Assembly: GCF_900167915.1 (NCBI RefSeq)
Contig: NZ_FUYM01000002.1
Location: forward strand, 372,001-436,000
Origin: Rhizorhabdus histidinilytica
Lineage (GTDB): Bacteria; Pseudomonadota; Alphaproteobacteria; Sphingomonadales; Sphingomonadaceae
Reading direction: 5' to 3'
Length of the DNA: 64,000 nt
Below the pieces are notes generated by a model. It did no database searches. It worked only from the letters and a program-made list of their open reading frames with translations, and was not told the DNA's origin. The stretch's first letter is position 1. Each line of letters begins with the position of its first letter. The translations under genes were made by a program, and so were the position numbers. Of the stretch, positions 1 to 64,000 are shown one piece after another.

Positions 1-80
1 ATTCGCCGCCGGGCCTTTTCCGTCGGCGGATGATTCGCTCCGCGGCCGATATTTTCGGCCTCGGCCCCCGTCCATAAAGG

Positions 81-107
81 TTGACTTTCAGGCGTCGTGC
101 CTATAGC
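81..107 (+). promoter_or_regulatory. candidate sigma70-type promoter for rplU-rpmA
   Basis: A TTGACT -35 element at 81-86 is followed by TATAGC at 102-107. The 15-nt spacer is short, so the exact -10 register is uncertain. It lies about 80 nt upstream of the L21 start, leaving a leader in which no clear attenuator is visible. Confidence 0.45.
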
Positions 108-184
108 GAGCCGCTTTCCCGCGTGGGGCTGACGGCCACGAGCCGTCGCGTTTGCGCTAACAGTTTGAAGAAGTGATGAGGGCC

Positions 185-547
185 ATGTTCGCTATCGTGC
201 GCACGGGCGGCAAGCAGTATCGCGTTGCCGCGGGAGACAAGATCGTCGTCGAGAAGCTTCCCGGTGAAGCCGGCTCGACCGTGTCGCTGGGCGACGTCCT
301 GCTGGCCGGCGAAGGCGCCGAGCTGAAGGATGTGAAGGGCCTGACCGTTTCGGCCGAGATCGTCGCGCAGGCGAAGGGCGAGAAGGTCATCGTCTTCAAG
401 AAGCGCCGCCGCCACAATTATCGTCGCCGGAACGGCCATCGCCAGCAGCACACGATCCTGAAGATCCTGTCGATCGGTGGCGAAGCCAAGGCGAAGAAGG
501 CCCCGGCCAAGGCCAAGGCGGATACGCCGGCGGCCGCCGAAGCCTGA
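185..547 (+). CDS. rplU: 50S ribosomal protein L21
   Basis: L21 is a structural protein of the large ribosomal subunit that binds 23S rRNA. The protein begins [14 protein letters not shown], the family's conserved N-terminus, so I chose the ATG at 185 over the in-frame ATGs a few codons upstream. The basic stretch [16 protein letters not shown] is the usual L21 rRNA-binding region. After about residue 100 there is an Ala/Lys-rich tail, a common alphaproteobacterial extension. It is 27 nt from rpmA, and the rplU-rpmA-(GNAT)-obgE order is widespread in bacteria. Confidence 0.97.
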
Positions 548-573
548 TCGAAGAGCCAACGGAGTAGTTTGAG

Positions 574-843
574 ATGGCACATAAGAAAGCAGGCGGCTCT
601 TCGCGCAACGGTCGCGATTCGGCCGGTCGCCGCCTCGGCGTGAAGAAGTTCGGTGGCGAGCTCGTCATTGGCGGCAACATCATCATCCGCCAGCGCGGCA
701 CCAAGGTCTATCCGGGCCGCAATGTCGGCATCGGCAAGGATCACACGCTGTTCGCGCTGACCGACGGCCGCGTCGCGTTCCACAGCGGCAAGCTTGGCCG
801 CAAATATGTCAGCGTCGATACGCTGGCCGAAGCCGCCGAGTAA
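574..843 (+). CDS. rpmA: 50S ribosomal protein L27
   Basis: L27 lies near the peptidyl transferase centre of the large subunit. The 89-residue protein opens [16 protein letters not shown], the diagnostic L27 N-terminus, and has the usual length. It is co-transcribed with rplU, and a strong intrinsic terminator begins about 67 nt after its stop. The start has no N-terminal extension of the kind cleaved in Firmicutes. Confidence 0.98.
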
Positions 844-909
844 CATCGGGCGAGCCCATATTCGGGTCGCCCAGAGGGCGACCCGATGGTCCGGCACGCC
901 GGACCGATG

Positions 910-938
910 AGGGAGAGGGTCGCAACCTCTCCCTTTTT
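910..938 (+). terminator. Rho-independent terminator after rpmA
   Basis: The arms AGGGAGAGG (910-918) and CCTCTCCCT (926-934) pair perfectly around a 7-nt loop and run into a T5 tract at 934-938. A second GC-rich inverted repeat (GGTCCGGC/GCCGGACC) lies just upstream. This ends the rplU-rpmA transcript, so the acetyltransferase gene that follows should have its own promoter. Confidence 0.88.
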
Positions 939-1022
939 CGTGTCTCCCTCCGGAAATTGTCGCTGCCCTGTAACCTTATCAGTTCACAGGCGTTTTCGGG
1001 GCGGCGGAGAGGAGATATCTGC

Positions 1023-1595
1023 ATGTTCGCGCGTACCCAGCGGCTTTTGTTGCGTCCCGGCTGGAAGGAAGATGCGCCCGCGCTCGCCGCGGCGATCAAT
1101 GATTTTTCGGTGGTCGGCAAGCTCGCCCGCGCCCCCTGGCCCTATCGGCTGGAGGATGCCGAGGCGTTCCTTGCAGCCGACCGCGGCCCATTGCCCGATT
1201 TCCTGATCTTCGCCCGCACCCATGGCGCGCCGCGCCTGGTGGGTGGGATCGGCCTGTCCGCATGCGACGACGGCGTCGAGCTTGGCTACTGGATCGCCCG
1301 TCCCTATTGGGGTCTCGGTTTCGCGACCGAGGCTGGCCGAGCGGTGGTCGACCTTGCCGATCGCGGGGTGCGGCTGCCGCAACTCATCGCCGGCCATTTC
1401 GCCGACAACCCCTCCTCGGCACGGGTCCTGCAGAAGCTCGGCTTCGTCGCCGCCGGTACGGTCAGCAACCGCACGTGCCGCGCGCGCAACTCGGTCGAAC
1501 GCTGCATCGACTATGTCCGGCCGGCTTTTGCGCCGGGCCGCGGGGTTCCGGCGCTCCGGACCGGCTATGATCGCGAGGAGGCGATCGCGGCATAA
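1023..1595 (+). CDS. GNAT family N-acetyltransferase (RimJ/RimL-like)
   Basis: This is a 190-residue acetyl-CoA-dependent acyltransferase of the RimJ/RimL type; the substrate cannot be told from sequence. Motif support: the N-terminus RTQRLLLRPGWKEDAPALA, the central GYWIARPYWGLGFATEAGRA (family motif A, Q/RxxGxG/A-like), and the C-terminal NPSSARVLQKLGF. The ATG at 1023 has GGAGAGGAG just upstream. Acetyltransferases of this type often sit between rpmA and obgE in alphaproteobacteria, which supports a conserved but uncharacterised role. Confidence 0.88.
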   Translation: MFARTQRLLLRPGWKEDAPALAAAINDFSVVGKLARAPWPYRLEDAEAFLAADRGPLPDFLIFARTHGAPRLVGGIGLSACDDGVELGYWIARPYWGLGFATEAGRAVVDLADRGVRLPQLIAGHFADNPSSARVLQKLGFVAAGTVSNRTCRARNSVERCIDYVRPAFAPGRGVPALRTGYDREEAIAA

Positions 1596-1770
1596 CGGCG
1601 CCCGCCGTCCTCTTTGCGATCCAGGACAAGTGCGGCTACTATCGCGCACAGAAAAATCTGCGCGGTGGGGCATGTCCGCGATGCTATCGCCGCGTCCAAC
1701 GGGTCGGGGGACGGGTCGCCGTGCGGTTGCGCCGGCCCCCGGTTCGGCCATCGATGGTCAGGACCTCCAG

Positions 1771-2340
1771 ATGCCGCATACACGTTCGCGCCTGTCGACC
1801 GATGAAATGCGGAGGCTCGCGCTTGAAGCTGCGCGCAGCATCCTGATTGACGAAGGCCCGCAGGCCGTGACGCTGATGGCGGTCGCCAAGCGGATCAACC
1901 GCACCCATGCCAATATCCTCCACCATTTCGGCTCGGCCGGCGAACTGCGCCGCGCGATGGCCGAGATGATGGTCGGCCGGGTCGCGGCCGAGATCGGGGC
2001 GAAGGTCGTCCGCGTGCGCGAGACCGAAGGCGACCTGCGTGAGATCGTCGACATCACCTTCGACGCCTTCGAGAAGCAGGGCATGGCGGCGCTGATGTCA
2101 TGGATGATCCTGTCCGGCGAGCATGAGGGACTCGCCCCCATCCTCGATGCGGTTCACAACCTCGTCGAGGAACTGGGGGAGTATCGCGGTGCACCGCTGC
2201 GGCAGATCACGCAGATGCTCGTGCTCACCGCATTGGGGGAGGGGATGATCGGCGGCCCGATCGCCGACGCCCTCGAAGTCCCGCGCGAAACGGCGCGCGA
2301 GACCCTGGCCGCCCAGCTCCGGATCATGCGCGGCTGGTGA
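1771..2340 (+). CDS. TetR-family transcriptional regulator
   Basis: A DNA-binding repressor-type protein of 189 residues. The N-terminal helix-turn-helix spans about residues 25-55 (GPQAVTLMAVAKRINRTHAN, then ILHHFGSAGELRRAM), which is the TetR recognition helix with HF in the usual Y-x-HF position. The C-terminal ligand/dimer domain has no clear homologue I can name. The reading frame is open far upstream, but TetR similarity starts at MPHTRSRLSTDEMRRLALEA, so I place the start at the ATG at 1771. It sits between the GNAT gene and obgE on the same strand; the 175-nt gap upstream shows nothing else clear. Confidence 0.85.
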   Translation: MPHTRSRLSTDEMRRLALEAARSILIDEGPQAVTLMAVAKRINRTHANILHHFGSAGELRRAMAEMMVGRVAAEIGAKVVRVRETEGDLREIVDITFDAFEKQGMAALMSWMILSGEHEGLAPILDAVHNLVEELGEYRGAPLRQITQMLVLTALGEGMIGGPIADALEVPRETARETLAAQLRIMRGW

Positions 2341-2392
2341 TCGGATAAGCTGGGAGGGTTCTTTTCGCCGCCATTTCGTATAAAGGCGCGCG

Positions 2393-3430
2393 ATGCATTT
2401 TCTCGATCAGGCCAAGATTTTCATACGCTCGGGCGCGGGCGGACCGGGAGCCGTCAGCTTCCGGCGGGAGAAATTCATCGAATATGGCGGCCCCGACGGC
2501 GGCAATGGCGGCAAGGGGGGCGACATCATCTTCGAGGCGGTGCCCGGCCTCAACACGCTGATCGACTTCCGCTATACCCAGCATTTCAAGGCGCAGCGCG
2601 GCCATGGCGGCGCCGGATCGAACCGTACCGGCGCCGGTGGCGAGGACCTGGTGATCAAGGTTCCGGTCGGCACCCAGATCCTGTCGGAGGACAAGGAACA
2701 GGTGCTGGCCGACTTCACCGTGCCGGGCCAGCGCCAGGTCTTCCTGCGGGGTGGCGACGGCGGCCGGGGCAATGCCAGCTACAAAACCTCGACCAACCGC
2801 GCGCCGCGCCAGCACGGCACCGGCTGGCCGGCCGAGGAGATGTGGGTCTGGCTGCGGCTCAAGCTGCTCGCCGATTGCGGGCTGGTGGGGCTGCCCAACG
2901 CCGGCAAGTCGACCTTCATCAACGCCGTCTCCAACGCCAAGGCGAAAGTCGGCGCCTATCCCTTCACGACGATCCGGCCGCAGCTCGGCGTGGCGACCCA
3001 CAAGGGGCGCGAGTTCGTCGTCGCCGATATTCCTGGTCTGATCGAGGGTGCGGCCGAGGGGGCCGGCATCGGTGACCGCTTCCTGGGCCATATCGAACGC
3101 TGCCGGGTGCTGCTGCACCTGGTCGATGCGAGCGGCGACGATCCCGTCGGCGCCTATGAGATCGTCCAGGGCGAGCTCGACGCCTATGGTGCGGGGCTGG
3201 CCGACAAGCCGCAGGTGCTGGCGCTCAACAAGATCGACGCGGTCGATGCCAAGACGCTCGACAAGCTGGCGAAGAAGCTGGCGAAGCTCAGCGGTGGCGA
3301 AGTGATGCGCCTGTCGGGAGCGAGCGGCGAGGGATTGCCGCCGGTGCTCGACAGGATCATCGAGATATTGGGCCCGGCGCCCGAGACGACCGCGGCCAAC
3401 GAGAATGACGAGCCATGGTCGCCGATCTGA
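2393..3430 (+). CDS. obgE: GTPase ObgE/CgtA
   Basis: This is an essential ribosome-associated GTPase involved in 50S maturation and the stringent response. Residues 1-160 form the glycine-rich Obg fold (MHFLDQAKIFIRSGAGGPGA). The G domain follows, with P-loop GLPNAGKST at about residue 165, switch region DIPGLIEGAAEGAG and the NKID base-specificity motif. At 345 residues it is standard for an Obg without a long C-terminal domain. Its last 16 nt overlap the start of proB, indicating translational coupling. Confidence 0.97.
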   Translation: MHFLDQAKIFIRSGAGGPGAVSFRREKFIEYGGPDGGNGGKGGDIIFEAVPGLNTLIDFRYTQHFKAQRGHGGAGSNRTGAGGEDLVIKVPVGTQILSEDKEQVLADFTVPGQRQVFLRGGDGGRGNASYKTSTNRAPRQHGTGWPAEEMWVWLRLKLLADCGLVGLPNAGKSTFINAVSNAKAKVGAYPFTTIRPQLGVATHKGREFVVADIPGLIEGAAEGAGIGDRFLGHIERCRVLLHLVDASGDDPVGAYEIVQGELDAYGAGLADKPQVLALNKIDAVDAKTLDKLAKKLAKLSGGEVMRLSGASGEGLPPVLDRIIEILGPAPETTAANENDEPWSPI

Positions 3431-4557
3431 CGCCGGCCGCTTCCCGCTTCACCCCCGCCGCCTGCCCCCGCCTGGTCGTCAAGATCGGCTCGGCGCTGCT
3501 CGTCGATCCCGACGGGAGGGTGCGGCGCGATTGGCTGCGGGGCGTCGTCGCCGATATTGCCGCGCGGCACCGCGCGGGGCAGCGGATCGCGGTCGTCTCT
3601 TCGGGCGCGATCGCCCTCGGCGCGCGGCGGCTTGCGCTGCCCAAGGGCGGACGCGCCAGCCTGGAGGATGCGCAGGCTGCGGCCGCAACCGGCCAGATCG
3701 CGCTATCGCATTGCTGGGCCGAGCTGCTCCATGCCGAGGGGCTCACCGCGGCGCAGATCCTCGTCACGCTCGACGATCTCGAGGATCGCCGCCGCTATCT
3801 GAACGCCGCCTCGACGCTTCATCGGCTGCTCGGCCTGGGCGTGGTACCGGTGATCAACGAGAATGATTCGGTCGCTACGGCGGAGATTCGCTTCGGCGAC
3901 AACGACCGGCTCGCCGCCCGCATCGGCCAGGCTGCCGACGCGGGCGGGGTGATCCTGCTGTCCGACATCGACGGGCTCTACACCGCCAACCCGCATCGCG
4001 ACCCGACCGCGCGGCTGGTGCCCGAGGTGGCACGCATCGACGCGCGCATCCGTGCGATGGCCGATGCCGATTCGGCCTCGGGCATGGGATCGGGCGGGAT
4101 GATCTCCAAGCTGGAGGCGGCGCGCATCGCGCAACGCTCGGGCGCCCATCTCGCGATCATCACCGGCAAGCGCGATCATCCGCTTGCGGCGTTCGACGCC
4201 GACCATCGCGGCACCGTCTTCCTGGGCGAGAAGATCGGCACCGCGCGCAAGGCCTGGCTGGCCGGGCGGCTTACCGCCAAGGGCCGGATCGAGGTCGACG
4301 ACGGCGCGGTCGGCGCGCTCGCGCAGGGGCGCAGCCTGCTCGCCGCCGGCGCGGTCCGGGTCGAGGGGCGCTTCGCGCGCGGCGACGTGGTCGACATCGT
4401 CGGGCCTGACGGCCAGGTGATCGCGCGCGGCCTGATCGAATATGACACGGTCGACGCGGCGAAGATCGTCGGCCGGCGCAGCAATGCGCACGAGCAGATC
4501 CTCGGCTATGCACCGCGTTCGGCGCTGGTCCATCGCGATCATATGGTCCTGTTGTGA
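3415..4557 (+). CDS. proB: glutamate 5-kinase
   Basis: It catalyses the ATP-dependent phosphorylation of glutamate, the first step of proline synthesis, in the cytoplasm. The amino-acid kinase domain shows VVKIGSALL near the N-terminus, the SSGAIALGARRL loop, VPVINENDSV and the GSGGMISKLEAA segment. A C-terminal PUA domain starts around residue 285, as in the two-domain E. coli enzyme. The ATG at 3415 lies inside obgE and the stop overlaps the GTG of the next gene by GTGA. No proA is adjacent. Confidence 0.96.
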   Translation: MVADLTPAASRFTPAACPRLVVKIGSALLVDPDGRVRRDWLRGVVADIAARHRAGQRIAVVSSGAIALGARRLALPKGGRASLEDAQAAAATGQIALSHCWAELLHAEGLTAAQILVTLDDLEDRRRYLNAASTLHRLLGLGVVPVINENDSVATAEIRFGDNDRLAARIGQAADAGGVILLSDIDGLYTANPHRDPTARLVPEVARIDARIRAMADADSASGMGSGGMISKLEAARIAQRSGAHLAIITGKRDHPLAAFDADHRGTVFLGEKIGTARKAWLAGRLTAKGRIEVDDGAVGALAQGRSLLAAGAVRVEGRFARGDVVDIVGPDGQVIARGLIEYDTVDAAKIVGRRSNAHEQILGYAPRSALVHRDHMVLL

Positions 4558-5459
4558 TCCTCGCCATCACCGGCGGCACGGGCTTCCTCGGCGGTCATGT
4601 CCTGCGCATCGCCGCCGAGCGCGGGCACAGCCTTCGCGCGCTGGCCCGTCGTCCCCAGCTCCCGCGCCCTCATGTCGAATGGGTGGCCGGAACGCTCGAT
4701 GATCACCGGAGCCTGGCCGAACTGTGCGAGGGGACGGATGCCGTCCTCCACATCGCGGGCGCGATCAACGCACCGGATCTGGCGGGCTTCGTCGCCGCCA
4801 ACGTCACCGGCACCGCATCGCTGCTGACGGCCGCCGAAGCGGCCGAGGTCGCGCGATTCATCCACGTCTCGTCGCTGTCGGCGCGCGAGCCCGACCTGTC
4901 GAACTACGGCTGGTCGAAGGCCGCGTCGGAAGCGCTCGTCGCCCAGTCACCGCTCGACTGGACGATCGTTCGCCCTCCCGCCATCTACGGCCCCGGCGAC
5001 CGCGAGATGTTGGAACTGTTCCGGATCGCGCGGGCGAAGGGCGTGCTGCCGCTACCGCCGAAAGGGCGGCTGTCGCTGATCGAGGCCGGGGACATGGCCC
5101 GGCTGCTGCTCGACCTGGCTGAAGCGCCCGCCGCGGTCGGACGAACCTACGAGCCCGATGACGGAGCCGAGAACGGCTATAGCCATCGCGAATTCGGTAA
5201 GCTCATCGGCGCGGCGGTCGGACGTCCGGGCGTGCTGGCGCTGCCGGTGCCCGGCTTCGCGCTGCGGCTCGCGGCGACCGCCGAACGCTTCCGCCTCGGC
5301 GACAAGGCGAAGCTTACGCCCGACCGGGTCCGCTATTTCTGTCATCCCGACTGGGTCGTGACGCAGCGGCCGCCGGCCGAGATCTGGGAACCCCGGGTGG
5401 GTGGCGCCGAGGGGCTGAAGGCCACCGCCGACTGGTACCGCGCGCAGGGCTGGCTGTAG
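4554..5459 (+). CDS. NAD(P)-dependent epimerase/dehydratase, probable CerR-like ceramide pathway reductase
   Basis: This is a 301-residue extended SDR enzyme. The Rossmann motif TGGTGFLGGH is at residues 6-15, and the catalytic YxxxK appears as SNYGWSKAASE, followed by VRPPAIYGPGD. The GTG start at 4554 overlaps the proB stop. Caulobacter CerR, which reduces the keto group in bacterial ceramide synthesis, belongs to this family and is encoded beside spt and acp. The same neighbourhood here makes that role likely, but the fold alone would also allow a complex I NDUFA9-like protein or a sugar-nucleotide epimerase. Confidence 0.7.
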   Translation: MILAITGGTGFLGGHVLRIAAERGHSLRALARRPQLPRPHVEWVAGTLDDHRSLAELCEGTDAVLHIAGAINAPDLAGFVAANVTGTASLLTAAEAAEVARFIHVSSLSAREPDLSNYGWSKAASEALVAQSPLDWTIVRPPAIYGPGDREMLELFRIARAKGVLPLPPKGRLSLIEAGDMARLLLDLAEAPAAVGRTYEPDDGAENGYSHREFGKLIGAAVGRPGVLALPVPGFALRLAATAERFRLGDKAKLTPDRVRYFCHPDWVVTQRPPAEIWEPRVGGAEGLKATADWYRAQGWL

Positions 5460-5472
5460 GGGAACGGCGGGC

Positions 5473-6015
5473 TCAGCCGATCCCCATGGTGAAGTGGAGC
5501 ACGAAGGCGATGAAGCTGAGCACCAGCCCGGTGACCATCACCCGATAGGCATAGCCGAGCAGCCGGTACTTCTTGCGCGCCAGCACCCGGCCGTTCTGGT
5601 AGATGTCATGGGCGAAGGCCTCGAACACCGCTTCGTGGGTCTGCACCGTCTTGAGCATCATCGCGACGAATTCCTCTTCGCTCAGCTGGCTGAACGAACC
5701 GAAGAACAGCAGGTTCGCGGGTCCGTCGGGGCGGGGCGCGGCCTTGGTCGACGGCAGCACCGCCATCACCGCGAGCAAAGCCGCCAGGAAGGCCGCCGCA
5801 CCCAGGATCAGCAGCGCGACCGCGGGCCCGGTCCCGGCCTTGGCCTGACCGATCGTCACGGTGAAGATGACGAAGGTCGTGCCCATCAGCAGATTGGCCT
5901 TCTGGTCGGCCATCTGGCTGAGCTGATACTGTATCTGTTGCGTGGTGCGGAGCAGATGAATGAAATCCGGCGCGTAAACGCGCGGGCCGTTGGGATTGAC
6001 GGGATCTGTCGACAC
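5473..6015 (-). CDS. orphan Pycsar-effector-type (PycTM/DUF5706-like) membrane protein
   Basis: A 180-residue integral membrane protein. The soluble N-terminus leads into QLSQMADQKANLLMGTTFVI, which matches the A-D-x-K-A-x-x-L-L signature of the DUF5706/Pycsar effector family. Two hydrophobic segments follow (about 45-60 and 67-87), then the characteristic NLLFFGSFSQLSEEEF, and a final membrane helix at about 155-178. In Pycsar defence the effector is encoded next to a pyrimidine cyclase; I see no cyclase domain anywhere in the window. It is encoded convergently to the CerR-like gene and divergently from acp. Function unknown; a lipid- or nucleotide-sensing membrane role is speculation. Confidence 0.65.
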   Translation of the reverse strand: MSTDPVNPNGPRVYAPDFIHLLRTTQQIQYQLSQMADQKANLLMGTTFVIFTVTIGQAKAGTGPAVALLILGAAAFLAALLAVMAVLPSTKAAPRPDGPANLLFFGSFSQLSEEEFVAMMLKTVQTHEAVFEAFAHDIYQNGRVLARKKYRLLGYAYRVMVTGLVLSFIAFVLHFTMGIG

Positions 6016-6150
6016 ATAGCCCCCTGGAGCGACATCCGATCGTCGCGTTTATGCATCGCGAACCGGCGGCTGCCAAGCGCCGCCGTTTGCTTGCCCCGAT
6101 GCCGCCGCAATCGCTTGTCATGCGCGGCCCAACGACCTTAAGGACATGGC

Positions 6151-6393
6151 ATGAGCAGCAGAGAAGACATCTTCACCCGCGTCGCCGAGCAGATCGAGCC
6201 GTTCAACAAGAAGGGCATCGACCTGGCCGAGACGACGACCTTCGCCGGCGATCTCGAATGGGACAGCCTGACGGTCATGGATTTCGTCGCGGCGGTGGAG
6301 GATGAGTTCGACATCATCATCACGATGAACATGCAGGCCGAGATCGAGACTGTCGGCCAGCTCGTCGATGCCGTCGCCAAGTTGCGGGGCTGA
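6151..6393 (+). CDS. acyl carrier protein dedicated to sphingolipid synthesis
   Basis: An 80-residue acyl carrier protein. The phosphopantetheine attachment site is Ser39 in LEWDSLTVMDFVAAVEDEFD, and the protein is acidic and helical as expected. An AAGGA Shine-Dalgarno sequence lies 6 nt before the ATG. It is four bases upstream of serine palmitoyltransferase, the arrangement seen in sphingomonads and Caulobacter, where this ACP is thought to deliver the fatty acyl group to SPT instead of acyl-CoA. It is distinct from the housekeeping AcpP. Confidence 0.92.
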   Translation: MSSREDIFTRVAEQIEPFNKKGIDLAETTTFAGDLEWDSLTVMDFVAAVEDEFDIIITMNMQAEIETVGQLVDAVAKLRG

Positions 6394-6397
6394 CCCG

Positions 6398-7600
6398 GTG
6401 GCCGATCTCCTTTCCAAGTTCGACCCGCTGATCGCCGAGCGCGAGGCGCTGCTCGCCACCGGGGTGCGCGATCCTTACGCCATCGTGATGGACAAGGTGC
6501 TGTCGCCGACCGAGGCGATGATCAACGGCAAGAAGACGATCCTGCTCGGCACCTATAATTACATGGGGATGACCTTCGATCCGGACGTCATCGCCGCGGG
6601 CAAGCAGGCGCTCGACGAATTCGGCTCGGGCACCACCGGCAGCCGCGTGCTCAATGGCACCTATCAGGGCCACAAGGCGTGCGAGGATGCGCTCAAGGCC
6701 TTCTACGGCACCGATCACGCGATCGTCTTCTCGACCGGCTACCAGGCCAATCTCGGGATGATCTCGACCCTGGCCGGCAAGGGCGACTACATCATCCTCG
6801 ACGCCGACAGCCACGCTTCGATCTATGACGGCTGCTGGCTCGGCGACGCGGAGATCGTGCGGTTCCGACACAATTCGGTCGAGGACCTCGACAAGCGGCT
6901 CGGCCGCCTGCCGGCCGAGGCGGGCAAGCTCGTCGTCCTCGAAGGCGTCTATTCGATGATGGGCGACATCGCCCCGCTCAAGGAGATGGTCGCCGTCTCG
7001 AAGAAGCACGGCGCGATGATCCTCGTCGACGAGGCGCATGGCATGGGCTTCTTCGGCGAACATGGCCGCGGCGTGTTCGAGGAGGCCGGGGTCGAAGCCG
7101 ATGTCGACTTCGTCGTCGGCACCTTCTCCAAGTCGGTCGGCACGGTCGGCGGCTTCTGCGTCTCCAACCATCCGAAGTTCGAGGTGCTGCGCCTCGTCTG
7201 CCGACCCTATGTCTTCACCGCCTCGCTGCCGCCATCGGTGGTCGCGACCGCGGCGACTTCGATCCGCAAGCTGATGCACGCGGGCGACAAGCGCGCGCAT
7301 CTGTGGAAGAATTCGCGCCGCCTGCACCAGGGCCTGCGCGACATGGGCTACAAGCTCGGCACCGAGACCGCCCAGTCGGCGATCATCGCGGTGATCCTGA
7401 CCGACATGGCCCAGGCGGTCACGCTCTGGCAGGGCCTGCTCGAAGCGGGGCTCTATGTGAACACTGCCCGTCCGCCCGCGACGCCGGCGGGCATGTTCCT
7501 GCTGCGCTGCTCGCTGTGCGCCGAACATAGCGACGAACAGGTCGAGCAGATCCTGGGCATGTTCGAAAGCGCGGGACGCGCCACGGGGGTAATCCCCTGA
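6398..7600 (+). CDS. spt: serine palmitoyltransferase
   Basis: This PLP-dependent alpha-oxoamine synthase condenses L-serine with a fatty acyl thioester to give 3-ketosphinganine, the committed step of sphingolipid synthesis. The sequence closely matches my recollection of the soluble Sphingomonas paucimobilis enzyme. The PLP Schiff-base lysine is Lys245 in GTFSKSVGT, the ring-stacking histidine is His139 in DADSHASIYDG, and VDEAHGMGFFG carries the Asp/His pair. The GTG at 6398 gives 400 residues, about 20 shorter at the N-terminus than that enzyme. It is coupled to acp. Confidence 0.95.
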   Translation: MADLLSKFDPLIAEREALLATGVRDPYAIVMDKVLSPTEAMINGKKTILLGTYNYMGMTFDPDVIAAGKQALDEFGSGTTGSRVLNGTYQGHKACEDALKAFYGTDHAIVFSTGYQANLGMISTLAGKGDYIILDADSHASIYDGCWLGDAEIVRFRHNSVEDLDKRLGRLPAEAGKLVVLEGVYSMMGDIAPLKEMVAVSKKHGAMILVDEAHGMGFFGEHGRGVFEEAGVEADVDFVVGTFSKSVGTVGGFCVSNHPKFEVLRLVCRPYVFTASLPPSVVATAATSIRKLMHAGDKRAHLWKNSRRLHQGLRDMGYKLGTETAQSAIIAVILTDMAQAVTLWQGLLEAGLYVNTARPPATPAGMFLLRCSLCAEHSDEQVEQILGMFESAGRATGVIP

Positions 7601-7630
7601 GCTTTCCAACGCTTCGTCGGATTGGCGGCT

Positions 7631-7658
7631 TTGCCCATCGCTGCGGCTGCGGTACAAT
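7631..7658 (+). promoter_or_regulatory. candidate promoter giving a near-leaderless hybrid kinase mRNA
   Basis: TTGCCC (7631-7636), a 16-nt spacer, then TACAAT (7653-7658). The expected transcription start, about 7 nt further on, coincides with the ATG at 7665, and no Shine-Dalgarno sequence is seen. Inferred only from spacing. Confidence 0.4.
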
Positions 7659-7664
7659 GCGGCC

Positions 7665-9650
7665 ATGGCGACGTTCTCTCCCGACGCCTTGAGACGGGGT
7701 CTGTCCCCGGCGACGCAGCGTGCGCTCGCGGCAGCGGTCCTCGCCCTCACGGCGCTGGGCCTGCTCGTCGCCGTCGTCATGATGGTGGCGCAATCGAACG
7801 CCGCGCGCGACGATGCGCTGCGGCGCGAGCAGCACAGCTACGATATCATGGTGCTGACCCGGTCGCTTGATGCGTCGCTCGCGCGTTCGGAAGCCGCGCT
7901 CGGCCGCTATGTGGTGAACGGCGATCGCAAGGTCGGCACCATCTATTACGACGAATGGCGCCGGGCGATGAGCCAGCTCCGCCAGCTCGACAAGCTGGTC
8001 GGTGAACAGGCCGATCAGGTCAAGCTGGTCCGCCAGCTCGAACGGCTGGCGAACGAACGCGACAAGGAACTGACCGCGGCGGCGTCTTTCGCCAATGTCG
8101 GGAAGGGCTGGTACGCGATCGGCATGTTCAACAAGGCTGGCGAATCCCCCAATGTCGCCGCCATATCCGCGACCCTCGAAAGCATCGCCGCCAATGAACG
8201 GGCGCGGCTCGGCGTGCGGTCCGAGGCGACCTTCTTCTCGGCCGAACGGGCCAACGGCTTCGCGACGCTGCTCTCGGTGCTCGGCCTCGTCCTGATGGGC
8301 CTTGCCATCCTGCTAGGCTGGCTGGCTGCTGCCGCAGCGGCGCAGCGCGCCCATGCCGCCGAACAGGCCGAAGCCGAGGCCGACCGCGCCTCGCAGCTGG
8401 AAGCCGCCGTCGCCGAACGCACGCGCGAACTGCGCGAGGCCAACGATCGGCTGCGCGAGGAGAGCGAGACACGGGTGCGCGCCGAGGCGCAGCTCGCCCA
8501 GGCGCAGAAGATGGAAGCCGTCGGCCAGCTCACCGGCGGCATCGCGCACGATTTCAACAATATGCTGGCGGTGGTGGTCGGCGGGCTCGATCTCGCCCGG
8601 CGCAAGATCGCGCAGCGCCCGGCCGAGGCGGGCGTCCATCTCGACGGCGCGATGGAAGGCGCCGACCGCGCGGCGGCGCTCACCCGCCGCCTGCTGTCCT
8701 TCGCCCGCGCCGAACCGCTGCTGCCCGACGCGGTGCTGCCGGCCAAGCTGGTCGCGGGCATGAACGTCCTGCTCGACCGGACGCTCGGCGAGCGCGTCAC
8801 CGTCCATGTCGACACGGCGGGCGCGCACTGGCCGATCTGGGCCGACGCGCACCAGCTCGAAAATGCGATCCTCAACCTCGCCGTCAACGCCCGCGACGCG
8901 ATGGAGGGGGCGGGGCGGCTCGACATCTCGGTGGCCGACATCACGGTTGCGGCCGGCGATCCAGCCGACGTCAAGCCGGGCGACTATGTCCGGATCAGCG
9001 TCGCCGACACCGGCTGCGGCATGTCCCCGCAGGTGCTGGCCCGCGCCTTCGAACCCTTCTTCACGACCAAGCCGGTCGGCAAGGGCACCGGCCTCGGCCT
9101 TAGCCAGATCTTCGGCTTCGTGCGCCAGTCGCACGGCGACGTCCGCGTCGATTCGGAAGTGGGCAAGGGCACGACCATCTCGCTCTACCTGCCGCGCTAT
9201 CATGGCGTGGCGGCGGAACGGAACGACGCCGTCGCCGACCGGACCGCGCGGCCCAAGGTCGGGGCGCTGTCGATCCTGCTGGTCGAGGACGATCCTCGAG
9301 TCCAGGCATCGACCCGCGCCGGGCTGACCGAGCTCGGCCACATCGTCCGCGCCTGCGCCTCGGGCGAGGAAGCGCTGGCGATGCTGTCGGAGGACGGCGG
9401 CGTCGACCTCGTCCTGACCGACGTTATGATGCCGGGGATGACGGGCCCCGAACTGGTCGGCAGCATCGGCCGCGACTATCCCGACATCGCCGTGCTGTTC
9501 GTCACCGGCTATGTCGGCGAAGCCGGGCAGAGCGACGACTTCGCGGGCTATGAGGTGCTCCGCAAGCCCTTCACCATCGCGGCGCTCGGCAACGCCGTCG
9601 CCCGCGCGATCGACCGCCGCGGCAAGCCGCCGACGTCGCAAGCGGCTTAG
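7665..9650 (+). CDS. membrane CHASE3-type hybrid sensor histidine kinase with receiver domain
   Basis: A 661-residue two-component sensor. Hydrophobic segments at about 20-42 and 200-220 flank an all-helical periplasmic region that looks like CHASE3. A coiled coil (about 225-275) leads to the HisKA domain with His295 in GGIAHDFNNML. The HATPase_c domain has NLAVNARDAM (N box), ADTGCGM (G1) and GTGLGLS (G2). A C-terminal receiver carries Asp586 in LVLTDVMMPGM. No separate response regulator is adjacent, so output may pass through a remote phosphotransfer protein. It lies in the putative sphingolipid island, but a link to lipid stress is only inferred from position. Confidence 0.92.
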   Translation: MATFSPDALRRGLSPATQRALAAAVLALTALGLLVAVVMMVAQSNAARDDALRREQHSYDIMVLTRSLDASLARSEAALGRYVVNGDRKVGTIYYDEWRRAMSQLRQLDKLVGEQADQVKLVRQLERLANERDKELTAAASFANVGKGWYAIGMFNKAGESPNVAAISATLESIAANERARLGVRSEATFFSAERANGFATLLSVLGLVLMGLAILLGWLAAAAAAQRAHAAEQAEAEADRASQLEAAVAERTRELREANDRLREESETRVRAEAQLAQAQKMEAVGQLTGGIAHDFNNMLAVVVGGLDLARRKIAQRPAEAGVHLDGAMEGADRAAALTRRLLSFARAEPLLPDAVLPAKLVAGMNVLLDRTLGERVTVHVDTAGAHWPIWADAHQLENAILNLAVNARDAMEGAGRLDISVADITVAAGDPADVKPGDYVRISVADTGCGMSPQVLARAFEPFFTTKPVGKGTGLGLSQIFGFVRQSHGDVRVDSEVGKGTTISLYLPRYHGVAAERNDAVADRTARPKVGALSILLVEDDPRVQASTRAGLTELGHIVRACASGEEALAMLSEDGGVDLVLTDVMMPGMTGPELVGSIGRDYPDIAVLFVTGYVGEAGQSDDFAGYEVLRKPFTIAALGNAVARAIDRRGKPPTSQAA

Positions 9651-9702
9651 CGTCGGTTAGACGTCACCCAGCGAAGGCCGTGGTGACGCTGAAGAAATCT
9701 TC

Positions 9703-10626
9703 CTACTTCACCGCGCCCTTCGCCAGCAGGCGGGGGAGGAGGGCGATGGCGCCGAGGATCGGCCAGCGGCGCTGCCACGGCTTGATCTCGATCGCGGCGC
9801 CGGCGTGGCGGTTGATCTTCCAGGCGAGGTAATCGATCCCGCCGGCATAGGTGGTGGTGGCCTTGGCCAGCCGGGCGAGGGTCAGCGCCTTGCCTTCGCG
9901 CCGCCGCCGGGCCCAGAGCCTCTCTCCCGCGCGGCGTTCGGCGGTGGTGAGCGGGCGGGCGAAGACGACCTCGTCCCCCTCGATCGCCGCATCGATCGCG
10001 GCGGCGGCGAGGGCCGGAAGGGTGAAGCGGCGATAGCGATCGGGATCGGCATCGACCACCGAACCGGCGCGGCCCTTGCGCTCGGCGCGCAGCTCTGCGC
10101 CATAGGTCAGCGCGAAGGCCTCGCCCCACAGCCGGTCGATGGTGATGCGGTCGGCGATCATCGGGCGGGCGGCGGCCAGCAGGGCGGGGGCGGCGAGGCT
10201 CGTCGCGACGATGCTCGCCTCGCGCGCCGCCGCGTCGGCGGCCCAGACGAGCCGCGACGGCTGGGCGAAGCGCGCCCAGACCGACACGTTGCGCGTCGCC
10301 GAAGAGGCGAGACGGGCGAAGTCGGCCTCGCTCAGCACCGCATATTTGGCGACCAGCCCGTCATGCTCGAACGGGAAGACGTTGGGCGGCAGCAGGCGAT
10401 TGGCGAAGGCGAACCAGCCCTTGCCGAAGGCGTCCGCATAGTCCGAGACGATCAGGTAGAAATCGAGCATCAGCCCGTCGAGATTGGCTTCGCGCAGGCA
10501 GGACCCGTAGAACAGCACGGCGCGCGCGGCCGCCGGATACTGTACGGCGATCGCTTCGGCCATAGCGGCGACGCGCCGGTCGACCGGTTCGGCCAGCTCC
10601 GCCGCCACCAGCGCTTCGAGGTCCAT
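9703..10626 (-). CDS. nucleotidyltransferase-like protein of the sphingolipid island
   Basis: A 307-residue protein I cannot assign to a characterised family. Near residue 38, LFYGSCLREANLDGLMLDFY resembles the pol-beta nucleotidyltransferase motif (G-S then D-x-D), but the second acidic residue is Tyr, so catalysis may be lost or the fold may differ. The C-terminus is basic with a possible membrane-associated segment (WPILGAIALLPRLLA). It follows the DAGK-family gene by 13 nt, which suggests a shared operon and a shared lipid-modifying job. Sphingolipid loci of other alphaproteobacteria also carry accessory lipid-headgroup genes beside the kinase. Confidence 0.5.
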   Translation of the reverse strand: MDLEALVAAELAEPVDRRVAAMAEAIAVQYPAAARAVLFYGSCLREANLDGLMLDFYLIVSDYADAFGKGWFAFANRLLPPNVFPFEHDGLVAKYAVLSEADFARLASSATRNVSVWARFAQPSRLVWAADAAAREASIVATSLAAPALLAAARPMIADRITIDRLWGEAFALTYGAELRAERKGRAGSVVDADPDRYRRFTLPALAAAAIDAAIEGDEVVFARPLTTAERRAGERLWARRRREGKALTLARLAKATTTYAGGIDYLAWKINRHAGAAIEIKPWQRRWPILGAIALLPRLLAKGAVK

Positions 10627-10639
10627 GCCGCTGCCCGGT

Positions 10640-11611
10640 TCAGGCGGCGAGGCGCAGGAAGGGCACCGGCGGCGTGGTCTTCAGGATGATCGGTTTGCCC
10701 GCGTCGGCCTGGAATATCTCGCCGTCGAGGATCACGCTGGAGCGCTCGCCCTCGATCTTGATCTCGTCGCCGCGCTCGAAATGGACACCGTCCATATTGC
10801 CGCGGCCAACCCGGCCGAAGATGCCCGCGAACAGCGCGCGCAGCAGCGGCATGGGGCGCTGCTCGACCACCATCATCTGCAGCGATCCCGAGGCTGCGCT
10901 GTTGCCCGTGCTGCTGCCCAGCAGCAGCTTGTGCAGCGTCGTGACGATCAGCAGCGAGAAACGGCCCTGCAACTGGCCGTGCCGCATCATCGACACCTTC
11001 ATGGGGCGGGCGGCGGGCGGCAGGAAGGCGGTACGGATGCCGAGGATCAGCGTGACCAGCACCGCGATCGCGGTCAGGAAATGGCTGATACCGTTGGGCA
11101 GGCCGAGCGGATAGATCTTGTTGCGGCAATAGAGGATCGTGTCGGCGAGGCCGGCGCCGCCGAGGAACATGCCCAGCACCGGGCGGGTGCCGTCGGCGCC
11201 GTCGGACAGGGCGATCAGCTCGCGCACCACGACATGGTCGTCGATGCCGTTGCGGGCGATCTCCATCACCCGCTCGAGCGCCGCGATCGGATCGCCGACG
11301 GCGCCCAGGTCGAGCGCGATCAGGTTGGTCTTGCCGTTGGGCAGCACCGCCACCGGCGGCGGCGACCCGTCGAAATGGTCGCCAAGATAGAGTTCGGTCA
11401 GCGCGGCCTGCACCGTGCCGTCGCCGCCATTGACCACCAGCACCTTCGGATTGACCCGGGCGATGGTGCGCAGCGCCTCGCCGATCTGCTCGACCGACTC
11501 GACTTCATAATGGAAGATGTCGCTGTGCGAGGCACAGAAGCTCCGCATCCGCGGCAGCATCGACAGATTGCCCGTCGAGCGCGGATTGGACAGGAGCGCG
11601 ACCGCCGCCAT
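10640..11611 (-). CDS. diacylglycerol kinase-family lipid kinase, possible ceramide kinase
   Basis: A 323-residue protein with the DAGK catalytic domain. It starts AAVALLSNPRSTGN, has the nucleotide-binding VNGGDGTVQAAL at about residue 80 and the LPNGKTNLIALDLG loop, and ends in the usual beta-sandwich with a DGEIF substrate motif. A hydrophobic stretch (FLTAIAVLVTLILGIRTAF, about 181-200) suggests membrane contact. Members phosphorylate diacylglycerol, sphingosine or ceramide. In Caulobacter a DAGK-family ceramide kinase belongs to the sphingolipid locus, so ceramide is the likeliest substrate here. It is 2 nt from the DUF2141 gene upstream. Confidence 0.72.
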   Translation of the reverse strand: MAAVALLSNPRSTGNLSMLPRMRSFCASHSDIFHYEVESVEQIGEALRTIARVNPKVLVVNGGDGTVQAALTELYLGDHFDGSPPPVAVLPNGKTNLIALDLGAVGDPIAALERVMEIARNGIDDHVVVRELIALSDGADGTRPVLGMFLGGAGLADTILYCRNKIYPLGLPNGISHFLTAIAVLVTLILGIRTAFLPPAARPMKVSMMRHGQLQGRFSLLIVTTLHKLLLGSSTGNSAASGSLQMMVVEQRPMPLLRALFAGIFGRVGRGNMDGVHFERGDEIKIEGERSSVILDGEIFQADAGKPIILKTTPPVPFLRLAA

Positions 11612-11613
11612 CG

Positions 11614-12132
11614 TCAGCGCGCCGCCATCGCGAGCGGACCGAACGAGCCGCCCTGGACATAGTTGAGGACGACCGGCACCCGAGTGACGCCATGGACGGT
11701 CACCTGCACCTTGTCGGGATTGGGCTTGCGCCGGAAGATCACGTCCATCAGCGACAGCTTCGGATTGCCCGACATGCCGCCGCCGTCGTTCATGCCGGTC
11801 TTGCCCGATCCGTCGATGTCATGGCGGACCGAGACGGCATAGTTGCCGTTGGCCGGGACGGGGACGCAGATGTCGGCCGCGCCCGAAGCCGGAACCGGCA
11901 CGTCAACCCGGCGCAGCCAGGTGCCCTTTTCGAAATAACGGGTCGGATTGCCGCCATAGGACTGGACCCGGAGCATGCCGGTACGCTTCTTGAAGCCTTC
12001 GACATGGACCAGCATCGCAGGGCCGCCGCCCTCGCACGCGGTCGCGTCGGGACCGAGCATAGCTGCCCCTGCCGCGGCCGGCAGAGCCGCCACAAGCGAG
12101 AGTCCAACCATCCCAGCCACAAGTTTCGACAT
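11614..12132 (-). CDS. exported DUF2141 family protein
   Basis: A 172-residue secreted protein. The ATG at 12132 follows AGGAG at good spacing and gives the signal peptide MSKLVAGMVGLSLVAALPAA. The longer frame reaches upstream but has no better start. The mature part has the DUF2141 pattern: NGNYAVSVRHDIDGSGKTG, a calcium-binding-like acidic Gly/Asp loop, then a C-terminal beta-strand region. Function is unknown in the family. It is the first gene of a three-gene minus-strand operon with the lipid kinase and is divergent from lptF. Confidence 0.78.
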   Translation of the reverse strand: MSKLVAGMVGLSLVAALPAAAGAAMLGPDATACEGGGPAMLVHVEGFKKRTGMLRVQSYGGNPTRYFEKGTWLRRVDVPVPASGAADICVPVPANGNYAVSVRHDIDGSGKTGMNDGGGMSGNPKLSLMDVIFRRKPNPDKVQVTVHGVTRVPVVLNYVQGGSFGPLAMAAR

Positions 12133-12250
12133 GACCTCACTACTCCTGGAAGCTATAGCCATCCGCGAACGCATGGCCGGCACACCGCCCCCATGAGTCG
12201 GAAGGTGGGCTGCGATTGCGGCCAGAACATGGTCACGGGGCGTCGAAAAA

Positions 12251-13453
12251 TTGAGATTTGACACGCTGACCGACCGCTATGTCGCCCGACTCATCGCCAC
12301 GCCGCTGCTCGCGACGCTGGTGATCGCCGCGATGTTGCTGACCCTCGACAAGATGCTGCGGCTGTTCGACTTCGTCGTGTCGGAGGGCGGGCCGGTCAGC
12401 GTCGTATGGCGGATGCTCGCCAATCTGATCCCGGAATATATGTCGCTGGGCATTCCGATTGGGCTGATGCTCGGCTGCCTGCTCGCTTTTCGCAGGCTGG
12501 CGCTGTCGTCCGAGCTAGACGTGTTCCGCGCGGTGGGGATGAGCTACGGCCGGTTGCTTCGGGTACCCTATTATTATGCGGTCGCGCTCGCCCTCCTCAA
12601 TCTTGCCATAGTCGGCTTCATCCAGCCTTATTCCCGCTACGCCTATGAAGGGCTGCGCTTCGAGCTGCGCTCCGGTGCGCTCGGCGCCTCGATCAAGGTC
12701 GGCGAGTTCACCAAGCTCGGCAAGCGGATGACGATTCGGGTCGAAAGCAGCCGCGAGGGCGGACGCGAGCTGTCGGGTATCTTCGTGATGACCGAATCGA
12801 AGGACGGCAAGAGCCTGGCGGTGACCGCCGAGCACGGCCAGTTCCTGGCCACCGACGATCCCGACACGATCATCCTGCGGCTCCAGAAGGGCGTGCTCGT
12901 CCATGACGCGCCTCAGTTCAAGGAACCGCGCGTGCTCCAGTTCGTCGGTCACGACCTGCCGATCGATCTGCCGAAGATGGAGGCGTTCCGCCAGCGCGGC
13001 GGTCGCGACCTCGAAATGACGATGCCCGAGCTGGTGGTGACGGCGCACCGGGCGACCACGCCGGCCAAGCAGCGCGCCCAGTTCCGGTCCGAATTCCACT
13101 TCCGGCTGGTCGAGGTGGCGACGATGTTCCTGCTGCCGATGCTCGCGCTCGCGCTGGCGGTGCCGCCCAAGCGATCCTCATCGGCGCTCGGCGTGTTCCT
13201 GTCGATCGTGATGATCGTGACCCAGCACAAGATCAACGAATATGCGGCATCGGTCGCGGCGCTCGGCCGGATCGATCCGCTGATCGCGCTGTGGGTGCCG
13301 TTCCTCGCCTTCGCCGCGCTGGTGTGGTGGATGTACCGCACCATCGCCCATGTGCCGGGCGGACAGCCGATCGGCGCGCTCGAACGCGGCGCCGACAAGG
13401 CGGTCAAGTCGGTCGTGCGCTGGATCCGCTTCGGCCGGAAGGAGGCGGCATGA
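12251..13453 (+). CDS. lptF: LptF/YjgP family permease of the lipid exporter
   Basis: An inner-membrane permease of the LptB2FG type that extracts a lipid from the inner membrane for transport to the cell surface. It is 400 residues: three N-terminal membrane segments, a large periplasmic beta-jellyroll (about 130-270), then three C-terminal helices. PEYMSLGIPIGLMLGCLLAF and SSELDVFRAVGMSYGRLL are the typical LptF/G coupling-helix motifs. The start is a TTG at 12251, because no ATG or GTG precedes the first helix. It overlaps lptG by ATGA. Location inside the sphingolipid genes suggests sphingolipid cargo. Confidence 0.92.
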   Translation: MRFDTLTDRYVARLIATPLLATLVIAAMLLTLDKMLRLFDFVVSEGGPVSVVWRMLANLIPEYMSLGIPIGLMLGCLLAFRRLALSSELDVFRAVGMSYGRLLRVPYYYAVALALLNLAIVGFIQPYSRYAYEGLRFELRSGALGASIKVGEFTKLGKRMTIRVESSREGGRELSGIFVMTESKDGKSLAVTAEHGQFLATDDPDTIILRLQKGVLVHDAPQFKEPRVLQFVGHDLPIDLPKMEAFRQRGGRDLEMTMPELVVTAHRATTPAKQRAQFRSEFHFRLVEVATMFLLPMLALALAVPPKRSSSALGVFLSIVMIVTQHKINEYAASVAALGRIDPLIALWVPFLAFAALVWWMYRTIAHVPGGQPIGALERGADKAVKSVVRWIRFGRKEAA

Positions 13454-14544
13454 ACATCTCCTTCTTCGCGTCGCGGACCATGACCTTCTACATGGCCCGG
13501 ATGTTCCTGGTGCGCTTCGCGGCGGTGCTGGCGGCGCTGGTGATCGTGCTGATGGCGCTCGACCTGCTCGGGGAATCGGGGGACATCCTCGCCTATCCGG
13601 GCAATGGCGACGCGCAGCTCTGGCTCTACGTCACGCTGCGCACGCCGCAGATCATCGCGCGTTTCCTGCCCTTCGCGGCGCTGCTCGCGACCCTGATCAC
13701 CTTCGTCACGCTGAACCAGAACAGCGAGATCATCTCGATGAAGGCAGCGGGCATCTCGGCGCACCAGATCCTGGCGCCGCTGGTGGTGGCCAGCCTCGGC
13801 GTCGGCATCGTCTCCTTCACCTTCAACGAACGGGTGGTGGCGCGCGCGACCGCGACGCTGACCGCCTGGCAGGACGCCGATTACGGCCCGATCCCGCGCG
13901 ATCGCGGCATCGTTCCCAATGTCTGGGTGCGCGACGGCGACGATCTGATCCACGCCGCGGCGGTGCGCGGGCGGGGAAGGCAGGCGCGGCTCGACAGCGT
14001 CACCATCTACGATCGCGACGGCGGCCGGCTGATTTCGATCATCGAGGGCGCTCGCGCCGTCCAGGCCGGCGGCGGCTGGCGGGTCGCCGGCGCCAGCCGG
14101 TTCGACGTGGCCAAGGGGGTGACCGTTCGGCTCGCCAGCTTCGATTTCGCGAAGGGGGTGACGGCGGACCGCTTCACTCTTGCGAACGTCGATCCGGCGT
14201 CGAAGTCGATCGTCCAGCTCCGCACGGCGATCGCCGATCTCGACGCGGCGGGCCGGCCGACCGGGCCGCTGCGCGCGGGACTGTGGCACAAGCTGTCGGG
14301 GCCGCTGTCGGCGGTGCTGATGCCGTTGCTGGCCGCCGTCGCCGCCTTCGGCCTTGCCCGGTCGGGCCACCTGTTCGTCCGCGCAGTGATCGGCATGGCG
14401 CTCGGCTTCGCCTATTTCGTCGCCGATAATTTCGCGCTGGCGATGGGCAATCTCGGCGCCTATCCGCCCTTCCTGGCCGCCTGGGCGCCGTTCCTCCTGT
14501 TCCTGCTGATCGGCGAAACGGTGCTGATTCGGACCGAAGAATAG
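13450..14544 (+). CDS. lptG: LptG/YjgQ family permease of the lipid exporter
   Basis: The second permease of the LptB2FG complex, 364 residues. It has the same layout as LptF: membrane helices at about 15-40, 60-82 and 100-120, a periplasmic domain at 130-250, and three C-terminal helices. QNSEIISMKAAGISAHQIL is the conserved cytoplasmic coupling segment. The ATG at 13450 overlaps the lptF stop. No ATPase (lptB) gene is in the window. Sphingomonads largely lack LPS, so the substrate may be glycosphingolipid; that is inference. Confidence 0.92.
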   Translation: MNISFFASRTMTFYMARMFLVRFAAVLAALVIVLMALDLLGESGDILAYPGNGDAQLWLYVTLRTPQIIARFLPFAALLATLITFVTLNQNSEIISMKAAGISAHQILAPLVVASLGVGIVSFTFNERVVARATATLTAWQDADYGPIPRDRGIVPNVWVRDGDDLIHAAAVRGRGRQARLDSVTIYDRDGGRLISIIEGARAVQAGGGWRVAGASRFDVAKGVTVRLASFDFAKGVTADRFTLANVDPASKSIVQLRTAIADLDAAGRPTGPLRAGLWHKLSGPLSAVLMPLLAAVAAFGLARSGHLFVRAVIGMALGFAYFVADNFALAMGNLGAYPPFLAAWAPFLLFLLIGETVLIRTEE

Positions 14545-14645
14545 CTTTTTCGACGCCATGCGGTCGTAAAAGCGCCGCATTGCCAATTCAGATCGCAATC
14601 CCATATGGGCCCCGGTCAGGGGCGGTTTTCGAATTCGAGGTTTGC

Positions 14646-15410
14646 GTGAAGCTGTCGGCCATCAAGCCCGCCTTCTGGGCCAAGGAACATCATCTCGACC
14701 GCATGACGCTGCGGGAGCTGTGGATCGCCTATTTCCAATATCCGGCGATCATCGGCTATCTGCTGTGCGCCGCGATCGCGATCGGGTTGTACTTCCGTTA
14801 CCCGGCGCCGGTGCTGCCGACGGCGGCGGCGGTGATCGTCTCGGTCTTCGTCTATCCGCTCGTCTGGTACTGCCTGCACCGCTGGGTGCTGCATAGCCGG
14901 TGGATGTTCAAGGTGCCCTTCCTGGCGTCGACCTGGAAGCGCATCCACTATGATCATCATCAGGACCCCAACCGGCTCGAGATATTGTTCGGCGCGCTCC
15001 ACACCACGCTGCCGACGATCGCGCTCGCGACCGCCCCGATCGGCTATCTGATCGGCGGCACCGGCGCCGCGCTGGCCGCCTTCGCGACCGGGCTGATCAC
15101 GACCTGCATCTACGAATTCTTCCACTGTATCCAGCACCTCGCCTACAAGCCGAAGCGCAAGTGGGTGATGGAGATGAAGGCACGCCACATGGCCCATCAT
15201 TTCCATGACGAGCGCGGCAATTACGGCATCACCAACTATTTCTGGGACAAGCTCTTCCGCACCTATTACGAGCGGATCGACAAGGACAAGAAGAGCGAGA
15301 CGGTGTTCAACCTCGGCTACACGCCCGAGGTGGCGGAGCGCTATCCCTGGGTGGCGCGCCTGTCCGGCGGGGTCGCGACCGGCCATCCGAGCCAGCGCAT
15401 CCCGCACTGA
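14646..15410 (+). CDS. fatty acid hydroxylase/sterol desaturase family membrane enzyme, probable sphingolipid hydroxylase
   Basis: A 254-residue di-iron membrane oxygenase. Histidine clusters HRWVLH, HYDHHQD, FHCIQH and HMAHHFHDERGNYG match the metal-ligand boxes of the fatty acid hydroxylase superfamily and closely resemble ceramide 2-hydroxylase. About four membrane helices are visible. I chose the GTG at 14646, with GAGG 5 nt upstream, over a TTG 66 nt earlier. The stop overlaps the next gene by TGATG. Sphingomonads are known for amide-linked 2-hydroxymyristate, so 2-hydroxylation of the ceramide acyl chain is the likely reaction. Confidence 0.8.
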   Translation: MKLSAIKPAFWAKEHHLDRMTLRELWIAYFQYPAIIGYLLCAAIAIGLYFRYPAPVLPTAAAVIVSVFVYPLVWYCLHRWVLHSRWMFKVPFLASTWKRIHYDHHQDPNRLEILFGALHTTLPTIALATAPIGYLIGGTGAALAAFATGLITTCIYEFFHCIQHLAYKPKRKWVMEMKARHMAHHFHDERGNYGITNYFWDKLFRTYYERIDKDKKSETVFNLGYTPEVAERYPWVARLSGGVATGHPSQRIPH

Positions 15411-16558
15411 TGTCGCTCGTCATCCGTCCCGTTGCCGGAAAGGCGGACCGCAAGCGCTTCGTCGAGCTGGCCTATACCCTCAACGCGAAGGACCCGAACT
15501 GGGTGCCGCCGCTCCGGGTCGAGGCGCTTGAGCTGATCACGCCGGGCAAGAACCCCTTCTACGAGCATGCCGAGCAGCAGCTGTTCCTGGCGGAGCGGGG
15601 CGGCAAGCCGGTCGGGCGCATCTCGGCGCATTTCGACCGGCTGTGGCATGCGATGCCGGCCGAGCAGGGCGGCGGACCCGGCATCGGCAATTGGGGTCTG
15701 CTAGAGGCGGTCGACCGGGAGGTTGCGACCGCGCTGATCGCGCAGGCCGAGCAATGGCTGCGCGACAAGGGCATGACCAGCGTCATGGCGCCGCTGAGCT
15801 GCTCGATCTGGGAGGAGCCGGGCCTGCTCGTCCAGGGACACGATCATCCGCCGACGGTGATGATGGGACATGATAATCCGGCCTATCAGGGCTGGATCGA
15901 GCCCCTCGGCTATAAGGGGATCAAGGATCTCCTGACCTACGATCTCGACATCACCCAGGATTTCCCCCCGCTCGTCCAGCGGATCGTAAGCTCGGGCGAG
16001 CGCAATGCGCGCATCCGCATCCGCAAGGTCGACAAGAGCCGCTTCGACGAGGAAGCCCAACTGATCCTGTCGATCCTCAACGATGCTTGGTCGGACAATT
16101 GGGGGTTCGTGCCGATTACCCCGGCCGAGATCGCCTATACCGGCAAGAAGCTGAAGCCGATCGTGTTCGAGGACCTGATCCGCGTCGCGGAGGTGGACGG
16201 CGAACCGGTCGCCTTCATGATGACCTGGCCCGATCTCAACGAGCTGATGGCCGATCTCGACGGGCGGCTCTTCCCCTTCAACTGGGCCAGGCTGCTGTGG
16301 CGGCTGCGCAAGCCGCAGGTGAAGACGATGCGCGTGCCGCTGATGGGCGTCGTCAAGAAGCTGCAGGCCACCCGTCTCGCCAGCCAGCTCGCCTTCATGA
16401 TGATCGAGTACATCCGCCGCGATTCGGTCGCAAACTATGGCGCGACGCGCGGCGAGATCGGCTGGATCCTCGAGGACAATCAGGGAATGCGCTCGATCGC
16501 CGAGACGATCGACAGCCGGGTCAACAAGACCTACCGGATCTATTCGAAGGATCTTTGA
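15410..16558 (+). CDS. GNAT-fold N-acyltransferase, probable bacterial ceramide synthase (bCerS-like)
   Basis: A 382-residue protein of the type long misnamed dATP pyrophosphohydrolase. It begins MSLVIRPVAGKADRKRFVEL, has LFLAERGGKPVGRISAHFD early and a second GNAT-like half near 200-300 (LIRVAEVDGEPVAFMMTWPD). Caulobacter bCerS, which N-acylates the sphingoid base, is a GNAT-type acyltransferase encoded in the spt locus, and I assign this gene by that resemblance and context. It is translationally coupled to the hydroxylase gene. Direct alignment to bCerS was not possible here. Confidence 0.72.
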   Translation: MSLVIRPVAGKADRKRFVELAYTLNAKDPNWVPPLRVEALELITPGKNPFYEHAEQQLFLAERGGKPVGRISAHFDRLWHAMPAEQGGGPGIGNWGLLEAVDREVATALIAQAEQWLRDKGMTSVMAPLSCSIWEEPGLLVQGHDHPPTVMMGHDNPAYQGWIEPLGYKGIKDLLTYDLDITQDFPPLVQRIVSSGERNARIRIRKVDKSRFDEEAQLILSILNDAWSDNWGFVPITPAEIAYTGKKLKPIVFEDLIRVAEVDGEPVAFMMTWPDLNELMADLDGRLFPFNWARLLWRLRKPQVKTMRVPLMGVVKKLQATRLASQLAFMMIEYIRRDSVANYGATRGEIGWILEDNQGMRSIAETIDSRVNKTYRIYSKDL

Positions 16559-16610
16559 GGGTCGCCGCGCGCGCGCGGCCGTCATTTACGCGAACCGGAT
16601 CGGAGGGACC

Positions 16611-17243
16611 ATGCCTCTTCATAGCTGGTGGCTTTTCGTCTGCGCGACCTTCGTGATCTCGGCGATGCCGGGGCCGAACATGCTCCATGTGATGACGCAG
16701 AGCATGCGCCACGGCTTCCGGCGAGCGTTCTTCACCATGGCGGGCTGCCTGCTCGCGCTGCTCGGCCTGTTCGGCCTGTCGGCGATGGGGATGAGCGCGC
16801 TGATCGCGGCGGTGCCGCAGCTCCTGACCGTGATCAAGGTGGTCGGCGCGGCCTATCTGATCTGGATCGGTATCAAGGCTTGGCGCGACGACATTCCGCC
16901 GATCGACATCGACGCCGGCGCCGCCCAGTTGAACGGCCGTACCGCAGGCGAATTGTTCCGGGCGGGCGTGCTGATCAGCCTCAGCAACCCCAAGGCCCTG
17001 ATCTTCGCCGCGGCCTTCTTCCCCCAGTTCGTCAGCCCGGCGCTGCCGAAGGCGCCGCAGTTCGCGATCCTGCTCGCCACCTTCGTGGTGATCGAAGGCG
17101 GCTGGTATCTGACTTATGCGACCGGCGGCCGGACGCTGGCGCGCTATCTGCGCCGCGCCGAATGGCAGCGCCAGGTCAGCCGTATGAGCGGCGCGCTGTT
17201 CGTCCTGTTCGGCCTGTCGCTGCTGGCGTGGCGCGAACGATGA
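16611..17243 (+). CDS. LysE/RhtB family amino acid exporter
   Basis: A 210-residue inner-membrane exporter. It has the family N-terminus FVISAMPGPNMLHVMTQSMR and the LISLSNPKALIFAAAFFPQF motif, with five to six hydrophobic helices. The ATG at 16611 has GGAGGG 4 nt upstream. Members export amino acids such as lysine, threonine or homoserine lactones; the substrate here is unknown. It is followed 10 nt later by the DUF1244 gene and is probably co-transcribed. Confidence 0.9.
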   Translation: MPLHSWWLFVCATFVISAMPGPNMLHVMTQSMRHGFRRAFFTMAGCLLALLGLFGLSAMGMSALIAAVPQLLTVIKVVGAAYLIWIGIKAWRDDIPPIDIDAGAAQLNGRTAGELFRAGVLISLSNPKALIFAAAFFPQFVSPALPKAPQFAILLATFVVIEGGWYLTYATGGRTLARYLRRAEWQRQVSRMSGALFVLFGLSLLAWRER

Positions 17244-17253
17244 GGAGAGCGAA

Positions 17254-17550
17254 GTGACCATAGACGATATCGACGACAAGCATGCCGCTACGGCCTTCCG
17301 CCGGCTGGTCCGCCACCTCCAGCACCGCGACGATGCGCAGAACGTCGACCTGATGGGGCTGGCCGGCTTCTGCCGCAATTGCCTGTCCGACTGGCTCGCC
17401 GAGGCGGCGGGCGGTGCGATCGACAAGGATGCGGCGCGCGAGGCGATCTACGCCATGCCCTATTCGGAATGGAAGGCGAAGCAGCCGCCCGCTACCGCCG
17501 AGCAGCTCGCCCGGATGGATGCGAGCGTGGCGAAGAACAAGGCCGGCTGA
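17254..17550 (+). CDS. DUF1244 domain protein
   Basis: A 98-residue cytoplasmic protein that reads end to end as DUF1244, with AATAFRRLVRHLQHRDDAQN and the conserved GLAGFCRNCLSDWLAEAA, whose Cys pair may bind metal. The GTG at 17254 follows a GAGGAGAG Shine-Dalgarno sequence. The family is common in Alpha- and Gammaproteobacteria and has no established function. Confidence 0.88.
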   Translation: MTIDDIDDKHAATAFRRLVRHLQHRDDAQNVDLMGLAGFCRNCLSDWLAEAAGGAIDKDAAREAIYAMPYSEWKAKQPPATAEQLARMDASVAKNKAG

Positions 17551-17570
17551 TCCGCGAGCTTTTACCTGAC

Positions 17571-17626
17571 CCGCTCCTCAGGAGGAGCGGCGGTGGGGGC
17601 GCTCAACGAAACGCACGATGTTCTAG
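17571..17626. repeat. palindromic intergenic repeat, family 2 (copy 1)
   Basis: CCGCTCCTC and GAGGAGCGG (17571-17590) form 9-bp arms around AG. About 25 nt further on is CGATGTTCTAG (17616-17626), which contains the xthA stop codon on the minus strand. The same two pieces in the same order recur at 46165-46207 beside an unrelated gene, which marks this as a dispersed element. It may also act as a bidirectional terminator between DUF1244 and xthA. Confidence 0.6.
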
Positions 17627-18399
17627 CGCAAGGTGATCCAGGTCGGCGCGTGGTCGCTGGCCTTCTCCAGCGCGCGGGTATCCTTGTCGACCCCGGCATC
17701 GGTCAACCGGTCGGCGGCGGCCGGGCTCAGCATCAGATGGTCGATGCGGAAGCCGGCGTCGCGCTGCCAGGCGCCGGCCTGATAGTCCCAGAAGGTGTAG
17801 ACCGGTCCATGCGGATGAATGGTCCGCACCGCATCGGTCCAGCCTGCGTTGCACAGGCGCCGGAAGGCAGCGCGGCTCTCGGGCTGGGTGAGCGCGTCGC
17901 TCGCCATCGCACGTTCGGAGAAGACGTCGTCGGTCGACGGGGTCGGGATGACGTTGTAGTCGCCCGCCAGCACCACCGGCATCTCGCCCGCCCACAGTTC
18001 GGCGGCATGGTCGATCAGCCGGTCGAACCAGGCGAGCTTGTAGTCGAACTTCGGCCCCGGCACCGGATTGCCGTTGGGCAGATAGATCGAGGCCACGATC
18101 ACCCCGTTCACCTCGGCCTCGATATAGCGGCTGTGGCTGGGATCGGGGTCGTCCGGCAGGCCCTTGCGCCGCTCGACCGGCTGTGTCCCCTTGGCGAGGA
18201 TCGCGACGCCGTTGAAGCCCTTCTGCCCGTGCCAGATCGCGCCGTAGCCTGCGGCCTCGATCTCGGCGATCGGGAAGGTCTCGTCGGAGGTCTTGATCTC
18301 CTGCAGGCAGGCGACGTCGGGTGCCTTCTGCTCGAGCCATTCGACGAGGCGGGGGAGACGGGCCTTGATCCCGTTGATGTTGAAGGTCGCGATCTTCAT
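17623..18399 (-). CDS. xthA: exodeoxyribonuclease III
   Basis: A Mg-dependent AP endonuclease and 3'-exonuclease for base excision repair. At 258 residues it is standard. Motifs: MKIATFNINGIKARL, the metal ligand in CLQEIKTSDE, LAGDYNVIPTP (catalytic D-x-N), FRIDHLMLS and the terminal SDHAPTWITL. I chose the ATG at 18399, where family similarity begins. Its stop codon falls inside a repeat element. Confidence 0.96.
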   Translation of the reverse strand: MKIATFNINGIKARLPRLVEWLEQKAPDVACLQEIKTSDETFPIAEIEAAGYGAIWHGQKGFNGVAILAKGTQPVERRKGLPDDPDPSHSRYIEAEVNGVIVASIYLPNGNPVPGPKFDYKLAWFDRLIDHAAELWAGEMPVVLAGDYNVIPTPSTDDVFSERAMASDALTQPESRAAFRRLCNAGWTDAVRTIHPHGPVYTFWDYQAGAWQRDAGFRIDHLMLSPAAADRLTDAGVDKDTRALEKASDHAPTWITLR

Positions 18400-18448
18400 G
18401 CGGCGGGGATAGCGCGGTCGGAGGGCAGCGTCACCCGTAGAACTGCAC

Positions 18449-18529
18449 GTCATTCCGGCCGGGATCTCGGGAGAGAGGAGAAGAGGTCGAGGCAGGGCCT
18501 CCCAAGATTCCGGCCTCCGCCGGAATGAC
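18449..18529. repeat. palindromic intergenic repeat, family 1 (copy 1)
   Basis: An 81-bp imperfect inverted repeat bounded by GTCATTCCGG (18449-18458) and CCGGAATGAC (18520-18529). An inner hairpin pairs ATTCCGGC (18507-18514) with GCCGGAAT (18519-18526). A near copy lies at 39993-40070. It fills the gap between xthA and erpA and looks like a REP/ERIC-type dispersed sequence. Confidence 0.75.
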
Positions 18530-18537
18530 GGTCGCCG

Positions 18538-18873
18538 TCAGACCGAAAAGCTGGAACCGCAGCCGCAGCCGGAGGCGGCGTTGGGATTGGTGACCCGGAA
18601 GGCCGCACCGCCCAGCGATTCGACATAGTCGACCGCGCCGCCGCGCACGAGGTCGAGGCTCATCGGATCGACCACCAGCGTCACGCCATCGCGGGTGGCG
18701 ACGGTGTCGTCCTCGGCCGGGGCGTCGGCCAACTCGAATTTGTATTGGAAGCCGGCACAGCCGCCGCCGTCGATCGCGAGCCGCAATATGGCCGGCTTGC
18801 CGGTCTTGCTGGCGATCAGGGCGACCCGCGCCGCAGCGGACGGGGTCAGGTCGATGTCGGGCGTTGCGTCCAT
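18538..18873 (-). CDS. erpA: A-type iron-sulfur cluster carrier ErpA/IscA family
   Basis: A 111-residue carrier that passes Fe-S clusters to apo-enzymes. The three conserved cysteines are in GGGCAGFQY and the C-terminal SGCGCGSSF. The N-terminus LTPSAAARVALIASK is typical of A-type carriers. ErpA is preferred over IscA or SufA because the gene stands alone, away from isc or suf genes, but this is not certain. Confidence 0.9.
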   Translation of the reverse strand: MDATPDIDLTPSAAARVALIASKTGKPAILRLAIDGGGCAGFQYKFELADAPAEDDTVATRDGVTLVVDPMSLDLVRGGAVDYVESLGGAAFRVTNPNAASGCGCGSSFSV

Positions 18874-18945
18874 GCCATCAAGATAGGAATGAAAAGGGCT
18901 ACCGGCAATCGCCGGCGGCCGATTCTCTTGCCGCCGGGAAGAAGA

Positions 18946-19635
18946 TCAGTTCTCGGGACCGCCCTGGGCGATGTCCGAAGTCTGCTCGTTGACGGCCATG
19001 ATGTAGTTGGCCGACTGCAGGAACGGCACCGGGTTGACCGCGCGGCCGTCGATGCGGACCTCGTAATGGAGGTGGTTGCCGGTCGAACGGCCGGTCGAGC
19101 CGACATAGCCGATCAGATCGCCGCGCTTGATCCGCTGGCCGGGATGGGCGGCGATGCGCGACATGTGGCCGTAGCGGGTCGAGATGCCTTTGCCATGCTC
19201 GATCTCGACCATGTTGCCATAGCCGCCGAACCATTCGGCGCGATCGACCATGCCGTCGGCGGTCGCATAGATCGGGGTGCCGCTGGGCGAGGCGAGGTCG
19301 ATGCCGGCATGCATCGCAGCCGACCCGGCGAACGGGTCGGAGCGGACGCCGAAGGCGCTCGAGAAGGTGAATTTGGCGATCGGCAGGATCGACGGGATCG
19401 AGATCGCACCGGTGTTCGCGACGTTGACCGTGTCCAGCTTCTTCCACGACTGGAAGATCGCCTGGAACTGCGCGGCGGCCTGCGCGTTGGGGGAAAGATC
19501 GCCGTCCTGTGCCAGGGCAGGCGTAGCCGACGCCGACAGCAGCAGCGCTGCGGCGAACGCTTTCGCGCGGATCATCGGGGTCGAGCAGGTGAACAGGCGC
19601 CGAAGCGTCGGAAGAACAGTACCAAGGAAGAGCAT
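18946..19635 (-). CDS. exported M23 family metallopeptidase (LytM domain)
   Basis: A 229-residue envelope protein. After a hydrophobic N-terminal export segment (around 21-42) comes a linker, then the M23 peptidase domain with zinc motifs HAGIDLA and HLHYEV and the spaced GRSTGNHLHYE. M23 enzymes cut peptidoglycan cross-bridges or activate amidases; all zinc ligands appear present. The ATG at 19635 has GGGGGA upstream; an internal Met at 19575 would give a cleaner signal peptide but lacks a Shine-Dalgarno sequence. Confidence 0.88.
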   Translation of the reverse strand: MLFLGTVLPTLRRLFTCSTPMIRAKAFAAALLLSASATPALAQDGDLSPNAQAAAQFQAIFQSWKKLDTVNVANTGAISIPSILPIAKFTFSSAFGVRSDPFAGSAAMHAGIDLASPSGTPIYATADGMVDRAEWFGGYGNMVEIEHGKGISTRYGHMSRIAAHPGQRIKRGDLIGYVGSTGRSTGNHLHYEVRIDGRAVNPVPFLQSANYIMAVNEQTSDIAQGGPEN

Positions 19636-19717
19636 AATTCCCCCGACATCGGAACATTTGCCCGAACCGGATCACCCGGCCGGACCCTGTTGTGCCGACG
19701 TCAGGAAATGCCCCCCC

Positions 19718-20545
19718 TCACGCGACGGATGGTTTGTGAGAAAGATCACAGGGGGCGGCAACCCCGGCCATCATCTCTTTCGTTAAACCGGCTCTGTCGC
19801 GCGCCGAGTCGTTGAACGGAGGCTTAACCGCGCCGCGGAAGTGTAACCGGACCATCGATTGCCAACTCCGCGCGCAATCGATTCGCGCTGCGTCGCACAA
19901 GAATCGAAACCAGCCGACCCCGGCCGCAACATGATCGACCTCGTCGTCGGCGATGCGGCGCATGACGCTGGCCGATCGCTCGTCGCCGGCGGCTTCGAAA
20001 CGGCTTATCAATGAAGGGGTTACGTCCAGGCCCCGCGCTTCGAGAACCATCGGCACCACGGCCAGCCGGGCAAGCGGATCATGCGCCGTCTCGGCCGCCG
20101 CCTCCCATAGCCCGTCATGCGCGGGGAGGTCTCCATAGCGTGCGCCATAGGCCTTCAGCCGCCTTTCGATCAGCGCGAAGTGCATCGCTTCCTCGGCGCC
20201 GACCGCGATCCATTCGTCGACGAAGCGTTGCGGGAAATGCCCGCCGAACCGGCCCACCAGATCGAAGGCCAGGTCGATCGCGACATATTCGATATGGGCG
20301 AGCGCATGGAGCATCGCGATCCGGGCGCGGGGCGAGCCGGCGCGTCCGCGCTTGGGCATGCGCGACGGCGGCAGCAGCGGCGGGCGATCGGTGCGGGCCG
20401 GGCAGTCGGGCATCGCCGTGGCGAAGCCCCATGGAATCCGGCCGAGCCGCCAGTCGCGAGCGGCCCGGCGCGCCGCCTTCACCTTGGCGATCGGTTCAGG
20501 TTCGTCGAGCACGGCCCGGCAGACGGCCGAGATGTCGGGGAGCAT
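19718..20545 (-). CDS. DUF455 family ferritin-like protein
   Basis: A 275-residue, mainly helical protein matching DUF455. Glu/His pairs for a di-metal site are visible in HALAHIEYVAIDLAFD, GAEEAMHFALIERRL, LEARGLDV and DDEVDHVAAGVGWF, spaced like ferritin-like di-iron proteins. Biochemical role unknown. Its ATG overlaps the stop of the upstream HDAC-like gene, so the two are co-translated. Confidence 0.86.
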   Translation of the reverse strand: MLPDISAVCRAVLDEPEPIAKVKAARRAARDWRLGRIPWGFATAMPDCPARTDRPPLLPPSRMPKRGRAGSPRARIAMLHALAHIEYVAIDLAFDLVGRFGGHFPQRFVDEWIAVGAEEAMHFALIERRLKAYGARYGDLPAHDGLWEAAAETAHDPLARLAVVPMVLEARGLDVTPSLISRFEAAGDERSASVMRRIADDEVDHVAAGVGWFRFLCDAARIDCARSWQSMVRLHFRGAVKPPFNDSARDRAGLTKEMMAGVAAPCDLSHKPSVA

Positions 20546-21492
20546 CAGAGTGAATCCAACAAGGTGGCGGTACCAACCCCGGCAAGCGGACCGGCTTCGT
20601 CGAAAGCCTCATGGAGCGCGAGGATCGAGCGGACGTGCCGCCGTGCCACGGCGAGGCGGTCGTCGCCATAGCCGCCGCCGAGCACGCTGGCCAGCGGGAT
20701 GCCGCGCCGCCGCGCCTGCCGCATCACGAAGCGGTCGCGGTCGCCCAGCCCCTCGTCGCTGAGCGCGAGTCGGCCGAGCCGGTCGTCCCGATGCGGGTCG
20801 ACCCCGGCCTGGTAAAGGATCAGGTCGGGCGCGAAGATGTCGATTGCGGCGGGCAGGTGCGCCGCCAGCGCCGCCAGATAATCGGCGTCGCCGGTCGCGT
20901 CGGGCAGCCCCAGGTCGAACGAGGACCGGGCCTTGCGCGCTGGGAAGTTGCGCTCGCTGTGGATCGAGAAGGTGAAGATGTCGGGACGGCCGGCGGTCAG
21001 CACCGCTGTCCCGTCGCCCTGGTGGACGTCGAGGTCGACGATCATGATTCGCGCGGCGTCGCGCTCGGCGATCAGTCGGTTGGCGGCGATGGCGAGGTCG
21101 TTGAACACGCAATAGCCGGCGCCGCTGTCCGCCATCGCATGGTGGCTGCCGCCCGCGCCGTTGGCGGCATAGCCGTGCCGCAGCGCCAGCTTCGCCGCCA
21201 ACCAGGTGCCGCCGGGGGCGAGGAAGGCGCGCCGCGCCACCCGCTCGGTAACCGGGAAGCCGATCCGCCGCGCCTTGTCCGGCGGCACCCGGCAGGCGGC
21301 GACCTCGGCCACATAGTCGGGATCGTGGACAGCCTCGATCCAGTCTCGCGGCATCGCTTCGGGCTGGTGGAGGTGTGGAGCGGCCCCGCTCTCGGTCAGC
21401 GCATGCATCACCAGTCCATATTTGTCGAAGCTGAAGCTGCTTCCCGGCGAGGCCGGCGAGACATAATGAGGGTGGTGAACGACATGCAGCAT
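20545..21492 (-). CDS. histone deacetylase-family amidohydrolase
   Basis: A 315-residue zinc hydrolase of the class IV-like bacterial HDAC group. Motifs: NGAGGSHHAMADSGAGYCVF (His-His catalytic pair), DLDVHQGDGT (metal Asp/His), and YQAGVDPHRDDRLG (second metal Asp). Bacterial members remove acyl groups from lysine side chains, polyamines or small amides; the substrate here is unknown. It is coupled to the DUF455 gene and divergent from the esterase gene. Confidence 0.92.
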   Translation of the reverse strand: MLHVVHHPHYVSPASPGSSFSFDKYGLVMHALTESGAAPHLHQPEAMPRDWIEAVHDPDYVAEVAACRVPPDKARRIGFPVTERVARRAFLAPGGTWLAAKLALRHGYAANGAGGSHHAMADSGAGYCVFNDLAIAANRLIAERDAARIMIVDLDVHQGDGTAVLTAGRPDIFTFSIHSERNFPARKARSSFDLGLPDATGDADYLAALAAHLPAAIDIFAPDLILYQAGVDPHRDDRLGRLALSDEGLGDRDRFVMRQARRRGIPLASVLGGGYGDDRLAVARRHVRSILALHEAFDEAGPLAGVGTATLLDSL

Positions 21493-21527
21493 CTTGCCTC
21501 ATTATCCGATTTTGCCGATGGAAAGCC

Positions 21528-22478
21528 ATGAACGAGGAATTTGTCCGCCCCGACGTCCGCGCCTTTCTCGACGACATCAACAATCGCGCCGGCCCCAAGA
21601 CCTATGAGGTCGACCCGCCGGCCGCGCGCGAGATGTCGGCCCGGCTGCGCGTCTTCGCGGATGTCGACAGCCCGCCGATCACGACCCGCGAGGATCTGTT
21701 CATCGCGACCCACGACGGCCGGTCGATCCCCGCACGATTCTACGATCCGCGCCCTGAGCGCGACGAAGGGCCGCTGGTCGTCTTCTTCCACGGCGGCGGC
21801 TTCGTGCTCGGCGACATCGAGCTGTACGACGCGGCGGCGGCGGACATCGCCATCGGGCTCGACCTGCCGGTGTTGTCGATCGACTATCGGCTTGCCCCCG
21901 AGCATCCCTGGCCTGCGGGCCCGGACGATTGCGAGGACGCGACCCGGTGGGTCGCCGAGCAGGGCATGCTGTTCGGACGCCGCTTCAACGCACTGGCGCT
22001 GTGTGGCGACAGCGGCGGCGGCACGCTGTCGATCGTCACCGCGATGGCGCTGCGCAACCACCCCGCCGCGCTGCCGGTGATCGCGATCTGGCCGCTTTAT
22101 CCCGCGGTCGACCTGCGCAAGCGCTATCCGTCGACCGAGCGGCTGGGCGAGGGCTATATGCTCAACCTCGACACGCTGCGCTGGTTCAACGGCCATTATG
22201 CACCCGACTTCAACCATTGGCGCGCCTCGCCTCGGCTTGGCGACCAGCGCGGCATGCCGCCCGCGCTGGTCGTGACGGCGACGCTCGATCCGCTGCTCGA
22301 TCAGGGGCGGGCCTATGCGATGGCCTGCATCGAGGCGGGCGTGCCGGTGGTCTATCGCGAGGCCAAGGGCAATATCCACGGCTGGCTCACGCTTCGCCGC
22401 GCGATTCCCTCGTCGGAGGACGACCTGCGCGGCTGCCTCACCGCCTTCCGGATGATGATCGAGGAATATCGGCCGTGA
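21528..22478 (+). CDS. alpha/beta hydrolase, hormone-sensitive lipase family esterase
   Basis: A 316-residue cytoplasmic esterase. The oxyanion-hole motif HGGGFVLGD is at about residue 88, the nucleophile is in GDSGGGTLSIV (G-D-S-G-G), and the acid/His pair is near TATLDPLLDQ and NIHGWLTL. This is the HSL (type IV) family, which hydrolyses short acyl esters. Its stop overlaps the GTG of rppH by GTGA. Confidence 0.93.
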   Translation: MNEEFVRPDVRAFLDDINNRAGPKTYEVDPPAAREMSARLRVFADVDSPPITTREDLFIATHDGRSIPARFYDPRPERDEGPLVVFFHGGGFVLGDIELYDAAAADIAIGLDLPVLSIDYRLAPEHPWPAGPDDCEDATRWVAEQGMLFGRRFNALALCGDSGGGTLSIVTAMALRNHPAALPVIAIWPLYPAVDLRKRYPSTERLGEGYMLNLDTLRWFNGHYAPDFNHWRASPRLGDQRGMPPALVVTATLDPLLDQGRAYAMACIEAGVPVVYREAKGNIHGWLTLRRAIPSSEDDLRGCLTAFRMMIEEYRP

Positions 22479-22951
22479 AGAAGACGCTTCCCTATCGCCC
22501 CGCTGCGGCGATCATGCTGCTCAATGCCGAGGACAAGGTGTTCGTGGCGCAGCGGATCGACAGTGCGCTCGAGGCCTGGCAGATGCCGCAGGGCGGGCTC
22601 GATCCGGACGAGGAGCCGCAGGCCGGCGCGCTGCGCGAGCTCCAGGAGGAGACCGGCATCAGGCCCGAGCTCGTCGAGATACTGGCCAAGGCGCCGGAGG
22701 TCCTGTTCTATGACCTGCCGCCCGAGCTGATGGGCAAGATCTGGGGCGGCCGATACCGCGGGCAGGCGCAGCACTGGTTCGTCGCACGCTTCCTCGGCAC
22801 CGACGCCGATGTGAACCTCGACACGCCCGAACCCGAATTCCGCGCGTGGAAATGGGCCGAGGCCGGCGAGCTGGTCGACCTGATCGTGCCGTTCAAGCGC
22901 GCGCTCTATACGCGGGTGATCGAGACGTTCCGCGATCATCTGCCGCGCTGA
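22475..22951 (+). CDS. rppH: RNA pyrophosphohydrolase (Nudix)
   Basis: A 158-residue enzyme that removes pyrophosphate from the 5' end of mRNAs and so triggers their decay. It begins KTLPYRPAAAIMLLN, and the Nudix box is GALRELQEETGIRPE within the GLDPDEEPQAGALRELQEET region. WQMPQGGLD and WKWAE are typical of RppH/NudH. The GTG at 22475 is coupled to the esterase gene. Confidence 0.95.
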   Translation: MKKTLPYRPAAAIMLLNAEDKVFVAQRIDSALEAWQMPQGGLDPDEEPQAGALRELQEETGIRPELVEILAKAPEVLFYDLPPELMGKIWGGRYRGQAQHWFVARFLGTDADVNLDTPEPEFRAWKWAEAGELVDLIVPFKRALYTRVIETFRDHLPR

Positions 22952-22975
22952 TCCATCGGCTGCGAATCTGCGCTA

Positions 22976-22990
22976 CTGATAATCACTTGC
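22976..22990 (+). promoter_or_regulatory. candidate iron-responsive (Fur-type) operator
   Basis: The stretch CTGATAATCACTTGC lies 48 nt upstream of a TonB-dependent receptor gene. It contains a GATAATCA half-site resembling a Fur box but is not a full palindrome. The downstream receptor/PepSY pair is of a kind usually repressed by iron. Weak evidence. Confidence 0.35.
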
Positions 22991-23037
22991 AGAAATAAAC
23001 GACAAGGATTAGCGGCTCCCCATCAGAAAGGGGAAAG

Positions 23038-25224
23038 ATGATCCGTCCGTTCCGCATCGCCGCGTCCGTCTCGGCGCTCGCCATCGCCATGCCCGCCCTG
23101 GCCCAGGTCTCGCCTGACGCCGCTGCCGAAACGGCGAAGGAAGACATCGTCGTCACCGCAGCGCGCAGCATCCTGCCGGCCAATGCGCTGCCGCTGACCA
23201 TCGACATCGTCGGCAAGTCCGAACTCGACCAGCAGATGTCGATCTCCGGATCGGTGATCGATTCGATCGCGACGCTGACGCCGTCCTTCTCGCCGACCCG
23301 GCAGAAGATGTCCGGCGCGGGCGAGACGCTGCGCGGCCGCTCGCCGCTCTATGCGATCAACGGAATCCCGCAGACCACCCCGCTGCGCGACGGCAGCCGC
23401 GACGGCTTCACCATCGACGGCTTCTTCATCGACCGGGTCGAGGTGATCTACGGTTCGAACGCGTTGCAGGGCGTCGGCGGTACCGGAGGCATCGTCAACC
23501 AGGTGACGGTCGCGCCGCCGACCGCCGAAGGGTTCGGCGGTCGCGTGCTGTTGCAGGGCAATGCCGACGATCATTTCCGCAAGGACGGCCTGGGCGGAAA
23601 GGCCGCTGGGCTGATCCAGTATCGCAAGGACCGCTTCGACGCGACGGTCGGCGCCGCCTATGAGAAGCGCGCGGTCTTCTACGACGGTGACGGTCGCCGG
23701 GTCGGCGTCAACCTGACCCAGGGCGAAACCCAGGATTCGCGGACGCTCTCGCTGTTCGGGCGGTTCGGCTACCAGCTCGGCGACACCGGCCGCATCGACC
23801 TGATCGCCAGCCGTTACGAGATGAAGGTCGACGGCGACTATATCGCTGTGGCGGGCAATAAGGCGGCGGGCCTGCCGACAAGCGCCACGCGCGGCAACCC
23901 GCCGCTCAAACCCGCCGAGAGCCGCACCGAAAGCGTCGCGCTCTCGGTCACCGACACCGATCTCGGCGGCGGCAACTTCGTCAGCCAGCTCTTCTTCAAC
24001 CGGACCCGCGATACCTTCGGCGGCGAGCCGGTTACGCAGGCGACCTTCCAGGATCCGACGATCGCGCCGGTCGGCGCGCTGTTCGACCAGTCGCAGAACC
24101 GGTCGCGCAAGCTCGGCTTCAAGATCAGCTATGAGCGCGCGCTTCCCGGTTTCGAGGCATTGACCGGCACGCTCGGCTTCGACGCCCTGTTCGACAAGAC
24201 CGAGCAGCGGCTGATCGCCACCAACCGGATCTGGGTGCCGCCCAGCGATTTCCGCAGCCTCGCGCCCTTCGCCCAGCTCAACCTGGCCCTGTTCGACGAG
24301 AAGCTCCGCGTGGCGGGCGGCGCGCGCTGGGAGAATGTCCAGATCAAGATAGACGACTTCCGGACGCTGGCCTCGACTACGGTGACGGCAGCCAATCCGA
24401 CGGCCTATGGCGGCGTCACGGTCGGGGGCGGCAAGCCGAAATTCGACGACGTGCTGGTCAATGGCGGCATCATCTTCGAGCCGTGGAAGGGCATTCGCGC
24501 CTATGCCAGCTATGCCGAGGGTTTCACCGTCGCCGACATCGGACGCATCACCCGCTCGATCGGCAAGCCCGGCATCGATCTCGACAATTATCTCGATATC
24601 AGCCCGGTCATCTCGAACAACCGCGAGGTTGGCGTCGAGGTGAAGCGCGGCCCGCTCGACGCGAGCGTCACCTATTTCTGGTCGTCGAGCAACCAGGGCC
24701 AGATCCTCGTCGCCGGCAGCGACGGCATCTTCAACGTCATCCGGCAGCGGGTCGAGATCGAGGGGCTGGAGCTCAATGCCGGCGTCCGTATGCCGATCGA
24801 CGGGCTGAGGCTGTCGGTGGGCTACGCCCATATCAAGGGCCGCTACGACGCCAGCGCCACGCCCGACGGCACGGCCGGCACCGACCTCGACGGCGCCAAC
24901 ATATCGCCCGATCGCCTGAACCTCGCCGCCAGCTTCAACCGGGGTGCGGTCTCGGCGCGGGTACAGACCAACTTCTATCTGAGCCGGACGTTCCGGAGCA
25001 GTGAGATCGTGCTCGACCCGCGCAACAGCTTTGGCGGCTACGACCTGACCGACGCGAGCATCCGCTACCAGACGCGGCTGGGCGGTTTCACCTTCTCGGT
25101 CCAGAATCTTTTCGACAAGCAGTATATCGATTACGCCTCCTCGACGCAGCGCCCGACCGACAATTTCTTCAACTTCGCCGGCCGGGGCCGCAACTTCACG
25201 CTTAGCTGGGACTATCGCTTCTGA
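23038..25224 (+). CDS. TonB-dependent outer membrane receptor, siderophore type
   Basis: A 728-residue outer-membrane beta-barrel. A signal peptide ends near PALAQ (about residue 23). The TonB box/plug entry is KEDIVVTAARS, and the plug domain has FFIDRVEVIYGSNALQGVGG. The barrel ends in the typical aromatic terminus GRNFTLSWDYRF. The gene is followed directly by a PepSY membrane reductase-like protein, which points to ferric siderophore uptake; the ligand is unknown. The short AT-richer leader has a Fur-like half site. Confidence 0.93.
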   Translation: MIRPFRIAASVSALAIAMPALAQVSPDAAAETAKEDIVVTAARSILPANALPLTIDIVGKSELDQQMSISGSVIDSIATLTPSFSPTRQKMSGAGETLRGRSPLYAINGIPQTTPLRDGSRDGFTIDGFFIDRVEVIYGSNALQGVGGTGGIVNQVTVAPPTAEGFGGRVLLQGNADDHFRKDGLGGKAAGLIQYRKDRFDATVGAAYEKRAVFYDGDGRRVGVNLTQGETQDSRTLSLFGRFGYQLGDTGRIDLIASRYEMKVDGDYIAVAGNKAAGLPTSATRGNPPLKPAESRTESVALSVTDTDLGGGNFVSQLFFNRTRDTFGGEPVTQATFQDPTIAPVGALFDQSQNRSRKLGFKISYERALPGFEALTGTLGFDALFDKTEQRLIATNRIWVPPSDFRSLAPFAQLNLALFDEKLRVAGGARWENVQIKIDDFRTLASTTVTAANPTAYGGVTVGGGKPKFDDVLVNGGIIFEPWKGIRAYASYAEGFTVADIGRITRSIGKPGIDLDNYLDISPVISNNREVGVEVKRGPLDASVTYFWSSSNQGQILVAGSDGIFNVIRQRVEIEGLELNAGVRMPIDGLRLSVGYAHIKGRYDASATPDGTAGTDLDGANISPDRLNLAASFNRGAVSARVQTNFYLSRTFRSSEIVLDPRNSFGGYDLTDASIRYQTRLGGFTFSVQNLFDKQYIDYASSTQRPTDNFFNFAGRGRNFTLSWDYRF

Positions 25225-26282
25225 GCCTGCTCGACACGCTGCATCGCTGGACCGGCGGGCTGATCGGGCTGGTGCTCGCCCTGTTGGGGCTGACCGGCGC
25301 GATCCTCGTCCATCGCGATGCCTGGATAGGCCTGCCGCATGCGTCGGACGCCCGCGTCGCCGACGCGGGGGCGCTCGCCGCCGCGACCGCGCGGCTGATG
25401 GCCGATCCGGCGGCGCGGCCGCAGAGCATCCTCTATGCCAGCGACGGCTTCGGTCTGCTGCGCCTGTCTTACGCCAAGGGCGCGGGCGCCTATGCCGATC
25501 AGGCGGGCAACATCGTCAGCCGCTGGGACAGACAGTGGGAACGGCCCGAGCTGTGGCTGTTCGACCTCCACCACCATCTCTTCGCCGGCGACGCGGGCGA
25601 AGTGGTGATCGGCATCGCCGCGCTGTGCGGTCTGTTCTTCGTGATATCGGGCGTGATCCTGTGGTGGAGGACGCGCAAGACCTTCGAATGGCGGCTATGG
25701 CCGAGGCGGATGAGCCGGCCGGCGATCGTCCGACATCATCGCGACCTCGGCATCGTCATGGCCCCGCTGCTGGCGATGTCGCTCTACACTGGCGCGGTGA
25801 TGATCTTCCGGCCGGTTGCCGTCGTGGCGCTGGGCCCCGGCACCTCCGCCGCGGTCGAGCGGGCGATGAAGCCGCCGAAGCCGCTGGGCGTGCCGCTGTC
25901 CGACCGGATCGACTGGGCCGGGATCGTCCGCGCCGCGCATGCGCGCTTCCCCGATGCCGAGCTGCGGCTGCTCAGCCTGCCGCGCAAGGACAGCGGCCTG
26001 ATCGCGGTGCGGATGCGCCAGCCCGAGGAGTGGCTGCCCAATGGCCGGACGATGCTGTGGTTCGCGGCCGACAGCGGACGGCTGGTCGCCGCGCGCGACG
26101 CCCGCGGCTTCGACCGGCAGGCGCGCGGCTACAACATGATCTACCCGCTCCACGCGGCGAAGGTCGGCGGCCTGGGCTGGCGGATCGTCATCACCCTGTC
26201 GGGGCTGGCGCTCGCGTTGCTCGGCAGCCTCGCGGTGTGGAGTTTCTGGTTCCGGCGGCCGAAGCCGAGGCGCCCGCTATAA
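25221..26282 (+). CDS. PepSY-associated transmembrane protein, probable siderophore reductase
   Basis: Inner-membrane protein of the PepSY-TM (FoxB/PiuB-like) type, thought to reduce ferric siderophore after uptake. Membrane helices are at about 12-34, 125-150, 185-205 and 320-345, with LFDLHHHLFAGDAGE and YNMIYPLHAAKVGGLGW as family motifs. The first helix, with RWTGGLIGLVLALLGL, begins upstream of the first GTG (25272). The only candidate starts there are CTG codons, and the CTG at 25221 overlaps the receptor stop as CTGA. The start is therefore unusual and uncertain. The 3' end overlaps bcp by 6 nt, tail to tail. Confidence 0.82.
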   Translation: MSLLDTLHRWTGGLIGLVLALLGLTGAILVHRDAWIGLPHASDARVADAGALAAATARLMADPAARPQSILYASDGFGLLRLSYAKGAGAYADQAGNIVSRWDRQWERPELWLFDLHHHLFAGDAGEVVIGIAALCGLFFVISGVILWWRTRKTFEWRLWPRRMSRPAIVRHHRDLGIVMAPLLAMSLYTGAVMIFRPVAVVALGPGTSAAVERAMKPPKPLGVPLSDRIDWAGIVRAAHARFPDAELRLLSLPRKDSGLIAVRMRQPEEWLPNGRTMLWFAADSGRLVAARDARGFDRQARGYNMIYPLHAAKVGGLGWRIVITLSGLALALLGSLAVWSFWFRRPKPRRPL

Positions 26283-26738
26283 GGCCTTCGCGGCGGCGAG
26301 CACCTCCTCGGCGTGGCCCTTGACCTTCACCTTGCGCCAGATGCGCGCGATGGTGCCGTCCTTGCCGATCAGGAAGGTCGCGCGGTCGATGCCCATATAT
26401 TGGCGGCCGTAGAGCGACTTCTCGATCCAGGTGCCGAACGCCTCGCACACGCTGCCGTCGCTGTCGGAGGCGAGGCGGAGCTTCAGGCCATATTTGTCGA
26501 TGAACTTCTGGTGGCGCGCGGCGCTGTCCTTCGACACGCCGATGATCGTCGCGCCCGCCCTGGCGAAATCGTCGGCCAGCGCGGTGAAGCCTTGCGCCTC
26601 GGTGGTGCAGCCCGGCGTGTCGTCCTTCGGGTAGAAATAGAGGACGAGGATCTTGCCCGCCTCTCCGGCGACACTCGTCTTGCTGCCGTCGGGCAGGTCG
26701 AGCGTCACGTTGGGGGCCTTGTCGCCTTCCTTGAGCAT
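26277..26738 (-). CDS. bcp: thioredoxin-dependent peroxiredoxin, Bcp/PrxQ type
   Basis: A 153-residue peroxidase that reduces hydroperoxides with thioredoxin. The peroxidatic cysteine is in YPKDDTPGCTTEAQGFTAL. The usual nearby resolving Cys five residues on is absent (Gln/Gly there), so a Cys near residue 97 (SVCEAFG) or a one-Cys mechanism may apply. The Shine-Dalgarno AGGAG lies inside a palindrome, described separately. Confidence 0.94.
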   Translation of the reverse strand: MLKEGDKAPNVTLDLPDGSKTSVAGEAGKILVLYFYPKDDTPGCTTEAQGFTALADDFARAGATIIGVSKDSAARHQKFIDKYGLKLRLASDSDGSVCEAFGTWIEKSLYGRQYMGIDRATFLIGKDGTIARIWRKVKVKGHAEEVLAAAKAL

Positions 26739-26743
26739 CGCAT

Positions 26744-26762
26744 GTCTCCTGAATCAGGAGAC
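26744..26762 (-). promoter_or_regulatory. palindrome sequestering the bcp ribosome binding site
   Basis: GTCTCCTGA and TCAGGAGAC are perfect 9-nt arms around one base. In the bcp mRNA the 3' arm contains the AGGAG Shine-Dalgarno sequence 7 nt before the ATG, and a 7-bp stem with a 5-nt loop would hide it. It could be an RNA switch (for example thermal) or a protein operator. Confidence 0.55.
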
Positions 26763-26787
26763 CTTTAGGACGGGGCGAAGGGGGACT

Positions 26788-28566
26788 TCAACCGTTCGTC
26801 GCCATCGTCCGCGCAACCGCTGCGCGCCAGCTCTCCTGCACGATCACCCGCGCGGCGCCGTAATCGGCTTCCAACCCGTCCCAATGGTCATGGCCGCAGA
26901 GGCGGGCGACGGTCGGCCGCTGTTCGGGCGTGGGTTCCCCGCCGCCCGGTGACAGCAGGTCGAACACCATCAGCAGCCGGACGAGCGTCGCGTGCGCGCC
27001 GGCTGCCGCCGGATCGAGCAGCCCCGCCCGGACCTGTGCGCCGACCGCCGTGCGCAGCTTCGGATCGACGCCGGCATGGTGGCCGAGCTGGTTGAGCCGG
27101 ACCGCGAGGTCGAGCTCGGCCAGCCCGCCGCGTACCCGCTCGACGTCATAGGGGCCGCTGGCCAGCTTCCGGCGGGGAATGCCGCAAGGTTCGGCAAGCC
27201 CGCGCCGCATCGCTGCCAGCGCCGCCGTGCGGGCCGTATCCGGACCGTAGACCGGCCGCGCGCGGCTTAGCGCGATCGGATTCCGTATCTCCGCGTCGAA
27301 ACCCTCGACCGGGCAGGGAGGCTGCCACGAGGCGATCGGGTGGAGCGTTGCCATGGCGGCGCTGATCCGCGCGGCCGCCCGCCCATAATAGGCATCGGCG
27401 TCGAGCGGGCTGCGACCGTCGCTCCGCGTCTCGCGGTCGCCGGTGAACAGATAGGCGAGGTCGAGGCGGGACTGGCTCGTCAGCGCGCCGGCGCCGAAAG
27501 GGCCGAGGGCCAGGATGACGAGGTCCGATCCCGGTATGGCGCCGTGATCCTCGCGCATCCGCGCCAGCGCGTCGGCGGCGATCGCGCGCAGCGCCGCCTC
27601 GGCGAGGCGGGCATGGGCCGCGGCGAGATCGAGCGGATCGGCCGTCCGCTCGATCAGCCGCAGCCCCAGGCCGAAGCGATGTGCTTCGACCGTGCGCGCG
27701 ATCCGCGAGGGTCCCGCCTGCCGGTCGTCGAGACCGATCAAATGGCCGAACTCGGTATCGAGATCGGCAGGCGGGGGCAGCGGCGCGGAGGCGCTGCCGT
27801 CGATCAGCCGGCGGATCAGTGCCGGCTGGGCGATCAGGGAAGGTGACAGGCCCGGCGCATCGCCAAGCAGCTCGATCAACGCACGAAGCGAGGTGGAGAG
27901 GGCAATGTCGGCGGGCTGTCGAGCGACGATGATGTCGAGCGTGGCGAGCATGCCGTCGGGGTCCCGTGACTGGCCGAGCCTCGCGAGCAGGCCGGGCAGC
28001 AGCGCGTCGAACGCGTCGCGGTCGGTCGGGGCGATCCGCCAGCCGCGCAGCCGCTGCGCCGCATTGACCGGATCGGCGCAGCCCGCATCGGCCAATTGCA
28101 CCTCGATCGGATCGTCGACCCCTGGATGGAGCAGCGCGCGGACCTCTTGCGACAACACGGCGTGGAGGCGATCGGCGTCAGCGCGAAGGGGCGCCATCAG
28201 CGCCATCAGCGCGGTGGCGGCCAGCATCTCGTCGCTGAAGCGCACGGTCGAGATGCCGAGCCGGGCCGGGAGCGCCAGCAGTCTTTCGACGTCGATGAAG
28301 ACCTTGCCCAGATCGACATGGGCTTGACGGAAGGCGCGGCGGGCCTGCGGTTGCGGGCCGGCAGGATCGGACAGGTGCTCGATCAGTTCGGCTGCCCGGG
28401 CTGCGAAATCGTCCAGCCGGGCGAACAGCGGATCGATGCGGGCGGCGCCGGGCCGGGTGCGCAGGTCGAGGCAGCGCCGCTCCAGTTCCGCCAGCAGGCG
28501 GGTGGCGCCGGGGCCGGGACCGCCGTCGGGAAGGGCCGGAACCCGTAGGGCGGGTTCGTGCCTCAT
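26788..28566 (-). CDS. GlnE-like paralog with a degenerate nucleotidyltransferase site
   Basis: A 592-residue protein. From about residue 170 to the end it aligns by eye with the C-terminal half of the neighbouring GlnE: ADIALSTSLRALIELLGDAP, LGLRLIERTADPLDLAAAHA, and the adenylyltransferase core. There the expected S-D-L-D-I-V-Y reads S-R-L-D-L-A-Y, with Arg367 replacing the first metal-binding Asp, and LGRLGGG reads LGPFGAG. The first 170 residues are helical and I do not recognise them. It looks like a catalytically dead, shortened duplicate, perhaps regulatory. It is separated from glnE by a terminator-like hairpin. Confidence 0.72.
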   Translation of the reverse strand: MRHEPALRVPALPDGGPGPGATRLLAELERRCLDLRTRPGAARIDPLFARLDDFAARAAELIEHLSDPAGPQPQARRAFRQAHVDLGKVFIDVERLLALPARLGISTVRFSDEMLAATALMALMAPLRADADRLHAVLSQEVRALLHPGVDDPIEVQLADAGCADPVNAAQRLRGWRIAPTDRDAFDALLPGLLARLGQSRDPDGMLATLDIIVARQPADIALSTSLRALIELLGDAPGLSPSLIAQPALIRRLIDGSASAPLPPPADLDTEFGHLIGLDDRQAGPSRIARTVEAHRFGLGLRLIERTADPLDLAAAHARLAEAALRAIAADALARMREDHGAIPGSDLVILALGPFGAGALTSQSRLDLAYLFTGDRETRSDGRSPLDADAYYGRAAARISAAMATLHPIASWQPPCPVEGFDAEIRNPIALSRARPVYGPDTARTAALAAMRRGLAEPCGIPRRKLASGPYDVERVRGGLAELDLAVRLNQLGHHAGVDPKLRTAVGAQVRAGLLDPAAAGAHATLVRLLMVFDLLSPGGGEPTPEQRPTVARLCGHDHWDGLEADYGAARVIVQESWRAAVARTMATNG

Positions 28567-28584
28567 GGCCGCACCGGGCGGAGG

Positions 28585-28616
28585 AAAAGGGGGCGCCCCG
28601 ATACGCTGGGGCGCCC
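28585..28616 (-). terminator. Rho-independent terminator downstream of glnE
   Basis: Arms GGGCGCCCC (28591-28599) and GGGGCGCCC (28608-28616) pair perfectly around 8 nt. Read on the minus strand, the stem is followed by CCTTTTCC. It ends glnE transcription just before the paralog, so the paralog is read by readthrough or by an unseen promoter. Confidence 0.65.
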
Positions 28617-28794
28617 GTCGATGAATACGACCATCGATGATCTCACGCTACGCAACACGCACTTCAATGATGATCGGGATAGCAGCGAGTCTTTAAGCTC
28701 GGGTGCGCGAGACTGGTTAAAATCGGGGTACCATATTTTCCCCGCTGTTCGTCCCCAAGCCGGAACGAGCCCGCATTTCCGCGCTGTTCTCGCT
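28617..28794. other. AT-richer intergenic stretch between glnE and its paralog
   Basis: About 180 nt with visibly lower GC than its surroundings (for example around 28690-28740, with TTTAAGCTCG and GGTTAAAATCGG). I see no convincing coding signal, tRNA or known RNA. It may be decayed DNA from the duplication or a recent insertion. Confidence 0.4.
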
Positions 28795-31485
28795 TCAGCC
28801 CGCGGAAGAGACCCGTTTCCATTCGTGGCGGATCAGCGCGCGGGCGGTTTCATAGGCCTTAACCAGCGATGGCCAGTCGGCCTGTCCGCAGGTCCGCGCC
28901 ACAAGCGCCTGCGACGCCTCGGGAGGCTCGGTCGACGCAGGCGACACGAGCCGCAACGTGACGAGCATCCGGGTCAGCAGCTCGTGCGCGGGAATCACCG
29001 CCGGATCGAGCAACCCCTGGTCGGCGAGCAGCCGCATCGCGGAGCGCAGCCGTGGATCGAAGCCGGTGCGGTGGCGGAGCTGCAGCAAATGGACGGTGAA
29101 CTCGGCATCGACGAGCCCGCCGTCGATCAGCTTGACGTCGAACGGGCTGGACGGCGGCTTGTGGCGGGCGATCTCGCCGCGCATCTTGACGACGTCGGCG
29201 AGCAGCGCGACCGGGTCTCGGTCGCGGCCCAGCGCTTCGGCGATGATCGCGTCGACCCGCGCGCGCGCCTTCGCCGATCCGAAGATCGTGCGCGCCCGGG
29301 TCAGCGCCATATGCTCCCAGGTCCAGGCGCTCTCTCGCTGATATTGCGCGAAACTGTCGATCGATGCAGCCAGCGGCCCCTGCGTGCCCGATGGGCGCAG
29401 CCTCGTGTCGACCTCGTAGAGCGGGCCGGCGGCGGTCGGGACCGACATCGCCGCCGAGACGCGCTGCGCCAGCCGGTTGAAATAGGTGGTGGCGCCGAGC
29501 GGCTTGGGGCCGTCCGATTCGGCCATGAAGTCGCCGTTGAACAGATAGACGATGTCGAGGTCGGAGGCATTGGTCAGCGCGCCGCCGCCGAGCCGGCCGA
29601 GCGCCACGATCAGCAGCTCGCCGCCCGGAATCCGGCCATGGTTCGCCTCGAACTCGGCGACGGTCGCGCTCGCCAGCACGGTGAGTGCGGCTTCCGCCAC
29701 CCGGGCATAGCCCTGCGCCACGTCGAGCGGGTCGGACACCGCTTCGATCAGTTGGACGCCGAGCGCGAAGCGCCGCTCGCCGACCCGCTGGCGGACGCTG
29801 TCGAGCAGCAGCTCGTAATTGTCGCTGCGCTCGCTATCGCCGAACTCGGCGACCAGTTCGTCCTGCGGTGGGGGCGGTGCCAGCGCCGTCGCGTCGATCA
29901 GCCCGTCGAGCAACGCGGGGCGGCGGCCCAGCGCCTGCGACAGCGCCGGGGCATGGCTCAGCACGTCGATCAGCGCACGGGCGAGGGCGGGGCGGGCCTG
30001 GAGCAGCCGGAACAGGTTGATCGCGCTCGGCAATCCGGCGACGAGGTCCTCGAAGCGGTTGAGCGCGTCCTGCGGCGACGGCGCCTTGCCGAGCGCGGCG
30101 ATCAGCGTCGGCAGCATCGCCTCCAGCGCGTCCTGCGCCACCGGCGTCCGCAGCGAGCGGCTCTTGCCGTCGCGCATCACCTCGATCCGCAGCCGGGCGG
30201 CCGACGGATCGGCGAAGCCCGCCTCCTCCAGCGCCGCTTCGAGCTGGTCGGGCTGGACGGGCAGGCGCGCCTCGCCGTCATTGTCGAGCCCGTCATAGAC
30301 GGTGCCGACCCGGTCGACATGCGGGCGCAGCAGCTCGACCAGCGCAGGCCCGTCGTCGAGCCCGTGCAGCCGCGCGACATTGTCGAGCGCTTCCATCTGC
30401 TTGGGGAGTTGGTGGGTCTGGTGGTCGTCGACCATCTGGAGCCGGTGCTCGATGGTGCGGAACAGGCGATAAGCCTCGGCCAGGTCGGCGGCCGCATCGG
30501 CATCGATCCGCCCCGCCTCGCTCAGCGCGCGCAGCGCGTCGAGCGTCGCCGGCGCGCGGAGCTGCGGTTCGCGTCCGCCATGGATGAGCTGGTGAATCTG
30601 CGCGAAGAATTCGACCTCGCGGATGCCGCCGCGCCCGCGCTTCAGGTCGTAGCCCGGCCCCAGCACCTGCCCCCGCGAATAATGGTCGCGGATGCGGCGG
30701 GAAATCTGCCGGATCTCGCGCACCGCGCCGAAATCGAGCGAGCGGCGCCAGACGAAGGGTCGGATCGCCTCCAGAAAGCCTTGCCCCAGCGCGATATCGC
30801 CGGCGGCGGCGCGGGCGCGGATGAAGGCGGCGCGTTCCCAGGGCAGCGCCGCCGATTCATAATAGCTGAGCGCGGCATCGACCGGCAGGGCGAGCGGCGA
30901 TACTTCCGGCGAGGGACGCAGCCGCAGATCGACCCGGAAGACATAGCCATGCTCGTCGCGGCTCTGGAGCAACTCGACGATCCGCCGCGCGATACGCACG
31001 GCGGCCTCGACCGGCTCCTCACGCGCCCGGTGCGGCAGCGTCCTGGGGTCGAAGATCAGGATCGGGTCGATGTCCGAGGAATAGTTGAGTTCGCCGCTGC
31101 CGTGCTTGCCGAGCGCCAGTACCGCGAAGCCGCCCGGTTCGGCGTCGGGGGTGCGTTCGGCGATGGCGGCTCGGATCGCCGTGTCGAGCGCATGATCCGC
31201 GAAGGCCGACAAATGGCCGACGACCTCTTCCAGCGTCGCCATTCCCGACAGGTCGGCGAGCGCGGTGGCGAGTGACACGACCTGGCGCTGCCGGCGCAGC
31301 ATCTTGCCGACGTCGTCCGAATGCGCGGCGGCGAGGCCATCGCGGATCGCGCGGTCGAGGCCATGGTCGCGCACCGCTGCGACGATCTCGGGATGCCGGC
31401 CGACGAGGCTCGACAGGAACGGGGAGAAATCACCTATCCTTTCCAGCGTCTTGGAAAAGACATGCTCGTCGACGCGCACGGTCAT
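28795..31485 (-). CDS. glnE: bifunctional glutamine synthetase adenylyltransferase/adenylyl-removing enzyme
   Basis: It adenylylates glutamine synthetase when nitrogen is plentiful and removes AMP when it is scarce, under PII control. Two nucleotidyltransferase domains are intact: the N-terminal one with LGKHGSGELNYSSDIDPILI, the C-terminal one with LGRLGGGALTNASDLDIVYL, each followed by a helical domain. Length from the ATG at 31485 is 896 residues, standard for the family; an ATG 39 nt upstream is also possible and neither has a strong Shine-Dalgarno sequence. It neighbours a degenerate paralog downstream and the stress locus upstream. Confidence 0.95.
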   Translation of the reverse strand: MTVRVDEHVFSKTLERIGDFSPFLSSLVGRHPEIVAAVRDHGLDRAIRDGLAAAHSDDVGKMLRRQRQVVSLATALADLSGMATLEEVVGHLSAFADHALDTAIRAAIAERTPDAEPGGFAVLALGKHGSGELNYSSDIDPILIFDPRTLPHRAREEPVEAAVRIARRIVELLQSRDEHGYVFRVDLRLRPSPEVSPLALPVDAALSYYESAALPWERAAFIRARAAAGDIALGQGFLEAIRPFVWRRSLDFGAVREIRQISRRIRDHYSRGQVLGPGYDLKRGRGGIREVEFFAQIHQLIHGGREPQLRAPATLDALRALSEAGRIDADAAADLAEAYRLFRTIEHRLQMVDDHQTHQLPKQMEALDNVARLHGLDDGPALVELLRPHVDRVGTVYDGLDNDGEARLPVQPDQLEAALEEAGFADPSAARLRIEVMRDGKSRSLRTPVAQDALEAMLPTLIAALGKAPSPQDALNRFEDLVAGLPSAINLFRLLQARPALARALIDVLSHAPALSQALGRRPALLDGLIDATALAPPPPQDELVAEFGDSERSDNYELLLDSVRQRVGERRFALGVQLIEAVSDPLDVAQGYARVAEAALTVLASATVAEFEANHGRIPGGELLIVALGRLGGGALTNASDLDIVYLFNGDFMAESDGPKPLGATTYFNRLAQRVSAAMSVPTAAGPLYEVDTRLRPSGTQGPLAASIDSFAQYQRESAWTWEHMALTRARTIFGSAKARARVDAIIAEALGRDRDPVALLADVVKMRGEIARHKPPSSPFDVKLIDGGLVDAEFTVHLLQLRHRTGFDPRLRSAMRLLADQGLLDPAVIPAHELLTRMLVTLRLVSPASTEPPEASQALVARTCGQADWPSLVKAYETARALIRHEWKRVSSAG

Positions 31486-31526
31486 CCTTTCATCGCATAA
31501 GCGATTCGGACGGGAGTGCAACATTG

Positions 31527-31551
31527 GGAAACATGGCCGGCTTATTGCGTT
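31527..31551 (+). promoter_or_regulatory. candidate EcfG-type promoter of the nepR-like gene
   Basis: GGAAA (31527-31531), a 16-nt spacer, CGTT (31548-31551). It differs from the general stress consensus GGAAC-N16-CGTT by one base. It ends 9 nt before the ATG at 31561, implying a very short or absent leader. Confidence 0.5.
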
Positions 31552-31560
31552 ATGTTAGTC

Positions 31561-31740
31561 ATGGAAAAACCGACGCCCTCCCATTTGTCCATGCAGGCGA
31601 ATATCTCCCGGTCGCGGACGATTCAGGCGCCGCAACGCTATGAAGGCATCGGCAATGCGTTGCGGTCGGCGTTCGATCCGGGCAGTTACGGCCTCCCTGA
31701 CGAGCTGACGCGGCTACTGTCGAAGCTCGACGGTAAATAG
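31561..31740 (+). CDS. second NepR-family anti-sigma factor
   Basis: A 59-residue protein whose C-terminal half, IGNALRSAFDPGSYGLPDEL, then TRLLSKLD, aligns with NepR encoded at 33656 (VGAALRSVYSQTVDEAIPAE, then FLDLLNKLD). NepR proteins bind and block sigma EcfG until PhyR is phosphorylated. Sphingomonads are reported to have a second NepR (NepR2), which this may be. It has a one-residue deletion and lacks the usual basic N-terminus, so partner preference may differ. In-frame ATGs at 31516, 31552 and 31591 are alternatives; the EcfG-like promoter favours 31561 or 31591. It is convergent with ecfG. Confidence 0.72.
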   Translation: MEKPTPSHLSMQANISRSRTIQAPQRYEGIGNALRSAFDPGSYGLPDELTRLLSKLDGK

Positions 31741-31751
31741 GACAGGAGTCC

Positions 31752-31781
31752 GCCGGCCCGCGCGGGTGCGCACGGGCCGGC
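31752..31781. terminator. hairpin between convergent nepR-like gene and ecfG
   Basis: GCCGGCCCG (31752-31760) pairs with CGGGCCGGC (31773-31781) around 12 nt. It sits between two genes pointing at each other, as expected for a two-way terminator, but lacks a T tract on either side. Confidence 0.45.
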
Positions 31782-31789
31782 TTGCCGGG

Positions 31790-32485
31790 CTATTCCTTGC
31801 TGAGAAAGTCGACGTCGGCCATGATCTGCTGGAGCGTCGTGGTCGACGGGTCGGTCTTGTGCTCGCGTCGCGAGGGCAACTGGCCATGGTCGAGCAGCTG
31901 CTCGAGCGCGGCGCGCCCACGGGCGACCCGACTCTTGATTGTTCCCACCGCGCATCCGCAGATTTCGGCCGCTTCCTCATAGGCGAAACCGCCGGCACCG
32001 ACGAGGATCAGGGCCTCGCGCTGCGGCTGGGGCAGGTGCATCAGCGCGCGCTGCATGTCGGCCAGCTCGATGTGGCGGTCCTGCGACGCAGGGGCCGCGA
32101 GCATCTTGTTGGCGGTATGCTCGTCCCATTCGCCGCGGAAGCGGGCACGCCGCATCTGCGACAGGAACAGGTTGCGCAGGATGATGAAGGTCCAGGCCCG
32201 CATATTGGTGCCCGCCTGGAAGCGCTTGCGCGCCGCCCACGCCTTCATCAGCGTTTCCTGGACGAGGTCGTCGGCCAGATCGCGATTGCCCGACAGTGAG
32301 CGGCCGAAGGCGCGAAGGTGGGGAATCACCCGCGCAAGCTCCTCCTTGAACTCGTCGTCAGACAGGGCGACCAGCTCGCCGCGCGGCGTCTCGACGCCGT
32401 CGACGTCCTGATCCTCGTCATCCATATGGTCTATAACCCCAGCTGAAGCGTTTGCCGCCATGGCGGCCTGGGCCTGTCCTGCCAT
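31790..32485 (-). CDS. ecfG: general stress response sigma factor EcfG
   Basis: An extracytoplasmic-function sigma factor (ECF15) that directs RNA polymerase to general stress promoters. Region 2 contains LVQETLMKAWAARKRFQAGT and RAWTFIILRNLFLSQMRRAR; region 4 has LPQPQREALILVGAGGFAYE and AVGTIKSRVARGRAAL. I chose the ATG at 32485, which has GGGGAT upstream and lies downstream of a perfect EcfG promoter; ATG 32425 is possible. The autoregulatory promoter and adjacency to phyR and two nepR genes fix the assignment. Confidence 0.94.
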   Translation of the reverse strand: MAGQAQAAMAANASAGVIDHMDDEDQDVDGVETPRGELVALSDDEFKEELARVIPHLRAFGRSLSGNRDLADDLVQETLMKAWAARKRFQAGTNMRAWTFIILRNLFLSQMRRARFRGEWDEHTANKMLAAPASQDRHIELADMQRALMHLPQPQREALILVGAGGFAYEEAAEICGCAVGTIKSRVARGRAALEQLLDHGQLPSRREHKTDPSTTTLQQIMADVDFLSKE

Positions 32486-32537
32486 CCGATCCCCATTGTC
32501 CGGGCGGGACGACTCGTGTCGTCCATTCTGCCAGGTC

Positions 32538-32562
32538 AACGTCCGTTCGGCGGGCGGGTTCC
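32538..32562 (-). promoter_or_regulatory. EcfG-dependent promoter of ecfG
   Basis: On the minus strand GGAAC (32562-32558), exactly 16 nt, then CGTT (32541-32538). This is the full consensus for alphaproteobacterial EcfG. It places the transcription start near 32530, 45 nt ahead of the ATG at 32485, implying positive autoregulation. Confidence 0.85.
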
Positions 32563-32590
32563 AATGCAATCGCGCCCGAAACGATATCCT

Positions 32591-33385
32591 TCAAGCTTCG
32601 ATCGTGGCCGCGTTGAAGAACAGCGCCTGGCTGATAGCGGCCTTTACCGTCGATCGCTGGAAGGGCTTGGTGATCAGGAAGGTCGGCTCGGGCCGCTCGC
32701 CGGTCAGGAGCCGCTCCGGGAAGGCGGTGATGAAGATGACGGGCACGCTGAACTCGGCCAATATGTCCTTGACCGCGTCGATGCCCGAGCTGTCGTCGGC
32801 AAGCTGGATGTCGGCGAGGACGAGCCCGGGGCGGTGGGCATGCGCCTGGGCCACCGCCTCGTCGCGGGTCACTGCGACGCCGCTGACGCTATGGCCGAGA
32901 TCGCGAACGATGGTTTCCAGGTCCATCGCGATGATCGGTTCGTCCTCGATGATCAGCACGTCGGTCCGGGTCTGGCGGTCGATCTCGGCGATCGCGTCGG
33001 CGACCAGCGACTCGACCTCCTCCGGGCTCGTCTCGATCAGATAGGCGGTGTCGGCGACGGTGAAGCCTTCCATCGCGGTCAGCAGCAGCGCCTGGCGCGA
33101 CAGCGGCGTGATCGCGTTGAGCCGCGCCTGGGCGATCGCCTCGCGCTCGGCATCGACGGTCGGGGATTCGATCTCGTCATAATTGGCCGAGGTCCAGATG
33201 GCCTGGAAGGTGCGGTAGAGGCCGACCCGGACGTCGACCCCATCGGGAAAGCTGTCGGGAGAGGCGACGATCGCTTCGAGCGTGGCCCTTACATAATTGT
33301 CGCCGTGGCTCTGACTGCCGGTGAGCGCCCGGGCATAGCGACGCAGGAAGGGCAGGTGGGGGGCGAGTTTCTGGCCGAGCGACAT
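32591..33385 (-). CDS. phyR: stress response anti-anti-sigma regulator PhyR
   Basis: PhyR pairs an N-terminal sigma-like domain (about 1-130, with PFLRRYARALTGSQSHGDNY) with a C-terminal receiver. When Asp192 in LVLADIQLADDSSGID is phosphorylated, the sigma-like domain captures NepR and frees EcfG. Receiver landmarks IIEDEP, VIFITAFPERLL and ITKPF are present. The ATG at 33385 has GGGAG upstream; a GTG 12 nt earlier is possible. It lies between ecfG and the divergent nepR gene. Confidence 0.95.
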   Translation of the reverse strand: MSLGQKLAPHLPFLRRYARALTGSQSHGDNYVRATLEAIVASPDSFPDGVDVRVGLYRTFQAIWTSANYDEIESPTVDAEREAIAQARLNAITPLSRQALLLTAMEGFTVADTAYLIETSPEEVESLVADAIAEIDRQTRTDVLIIEDEPIIAMDLETIVRDLGHSVSGVAVTRDEAVAQAHAHRPGLVLADIQLADDSSGIDAVKDILAEFSVPVIFITAFPERLLTGERPEPTFLITKPFQRSTVKAAISQALFFNAATIEA

Positions 33386-33522
33386 GGGTATCAACACTCC
33401 CTGGATTCATCGACGCGGGTGGCTGCCGCCACACGGGCAAGGAGGGTAGCCGCCCTGCCGGTGTCGCGGAAGCCGCCCAGGGCTTCCAATGACGAATGTG
33501 TAAAAAGAGACATTCCCATCAT

Positions 33523-33547
33523 GGAACCAACGGACGACTTTTTTGTT
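33523..33547 (+). promoter_or_regulatory. EcfG-type promoter upstream of nepR
   Basis: GGAAC (33523-33527), a 16-nt spacer, TGTT (33544-33547). It lies in the 270-nt phyR-nepR gap, about 109 nt before the nepR ATG. Read on the other strand the same segment offers GAAAC-N16-GGTT, a weaker match that could serve phyR. Nothing else is evident in this gap. Confidence 0.65.
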
Positions 33548-33655
33548 TCATGCATGATGCTCGTTTTACCACGTCGTGTAAAATGGTACGCATCCGGATC
33601 GATCCAAGAGGGGCGGTATCCAAAGCCGTTGCATTGGAGAGTGTTGGACAACGAG

Positions 33656-33865
33656 ATGCAGGTCAGGGGCGTGGGCCGGTTGGCTAATCAGGATCAGTCG
33701 AACGAACCGGCGAACGACACCGGTGGAGGCAAGGCGGCCAGGAAGCGGAAGAGCGATCCTGTACGGGACGCCTCCGTCGGCGCTGCCTTGCGGTCCGTTT
33801 ATTCGCAAACGGTCGATGAAGCCATTCCCGCGGAATTCCTGGATCTGCTGAACAAGCTCGATTGA
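33656..33865 (+). CDS. nepR: anti-sigma factor NepR
   Basis: A 69-residue protein with a variable, basic N-terminus (GGGKAARKRKSDPVRD) and the conserved two-helix NepR domain VGAALRSVYSQTVDEAIPAE, then FLDLLNKLD. It sequesters EcfG in unstressed cells and is itself captured by phospho-PhyR. The ATG at 33656 is preceded by a GTG at 33641 that could add five residues. It is divergent from phyR and 61 nt upstream of the HisKA_2 gene, downstream of an EcfG promoter. Confidence 0.92.
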   Translation: MQVRGVGRLANQDQSNEPANDTGGGKAARKRKSDPVRDASVGAALRSVYSQTVDEAIPAEFLDLLNKLD

Positions 33866-33926
33866 TCATGTCCCCGACAGTCGCCTTCAGGACGGGTCGG
33901 GCCAGAGGGGCGGGCCGCCCCCGCGG

Positions 33927-35468
33927 ATGAAGCAGCCCGCCAAACTGGCTTTTGCCCGCTTGTCCACCGGCACCAAGATGCTGCTGATCCTGTCGGCGGC
34001 GATGCTGCCCCTCGGCTTCATCGCGTTGCTGACCTCGCTCGACATGGCGCGCTCGGCTTCGGCCGAGCAGCGCATGGCGGTCCGGACCGGGATGGCTTTC
34101 CACGCCACCCGTGTCGAGATGGTGATCGACCGCGGGCGTGATGCGGTGCGCTCCGCCCGGGCCAGCCTGCAGCCGGCCTCGGCGCTTTGCGCGTCGATCG
34201 CGCGGCAGGTGCGTCTCGATCGCGGCAGCCGGCCGCCGCTGGCGATCTTCGATGGCGAGGGGCGGAGGATCTGTCAGTCGCACGGCGCGCCGATCGATCG
34301 GATAGCGCCGGTCGATCCGAAGGGCGACCATGTCTGGCTCGACCTCCAGCGCCGCAGCTTCCGCTTCACCGCCGCTGCGCCCGACCGCAGCCTGCTGTTC
34401 GAGGCGGACATTCCGCTCGCGGAGATACGCTTCGCCATCGGTTCGGGCGGCGGCCTGCCGCTCAACCGGATGATTCTGCGGCAGGGGCCGGTCGATGTCG
34501 TGCTGGTCGACCATGGCGAGACCGCCGAGAAGGACATATTGCGGCTGTCGCAGCCGTTGGCCGGGAACCAGCTCGCGCTGATCGCCGAATATCGGCTGGC
34601 GCCGTCACGAGCCCGGACGATGCTTGTCGTCCTGCTGCCCCTGCTGATGTGGGCCGCCGCTGCCTTCACGGGGTGGCTGATCGTCAACCGGCTGCTGTTG
34701 CGCCCGCTCAGCCAGCTCAAGCAGTCGATCGACAGTTGGAAGGGCGGCCGCAGCTCGCTGCAATTGCCGCGGCTCACCACTCCCAGCCACGAGATACGCG
34801 ACCTGGCCGAAAGCTTCGGCGCGGTCGCGGCGCGGATCCACGACCATGAGCAGGAACTGGAGGATGGCCTCGCCCGCCAGACGCGCCTCACGCGCGAGGT
34901 CCATCATCGGGTGAAGAACAACCTTCAGGTCGTCTCCAGCCTGATCAACCTGCACGCGCGCGGGGCCGAGGGGGCCGTCGCCGACGCCTATGGCGCAATC
35001 CAGCGTCGTGTCGACGCGCTCGCCGTCGTCCACCGCAACCATTATGCGGAGCTGGAGGAGAATAATGGCGTCTCCGTGCGGGCGCTGGCCGGTGAACTGG
35101 CGACCTCGCTCAGGGCGTCCGCGCCGGCGGGGGCCACCGGCATGCCGATCGCGCTGAACCTGATCGACGTGCAGGTGACCCAGGATGTCGCCGTGCCGGC
35201 CGCCTTCTTCATCACCGAGGTCGTCGAGCTGCTGATGCACTGCAATCCGCAAGGGTCGGTGCTGATCTCACTCCAGGGGACCGACCGGCCGGATCGTGCC
35301 AATCTGCGAATCGAGACGGTCGGCATGGCCGAAGGGGCGCTCGACGACTATCCCGGCATCGGCCGTTTCGAACGGGTCGTGACAGGTATAGCGCGCCAGT
35401 TCCGGGCGCCGCTGTCGCAGGATCTCCAGACCGGTCGCTTCGAAATCGAGATCAGCGTCCGGTCGTGA
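33927..35468 (+). CDS. membrane HisKA_2-family regulator of PhyR (PhyP-like, degenerate ATPase domain)
   Basis: A 513-residue sensor-type protein. Helices at about 17-38 and 230-252 flank a periplasmic domain, followed by a HAMP-like region and a HisKA_2 domain with His326 in TREVHHRVKNNLQVVSSLIN. The ATPase domain is degenerate: the N-box Asn is replaced (ITEVVELLMHCNP) and no D-x-G G1 motif is visible. In Sphingomonas, PhyP, encoded beside phyR, looks like a kinase but acts as a PhyR phosphatase; this gene's position and lost ATP-binding motifs fit that role better than a PhyR kinase. Confidence 0.85.
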   Translation: MKQPAKLAFARLSTGTKMLLILSAAMLPLGFIALLTSLDMARSASAEQRMAVRTGMAFHATRVEMVIDRGRDAVRSARASLQPASALCASIARQVRLDRGSRPPLAIFDGEGRRICQSHGAPIDRIAPVDPKGDHVWLDLQRRSFRFTAAAPDRSLLFEADIPLAEIRFAIGSGGGLPLNRMILRQGPVDVVLVDHGETAEKDILRLSQPLAGNQLALIAEYRLAPSRARTMLVVLLPLLMWAAAAFTGWLIVNRLLLRPLSQLKQSIDSWKGGRSSLQLPRLTTPSHEIRDLAESFGAVAARIHDHEQELEDGLARQTRLTREVHHRVKNNLQVVSSLINLHARGAEGAVADAYGAIQRRVDALAVVHRNHYAELEENNGVSVRALAGELATSLRASAPAGATGMPIALNLIDVQVTQDVAVPAAFFITEVVELLMHCNPQGSVLISLQGTDRPDRANLRIETVGMAEGALDDYPGIGRFERVVTGIARQFRAPLSQDLQTGRFEIEISVRS

Positions 35469-35508
35469 AGCGGCGCTCCGCGGTTTCCAAAAAATTTCTT
35501 GGGGGTGC

Positions 35509-35533
35509 GGAACAAGGGGGTGGCCGGCTCGTT
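35509..35533 (+). promoter_or_regulatory. EcfG-dependent promoter of the small RNA candidate
   Basis: GGAAC (35509-35513), 16 nt, CGTT (35530-35533): a perfect general stress consensus with the same spacing as the ecfG promoter. It lies 41 nt after the PhyP-like gene and 236 nt before the next ORF, with two hairpins between. Confidence 0.82.
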
Positions 35534-35540
35534 CTGCTGT

Positions 35541-35639
35541 TCGGATAGCGATGCTTTGCCCCCCCGCTCCCGCTATCCGCTCGACAAAGGGCCCGGTCGC
35601 ATTACCCCCCCGTAAATGCGTCCGGGCCCAACTTTTTTT
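35541..35639 (+). ncRNA. candidate EcfG-regulated small RNA, GsrN-like
   Basis: A transcript of about 100 nt predicted from a perfect EcfG promoter to a strong terminator. Its 5' hairpin has a perfect 9-bp stem (CGGATAGCG 35542-35550 with CGCTATCCG 35571-35579) and a 20-nt loop containing CCCCCCC. The terminator hairpin loop is also C-rich. Caulobacter GsrN, encoded beside the general stress genes and driven by the EcfG-type sigma factor, has this plan: a 5' stem with an exposed C-rich loop that pairs with mRNAs, then a terminator. Primary sequence homology to GsrN could not be checked. No coding frame is evident. Confidence 0.78.
35589..35639 (+). terminator. Rho-independent terminator of the small RNA candidate
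   Basis: GGGCCCGG (35589-35596) pairs with CCGGGCCC (35622-35629); after a T-T mismatch CGCATT (35598-35603) pairs with AATGCG (35615-35620). A T7 tract occupies 35633-35639. One of the strongest intrinsic terminators in the window. Confidence 0.9.
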
Positions 35640-35768
35640 GAGCAAGCCTCTGAAAATTCAGACCGATTTCTGCGGGCTCGGTACAGGCCGGGAACAAAGC
35701 CCGGCAGCGCGCATTGATCCGTTGCAGCTTCCGCGGAGGAAGCCTCAGGCCATCCAGAAAGGTTCGCC

Positions 35769-35909
35769 ATGTTCAAACGCACCATCGCCGTCGCCTTTGT
35801 CAGCCTTTCGCTGCTCGCGGTCACCGCGTGCAACACGGTCGAGGGCGCGGGCAAGGACGTATCCTCGGCCGGCCGCGCGGTCTCCGATGCCGCCGACGAT
35901 TCGAAATAA
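35769..35909 (+). CDS. entericidin-type small lipoprotein
   Basis: A 46-residue lipoprotein precursor: MFKRTIAVAFVSLSLLAVTA followed by the lipobox Cys, then CNTVEGAGKDVSSAGRAVSD. The CNT-EGAGKD pattern is that of entericidin A/B, small membrane lipoproteins linked to stress and stationary phase. GGAGGAAG lies upstream. A weak EcfG-like element (GGAAC at 35691, CATT 17 nt on) precedes it. It is followed by a strong terminator at 35958-35989. Confidence 0.85.
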   Translation: MFKRTIAVAFVSLSLLAVTACNTVEGAGKDVSSAGRAVSDAADDSK

Positions 35910-35957
35910 GCTATCGACGAGAGCGCTCGCCTTCATGGCGGGCGCGACGTGGGAGGA

Positions 35958-35989
35958 AGCCCGGGGCGGTCAGACCGTCTCGGGCTTTT
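35958..35989 (+). terminator. Rho-independent terminator of the entericidin gene
   Basis: A 13-bp stem (AGCCCGGGGCGGT 35958-35970 with ACCGTCTCGGGCT 35974-35986, two G-U pairs) with a CAG loop runs into TTTT. It overlaps the last codons of the convergent tatC. Confidence 0.85.
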
Positions 35990-36737
35990 CCTCATCCCCG
36001 GTCTTGCGCCGCCGCTCGGTGAACCAGATACCGATCAGTGCCAGCTCGTAGAGGATGACCAGCGGCACCGCGAGCAGCAGTTGCGAACCGACATCGGGCG
36101 GGGTCAGCACCGCGGCGATCGCGAAGGCGCCGACGATCGCGTAGCGCCGCGCCCCGACGAGCTGCCTGCGGGTGACGATCCCGGCGCGTTCGAGCAGCAT
36201 CAGCAGTACCGGCAACAGGAAGGAGAGACCGAAGCCGAACAGGAACTGCATCACGAAGGACAGGTAGTTGCCGACCGCCGGCAGGGCCTCCTGCTGGACG
36301 CCGCCCAGATTGCCCTGGAAGCCGAGCAGGAAATGGAGCGCGACCGGAATGGCGACATAATAGGCCATCGAGGCGCCCGCGAGGAACAGGATAGGCGTGG
36401 CGAACAGGAAGGGCAGCAGCGCCCGCTTCTCGTTCTTGTAGAGTCCCGGTGCGACGAACTGCCAGATCTGGTTGGCGATCACCGGGAAAGCCAGCATCAT
36501 CGCGGCGAAGAAGGCGACCTTGATCTCGACGAAGAAGGCTTCGAATATCTGCGTGTAGATCAGCTTGCCCTGGCCGGCGCGCAGCAGCGGCTGGACGAGG
36601 AAGGCGAAGATCGGACGGGCGAAATAGAGGCAGATGCCGAACGCGACGGCGAGCGCCGCGAATGCCATCAGCAGGCGGCGGCGCAGTTCGAGGAGATGGT
36701 CGAGCAGCGGTGCGCGGCTGTCGTCGATGTCGTTCAT
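35970..36737 (-). CDS. tatC: Sec-independent protein translocase TatC
   Basis: The core receptor of the twin-arginine translocase, 255 residues with six membrane helices. LLDHLLELRRRLLMAF near the N-terminus and FEAFFVEIKVAFFAAMML are family motifs. The cytoplasmic N-terminus binds twin-arginine signals. It overlaps tatB by ATGA and closes the tatABC operon; its 3' end overlaps a terminator of the opposing gene. Confidence 0.97.
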   Translation of the reverse strand: MNDIDDSRAPLLDHLLELRRRLLMAFAALAVAFGICLYFARPIFAFLVQPLLRAGQGKLIYTQIFEAFFVEIKVAFFAAMMLAFPVIANQIWQFVAPGLYKNEKRALLPFLFATPILFLAGASMAYYVAIPVALHFLLGFQGNLGGVQQEALPAVGNYLSFVMQFLFGFGLSFLLPVLLMLLERAGIVTRRQLVGARRYAIVGAFAIAAVLTPPDVGSQLLLAVPLVILYELALIGIWFTERRRKTGDEEKPETV

Positions 36738-37117
36738 GGCTGTTGCGGCGCGGGGGGGCGATCGGACGGGGAAGCCTCCGGCGCAGCGGGCGTCGCCGTT
36801 TCCGGGGCCGTCATTTCGGCCGCGCCGCCATCCTGCGGCGCACCAAGCGGCAACATCTCGCCATCGGCCGGCAGCGGCTGCGGCGGATGCTCGCGCATGA
36901 TGCGCTCATTCTCCGCCTTCCATTTCTTTTCCATCTCCTCGAGCTCGGCCTGGCGGATCATCTCGTCGATGCCCGAGCGGAAATGGCGGGCGACGCCCCG
37001 CGCGCGGGCCACCCATTGGCCGACGAACCGCATCGCGCGCGGCAGGTCCTTCGGCCCGATGACCACGAGCGCGACGAGCGCCACGAGCAGCAGTTCGGTG
37101 GGGGCGACGTCGAGCAT
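36734..37117 (-). CDS. tatB: Sec-independent protein translocase TatB
   Basis: A single-span membrane protein that forms the substrate-binding complex with TatC. The N-terminal helix (TELLLVALVALVVIGPKDLP) carries the hinge GPKDLPRAMR typical of TatB. An amphipathic helix and a charged, Pro-rich tail follow; 127 residues in total. Between tatA and tatC, overlapping the latter. Confidence 0.94.
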   Translation of the reverse strand: MLDVAPTELLLVALVALVVIGPKDLPRAMRFVGQWVARARGVARHFRSGIDEMIRQAELEEMEKKWKAENERIMREHPPQPLPADGEMLPLGAPQDGGAAEMTAPETATPAAPEASPSDRPPAPQQP

Positions 37118-37146
37118 CGCTTATGGCGCCGGCGGCCTCGAAAGGA

Positions 37147-37404
37147 TCAGTTCTGCGGCCGATCGTCCTGCATCGGCTGGAGCTTCGGATCGGCGTTCGG
37201 CTCGATCGGGGGCTGCTGCTGCAGACGCGGGGTCGGACGGGGCTGGGCCGGCTGGGTCGGCTCGTCCTCTTCGGACATGCCCTTCTTGAAGCTCTTGATG
37301 CCCTTGGCGACGTCGCCCATCATGTCCGAAAAGCGGCCCTTGCCGAACAATAGCAGCACCAGGACGCCGACGACGAGCCAATGCCAGATGCTCATACTAC
37401 CCAT
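37147..37404 (-). CDS. tatA: Sec-independent protein translocase TatA
   Basis: The pore-forming Tat subunit, 85 residues. An N-terminal helix ([20 protein letters not shown]) and [20 protein letters not shown] amphipathic helix define TatA. AAGGAG lies 8 nt upstream of the ATG at 37404. The C-terminal tail is rich in Pro and Gln. First gene of tatABC. Confidence 0.95.
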
Positions 37405-37447
37405 GGGGAATCTCCTTGATTGGGGTCATTTAGGGCCTGCCCACGGC

Positions 37448-37469
37448 ATCCGCAACGTCCGTTGCGGAT
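37448..37469. repeat. 22-bp perfect palindrome between scpB and tatA
   Basis: ATCCGCAACG (37448-37457) and CGTTGCGGAT (37460-37469) are perfect 10-bp arms around TC. No T tract follows on either strand, so an operator for tatABC or a hairpin stabilising the scpB mRNA end are both possible. The rest of the 152-nt gap shows nothing clear. Confidence 0.5.
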
Positions 37470-37556
37470 CGGGGCCCGGCCGGGGCGCGGAACGGACAGC
37501 GCCATGACGCCCGGTCGTGACGGGACGGTGACGGCCGATCGCCGTCCTGAAGCCCG

Positions 37557-38144
37557 TCACTCCTCTTCTTCCGGCGCGCCGCCGGTCTCCATCTGGAGCT
37601 GTTCGAAGGCGAGATCGACTGGGTCGAGCAAGCCGGCCGCCTTGAGGTCGGCGATGCCGGGCAGGTCCCGGCGGCTCGACAGGCCGAAATGGGTCAGGAA
37701 GCTCGGCGTCGTCGCGTAGAGCAGCGGCCGGCCGGGAGCCTCGCGCCGTCCGGCGGGGCGGATCCATCCCGCCTCCAGCAGCACGTCGAGCGTGCCTTTC
37801 GATATCTGCACGCCGCGGATCGCCTCGATCTCGGCGCGGCTGACCGGCTCGTGATAGGCGATGATCGCGAGCGTCTCGATCCCCGCGCGGCTCAGCTTGC
37901 GTGGCTCCTCGCGCGTGCGGCGCAGGATATGGGCCATGTCGGCGGCGGTCTGGAAATGCCAGCGGCCGCCACGCTCGACCAGTTCGATGCCGCGGCCGGC
38001 ATAGAGCGCCGCGAGCCGGGGCAGGGCGTCGCCCAGCGTGTCGATGCCGATCACGGTCGACAGCTCGGCCGCGCTCATCGGTTCCTCGGCAGCGAACAGC
38101 GCGGCCTCGAGCGCGCGGAGCAGGTTGTCGGGTTCCTCGATCAT
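37557..38144 (-). CDS. scpB: segregation and condensation protein ScpB
   Basis: The kite subunit of the SMC-ScpAB condensin complex, which compacts and segregates chromosomes. It has two winged-helix domains; IETLAIIAYHEPVSRAEIEA and IRGVQISKGTLDVLLEAGWI are characteristic. The ATG at 38144 overlaps the scpA stop as ATGA; the open frame upstream reads through scpA and is not coding. 195 residues. Confidence 0.94.
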   Translation of the reverse strand: MIEEPDNLLRALEAALFAAEEPMSAAELSTVIGIDTLGDALPRLAALYAGRGIELVERGGRWHFQTAADMAHILRRTREEPRKLSRAGIETLAIIAYHEPVSRAEIEAIRGVQISKGTLDVLLEAGWIRPAGRREAPGRPLLYATTPSFLTHFGLSSRRDLPGIADLKAAGLLDPVDLAFEQLQMETGGAPEEEE

Positions 38145-38914
38145 GCCGCCGCGCTCCGCAGCATGAGCGGCGCGAAGGCTTCCTCCTGCTGCAACGCGAC
38201 CCGTCCCTGCCGGGCGAGCTCGAGCGCGGCGAGGAAGCTCGACGCGAGCGCCGAGCGGCGATAGTCGCCCGACGCGCCGGGGGGCAGGAAGGCCTCCAGG
38301 CTGGTCCAGTCGATCACCGCGCCGACCATCATCGACACACGTTCGATCGCCTGGTCGAGCGTCATCACCGGCCGCCGCTGGACGACATGGACCGCCTCTT
38401 CGCCCCGGGCGCGGACGGCGCCATAGGCGGAGATCAGGTCGAACAGGCTGGCGTCCCAGGCGGCCTTGCGGATTACCTTCAGCCCTTCCGGCGTGCCGCG
38501 CATGAAGACGTCGCGGCCCAGCCGGTCGCGCGCCATCAGCCGTGCCCCCGCCTCGCGCATTGCCTGCAGCCGTTGCAGCCGCAGTTGCAGGCGCATCGCC
38601 AGCTCCTCGGGGCTCGGCTCGACCTCCGGGTCCTTGGGCAGCAGCAGGCAGGACTTGAGATAGGCGAGCCATGCCGCCATCACCAGATAATCGGCCGCGA
38701 TCTCCAGCTTCAGCGCCTTGGCGTTGTCGATGAAGGACAGATATTGCTCGGTCAGCGCGAGGATCGATATCCTGGCGAGATCGACCTTCTGGGCGCGGGC
38801 GAGGCTCAGCAGCAGGTCGAGCGGTCCCTCCCAGCCGTCAAGGTCGAGCGTCAGCACCTCGTCGGAGCGAGCCTCCGCCAGCGGCAGGTCGAAATTATCC
38901 TCCTCATCCCCCAT
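38141..38914 (-). CDS. scpA: segregation and condensation protein ScpA
   Basis: The kleisin subunit of SMC-ScpAB, 257 residues. WEGPLDLLLSLARAQKVDLA near the N-terminus and LEIAADYLVMAAWLAYLKSC are the diagnostic kleisin motifs for binding the SMC neck. It is coupled to scpB and follows nagZ by 45 nt on the same strand, a common alphaproteobacterial order (SPOR gene, nagZ, scpA, scpB, tat). Confidence 0.95.
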   Translation of the reverse strand: MGDEEDNFDLPLAEARSDEVLTLDLDGWEGPLDLLLSLARAQKVDLARISILALTEQYLSFIDNAKALKLEIAADYLVMAAWLAYLKSCLLLPKDPEVEPSPEELAMRLQLRLQRLQAMREAGARLMARDRLGRDVFMRGTPEGLKVIRKAAWDASLFDLISAYGAVRARGEEAVHVVQRRPVMTLDQAIERVSMMVGAVIDWTSLEAFLPPGASGDYRRSALASSFLAALELARQGRVALQQEEAFAPLMLRSAAA

Positions 38915-38959
38915 CGGGCGAGTTAATCAGGATTCGGACGCGTTGGAAACCGTGATCCG

Positions 38960-39973
38960 TCAGGCCGGCAATATGGCGAGCAGCGCATCGCGCTTCGCGA
39001 TCAGTTCGCTGGCCGCGATATCGTCGCGGCGGCCGCCGACGGTTGCCATCGCACGATCGAGCCGGGCGCGGGCCTGGTCGCCGATCGGCCCCACCGCGTC
39101 CGCGATCGCCTCCATCTCGGCCATGTCGCCCGAGCAATGGAGGGCAATGTCGCAGCCCGCCGCCAGCACGCCCGCCGCCCGGTCGCCGAAGCCGCCGGTC
39201 AGCGCGTGCATGCCCAGATCGTCGGACATCAGCAGCCCGTCGAAGCCGATCCGTCCGCGGATGATCCCGCCGATCACGCGGGCCGACAGGCTGGCGCACT
39301 GGTCGGCGTCCCATGCCGGGTAGACGACGTGCGCCGTCATCGCCATCGGCGCATCGTTGAGCGCGACGAAGGGGGCGAGGTCGGTTTCCAGCGCGTCGGC
39401 GTCGGCGTCGACGACGGGCAATTCGACATGGCTGTCGGCCATCGCCCGGCCATGTCCGGGAACGTGCTTGACGACGCCGACGACGCCGGCGGCGCGCAGA
39501 CCCTCGATGACCGCGCGGCCCATCGCAGCGACACGCAGCGGCTCCGTCCCCAGCGCCCGGTCGCCGATGATGTCGTGCGCGCCCGGCTGGCGGACATCGA
39601 GCAGCGGCAGGCAGTCCACGGTGATGCCGACCTCGGCGAGCGTCGCCGCGATCGCCTGGGCATTGTGCCGCGCCGCCTCGATCGCCGTCATCGGCGCGAC
39701 GTCGTAGAGCCGGTCGAACAGCTCGGCCTTCGGGAAGGCCGGCCATTCGGGCGGCTGCATCCGCGCCACCCGACCGCCTTCCTGGTCGATCAGGATCGGC
39801 AGGTCGTCACGGCCGGCGATCCCGCGCAGCGCGTCGGTCAGCGCGCGAAGCTGGGCGCGGTCGGCGACGTTGCGCTTGAACAAGATGTAGCCGGCCGGAT
39901 CGAGATCGCGGAAGAAGCTGCGCTCGGTATCTGAAAGCTCGGTCCCGGCCATGCCGAGGAACAAGGGCGTCAT
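38960..39973 (-). CDS. nagZ: beta-N-acetylhexosaminidase NagZ (GH3)
   Basis: It removes GlcNAc from anhydromuropeptides during peptidoglycan recycling in the cytoplasm. 337 residues; GH3 motifs are LIDQEGGRVARM, the KHVPGHGRAMADSH catalytic loop (His/Asp pair) and the nucleophile region GLLMSDDLGMHAL. The ATG at 39973 has GGGGGA upstream; an earlier start would run into the repeat element. No signal peptide, as expected. Confidence 0.95.
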   Translation of the reverse strand: MTPLFLGMAGTELSDTERSFFRDLDPAGYILFKRNVADRAQLRALTDALRGIAGRDDLPILIDQEGGRVARMQPPEWPAFPKAELFDRLYDVAPMTAIEAARHNAQAIAATLAEVGITVDCLPLLDVRQPGAHDIIGDRALGTEPLRVAAMGRAVIEGLRAAGVVGVVKHVPGHGRAMADSHVELPVVDADADALETDLAPFVALNDAPMAMTAHVVYPAWDADQCASLSARVIGGIIRGRIGFDGLLMSDDLGMHALTGGFGDRAAGVLAAGCDIALHCSGDMAEMEAIADAVGPIGDQARARLDRAMATVGGRRDDIAASELIAKRDALLAILPA

Positions 39974-39992
39974 GGTCGTTATCCCCCACAAC

Positions 39993-40070
39993 GTCATCCC
40001 GGCGGAAGCCCGGGTCTCGGAGGCTCGCGCGCTACGCTGCTCCCGAGATCCCGGCCTCCGCCGGAGTGAC
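39993..40070. repeat. palindromic intergenic repeat, family 1 (copy 2)
   Basis: A 78-bp inverted repeat starting GTCATCCCGGCGGA and ending CCGCCGGAGTGAC. Its right half (GATCCCGGCCTCCGCCGGAG) differs from the copy at 18449-18529 at only a few bases. It fills the gap between the SPOR gene and nagZ. Confidence 0.75.
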
Positions 40071-40078
40071 GGATTCTC

Positions 40079-40885
40079 CTATCCGATCACCGAGCAGCTT
40101 TCGCCCGCGGTCTTCAGCCGGCGGCAGATGTCGCCCGCATTGCCGCCGCTCGCGCGCAGCCGATAGAGCGTCTTGTCACCCGATTGCACCGGCACCACCG
40201 ACTGGGTGAGGCCCGAGAGGAAGGAGAAGCGGCCCGACAGTGTCTTCCATGCCGCATTGGCCTTCGCCTGGCTGGAAAAGGCGCCGAGTTGCACCATCGA
40301 TCCGCCCGAGGCCGGCTCCGCCGCCGATGCGGAGGTCACGGGGCGGGGCGCCGGCTTCGGCTCGGCGGGTTTGGTCGCCTGCCGGGCGAGCGCCTGGTCG
40401 ACGGTCGGGGTCGGCTTGGGTGCCGCGGGCTTCGCCGTGGCCGGGGCGGGCCTGGCGGCGGGGGCCGAGGTCGATGGCGGAATCGCCGTGGTCGCGATCG
40501 GCGCCTCGGGGCGCGGGCGGTCGATGTTGACCGGCGTCTCGGCCGCGCCGCTGGTGTCGATCACGCTTTCGACCTCATTGCCCTTGCTGGCGCTGTAGAC
40601 GATCTCGTCCTCGCCGATCGGGGCGGCCGTCTCGCCGGGCCGTTCCTTGTAATAGCTGTCGGGCGCCTTGATCAGCGCGCCTTCGCCCGAGGTCGCCTTA
40701 TCGTTGCCGCGCAGCCAGAAATAGCCGCCGACGACCAGTGCGAGCAGCATCAGCGCCGCGACAAGCCAGACGATCAGCCGGCCGGTACCGACGCCGCCCT
40801 CCTCATATTCTTCCTCGACCGGTTCGAGCCACGGCAGGCGGTCCTCGTCCTGGGGACCGAGCCTGTCGCGCGAGTAATCGGTCAT
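40079..40885 (-). CDS. single-span membrane protein with C-terminal SPOR domain
   Basis: A 268-residue division-associated protein. A cytoplasmic N-terminus (acidic EEEYEEGG), one membrane helix (LIVWLVAALMLLALVVGGYF, about 37-57), a long Pro/Ala-rich periplasmic linker, then a SPOR domain (about 190-268; GGSMVQLGAFSSQAKANAAW). SPOR domains bind denuded glycan at the septum. The ATG overlaps the argS stop as TAATG. Resembles FtsN-like proteins in layout, but identity with FtsN is not shown. Confidence 0.87.
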   Translation of the reverse strand: MTDYSRDRLGPQDEDRLPWLEPVEEEYEEGGVGTGRLIVWLVAALMLLALVVGGYFWLRGNDKATSGEGALIKAPDSYYKERPGETAAPIGEDEIVYSASKGNEVESVIDTSGAAETPVNIDRPRPEAPIATTAIPPSTSAPAARPAPATAKPAAPKPTPTVDQALARQATKPAEPKPAPRPVTSASAAEPASGGSMVQLGAFSSQAKANAAWKTLSGRFSFLSGLTQSVVPVQSGDKTLYRLRASGGNAGDICRRLKTAGESCSVIG

Positions 40886-42615
40886 TACTGCATCTCCTCC
40901 GCAGCGGTGACGCCCATGACGCCGAGACCATTGCGGATAATCTGCCCGATCGCATCGCTGAGCGCCAGACGGGCGCGCGTGATTTCGGGCTTGTCGGAGA
41001 GCAGGAAGCGACGGGCCGGGTCGTCGTTGCCCCGGTTCCACAGCGCATGGAACATCGCCGCCAGATCATAGAGGTAGAAGGCGATGCGATGCGGCTCGTG
41101 CGCCTGCGCCGCGCCCTCGACGATCCGGGGGAATTGCGCGGCGAGCTTGACCAGCGCCAGTTCCTCCGCGTCGAGCAGGGAAAGGTCCGCCGCCGGAGCC
41201 AAGTCGATCCCCGCCTCGGCCGCACGCCGGTGCAGCGAGCGGCCCCGCGCATGGGCGTATTGGACATAGAAGACCGGATTGTCCTTCGACGCTTCGACCA
41301 CCTTGGCGAAGTCGAAGTCCATCTGTGCGTCGGCCTTGCGGGTCAGCATGGTGAAGCGGACGACGTCCTTGCCCACCTCGCGCACCACGTCGGCGAGCGT
41401 CACGAAGCTGCCCGAGCGCTTCGACATCTTCACCGGCTCGCCGCCGCGCAGCAGCCGGACCATCTGGACCAGCTTGACGTCGAACGCGACCTTGCCGGCG
41501 GTCAGCGCCTGGACGGCGGCCTTGATCCGCTTGACGGTGCCGGCATGGTCGGCGCCCCAGATGTCGATCAGCATGTCGGCCGTCTCGGCCTTCTGCGCAT
41601 GATAGGCGAGGTCGGTGCCGAAATAGGTCAGCCCGCCGTCCGACTTGCGCACCGGCCGGTCGCTGTCGTCGCCGAAGGCGGTCGCCTTGAACAGCGTCAT
41701 CTCGGTCGGCTCCCAGTCGTCGGGAAGCTCGCCCTTGGGCGGTTCGAGCGTGCCTTCGTAGACGAGGCCCTCGCCGCGCAGCCGATCGAGCGCGGCGTCG
41801 ACCTTGCCGGCCTTCTGGACGGCGGCCTCGGACGCGAAGACGTCATGCGCGATGCCGAGCAACGCCAGGTCGGCGCGGATCATGTCCATCATCGCCGCGA
41901 CCGTTTTTTCGCGGAACAGGTCGAGCCACTCGCTCTCGGGCTTGCCGACATAGGCATTGCCGAACTCGGCGGCGAGCGCCTGGCCGATCGGGATCAGATA
42001 GTCGCCCGGATAGAAGCCTTCGGGAATCTCGACCGTCTCGCCCAGCGCCTCGCGGTAGCGCAGATGTGCCGAGCGGGCGAGCGTCTGCACCTGCGCGCCC
42101 GCGTCGTTGACATAATATTCGCGGGTGACGGCATAGCCGGCGAACTCCAGCAGCGCGGCGAGCGCGTCGCCGACCACGGCGCCGCGGCAATGGCCCATGT
42201 GCATCGGTCCGGTCGGGTTGGCCGAGACATATTCGACGTTGACCCGCGTGCCGCGGCCGGCGGCCGAGCGGCCATAGTCGCCGCCCGAGGCAAGGATGCC
42301 GGCGAGCTCGTCGCGCCAGCTCTGCTCGGTCAGGCGGACGTTGATGAAGCCGGGGCCAGCCACCTCGGCGCTCGCGATCTCGGGTAGCGCCGCGAGCTTC
42401 GGCACGATCAGCTCGGCCAGCGCACGCGGATTGGTGCCGGCGGGCTTGGCCAGCACCATCGCCGCGTTGGTGGCGAGGTCGCCATGTGCGGGATCGCGTG
42501 GCGGCTCGATCGCGACATTCCGTCGATCGAGGCCGGCGGGCAGCGCGCCGCTGGCCTGGAGGTCGTCGAGGATGGCGCCGATCCGGTCGGCGAAGCTGGC
42601 ATAGAGCGTGGTCAA
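40885..42615 (-). CDS. argS: arginyl-tRNA synthetase
   Basis: Class I synthetase that charges tRNA-Arg. The N-terminal additional domain precedes the HIGH-like signature in [20 protein letters not shown], and the KMSKS loop reads [11 protein letters not shown]. The DALR anticodon-binding domain ends the protein. Similarity starts at [12 protein letters not shown], and the only start there is a TTG at 42615, giving 576 residues. Upstream of it lies an open frame without family similarity. Confidence 0.95.
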
Positions 42616-42674
42616 GGCGAAATCCGCTGGAAGGAAAGAATGGAGCGTGGCCTTAGCTGATCGGAAAAGAAAGG

Positions 42675-44525
42675 TCAGCCCTTCGTCTTCTTGCCGCCTT
42701 CGGCCTGGCTGTAGACCGCGACCGAGGGAGCGATCGGATCGAGCCGGACCCAGAGCGTGATCGCCAGCGCGGCCGCCAGCGCCGTGGCCGGCATCCAGCG
42801 CGGCGCCCGCTCCGGCAGCAGCGGCAGGAGCAGGGGGAGCGCCGCGAACAGCAGGACGATCATCACAGCCGGCAGTTCGGCGCCGATCCCCAGGAAGATG
42901 AAATGCGCCTGGGTCAGCAGGTGGCCGACGCCCGCCGCCGCGCAGATCGCGGTCAGCGCCAGCCCCGCGCCCTGCGGCAGCCAGGCCCGGCCCGCCATCG
43001 CCAGCGCGCCGAGCAGCAGTGGCCATTGCAGCAGCGGACCTGCGGTCGGCTGCGTCGCCTGGACGGCGGTTGCGGCGAGCAGCAGCAGCACGATTGCCGC
43101 GAGGGGCGCCTCGCTGTCGTCGGCCGGCAGGAAGAAGGCGGCCCCCATGGCGAGCAGCGCGAGCGGGATCACCACGACGATCGAGCCGCCGGTCAGCAGC
43201 CCGACCCACATCAGTGCCATGGCGGGCCCGACCGCGACCATGCGGGGATCGGTGCGGCGGAAGAAGGGCAGCAGCAGGAGCAGCGCCGCGACGAGCAGCC
43301 CGGCGACCGTCTCCAGCCGGGGCAGGGCGGCCAGCCGGTCGTAATAATTGGCGTCGCCGCTGCCCGATACGGCGTTGTAGACGGTCAGCAGCAGCGCGCC
43401 GTGGAGCAGGATCGCGGCGATCAGCACCGCGGCCCCGCCGACCGCGCGAGGCGCCGGGCGGCGGCGGCGCCAGGCTGCGCCGACGAGTGCGGCTGAGACG
43501 AGCAGCAGGCCCCAGCCCGCCGCCGCCGGATAGACGATCGTCACCCGGCCGAGCAGGTCGGCGAAGGCGGCATTGTCGGATCGGGCGGGTAGTTCTGCCG
43601 CGAAGGCCAGCGCCGAGGCTAGTGCCAGTGCCTGGTCGCCCATGTCCTGCACCGACCCGGGGTCGACGACCGCCGGGGTCGCCAGCGGCGAATGATAGGC
43701 GAAGGCGCGGTCGAGCGTCGCCAGGTTGAAGCCGGGCACGCCCTTGTGCTTGGCGATCGTATAGTCGGTGTAGTTGGGCATCAGGTCGTAGATCAGCACC
43801 GCCAGCGAATTGGTTGCCGGGCGAGTGACCCGATCGGCATAGAGCTGCATCATCTCCCCATTGCCGGGGCCGGTCTCGAACATGTTGGCGCGGCCGCCGG
43901 CGCCGCGCGCCTCCATGTTGACGATCGCGCCGACATGGGCGGCCAGCGGATGCGGCGGCGCGCCGTCACCGAAGAAGGCCTTCGCACCATTGAGGCCCAA
44001 CTCCTCGCTGTCGGTGAACAGCAGGATCACGTCGCGCTCGGTCGTGCCCTGTGCACGCAGGGCGCGGGCGATCTCGAGTGCGGCGGCGACGCCCATCGCA
44101 TCGTCGGCGGCGCCAGGCGATCCCCAGACGCTGTCGTGATGCGCCATCAGCAGCAGCGCCGGCCTGGCGCGGTCGCGGCCCGGGAACAGGCCGATCAGGT
44201 TGCGGCCGGTCACCGCCGTCTCGGTCCGCCCGCTCCATTTGCCCAGCCGGTCGAGCGTCTTGCGGTCGAGCGGGACGGGCTGTTCCGACACTTCGGCGCC
44301 TAACGTCAGCAGCCGCGCCGAGAGATAGGCGACACCGCGCGCATGGCCGTCCGATCCGATCGGGCGTGGCGTCCGGCTCAGGGCCTCGATATCGGCGAAG
44401 GCGCGGACGGCGGAGAAAGCTGCGGCCGGCGCATCGGCCCCGCGCGCCGCCGGGGGAGCCGCCGCGACGATCGCCCAGACCAGGGCGGCGGCCAGGGCGG
44501 CGACGAGTGCGATCGTGCGATTCAT
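42675..44525 (-). CDS. M28 family metallopeptidase with C-terminal membrane domain
   Basis: A 616-residue zinc aminopeptidase-like protein. It has an N-terminal export/anchor helix, a catalytic M28 domain (about 40-330) with metal ligands in [38 protein letters not shown] and [10 protein letters not shown], and then about eight hydrophobic segments to residue 600. This is the layout of ER/vacuolar-type M28 peptidases (Fxna-like), uncommon but known in sphingomonads. It overlaps dgt by ATGA. Confidence 0.88.
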
Positions 44526-45688
44526 CAGAAACCCTCGATCGATACCGGTCCCACCAGCTCCGCATAGCGGGACAGCGCGTAGCGATCGGTCATCCCGGCG
44601 ATGAAGTCGCCGACGTGCCGGGTGCAGGCAGGCTCGTCGGCGGGCAGGCTCTCGCGCCACTTTCCGGGCATCAGGCTGGGGTGGGCCTTGTAGACCGCCG
44701 CCAGCCCGGCGACGACCTCGCCCGTCCGCGCGGCGATGTCGAGCTGTTGCGGATGATGGTAGAGATTGGCGTACATGAAACGGGTCAGCGCCTTCTCGCG
44801 CGCCGCCATCGCCTCGGAAAAGCCGATCAGCGGCCGGCCGGCTGCGCGGACATCCTCGACCGAATGGGGTGCGGCCTCGTCGAGCCGGCGGCGGCTCTCG
44901 TCGAGCAGGTCGTTGACCATGCAGCCGATCTGCTCGCGCACCAGCTCGCCGACCAGGCGCTCGGTCGGTACGTCGGGATAGCGCGCGCGGACCCGGTCCC
45001 AGTTCGACCGGATCAGCGGTTCCTCCAATATCTGTTCGAGGGTCAGCAGCCCGGCGCGGACGCCGTCGTCGATGTCGTGATTGTCGTAGGCGATATCGTC
45101 GGCGAGCGCCGCGACCTGCGCCTCGGCTCCCGCCCAGCTGTCGAGGTCGAGCGGCCATTGATCGTCGATCTCGGCCATCGCCCAGGTCCGCCGCCGTACC
45201 GGACCGTTATGCTTGGCGAGCCCTTCCAGCGTCTCCCAACTCAGGTTGAGTCCTTCATGGGAAGGGTAGGGCGAATCGAGCCGGGTGAGCATCCGCAGCG
45301 TATGGGCGTTGTGATCGAAGCCGCCCACCTCGGCCATCGCCGCCTGCAGCGCTTCCTCGCCGGCATGGCCGAAGGGCGGGTGGCCGATGTCGTGGCCCAG
45401 GCACAGCGCCTCGGTCAGGTCCTCGTTGAGGCCGAGGGCGCGGGCGATGGTGCGGCCGATCTGCGCCACCTCCAGGCTGTGGGTCAGCCGGACGCGATAA
45501 TGGTCGCCGTCGGGGGCGACGAACACCTGCGTCTTGTGGCGCAGGCGGCGAAAGCTGATCGAATGGATGATGCGGTCACGGTCGCGCTGGAAGGCGTCAC
45601 GCGGGCCGCGCGTCTCGCCGCCGCCTTGCTGGTAAAGGCGGCCACGGCTGCGGGTGGGATCGGAAGCATAGGGAGCGAGCGTCGACAT
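44525..45688 (-). CDS. dgt: deoxyguanosinetriphosphate triphosphohydrolase-like protein
   Basis: An HD-domain hydrolase that cleaves dNTP to deoxynucleoside and triphosphate. 387 residues with RLTHSLEVAQIGRTIARALG and the HD pair in LGHDIGHPPFGHAGEEAL, plus DDIAYDNHDIDDGVRAG, all typical of the type 2 dNTPase subfamily. Dgt-like proteins adjust dNTP pools and can restrict phage. Coupled to the M28 peptidase gene and 33-36 nt from a divergently unrelated small gene. Confidence 0.93.
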   Translation of the reverse strand: MSTLAPYASDPTRSRGRLYQQGGGETRGPRDAFQRDRDRIIHSISFRRLRHKTQVFVAPDGDHYRVRLTHSLEVAQIGRTIARALGLNEDLTEALCLGHDIGHPPFGHAGEEALQAAMAEVGGFDHNAHTLRMLTRLDSPYPSHEGLNLSWETLEGLAKHNGPVRRRTWAMAEIDDQWPLDLDSWAGAEAQVAALADDIAYDNHDIDDGVRAGLLTLEQILEEPLIRSNWDRVRARYPDVPTERLVGELVREQIGCMVNDLLDESRRRLDEAAPHSVEDVRAAGRPLIGFSEAMAAREKALTRFMYANLYHHPQQLDIAARTGEVVAGLAAVYKAHPSLMPGKWRESLPADEPACTRHVGDFIAGMTDRYALSRYAELVGPVSIEGF

Positions 45689-45724
45689 CGGTCCCGTGAT
45701 GGCCGAGCGCGCCCGCCAAGTCGA

Positions 45725-45973
45725 CTATCTTGTCTCGGTGCCCTGTGCGGGCGGTGTGTCGAGGGCGCCCGCGGTCCTGGCGCGCGCGGCCTGCTCGACG
45801 TTCATCAGCATGATCGGCAGCAGCCCGCGCCAGCCCTCTCCCTCGATCTCCATCTCGGGATAGAGGCGCGCCACCGGCGGCGCCTTTTCCGCGGGCAGCA
45901 CCGCTTGGCCCCGCGCCGCTAGCGCGGGTTGAGCGGCGAGCAACAGCAGGGCGGCAACAGGCAGGCGGGTCAT
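45725..45973 (-). CDS. small exported protein of unknown function
   Basis: An 82-residue protein with a clear signal peptide (MTRLPVAALLLLAAQPALA, cleavage near ARG). The mature part (LYPEMEIEGEGWRGLLPIML) matches nothing I know. I chose the ATG at 45973 because the frame upstream runs through a repeat. It lies between dgt and a 230-nt gap. Coding status is moderately sure. Confidence 0.55.
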   Translation of the reverse strand: MTRLPVAALLLLAAQPALAARGQAVLPAEKAPPVARLYPEMEIEGEGWRGLLPIMLMNVEQAARARTAGALDTPPAQGTETR

Positions 45974-46084
45974 GGCGTCTCCGATTCGGTGACGCTGATG
46001 CGGCATGGCTGTTACGTACGTATGACAGTTGGGTTGCGGGGAGTTTGGGGGCGGTCGTTTCTGACCGACTCGCTCACTCCCGCA

Positions 46085-46207
46085 CATCCTGAGGAGCCAT
46101 TGAGCGAAGGCGAAATGGCGTCTCGAAGGATCCTTCGAGACGGGCCTTCACCTTCGTTCAGTCCCTCCTCAGGAGGAGCAGTTCAGGTGACAGGCTCGAT
46201 GTTCTAG
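46085..46207. repeat. palindromic intergenic repeat, family 2 (copy 2, longer)
   Basis: It contains a perfect 20-bp palindrome TCTCGAAGGATCCTTCGAGA (46121-46140), then CTCCTC-AG-GAGGAG (46165-46178), then CGATGTTCTAG (46197-46207), which includes the stop codon of the TPR/SPOR gene. The last two parts match the copy at 17571-17626. Most of the 230-nt gap from 45974 is this element; the rest has only a short TACGTACGTA. Confidence 0.65.
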
Positions 46208-47646
46208 TTGATCCGCTCCACCTTCTGCCCGGCCGAGGTGGTGACCGGGAAGCTGCTCAGCCCGGCGGCGCGCGCCTCGTTCACATAATCCTGCGCGGCG
46301 CCCTTGCTGGGGAAGGGACCGATCAGCAGTCGATTGGTCGTCTTGTAGGGCGTGGTCCATGGCGTCTTGCCCGCGAGCAGCTTGCCATGGGCCTTCTTCT
46401 GCTTGTCCCATTCCTTGTCGAGATCGGGCTTGTAGGCGCCGCTCGCGATCTGGACCCAATAGCGTTCGGGATTGGACTTGCGGGCCTTGGCCTCCTCCTG
46501 CGCCTTGGCCTTCTTCTCGGCGGCGGCCTTTTCCGCAGCGGCCTTGCGCTGGGCGGCGCGGCGATCCTCGGCCAGGCTGCGTTCGTCGGCGGCCTTCTGC
46601 TGGGCGGCCTGCCGGGCGGGGGAGGTTTCGACCGTTGCCGACGTCGTCGTCGATGCCGTGGATGCGCTGTCTGGCTTCATCACGAGCCGGCCGCTGCTGT
46701 CGAAACGCGGTCGGGCGGCTGGCGTGGACGAATAGGACGGAGATGGTTGGGGCGCCGCCGCGACGGCCGCCGGCATGCCCTTGGACGCCGGGACCGGACT
46801 CACCACCGCCATCTCGGTCGGGACCTTGTCCTCGGGGAAATGGCCGAAATGGACGGCAGCGGCCTTTTCGGCGGCCTTGAGCGCAGGCAGCCGCGACAGG
46901 AAGGGCTTGAGCGCGTCGGCCTGGTAGCGCGGCAGCACCGCATAGGCGGCGGACTCGGCGCCCGGCGTGTCGCCAGTCATCGCCAGCACGAAGGCACGCG
47001 CACGCCACGCGGCGATGTCGCGCTTCTGCAGCAGCGGATCGAGCGCCGCGAGCGCGCCGACCTTGTCGCCGCTCATCGCCAGCGACAGCGCCAGCCGGCG
47101 GGTCGCCTCGGCATCGGGGCGGGTGCGGAGCAGCAGATTATATTCGGCCTGCGCTTTCTTGTTCTCGCCGCGAAGGTCATAGGCGAGGCCGCGGTCGAGC
47201 GCGACGTCGACCGGCGGGACGCCGAGGTCGGTTGCGTTGTCGAACAGGCGCAGCGCGGCGCGGGGCTGTTCCTTCTGGACCAGCGCGGAGCCGAGGCCTG
47301 CCTTGACCCGGCCGTCGCGCGGCGAGATCTTCTCGGCCCGAACGAAGAAGTTGATCGCGGCATCGGCGTCGCCGACCGCCAGCGCCGCCGAACCGGCGCC
47401 CGACAGGGCGTCGAGATCGCCGGGATCGCGCGCCAGCACGCGCAGATAGCGCGACAGCGCCTCCGCGGGGTCGCCGCGCGCCATCGCGTCGCGGGCCTGG
47501 GCCATCGGATCGGTGATCAGCGGTTCGTCGCCGGCCGTCGTCGAATCCATCTGGGCGGCGGCGGGCGGGATGATCAGGAAGGCGGAAGCCAGCGCGAGAA
47601 GGCTGACAAGGGATTTTCTTTTCATGGGCGCATCGCTTTCGGACAT
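46204..47646 (-). CDS. exported TPR-repeat protein with C-terminal SPOR domain
   Basis: About 480 residues. The signal peptide (KRKSLVSLLALASAFLIIPP) is followed by TPR-like repeats (about 55-250; DPAEALSRYLRVLARDPGDL is typical), a low-complexity Ala/Lys/Glu coiled stretch (about 350-395), and a SPOR domain ending at the C-terminus (YWVQIASGAYKPDLDKEWDK). A periplasmic role at the septum is likely from SPOR and from position just after ftsZ. The ATG at 47646 has AAGG upstream; ATG 47625 is the alternative. The stop lies in a repeat. Confidence 0.85.
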   Translation of the reverse strand: MSESDAPMKRKSLVSLLALASAFLIIPPAAAQMDSTTAGDEPLITDPMAQARDAMARGDPAEALSRYLRVLARDPGDLDALSGAGSAALAVGDADAAINFFVRAEKISPRDGRVKAGLGSALVQKEQPRAALRLFDNATDLGVPPVDVALDRGLAYDLRGENKKAQAEYNLLLRTRPDAEATRRLALSLAMSGDKVGALAALDPLLQKRDIAAWRARAFVLAMTGDTPGAESAAYAVLPRYQADALKPFLSRLPALKAAEKAAAVHFGHFPEDKVPTEMAVVSPVPASKGMPAAVAAAPQPSPSYSSTPAARPRFDSSGRLVMKPDSASTASTTTSATVETSPARQAAQQKAADERSLAEDRRAAQRKAAAEKAAAEKKAKAQEEAKARKSNPERYWVQIASGAYKPDLDKEWDKQKKAHGKLLAGKTPWTTPYKTTNRLLIGPFPSKGAAQDYVNEARAAGLSSFPVTTSAGQKVERIN

Positions 47647-47694
47647 TCGCCTTATCGCCCGCAAGAGGTGAACCCCGGCAGAACGCCGAAACGA

Positions 47695-47726
47695 GATACG
47701 CCCGCGTCGATCGGCGCGGGCGTATC
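47695..47726 (-). terminator. hairpin after ftsZ, probable terminator of the dcw cluster
   Basis: GATACGCCCGCG (47695-47706) and CGCGGGCGTATC (47715-47726) are perfect 12-bp arms around 8 nt. On the minus strand it follows the ftsZ stop by about 12 nt and leads into TCGTTT, a weak T tract. Confidence 0.6.
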
Positions 47727-47738
47727 GATATCGGACGG

Positions 47739-49226
47739 TTACTGGTTGCTCTGGCGGTTCAGGAAGCGCGGGATGTCGGCGTCGTCATTGCCGCGATCGT
47801 CGTCGACCTGCGCCTTGGCGGCGCCGCGGGCGATGTTCGACATCCGCTCGAACAGCGTGGCGCCGGCGCCCGACGGACGGCGGGCCGGCGGCTCGGCATC
47901 GGTCACCCAGCGGCGGTTGCCCTGCGACGCGGCGTCCTCGTCGGCTGGCGCTTCCGGTGCCGGGGTCGGCATCGCCGATTCCGGCTGGAGCAGCAGCTCG
48001 TCATTGAACAGGTTGGTCAGCTCCAGCGGCTCGGCGGCGGCCTGCTCGGGCGCTTCGAGGACGATCTTCTCCTCGGCCGGGGCTTCGGCGGCGGCCGGAG
48101 CGGCGGGCGCCTCGGGTTGCGCAGCCTGCTGCTGGACGGCTGGCGCCTCGGCCTGCGGCGCGGGGGTCGGGGTCTGCGGCACCACGACCGGCTTGTCGTC
48201 GCGGATCGGGGTGCGCGGCGGGAAGCTGAAGCTCTTCGACGGCTCGGGCATCGTCGCGGCGTCGACCTCTATGCCGGTCGCGACCACCGAGACGCGGATG
48301 CGGCCCTCGAGCTCGTTGTTGAACGCCGAACCCCAGATGATGTTCGCGTCGGGATCGACGAGCTGGCGGATGTGGTTGGCGGCCTCGTCGACCTCCAGCA
48401 GGCGCATGTCGTCGCCGCCGGTGATCGACACGATCACGCCCTTGGCGCCGTTCAGGCTGACGCCGTCGAGCAGCGGATTGGCGATCGCCTTCTCGGCAGC
48501 CTCGATCGCGCGGTTGTCGCCGCTCGCCTCGCCGGTGCCCATCATCGCCTTGCCCATCTCGCTCATCACCGAGCGGACGTCGGCGAAGTCGAGGTTGATG
48601 AGGCCGGGCATGACCATCAGGTCGGTGATGCCGCGCACGCCCTGCTGCAGCACCTGGTCGGCCATCTGGAACGCTTCCTTGAAGGTCGTGTTCGGATTGG
48701 CGATCAGGAACAGGTTCTGGTTCGGGATGACGATCAGCGTGTCGACGTGCTTCTGCAGCTCCTCGATGCCGGCGTCGGCCGAGCGCATGCGGCGGTTGCC
48801 CTCGAAGCTGAACGGCTTGGTGACGACGCCGACGGTCAGGATGCCGCGGTCGCGCGCTGCCTTGGCGATGACCGGAGCGGCGCCGGTGCCGGTACCGCCG
48901 CCCATGCCGGCGGCGATGAAGCACATGTGCGATCCTTCGAGCGCCTTCTCGACCTGGTCGAGGGTCTCCTCGGCGGCCGCCCGTCCTATTTCGGGACGGC
49001 TGCCGGCGCCCAGGCCCTGGGTGATCTTGAGACCGAGCTGGATGCGACGCTCCGCCGACGAGGCGTTGAGTGCCTGCGCGTCGGTGTTGGCGACGATGAA
49101 GTCGACGCCCTGGACGTCCGCGCCGATCATGTTGGCGACCGCGTTTCCGCCCGCCCCGCCAACGCCGATCACGCTGATCCGGGGTTTCAGCTCATCGACC
49201 TGCGGGCGCATGAACTCGATCGTCAT
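47739..49226 (-). CDS. ftsZ: cell division GTPase FtsZ
   Basis: Tubulin homologue that forms the division ring. 495 residues: GTPase domain with [12 protein letters not shown] and the tubulin signature [13 protein letters not shown], a T7 loop NLDFADVRS, a long variable Pro/Ala-rich linker (about 320-480), and the C-terminal peptide DIPRFLNRQ that binds FtsA. The ATG at 49226 has GGGAGA upstream; an ATG 39 nt earlier lacks family similarity. It is preceded by a 139-nt region with likely cell-cycle control sites. Confidence 0.97.
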
Positions 49227-49272
49227 AGATTTTCTCCCTGGCGGCCATGCCGGCCCAAGCAACACGTGGATC

Positions 49273-49340
49273 GAATCTTGCCAGACGCGATTCGCCGAAT
49301 CACGCGAAAAGTTGTCCTATCCACAGTTTTCGAGGTTAAC
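49273..49340 (-). promoter_or_regulatory. ftsZ upstream region with three GANTC sites and a DnaA-box-like site
   Basis: GAATC at 49273-49277, GATTC at 49289-49293 and GAATC at 49297-49301 are CcrM methylation sites within 29 bp. CTATCCACA (around 49318-49326, one mismatch to the DnaA box) and GTTAACC (49335-49341, CtrA-like half-site) follow. In Caulobacter, ftsZ is controlled by CcrM/GcrA and CtrA, so the pattern suggests similar cell-cycle control here. No -10/-35 pair is clear. Confidence 0.55.
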
Positions 49341-49365
49341 CGATGTGGGACGAGCGCCCACATGA

Positions 49366-50625
49366 TCAATAACCCGACTTCACCGCTGCGATGAGCCGCC
49401 CGACGAGGCCCATGGGCTGCGTCCGGTGGACGGTCTGCTCGGCGGCGAAGGGGCGTAGCTCGGCCGGATTGGTCGCCGCCACCTGGGCGAGGCCGACCAG
49501 CGTCGCGAAGCCCGGACCGCTGTGCGCGTCGGGCAGGCCCGACAGGGTGCGCGGCCGGCCGACCCGGACGCTGCGGCCGAGCACGCCCTGCGCATAATCG
49601 GCGATGCCGCGCAGCTCGGCGCCGCCGCCGGTCAGCACCACCTGCCGCCCGACCGGGCCGACATAGCCGAGATCGGTCAGCGCCTTGGCGACTGCGTCCA
49701 TCCAATGGTCGAGCCGCTGGCGGATCACCTGGATCAGCTGGGCGCGGCTGATGCGGGGCGGATCGGCGCCGTCGGCGACCTCCTCGGGCGATCCGATCTC
49801 CAGCATCTCATGATTGTCGCGCGGCGAATTCTGCGCCGATCCATGGACGCATTTGAGCCGCTCCGCCTGGGCGCGACGGATGTTGAATGCCGAGGCGATG
49901 TCGTCGGTGATGTCGGCGCAGCCCATCGGCAGCGAGGCGAGGCCGACCAGCAGCCCGCCTGCGAACAGCGAGACGTTGGTGACGCCGGCGCCCATCTCGA
50001 CCAGCGCGATGCCCATCTCGCGGTCCTCCTCGGTCAGGCAGGAGGCGCCGGTCGCGATCGGCGAGGCGACGATCGAGCGGACGCCGAGATGCGCGGAGCG
50101 GACGCAGAGGGCGAGGTTGCGGACCGGCGAAGGCTCGGCCGCGATGACGTGGATCTCGACCCCAAGCTTGTCGGCATGGAGACCGAGCGGGTTCTTCACC
50201 CCGGTCAGCCCATCGAGCGTGTAGAGCGTCGGCTGGGCGTGGAGGACCATCCGGCCCTCGGGGTTGAGCGAGCGGCGGCCCTGGTGGAGCAGGTCGTCTA
50301 TGTCCTGCTGTTCGATCTGCACGCCGCCCAGGTCGACCTCGACCTGCGCCACGTCGCTGACCAGGCCGCCGGCCGAGAAGCTGACCCAGACATGGTCGAT
50401 ATTGGTGCGGGCGATCGTCTCCGCCTGCTCGACCGCCTCGCGGATCGCGCCCTCGGTCGCCTCCATGTCGGCGATGTAGCCGCGGCGCACGCCCCGGCTC
50501 TCGCGCTGGCCGGTGCCCAGCACCTCCAGCTCGCCCTGGTCGTCCGCGCGCGCGATCAGCGCCGAGATCTTCGACGATCCGATGTCGATCGCGGTGATCA
50601 GCCCGTCATTGCGTGCCTGCGACAT
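49366..50625 (-). CDS. ftsA: cell division protein FtsA
   Basis: Actin-like membrane tether for FtsZ, 419 residues. TAIDIGSSKISALIA (phosphate 1), the SHS2-type 1C domain, MGAGVTNVSLFAGG (phosphate 2) and VVLTGGGAELRGI (adenosine motif) are in order. The C-terminus PMGLVGRLIAAVKSGY is the amphipathic membrane-targeting helix. The ATG at 50625 has AAGGGGAT 6 nt upstream. Follows ftsQ by 34 nt. Confidence 0.96.
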   Translation of the reverse strand: MSQARNDGLITAIDIGSSKISALIARADDQGELEVLGTGQRESRGVRRGYIADMEATEGAIREAVEQAETIARTNIDHVWVSFSAGGLVSDVAQVEVDLGGVQIEQQDIDDLLHQGRRSLNPEGRMVLHAQPTLYTLDGLTGVKNPLGLHADKLGVEIHVIAAEPSPVRNLALCVRSAHLGVRSIVASPIATGASCLTEEDREMGIALVEMGAGVTNVSLFAGGLLVGLASLPMGCADITDDIASAFNIRRAQAERLKCVHGSAQNSPRDNHEMLEIGSPEEVADGADPPRISRAQLIQVIRQRLDHWMDAVAKALTDLGYVGPVGRQVVLTGGGAELRGIADYAQGVLGRSVRVGRPRTLSGLPDAHSGPGFATLVGLAQVAATNPAELRPFAAEQTVHRTQPMGLVGRLIAAVKSGY

Positions 50626-50659
50626 CGCTATCCCCTTTCCCAAAATCGCCATGCCTGCC

Positions 50660-51574
50660 TCACGTCACCGACTTCGCGCTGAGCGGCGGGGCCGGGGCCT
50701 CGATCCGGCTGCCCGGCTCGCGCGACATGCGCGCCACCATCCGGCTCGGATCGCGCAGGTCGATCGACACCAGGCCCTTGCCCAGCATCCCGGCGCGCCG
50801 ATCCTCCTGCGCGAAGAAGGCCAGCGCCTTGGCTGCCTCCTGATCCCCTTCGGGGAGCATCACCTTCTCGCCCGACTGGAAGATGATGTCCCAGCGGCGG
50901 TCGCCCTGCCAGCTTGCCGCCGTGATCAGCGGCTTGAGCGAGGGTGCGGCCGCCATCAGCTGGGCGAGCTGGGTGGCGCGGCGGTTCGCGCCCGGGCCGA
51001 CGACGACCGGCAGGTCGGGCATCGCCCGGTCGTCGACCGGGCCGATCACCACGCCGTCCTTGTCGATCAGCGCCAGCCGGTGCTGATATTGCCAGATCGC
51101 GGCCGGCACCCGCTCGACGATGTCGACGACCAGCGTGTCGGGCAGGCGGCGCGACACCCGGGCGTCGGCGATCCAGCCCATCTTCATCAGCTCGGCGCGC
51201 GTCCCTTCGAGGTCGACGAGCGGCATCGGCCGCGCCTGCTGGCGCATCGCTATGTCGTAGACATAGCCGCTGTCGACCTGCCGGCGGTTGAGGATTTCGA
51301 CGTTGCGGACCTTGAAGCCGGCGTCGCCGATTCCGTCCGCGATCATCAGTCCGATCATCTGCGGCAGGCCCATCGCGACCAGCCCGGCGACGATCGCGCC
51401 GGTGATGGCGATGCCGAGCGTCCAGTTGCCCGCCGCGCGCAGCGTCTCGCGCGAGACGGGAATCTGCTCGATGGCGCGAGCGACGATCGAGGGTTTGCGG
51501 CGTGCGGGCGCACGCTTCGCCGGGGGCGCGGCGCGCGGCCTCCGGTCGACGGGACGTGCCCGCGCGGCCTTCAT
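50660..51574 (-). CDS. ftsQ: cell division protein FtsQ
   Basis: Divisome scaffold, 304 residues. A basic, Ala/Pro-rich cytoplasmic tail (1-45), one membrane helix (about 50-75), a POTRA domain (FKVRNVEILNRRQVDSGYVY onward) and the beta domain (ERVPAAIWQYQHRLALIDKD). It overlaps ddl by ATGA. Confidence 0.95.
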   Translation of the reverse strand: MKAARARPVDRRPRAAPPAKRAPARRKPSIVARAIEQIPVSRETLRAAGNWTLGIAITGAIVAGLVAMGLPQMIGLMIADGIGDAGFKVRNVEILNRRQVDSGYVYDIAMRQQARPMPLVDLEGTRAELMKMGWIADARVSRRLPDTLVVDIVERVPAAIWQYQHRLALIDKDGVVIGPVDDRAMPDLPVVVGPGANRRATQLAQLMAAAPSLKPLITAASWQGDRRWDIIFQSGEKVMLPEGDQEAAKALAFFAQEDRRAGMLGKGLVSIDLRDPSRMVARMSREPGSRIEAPAPPLSAKSVT

Positions 51575-52512
51575 CGCGCGGCCTTTCCGGCCAGCGCCTC
51601 GTCGACGATCGCCTGGACCAGGTCGGCGTAGGTCAGGCCGACATGGCGCGCCTGCTCGGGGACCAGGCTCAGCGGGGTCATGCCCGGCTGGGTGTTGACC
51701 TCGAGCAGGTAGAGGCCGGCCTCACCCTGTTCGTCGTCCCAGCGGAAGTCGGAGCGCGACGTGCCCTTGCAGCCGAGCAGCCGGTGCGCGTCGAGTGCCA
51801 TCCGCATCGCCGCCTCGGCGATGTCGGCGGGAATGTCGGCGGGGCAGATATGGGTCGTCAGCCCGTCGGTATATTTGGCTTCATAGTCATAGAAGCCGCT
51901 GCTGGGGACCAGCTCGGTCACGCCGAGGGCGCGATCGCCGAGCACCGCGACGGTCAGCTCGCGCCCCCGTATGAAGGGTTCTGCCAGCAGGGTCGCGAAG
52001 GTCTGCCACGGGCCATGCGAGTCACGATGAATCGGCACGCCATGATTGTCACGTTCTTTTATGATGGCGACGCCGACCGACGACCCCTCGTTGACCGGCT
52101 TGAGCACATAGGGGCGCGGCATCGGGTCGCCGGCATAGAGGCTTTCGCTCTCGACGATGATGCCCTCCGGCATGCGGATGCCATTGGGCACGAGCTGCTG
52201 CTTGGTCAGCTCCTTGTCGATCGCGATGACCGAGGTGGTCAGTCCCGAATGGGTGTAGGTCAGGCCCATCAGGTCCATCATGCCCTGGACGGTGCCGTCC
52301 TCGCCCGGCGTGCCGTGCAGGGCGTTGAATACCACGTCGGGCTTCGCCTCGGCCAGGCGCAGCGCGACGTCGCGGTCCATGTCGATCCGCGTAACCCGGT
52401 GGCCCAGGCTCTCGAGCGCGTCGGCGACGCCGTTGCCCGAGGTCAGCGATACCTCGCGCTCGGATGACCAGCCGCCCATCAGCACCGCGATGTGGAGGGG
52501 GGAACGGGTCAT
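51571..52512 (-). CDS. ddl: D-alanine--D-alanine ligase
   Basis: Makes the D-Ala-D-Ala end of the peptidoglycan stem. ATP-grasp enzyme of 313 residues: IAVLMGGWSSEREVSLTSG at the N-terminus, the HGTPGEDGTVQGMMDLMGL motif and LLEVNTQPGMTPLSLVPEQA at the end. The ATG at 52512 overlaps the murB stop. Confidence 0.97.
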   Translation of the reverse strand: MTRSPLHIAVLMGGWSSEREVSLTSGNGVADALESLGHRVTRIDMDRDVALRLAEAKPDVVFNALHGTPGEDGTVQGMMDLMGLTYTHSGLTTSVIAIDKELTKQQLVPNGIRMPEGIIVESESLYAGDPMPRPYVLKPVNEGSSVGVAIIKERDNHGVPIHRDSHGPWQTFATLLAEPFIRGRELTVAVLGDRALGVTELVPSSGFYDYEAKYTDGLTTHICPADIPADIAEAAMRMALDAHRLLGCKGTSRSDFRWDDEQGEAGLYLLEVNTQPGMTPLSLVPEQARHVGLTYADLVQAIVDEALAGKAAR

Positions 52513-53429
52513 GGGTTCACCCCCACGCGCTGGATTTCCCATTCCAGGGTCACGCCCGAATTCGCCTTCACTCGTTCACGCACCTCTTCGCCCAGCCCCT
52601 CGATGTCGGCCGAGCTGGCCGATCCTAGGTTGAGCAGGAAATTGCAATGCTTCTCGCTGACCTGCGCGTCGCCGCGGGTCAGGCCGCGGCAGCCGGCGGC
52701 GTCGACGAGCTGCCAGGCCTTGTGGCCCTGCGGGTTCTTGAAGGTCGACCCGCCGGTGCGGCTGCGCAGCGGCTGGCTCGCCTCGCGCTCCGCGGCGATG
52801 CGGTCCATCTCCGCCTGGACGACGGCCGGCTCCTCGGCATGGCCCCGGAAGGTCGCGGCCACGACGATCGCACCCTCGGGCAGCGCGCTGTGGCGATAGG
52901 TGTAGCCCAGCTCGGCCAGGCCGAGCACCCTGCGCTCGCCCGATCGCAGCACGACCTCGGCCTCGACCAGCACGTCCTTGACCTCGCGGCCATAGGCGCC
53001 GCCGTTCATGCGCACGAAGCCGCCTACCGTGCCGGGGATCGAGCGCAGGAACTCGACCCCGCCGATCCCGGCGTCGCGCGCCGTCGAGGAGACGAGGATG
53101 CCGCTCGCGCCGCCGCCGCAGCGCAGCGTCGTCGCGTCGAGCCGCTCGACCCGTGCGAACGGCTTGCCGAGGCGCACCACGACGCCGGGCACGCCACCGT
53201 CGCGGACGATCAGGTTGGAACCGAGGCCGAGCCCCATCACCGGCACCGCCGGGTCGAGCGCGGCCAGGAAATCGCTCAGGTCGTCGATATCGGCGGGCTC
53301 GAACAGCCATTCGGCCGCGCCGCCGCTCTTGAACCAGACCAGCGGCGCCAGCGGCGCACCCGCCGTCAGCCGGCCCCGCACGGGCGGCAGGGTCGACGGG
53401 CGGGTTGCGCTGCCGGCGGCCGGGTTCAC
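52509..53429 (-). CDS. murB: UDP-N-acetylenolpyruvoylglucosamine reductase
   Basis: FAD/NADPH reductase that completes UDP-MurNAc. 306 residues: FAD-binding GLGSNLIVRDGGVPGVVVRL, EFLRSIPGTVGGFVRMNGGA, and the type I/II distinguishing SGGSTFKNPQ-like segment (RTGGSTFKNPQG). The GTG at 53429 overlaps the stop of the small gene upstream (GTGA); a longer frame reads through that gene. Confidence 0.96.
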   Translation of the reverse strand: MNPAAGSATRPSTLPPVRGRLTAGAPLAPLVWFKSGGAAEWLFEPADIDDLSDFLAALDPAVPVMGLGLGSNLIVRDGGVPGVVVRLGKPFARVERLDATTLRCGGGASGILVSSTARDAGIGGVEFLRSIPGTVGGFVRMNGGAYGREVKDVLVEAEVVLRSGERRVLGLAELGYTYRHSALPEGAIVVAATFRGHAEEPAVVQAEMDRIAAEREASQPLRSRTGGSTFKNPQGHKAWQLVDAAGCRGLTRGDAQVSEKHCNFLLNLGSASSADIEGLGEEVRERVKANSGVTLEWEIQRVGVNP

Positions 53430-53626
53430 TTCTTGTCGACGCCCCACATCGCCATCCAGCGTTCCCACGCCTGGACCTGCATGTCGGCGAGCTCCTTGGC
53501 GGCCTTCGCCGCATTGTCGAACTGCTCGCCGCTGCCCATCGCCCTGAACGCGGCGTCGACCGCGGTCCTGTGCATGTGCATCGCCTGGTCCTGGAGCATC
53601 TTCCAGGGTCCGAAGAAATCGGTCAT
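53426..53626 (-). CDS. small helical protein embedded between murC and murB
   Basis: A 66-residue protein, [20 protein letters not shown] to the terminal WGVDKK, predicted to be two amphipathic helices rich in Met, Ala and Gln. It overlaps murC by ATGA and murB by GTGA, so it is translated in step with both. I do not recognise a family; the aromatic start and heptad-like helices resemble phasin or PhaM-like peptides. Real coding is supported by the two coupled overlaps and codon pattern. Confidence 0.65.
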
Positions 53627-55044
53627 CGCGCCGTCTCCTTGGCTATCGCCTCCGAAAGCCCCGCCGCCCACTTGGTGATATCACCAGCGCCCAGGCAGAT
53701 CACCATGTCGTCGGCGGCGAGCGTCGTCGCCAGCGTCGCGGCGAGCGCCTCCGGCCCGGCGATGACCTGCGCCGACCGGTGGCCGCGCTGCTTGAGCCCG
53801 GCGACCAGCGCCGCGGCGTCGACGCCGTCGATCGGAGCTTCGCCGGCCGGATAGACCGGGGCGACATAGACGGTGTCGGCGTCGTTGAACGCCGTCTGGA
53901 ACTCGGTCATCAGGTCGCGCAGCCGGGTGAAGCGATGCGGCTGGACGACGGCGATCACCTTCGCCCGGGCGCCCTCGCGCGCGGCGGCCAGCACCGCGCG
54001 GATCTCGACCGGATGATGGCCGTAATCGTCGATCACGGTGGCGACGCCGCCGTCGACCGGAACCTCGCCGACCTTGGTGAAGCGCCGCTTCACGCCGCCG
54101 AACTTGGCGAAGCCGTTGGCGATGATCTCGTCGGAGATGTTCATCTCCAGCGCGACGCCGATCGCGGCCAGCGCGTTCTGGACGTTGTGGCGGCCGGGCA
54201 TCGGCAGCGTGACGCCCTCGATCCGACGGGTGTCGCCGTCGCGGTTGCGGACCACGACGTCGAAGCGGTTGCCGCCCGGAATCGGGGTGACGTTGTCGCC
54301 GCGCACGTCGGCCTGGGCGGAGAAACCGTAGGTCACGACCTTGCGGTCGCGGACCCGCGGGATGATCGCCTGCACCTCGGGATGGTCGATGCAGAGCAGC
54401 GCCGCCCCGTAGAAGGGGACGTTCTCGACGAACTCGACGAAGCAGTCCTTCACCTTGTCGAACGAGCCATAATGGTCGAGATGCTCGGGATCGATGTTGG
54501 TGACGACCGCGATCGTCCCGTCGAGGCGGAGGAAGCTGCCGTCGCTCTCGTCGGCCTCCACCACCATCCAGTCGGATGCGCCGAGCCGGGCATTGGAGCC
54601 GTAGCTGTTGATGATGCCGCCGTTGATCACGGTCGGATCGACCCCGCCCGCGTCGAGCAGCGCCGCCACCATAGAGGTCGTCGTCGTCTTGCCGTGCGTG
54701 CCGGCGATCGCGACGGTCGACTTGAGCCGCATCAGCTCCGCCAGCATCTCGGCGCGGCGGACGACGGGGACGCGCTTCTCCAGCGCCAGCTCGACCTCGG
54801 GGTTGCCGCGCTTGATCGCGGTCGAGGTGACGACGACGGCGGCGTCGCCCAGATTCTCGGCCTTGTGGCCGATCATCACCGCGATGCCGCGCTTGCGCAG
54901 CCCATCGACGACGTAGCTCTCGGCGACGTCGCTGCCCTGCACCTTGTAGCCCAGATTATGCATCACCTCGGCGATGCCGGACATGCCGATGCCGCCGATG
55001 CCGATGAAATGGATGGTGCCGATGTCGGTTGCGACACCCTTCAT
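53623..55044 (-). CDS. murC: UDP-N-acetylmuramate--L-alanine ligase
   Basis: Adds L-Ala to UDP-MurNAc. 473 residues: [20 protein letters not shown]-loop [20 protein letters not shown] and [14 protein letters not shown], all MurC signatures. Overlaps murG (ATGA) and the 66-aa gene. Confidence 0.97.
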
Positions 55045-56201
55045 GCGAAAGCGCCTTTCAAGGGACGGAGTTCCAGTTTTTCGACGGGGATGGGTTCGAC
55101 GATCGGATCGGGGCCGATCCGTTCGACGAGGTCGGCCAGTTCGGCGGCGGCGTCGGGGCGGCCGACGCTGCGCGCGCGCTTGGCCGCGTTGATCAGCGCC
55201 TGCGGATCGAGCGCCAGCTTCTGCATCTGCTTGGCGAGTTCCTGCGGCGTGAAATTCTCTTGCCGGATAGCTCGCGCGCCGCCGACCTGTGCGAGCTCGC
55301 GCGCGTTGGCGGTCTGGTGGTCGTCGGCGGCCGAGGGCAGCGGGATCAGGATGGCGGGGCGGCCCGCGACGCTGATGTCGGCGATCGTCGAGGCGCCGGC
55401 ACGCGCGATCACCAGATGCGCCCAGGCCAGCCGCTCGGGCAGGTCGGTGAAATAGGTGCCGAGGTCGGCCGGGATGCCGAGCACCTTATATTTGCTGCGT
55501 ACCGTCTCGATGTCCTCGGGCCGGCACTGCTGGGTGACCTGCAACCGGCGGCGGAAGCCCTGCGGCAGCAGGGCGAGGCCGTCGGGCACCACGTCGGACA
55601 GGATGGATGCGCCCTGGCTGCCGCCGGTCACCAGCACGCGGAAGATGCTGTCGGGGCCGAGATCGGGGAAGGGCTGGTCGCGGATGTCGCGGACGATGTC
55701 GCGCACCGGGTTGCCGACCAGCACGGTCTTGTCCTCGAACTTCGGCTTGAGCCGCTCGACGACTGGATAGGCGGTGGCGATCGCGTCGACCCGGCCCGCG
55801 ACCAGCCGGTTGACCCGGCCGAGCACCGCGTTCTGCTCGTGGATCACGGTGGGCACCCGCCGCTTGAAGCCGGCCCGCAGCGCCGGCAGCGCCGGATAGC
55901 CGCCGAAGCCGATCACCGCCGCGGGATCGAAGGTCGAATAGAGCTGGAGCGCCATCGCCGTGCCGGCGCGGATGTCGCGGAACGCCTTCAGCCATTCGCG
56001 CGGGCCGCCGCCCAGCCGGCCGGCGGGGATGACGTGCGTCTGGACGCCGTCGAACAGGCCGGGGATGCGCGCGCCGCGCTCGTCGGTGACCAGCGCGACG
56101 CGGTGGCCGCGCCGCATCAACTCGGCCGCCAAAGCATGTGCGGGGACCATATGGCCCCCGGTACCGCCCGCCGCGAGGACGAAATGCCGCGTCACCCTCA
56201 T
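55041..56201 (-). CDS. murG: UDP-GlcNAc transferase MurG (lipid II synthase)
   Basis: Peripheral membrane GT28 enzyme that turns lipid I into lipid II. 386 residues: [20 protein letters not shown] at the N-terminus, [16 protein letters not shown], and [20 protein letters not shown] for UDP-GlcNAc binding. The ATG at 56201 overlaps the ftsW stop, so I prefer it over the ATG 12 nt upstream. Confidence 0.97.
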
Positions 56202-57415
56202 CTGCCGTTCCACCGCACCGTGTAGGTCGCTTCCTTCAGATGGGGATTCTCGCGGGTGAAGGCCAGCAGCAGGCCCATGCCGATCGACAGCGCGATCATC
56301 GACGAGCCGCCATAGCTGATGAAGGGCAGGGTCATACCCTTGGACGGGGCGAGGCCGACATTGACCATCATGTTGATCAGCGCCTGCAGCCCGAATTGCG
56401 AGACGAGGCCGGCCGAGGCGAGCAGCAGGAAATCATCCTCCTCGCGCAGCAGGCGCAGGCTGACCCGCAGGACGATGGCGAGGTAGAGGCACGCGATGGC
56501 TATGCAGGCGATCAGCCCGAACTCCTCGCCGATCACCGAGAAGATATAGTCGGTGTGTGGCTCGGGCAGGGTGAACTTCTCGGTCCCCGCGCCGGGGCCG
56601 GTGCCGAGCAGGCCGCCGTTGGTCAGCGTCGCATGGGCGCGGTCGACCTGATAGGTGTCGCCCTGCTTGAACAGGAATTTGTTGATGCGCTCGGTCGCCA
56701 CCGAATAGAAGAGATAGGCCGAGACGATCGCCGCCAGGCCGCCTGCGCCGAGCATGCCGAGCAGCTTCAGCGACGCGCCCGACAGCATCAGCAGCACGAT
56801 CCAGACCGACGCGAAGATCACCGTCTGGCCGAAGTCGGGCTGCTTCATCAGCAGCGCCGCGATCAGCGCCATCGGCACCACCGAGATCAGCGCGAAGGGC
56901 AGGCCCGGATTGCGCGCCCTGAGCGAGAACAGCCAGGCCATTGCGACCGCGAACATGGGCTTCAGGAATTCGGACGGCTGGAGCTTGGCCGGGCCGATCG
57001 AAATCCAGCGGGTAGCGCCGTTGGCGGCGCTGCCGATCACAGGCACCAGCGCAAGCAAGGCCAGGAACACCAGGCCGCCGATCAGCGCCGCGCGGCGCGC
57101 GATCTGCACCGGCAGCGCCGAGACCGCGAGCATGATCGGCACGGCGATCACCGTCCAGGCGAGCTGCATCCAGAAATAATGGCGCGCCGCGACGGTGACG
57201 CCGCTGCCCGAATAGCGGACCCCGGCTGCGGGCGAGGCGGCGGCCACGGCGATCAGCCCGACGCCGATCAGGATCGTCACGAGCAGCAGCAGGACCCGGT
57301 CGATCTCCCAGAACCAGCGCGCGATCGGCGTGCGCTTGCCGCGTCCGAAACGCGAGCGCTTGAAGGGGGATTGCGGGGTCGGCACCGAGGACTCGAAGGA
57401 CACTGCGACGTTCAT
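56198..57415 (-). CDS. ftsW: SEDS peptidoglycan glycosyltransferase FtsW
   Basis: Septal glycan polymerase, 405 residues with ten membrane helices. SEDS motifs: GATRWISIGPAKLQPSEFLK, PDFGQTVIF and GMTLPFISYGGSSMIALSIG. It works with FtsI, encoded at the start of the cluster. Overlaps murD and murG by 4 nt each. Confidence 0.97.
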   Translation of the reverse strand: MNVAVSFESSVPTPQSPFKRSRFGRGKRTPIARWFWEIDRVLLLLVTILIGVGLIAVAAASPAAGVRYSGSGVTVAARHYFWMQLAWTVIAVPIMLAVSALPVQIARRAALIGGLVFLALLALVPVIGSAANGATRWISIGPAKLQPSEFLKPMFAVAMAWLFSLRARNPGLPFALISVVPMALIAALLMKQPDFGQTVIFASVWIVLLMLSGASLKLLGMLGAGGLAAIVSAYLFYSVATERINKFLFKQGDTYQVDRAHATLTNGGLLGTGPGAGTEKFTLPEPHTDYIFSVIGEEFGLIACIAIACLYLAIVLRVSLRLLREEDDFLLLASAGLVSQFGLQALINMMVNVGLAPSKGMTLPFISYGGSSMIALSIGMGLLLAFTRENPHLKEATYTVRWNGR

Positions 57416-58692
57416 AGCGGAAGCCCCTCCACCGCGCGACGGAAAGCGTCGCCACGTGCCTCATAGTCGCTGAACTGGTCGAACGAGGCGCAGGCCGGCG
57501 ACAGCATCACCACCTCGCCCGGCCGCGCCGCCGCGGCGGCATCGGCCACCGCCTGGTCGAGCGTGCCGCTCTCGGTCACCGGCTTGCCCGCCTCGCGCAG
57601 GATGCGGGCGAACATCGGGCCCGCCTGGCCGATCGTGTAGCCGGCGACGACATGGCCGAACCAGGGCGCGCAATCGTCGAGGTCGTCGGTCTTGGGCAGG
57701 CCGCCGAGGATCCAGTGGATCTTCGGATAGGCACCGAGCGCCGGCGCGGTCGCGGTCGCGTTGGTCGCCTTGCTGTCGTTGATGAACAGCACGCCCCGCT
57801 TCTCGGCGACGCGCTGCATCCGGTGCGGCAGGCCGGGATAGCTGCGCAGGCCTTTTTCTATCGCGTCGTTGGCGATGCCGAGCGCGCGGGCCACCTGGAT
57901 GGCGATCGCCGCATTCTGGGCATTGTGCGGACCCTGCAGCGCCGGCCAGGCTTCCTGGCCTGCGATATCGGACGACCGCACGGCGATCGTGCCGGGGTGG
58001 CGCGCCGCGATCACGCGGCTCGGCTCGTCCTCGACCGCGATGATCGCGACGTGGCCGGCCGACTGCATGTCGAACAGCCGCTCCTTCGACGCTGCATAGC
58101 CGGTGAAGCCGTCATAGCGGTCGAGATGGTCGGGCGTGATGTTGGTCAGCACCGCGACGTCGCAGTCGAGGCTTTGGGTGATGTCGATCTGATAGCTCGA
58201 CAGTTCGAGCACATAGGCCCCGCCCGCCGGCAGCGGATCGCGGCCGAGGATGGGAAGGCCGATATTGCCGCCCATCAGGGTCGGTACGCTCGCCGTTTCG
58301 AGGATGTGGGTGATCAGCGCGGTGGTGGTCGACTTGCCGTTGGTGCCGGTGATGCCGACGACCTTGTGCGCGGGCAGCGAAGCGCGCGCCTGGGCGAACA
58401 GCTCGATGTCGCTGATCACCGGTACGCCGAAGCTGGCGGCATGGCCGGCGATCGGATGCCGGTTGAGCGGCACGCCCGGCGACACGACGATTCCCGCGAA
58501 GCCGGTCAGGTCGATGGTGGCCGGGTCTGCGAAGGTGACATCACCCGTCACCTTGGCCCGCGCCGCCTCGTTCGAATCCCACGCCGTCACCCGGGCGCCG
58601 CTGGCGAGCAGCGCCTCGACCGTCGCCAGCCCCGATCGCGCGAGGCCGAGGACGGCGTAATGTCTTCCGGCGAAGGCGGGGCTCGTGATCAT
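57412..58692 (-). CDS. murD: UDP-N-acetylmuramoylalanine--D-glutamate ligase
   Basis: Adds D-Glu to the stem peptide. 426 residues: [18 protein letters not shown]-loop [28 protein letters not shown] and [20 protein letters not shown]. The ATG at 58692 overlaps mraY; the frame upstream of it is not coding. Confidence 0.97.
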
Positions 58693-59759
58693 CGCAGCTT
58701 CAGCGTGGCGAGGCCGGCGAGGGCAAGGACGAAGGAGATGATCCAGAAGCGGACGACCACGGTCGGCTCGCTCCAGCCGAGCTGTTCGAAATGATGGTGG
58801 ATCGGCGCCATGCGGAAGATGCGCTTGCCGGTGCGCTTGTAGAAGAAGACCTGGAGGATGACCGAGATCGTCTCCATCACGAACAGGCCGCCGACGATCG
58901 CCAGGACGATCTCGTGATGCGCGACGACCGAGATGACGCCGAGCGCGCCGCCGAGCGCGAGGCTGCCCGTGTCGCCCATGAAGACCGCGGCGGGCGGCGC
59001 GTTGAACCACAGGAAGGCGAGGCCGCCGCCGATGATCGCGGCGGTCAGGATCGTCAGGTCGCCTGCACCGGGCACATGCGGAATTCCCAGATATTGGGCG
59101 AATTTCGCATTGCCGACGAGATAGGCGATGACGAAGAAGGCGAGGCTGGCGATCACCACCGGCATGATCGCCAGGCCGTCGAGCCCGTCGGTCAGGTTCA
59201 CCGCATTGCCGAAGGCGACGATCACGAAGGCCGCGAACACCACGTAGAAGGGGCCCAGGTCGATCACCGGCCCGTTGTAGAAGGGCACATAGAGCTGCGT
59301 GCCATTGCCGGAGACGATCAGCCAGCTCGCAAGGCCGGCGATCAGGAACTCGCCAAGCAGGCGCGCCTTGCCGGAGACGCCCTTGGCGCTGCGCTTCTTG
59401 ACCTTGTCGTAATCGTCCATGAAGCCGATCAGGCCGAAGCCCAGCGTCACGCCGATGCAGGCCCAGACATAGCGGTTGCCCAGGTCCATCCAGAGCAGCA
59501 GCGACAGCATCACCGAGATCAGGATCATCAGCCCGCCCATCGTCGGCGTGCCGACCTTGGACAGGTGGGTCTGCGGGCCGTCGGCGCGGATCGGCTGACC
59601 CTTGCCCTGGCGGATGCGCAGCCATCCGATGAAGCGCGGACCGATGATCAGGCCAATGAACAGCGCGGTCAGCGCCGCCGCCCCCGCACGGAAGGTGATG
59701 TAACGGATGAGATTGAGCACGCCCGGAAACCCGAGCTGTTCGGCTATCAGGTAGAGCAT
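58689..59759 (-). CDS. mraY: phospho-N-acetylmuramoyl-pentapeptide transferase MraY
   Basis: Integral membrane enzyme forming lipid I from UDP-MurNAc-pentapeptide and undecaprenyl phosphate. 356 residues, about ten helices; [20 protein letters not shown], the catalytic [27 protein letters not shown] and the HHHFE region are diagnostic. Its start overlaps the murF end by 13 nt. Confidence 0.97.
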
Positions 59760-61162
59760 GTCGTCCTTTCGCCGGCCGGCGGTTTCGTGCGCAGATGCGC
59801 GACGAGACGCGACAGGCCGATCGCGTTGGATCCCTTGATCAATATGGCGTCGCCGGGCGCGATCTTCGCTTCGATCGACTCGATCGCCGCGTCGGCGTCG
59901 GGCACATGCTCGAATTCGATGCGTCCCTCAAGGGCGTTCGCGAGCGCGGCCATATCGGATCCGACGAGCAGAGCGAAATCGACCCCGGCGTCGCGCAGCG
60001 GCCCGGCCAGATCGGCGTGATAGCCGGCCGATCCGGCGCCCAGCTCGCGCATTTCCCCGAGCACGGCGATCCGCCGGTCCGCGCGTTCGCCGCCCAACAT
60101 CTTGATCGTCGCCGCCATCGAAGCGGGGTTCGCGTTGTAGCTCTCGTCGATCAGCAGCGCCTCGCCCGATCCGACCGGAATCGTGCTGCGCTGGCCGCGG
60201 CCGGGCAGGCCCTCCATCTCGGCGAAGGCGAGGCCGGCGGCGGCGAGGTCGCCACCCACCGCCCAGACGGCGGCGATCACCGCCATCGCGTTCGACACCC
60301 AATGCTCGCCTGGCGGGGCGATGGTGAAGGTCAGCTCGGCATCGGGCAGGACCAGCGACAGCAGCGTGCCCCGGTCGAGCGGGATCACGTCCTGCGCATG
60401 GACGTCGGCGGCGCGATCCATGCCGAAGGTCAGGATGCGGGCGGCATGGGGCTTGGCCGCCGCGATCAGCCGGTCGCGATGCGGGCTGTCGTGCGGGATG
60501 ATCGCGACGCCGCCGGGTTGTAGCCCCTGGAAGATTTCGCCTTTCGCATCGGCGATGTCGGCCTCGCTCGCGAAGAAAGCGCTGTGCGCCGGGGCGATGG
60601 CGGTGACGATCGCGACATGCGGGCGGACGAGCCGGGTCAGCGCCGCCAGCTCGCCGCTATGGTTCATCCCCATCTCGAACACGCCGATCCGGGTGTCGGC
60701 GGGCATGCGGGCGAGGCTCAGCGGGACGCCGGTATGGTTGTTGTAGCTCTTGACCGAGCGATGGACCCGGCCGGGCAGGGCGCGGTCGAGGCAGGCGAAG
60801 AGCGCTTCCTTGGTACCGGTCTTGCCGACCGATCCGGTGACGCCGATCACCCGGCCGTGCATCCGGTCGCGCGCCGCCGCACCCAATGCGTTGAGCGCCG
60901 CCATCGTGTCGGCGACGCGGACGTGCGGGCCGTCGCAGGCGTCGGAGACGATCGCACCCGCCACGCCGGCGGCGAACGCCTTGTCGAGGAAGCGATGGCC
61001 ATCGGTCGTCTCGCCCTTCAGCGCGATGAACAGGTCGCCCGGGCCGACTTCACGCGAGTCGAAGGTGACGCCGTCCACGCGGAAATCGCCATAGACCTCG
61101 CCGTCCACCGCGGCGGCGATGTCGAACGCGGTCCAGAGGGGCGTGGAGGCTTCCTCGCTCAT
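59747..61162 (-). CDS. murF: UDP-MurNAc-tripeptide--D-Ala-D-Ala ligase
   Basis: Adds D-Ala-D-Ala to complete the pentapeptide precursor. 471 residues: [20 protein letters not shown]-loop [26 protein letters not shown] and [20 protein letters not shown]. The ATG at 61162 overlaps the murE stop, better than an ATG 9 nt earlier. Confidence 0.97.
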
Positions 61163-62610
61163 GCCGCGCATTCCCGTGCGACGGTGACGTCGTCGAAGGG
61201 GAGGACGCGCATCTGGTCCCCGGCGCCGACGATCTGCCCCTGCTCATGGCCCTTGCCGGCGATCAGCACGATGTCGCCGGCCTGCGCCTCGGCGATGGCG
61301 GCGGCGATCGCCTCGCGTCGGCCGCCGATCTCGATCGCGCCGGGCGCCCCGGCCATCACGTCGCGGCGGATCGCGGCGGGGTCCTCGCTGCGCGGATTGT
61401 CGTCGGTGACGATGGTGCGGTCGGACAGCCGGGTCGAGACCTCGCCCATCAGCGGGCGCTTGCCGGTGTCGCGGTCGCCGCCCGCGCCGAACACGGTGAT
61501 CAGCCGGCCTGCCGTGTGCGGGCGCAGCGCCTCGATCGCGGCTTCCAGCCCGTCGGGCGTATGCGCATAGTCGACATAGATCGGCGCGCCGGTCCGGCTG
61601 ATCGCGGCGCGTTCGAGCCGTCCGCGCACCGGAGCGACCCGTTGGAGATTGGCGAGGGTCAGGCCGATGTCCCCGCCGGTGGCGACGACCAGCCCGGCCG
61701 CGACCAGCGCATTGGCGGCCTGATAGGCGCCGATCAGCGGCAGCTTCACCTCGCGCGCCTTGCCCTCGACCTCCAGCTTGAGCGTCTGGCCGAGCGCGGT
61801 CGGCGTGCGTTCGACGAGGCGGAACGTCTCCCCGGCCGCGCCGACGCTGAGCAGGCGGATGCCGCGCGCCCGCACCGCCGCGATCACGTCGGCCGATCGC
61901 GGATCGTCCGCCCAGACCACGGCGGCGCCGTCCTGGTCCACCACCTCGGTGAACAGCCGCAGCTTGGCCGCGAAATAGGCCTCCATCGTGCCGTGATAGT
62001 CGAGATGGTCGCGGCTGAGATTGGTGAAGGCCGCCGCGCGCACCGGCAGGCCCTCGGTCCGATATTGCGACAGGCCGTGGCTCGACGCCTCGAAGGCGGC
62101 GTGGGTGACGCCTTCCTTGCGGAGCCCGGCCATGTTCGACAGGAAGGTGACGATGTCCGGAGTGGTCAGCCCGGTCGACACCTGGTCGTCGGCGGTGGTG
62201 ACGCCGAGCGTGCCGATCGAGGCGGCGTGGAAGCCCGCCATCCGCCACAGCTGGCGGGTCAGCTCGACCGTCGAGGTCTTGCCGTTGGTGCCGGTGACGG
62301 CGACCGTGGTGTCGGGGAAAGGCGCGAAGAAGCGCGCGGCGAGCCTGGCGAACAGCCGGCGCGGCTCGTCGTCGACGATGTGGACCGCACCCTCGACGAC
62401 GACGCCGGGCGCGGAGACGATCGCCGCCGCGCCATCGGCGACAGCCTGGGCGATGAAGTCCTCGCCGTTGAAGCGGCTGCCCTTGAAGGCGCCGAACACG
62501 GTGCCCGGCGCGACCTTGCGGTGATCGATCGCGAAGCCGGTGATCCGCGCGTCGCCGGCGTCCGCGCCCGATGCGGCCGGAAGCCCGGCCAGGAGGTCAG
62601 TCAATCGCAT
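61159..62610 (-). CDS. murE: UDP-MurNAc-L-Ala-D-Glu--diaminopimelate ligase
   Basis: Adds the third stem residue. 483 residues: P-loop AVTGTNGKTSTVELTRQLW, the HGLSQYRTEGL motif, and DDNPRSEDP, whose DNPR sequence specifies meso-diaminopimelate rather than lysine. Overlaps ftsI by 14 nt and murF by 4 nt. Confidence 0.97.
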   Translation of the reverse strand: MRLTDLLAGLPAASGADAGDARITGFAIDHRKVAPGTVFGAFKGSRFNGEDFIAQAVADGAAAIVSAPGVVVEGAVHIVDDEPRRLFARLAARFFAPFPDTTVAVTGTNGKTSTVELTRQLWRMAGFHAASIGTLGVTTADDQVSTGLTTPDIVTFLSNMAGLRKEGVTHAAFEASSHGLSQYRTEGLPVRAAAFTNLSRDHLDYHGTMEAYFAAKLRLFTEVVDQDGAAVVWADDPRSADVIAAVRARGIRLLSVGAAGETFRLVERTPTALGQTLKLEVEGKAREVKLPLIGAYQAANALVAAGLVVATGGDIGLTLANLQRVAPVRGRLERAAISRTGAPIYVDYAHTPDGLEAAIEALRPHTAGRLITVFGAGGDRDTGKRPLMGEVSTRLSDRTIVTDDNPRSEDPAAIRRDVMAGAPGAIEIGGRREAIAAAIAEAQAGDIVLIAGKGHEQGQIVGAGDQMRVLPFDDVTVARECAA

Positions 62611-64000
62611 GGACCCCCGTGTCCTTCTTTTCCGGCTTGTAGACGAAGGGCATCAGGTCGGAGACGTCGATGTCCTTGCTGGGATCGGGGATGACGCCGA
62701 GCAGCGGGCCGATCCGGGCGATGACGTTCTTGACCGCCGGCAGCGCGTTCCACGCGGCGGTGCGGAAGCCGTAGGTCTCGGGAATGCCCTTCGGCTCGTC
62801 CATCGTCACGACCACGACGTAGCGCGGCGCGTCCATCGGGAAGGCGGCGGCGAAGGTGGTGACGAGGCTGCTGTGGATGTAGCGGCCGTTGAGGTTCTTC
62901 TCGGCGGTGCCGGTCTTGCCGCCGACGCGCAGGCCGGAGATGTTGGCGCCGCGCCCGGTACCTTCCTCGACGACGAGGCGCATGAGCTGGCGGATGCGGT
63001 AGCTGGTCTGTTCGGAGATGACGCGCTTGCCCTGCGGCGCCTGGCCGGCCGGCAGCTTGAGCATCGTCGCCGGACGCAGGATGCCGCCGTTGACCATCGC
63101 CGCATAGGCGTTGGCGAGGTGCATCTGGCTCACCGCGATGCCATGGCCATAGGCGACCGTCATCACGGTGGTCCGCGCCCAGAAGCCCGGCCACAGCGGC
63201 TTGCCGCGCGCCCCCAGTTCAAGGTCGACCGGCCGGTCGAAGCCGAGCTGGCGGAAGAAGGCCTGGGTGCGCTCGGGACCGATCTCCTCGGAAATCCGCG
63301 CGGTGCCGATGTTGGACGAATGGATCAGGATATCGGGCACCGACATCCAGCGGTTCTCGGGATGGTCGTCCTTGATGCGGAAGCCGCCGACCTGGAGCGG
63401 CGCGGTCGCGTCGTAGCGCTTGCCGAAGTCGGTGATCACGCCATGCTCGATGGCGTTGGCCATGGTCAGCACCTTGAAGGTCGAACCCAGCTCGTAGACC
63501 GAGCTGACCGCGCGGTTGTAGCGGGCGTCGGGCCGCAGCGGATCGGTGCCGACCGGCACGAGGCCGGGCGCGTTCGAGTTGAACACCGGCAGCGAAGCCA
63601 TCGCGAGCACCTCGCCGGTGTGGACGTCGAGGACGACGCCGGCGCCGCCGACCGCGAGATATTTCTCGGCCGACGTCCGGATCGCGCTTTCGAGCGCGGC
63701 CTGCACGCGGCTGTCGATCGACAGCGCGACGGGCTGGCCGCCATTGGCGGCGCTGGTCAGCCGCTTGTCGAGAAAGGCTTCCATCCCGCTGACCGGCACG
63801 CCGCCGATGTCCATATAGCCGATGACCTGTGCGGCCATAGTACCCTGCGGATAGAAGCGCTTGGGTTCGGGAACTTCCTCGATCGCCGGTTCGCCGAGCA
63901 GGCGGACGGCATGGATCTTGGCCGGGGTGGCGCCGCGCTCCAGATAGACGAACTTGCGCCGCCCGTGCAGGATGCGGCGATAGTCGTCGACGCTACGGTT
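62597..64000 (-). CDS. ftsI: peptidoglycan transpeptidase FtsI/PBP3 (5' end beyond window)
   Basis: Septal class B penicillin-binding protein. The transpeptidase motifs are all present: active-site Ser in ELGSTFKVL, SSN in LIHSSNIGTARI, and KTGT in VGGKTGTAEKN. Before them lies part of the pedestal domain, with the frame open through 64000 on the minus strand, so the N-terminal membrane anchor is outside the window. The C-terminus runs to YKPEKKDTGVHAID, overlapping murE. Confidence 0.96.
   Translation of the reverse strand, partial: NRSVDDYRRILHGRRKFVYLERGATPAKIHAVRLLGEPAIEEVPEPKRFYPQGTMAAQVIGYMDIGGVPVSGMEAFLDKRLTSAANGGQPVALSIDSRVQAALESAIRTSAEKYLAVGGAGVVLDVHTGEVLAMASLPVFNSNAPGLVPVGTDPLRPDARYNRAVSSVYELGSTFKVLTMANAIEHGVITDFGKRYDATAPLQVGGFRIKDDHPENRWMSVPDILIHSSNIGTARISEEIGPERTQAFFRQLGFDRPVDLELGARGKPLWPGFWARTTVMTVAYGHGIAVSQMHLANAYAAMVNGGILRPATMLKLPAGQAPQGKRVISEQTSYRIRQLMRLVVEEGTGRGANISGLRVGGKTGTAEKNLNGRYIHSSLVTTFAAAFPMDAPRYVVVVTMDEPKGIPETYGFRTAAWNALPAVKNVIARIGPLLGVIPDPSKDIDVSDLMPFVYKPEKKDTGVHAID

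Follow-up and report, generated by a model that had tools for sequence, protein, structure and literature searches.

The intergenic stretch downstream of the phyP-like gene of Rhizorhabdus histidinilytica very probably holds a real EcfG-driven small RNA (sRNA), the representative of a family without an Rfam match at gathering threshold. Its transcription is predicted from the sequence. A perfect GGAAC-N16-CGTT promoter motif is followed by a 9-bp hairpin whose 20-nt loop contains seven C, and by a terminator stem with a T7 tract; all three had been claimed in the original prediction and were found by direct reading exactly where it placed them (Table 1). Sequence and conservation also bear out its broader proposal, namely an RNA gene beside nepR and phyP that combines an EcfG-type motif with a C-rich 5' loop and a terminator. 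A second run of seven C, located in the terminator loop, was absent from that prediction. We consider it likely that the sRNA is a trans-acting base-pairing RNA of the general stress response (GSR), GsrN-like in its action.

Architecture of the predicted sRNA

The start of the RNA was placed near position 35540 on the basis of promoter spacing and of the onset of conservation, the conserved block beginning at TTCGG in most alignment rows. The 100-nt RNA has a predicted folding energy of -44.5 kcal/mol (z = -6.62), a value equalled by none of 200 shuffles, and the terminator hairpin taken separately has a fold z of -6.05. A generic terminator scan with a loop limit of 8 did not list this hairpin. 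When the window (the whole stretch of 64,000 nucleotides analysed here) was scanned with Rfam 15, no match was obtained at the gathering threshold.

Table 1. Positions in the window of the predicted sRNA, its elements and the neighbouring genes
Feature	Position	Strand	Basis and remarks
ecfG (general stress sigma factor)	31790..32500	-	approximate start; Sigma70_r2, r4_2, PhyR_sigma2
phyR (anti-anti-sigma response regulator)	32591..33397	-	approximate start; PF22029 5.6e-27, PF22233 1.8e-21
nepR (anti-sigma factor)	33656..33865	+	PF18557 9.3e-9 on 33653-33865; ATG at 33656
phyP-like HisKA_2/HWE kinase gene	33927..35468	+	immediately upstream of the sRNA; PF07568 8.8e-16, PF07536 2.1e-7
EcfG-type promoter motif GGAAC-N16-CGTT	35509-35533	+	GGAAC 35509-35513, 16-nt spacer, CGTT 35530-35533; sequence
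Predicted sRNA, about 98-100 nt	35540..35638	+	start near 35540 placed by conservation onset and promoter spacing
5' hairpin, 9 bp, CGGATAGCG / CGCTATCCG	35542..35579	+	stem 35542-35550 with 35571-35579; 20-nt loop 35551-35570
C7 run of the 5' loop	35559..35565	+	proposed mRNA-pairing site
Terminator hairpin GGGCCCGG.../...CCGGGCCC plus inner stem	35589..35629	+	outer stem 35589-35596 with 35622-35629; GC-rich
Second C7 run, terminator loop	35605..35611	+	sequence
T7 tract, intrinsic terminator	35633..35639	+	sequence
Entericidin-family gene, 46 aa	35769-35909	+	PF08085, 6.6e-10; ~130 bp downstream of the sRNA

The sRNA lies in the core general stress locus

Pfam searches identified the surroundings of the sRNA as the core general stress locus, with ecfG, phyR, nepR and phyP. 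The ecfG gene is itself preceded by a GGAAC-N16-CGTT motif (32538-32562, - strand).

Further EcfG-like motifs were seen on the + strand: GGAAC-N16-TGTT at 33523-33547, upstream of nepR, with a similar motif in all six relatives examined, and a weaker GGAAC-N16-CATT at 35691-35715, ahead of the entericidin-family gene. A second short NepR-like frame was noticed between glnE and ecfG (31567-31740, + strand), below the Pfam cut-off (E 0.014); a similar frame occurs in 13 loci of a set of 170 that repeats some genomes, many of these loci not reaching that far.

Conservation of the locus is far beyond chance

Genome-wide, the bare EcfG motif is found at chance frequency (57 matches versus 59 in a reversed control). 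When the motif (spacer 15-18, GTT) was required to be followed by C6 8-38 nt later, a single site was left in 5.47 Mb, namely the sRNA locus, and none in the control. It is conservation that settles the question of chance, and the conservation of the sRNA locus is far beyond it.

BLASTn comparison of the region gave matches in 14 of 14 genomes of the genus, in 5 of 22 others of the family and in none of 24 from the other families of the order. A sphingomonad covariance model, R1, was built from these 19 BLASTn-derived sequences. At E 0.01 it matched 77 of 296 genomes sampled from the order, and every matching genome is labelled as the window's own family. The distribution is patchy, 219 of the 296 being without an R1 match at this E value under strict filters. 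Among the 12 genomes with the weakest hits, which were read individually, five show an EcfG-like motif and a C-loop, one (G215) has the hairpin beside tatC with the motif missing, and six look like false hits, so about 71 of the 77 matches are credible. Extended to the whole class with a limit of E 0.1, the R1 search returned 8 of 289 genomes, of which two belong to the window's family. The other six class-wide matches, all weak (E 0.009-0.046), were discarded, the stretches examined being without a spaced EcfG motif followed by a C-loop hairpin.

A scan of named genomes for the hairpin pattern only, which is biased to the conserved stem, yielded at least 120 loci. The genera among the matches listed (80 titles) are Sphingomonas, Sphingosinicella, Sphingomicrobium, Parasphingopyxis, Sphingorhabdus, Stakelama, Hephaestia and Rhizorhabdus, and the same titles include MAGs labelled Sphingomonadaceae, Sphingomonadales, or only Alphaproteobacteria, Proteobacteria or bacterium. 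Because these loci were picked by the hairpin alone, the promoter provides an independent test. The relaxed motif GGAAC-N15-18-NNTT was present just upstream in all 119 testable loci (at least 120 loci, L095 starting too near the locus end to be included), and 107 of these 119 carry the strict CGTT. Among 22,658 positions drawn at random from these loci, the relaxed motif was encountered 58 times and the strict one 3 times. A narrower promoter rule failed in three of the 170 loci mentioned above (L027, L055 and L072), in which the -10 part is weaker or lies at a greater distance.

The neighbourhood is conserved as well. Drawing on the same at least 120 loci, PhyP was found upstream in 95 of the 102 with at least 1.8 kb of upstream DNA (L083, which gave no flanking-gene hit, was counted as a miss), TatC downstream on the opposite strand in 89 of the 96 with at least 1.5 kb of downstream DNA, and both flanking genes in 68 of the 79 with enough flank. 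At least one GSR gene was in view in 109 of the 120 loci listed (at least 120), L083 again being a miss. The arrangement of those 68 loci, with the hairpins just after phyP and before a convergent tatC, is also what would be expected of the 3' end of the phyP mRNA, or of a mere terminator between the two genes, with no function in trans. This explanation appears very unlikely, given that the locus has its own promoter motif in every testable case, that the 5' hairpin is more conserved than the terminator, and that an EcfG-like motif and both C-loops persist in L338, L339 and L344, where the 9 kb taken contain no hit to a GSR gene or to tatC. The opposite orientation of the downstream tatC further indicates that in most genomes the sRNA does not act as the leader of any gene in view on its own strand. 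In the window, the entericidin-like gene is on the same strand and close by; a cis-acting leader of this gene is nonetheless scarcely credible, as the strong T7 terminator and a further EcfG-like motif intervene, and tatC on the opposite strand lies downstream in 89 of 96 loci.

Exceptions to the usual position were observed. In two genomes of genus g2, the version present has neither a GSR gene nor tatC among the hits within 9 kb. One genome of genus g6 has two copies, one before tatC and one elsewhere. L344 (with L343), L338 and L339 represent divergent RNAs with two C-loops that have EcfG-like motifs and lie outside the GSR locus; one among them is a second copy within the same genome.

Both stems covary while the C-runs are kept

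In an alignment of 18 distinct sequences, both-side changes were found in 12 of 24 pairs, and the covariation score was reached by none of 500 shuffles. Sliding the pairing by 1-3 columns abolished the covariation. In these 18 sequences the terminator stem shows both-side changes in 10 of its 15 pairs. The 5' hairpin was evaluated on 14 sequences (alignment A3) hand-picked for diversity, L344 being left out for its irregular 5' stem: 6 of 9 pairs show both-side changes and 96% of cells are paired. Four of the five measures applied to the A3 hairpin, the covariation score included, were reached by none of 500 shuffles, while the number of further pair types was reached by 101 of the 500.

The C-run of loop 1 is 6-9 nt long in all 120 loci listed (at least 120) and exactly 7 in 103 of them, the search pattern having required at least five C. 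In the terminator region, the longest C-run is at least 6 in 119 of 119 testable loci (at least 120 listed; L125 ends too soon for this test), with lengths of 6-16. The C-run stays constant while the stem around it is rewritten, for example in L338, L341 and L349. The variation in run length in both loops argues against coding. Together, these results show that the level of conservation is RNA, not DNA or protein, and a steady C-run beside covarying stems points to the site of function. The original prediction had proposed to compare sphingomonads for compensatory changes, and had regarded a lack of conservation of the stems and C-rich loop in relatives as evidence against it. The comparison revealed both-side changes in both stems, which covary, and a C-run that is maintained.

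Proposed action of the sRNA

Sphingomonas melonis Fr1 and Sphingopyxis granuli TFA serve as study strains for the general stress response of sphingomonads, and the PhyR-NepR-EcfG switch is adopted here from the pathway literature. Under stress, PhyR would free EcfG from NepR, and RNA polymerase carrying EcfG would transcribe the sRNA gene from the GGAAC-N16-CGTT motif in an EcfG-dependent manner. Transcription would end at the T7 terminator and release an RNA of about 98-100 nt, whose two predicted hairpins would each display about seven consecutive C in the loop. The C-loops may pair with mRNAs at stretches rich in G, the putative targets being above all G-rich Shine-Dalgarno regions, and such pairing would alter the translation or stability of the mRNA. 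Hfq, which is present in the genome, would probably assist. A conserved sRNA with an EcfG promoter in the core locus would supply a missing post-transcriptional layer of the sphingomonad stress response. We also noted that Hfq is encoded by a single open frame of 190 codons, in which two Hfq domains stand in tandem (G000:C24:527495-527920, L358; Pfam E 2e-30 and 5e-24).

In 1.66 Mb of the genome, with 1303 crudely called genes, sense-strand G5 runs are most frequent in the interval from -15 to -6 relative to start codons (52 versus 10 C5 runs), a count that is inflated by the use of G-rich Shine-Dalgarno words in picking the starts. Near the starts, runs of seven G and of seven C are equally rare (2 versus 3 of 1303). 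The clustering of G5 runs before starts indicates that sites rich in G are available at places suited to the action of a C-rich loop. Among the genes of the GSR locus, G5 runs were found near the guessed starts of nepR in 11 of 32 loci and of scpA in 11 of 63, and for each of the other six genes in 1-3 loci. We claim no feedback of the sRNA on the GSR genes from these counts.

A ranking of targets by duplex energy was rejected as evidence, since it covers part of one genome and includes neither conservation nor a shuffled-loop control. Its top rows include likely genes for a glutamine synthetase and a PII-like protein.

The presence of two C-loops per molecule and the conserved flanks of the first C-run would also fit recognition by a protein, which the loops would titrate instead of pairing with mRNAs. 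We hold this to be improbable: we know of no C-run-binding regulator in these bacteria, and the precedent set by GsrN is base pairing. According to the accessible text of PMC5869019, GsrN pairs with the katG leader, as demonstrated by mutations in the loop and in the G-tract of that leader with compensatory rescue.

Relation to GsrN

The sRNA had originally been described as GsrN-like, with the same genomic association as Caulobacter GsrN. The likeness to GsrN of Caulobacter crescentus stands as regards plan, predicted promoter and place: both RNAs are about 100 nt long, with an EcfG/SigT-type promoter and a C-rich 5' loop, and in Caulobacteraceae GsrN typically lies beside GSR genes. Homology, by contrast, is not supported: we obtained no RF01529 match over cut-off, weak cross-model hits that are out of register, and no katG. 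The shared genomic association, typical of Caulobacteraceae, fails in C. crescentus itself, where gsrN is distal to the GSR locus in the accessible account of PMC5869019.

A GsrN-type RNA beside PhyR was detected by DNA match in 42 of 80 genomes of Caulobacteraceae. Thirty of these loci were read and 22 of the 30 entered alignment A2. The EcfG motif was absent by regular expression in four of the 30, a looser motif being visible in L257, and of the 26 loci with a motif one (L255) has it misplaced. Two features served to identify this family. Its PhyR is by far closest to chain 3n0r_A (420.9 bits, the next at 279.3), which we take to be a Caulobacter protein. The Rfam model RF01529, 'Cauldobacter sRNA CC3552', matched both of the Caulobacteraceae GsrN-orthologue loci that were tested (101-103 bits); among 14 control genomes it exceeded the cut-off in one, presumably that of Caulobacter vibrioides. 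Since both orthologue loci match and one control genome passes, we infer that RF01529/CC3552 is GsrN, an RNA that is processed to a stable 5' isoform of 51-54 nt. The main text of PMC5869019 names neither CC3552 nor Rfam, and no paper pairing 'CC3552' with 'Caulobacter' was found in the accessible literature.

In the genome of R. histidinilytica, none of the seven listed RF01529 matches is over cut-off (best E 2.08) and none is at the sRNA; restricted to 35440-35720, the same model gave no match at E up to 10. Conversely, the best score of R1 on 28 GsrN or GsrN-like loci was only 18.9 bits (E 0.026), off register. The GsrN model R2, searched against 29 sphingomonad loci, had its best match, of 24.4 bits (E 4e-4), on the second hairpin of L024, and three weaker matches likewise fell on the second C-loop hairpin of sphingomonad copies, not on the 5' hairpin; there was no match at the sRNA of the window. 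The 24.4-bit match is the best sign in the sequences of a kinship with GsrN, yet it is out of register. The covariance-model search suggested with the original prediction has returned weak, out-of-register matches and nothing at the window sRNA. In addition, katG (PF00141) gave no match at E 0.001 in this genome (59 contigs, completeness 100), while the control search finds katG in Caulobacter vibrioides.

The predicted folds differ too. The 5' C-run of the sphingomonad sRNA lies in a simple hairpin loop, whereas in the GsrN consensus it is enclosed by an outer stem beside an extra helix. The terminator loop of the sphingomonad sRNA contains a second C-run, while GsrN terminator loops, read by eye, are mostly without one.

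True orthology with Caulobacter GsrN, followed by divergence past sequence recognition, would explain the same promoter type, the similar locus, the GCCCCCCCG core present in the 5' domain of both RNAs and the weak R2 matches. It would also be in keeping with the EcfG-motif C-loop candidates that occur close to PhyR or NepR, both in other alphaproteobacteria and in further sphingomonad genera. We regard orthology as doubtful, however, in view of the high RF01529 scores of GsrN-orthologue loci set against nothing over cut-off in this genome, of the off-register R1 result, of R2 matches that fall on the wrong hairpin and miss the window copy, and of the differences in fold. As judged from these comparisons, descent from GsrN is not supported, and the sRNA would fall outside the GsrN family. 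We treat the sphingomonad sRNA as a family of its own, common descent with GsrN being possible rather than demonstrated. It would offer a cross-lineage comparison for GsrN and a test of target choice by a C-loop RNA where katG is absent.

Further GsrN-like candidates were noticed in L208 and L212 (family f12) and in L351 (G077). Each has an EcfG-like motif, then a C-rich hairpin and a terminator, near PhyR or NepR, with no CC3552 Rfam match at E 0.05. L172 and L173 (family f155) have C-rich-loop hairpins that come in pairs, and no spaced EcfG motif in the stretch read, and possibly belong to another C-loop RNA family.

Comparison with other systems

Tentatively, we put forward two ideas as a pair. 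The sRNA would be a bivalent stress sRNA of a kind undescribed before, one EcfG-made molecule with two C-run loops able to grip two G-rich sites at once, and several alphaproteobacterial lineages would each have placed their own sequence-unrelated C-loop sRNA under EcfG beside phyR or nepR. If so, the general stress response would have, as a standard post-transcriptional arm, a C-loop RNA that has evolved more than once.

As set out in the accessible text of PMC5869019, GsrN-like RNAs have been predicted in Rhizobiaceae and other alphaproteobacteria from an EcfG site, a position close to the GSR locus, transcription of the intergenic region and a C-rich loop that is exposed. The three of these features that are visible in sequence are found in the sphingomonad sRNA, which has a near-consensus EcfG promoter, lies near ecfG, nepR and phyR, and has a predicted exposed C-rich 5' loop; the likeness to those predicted RNAs is one of description by these features. 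In that text Erythrobacter litoralis serves as an outgroup with no apparent gsrN-like gene, and 'sphingo' at a word start occurs 0 times, so sphingomonads are not met there. No description of the sphingomonad sRNA was found in the accessible part of the literature on GsrN and sphingomonad sRNAs, most subscription papers being beyond reach. Term searches of the main texts of two sphingomonad GSR papers returned no small or non-coding RNA except one reference to SuhB.

SuhB of Sphingopyxis granuli TFA is likewise a sphingomonad sRNA, but from its description in the accessible text of PMC6563040 it differs in its length of 61 nt, levels raised at high growth rate and a role in carbon catabolite repression. 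A parallel in Rfam is Scr3202, a Streptomyces sRNA (RF02833) with the same two-hairpin, two-C-loop plan, which was the sole full-length sub-threshold Rfam match to the sRNA (30.1 bits, gathering 52; E 0.011 and 0.0066). As Scr3202 comes from another phylum and its match is well under threshold, we take the resemblance to be convergence in plan.
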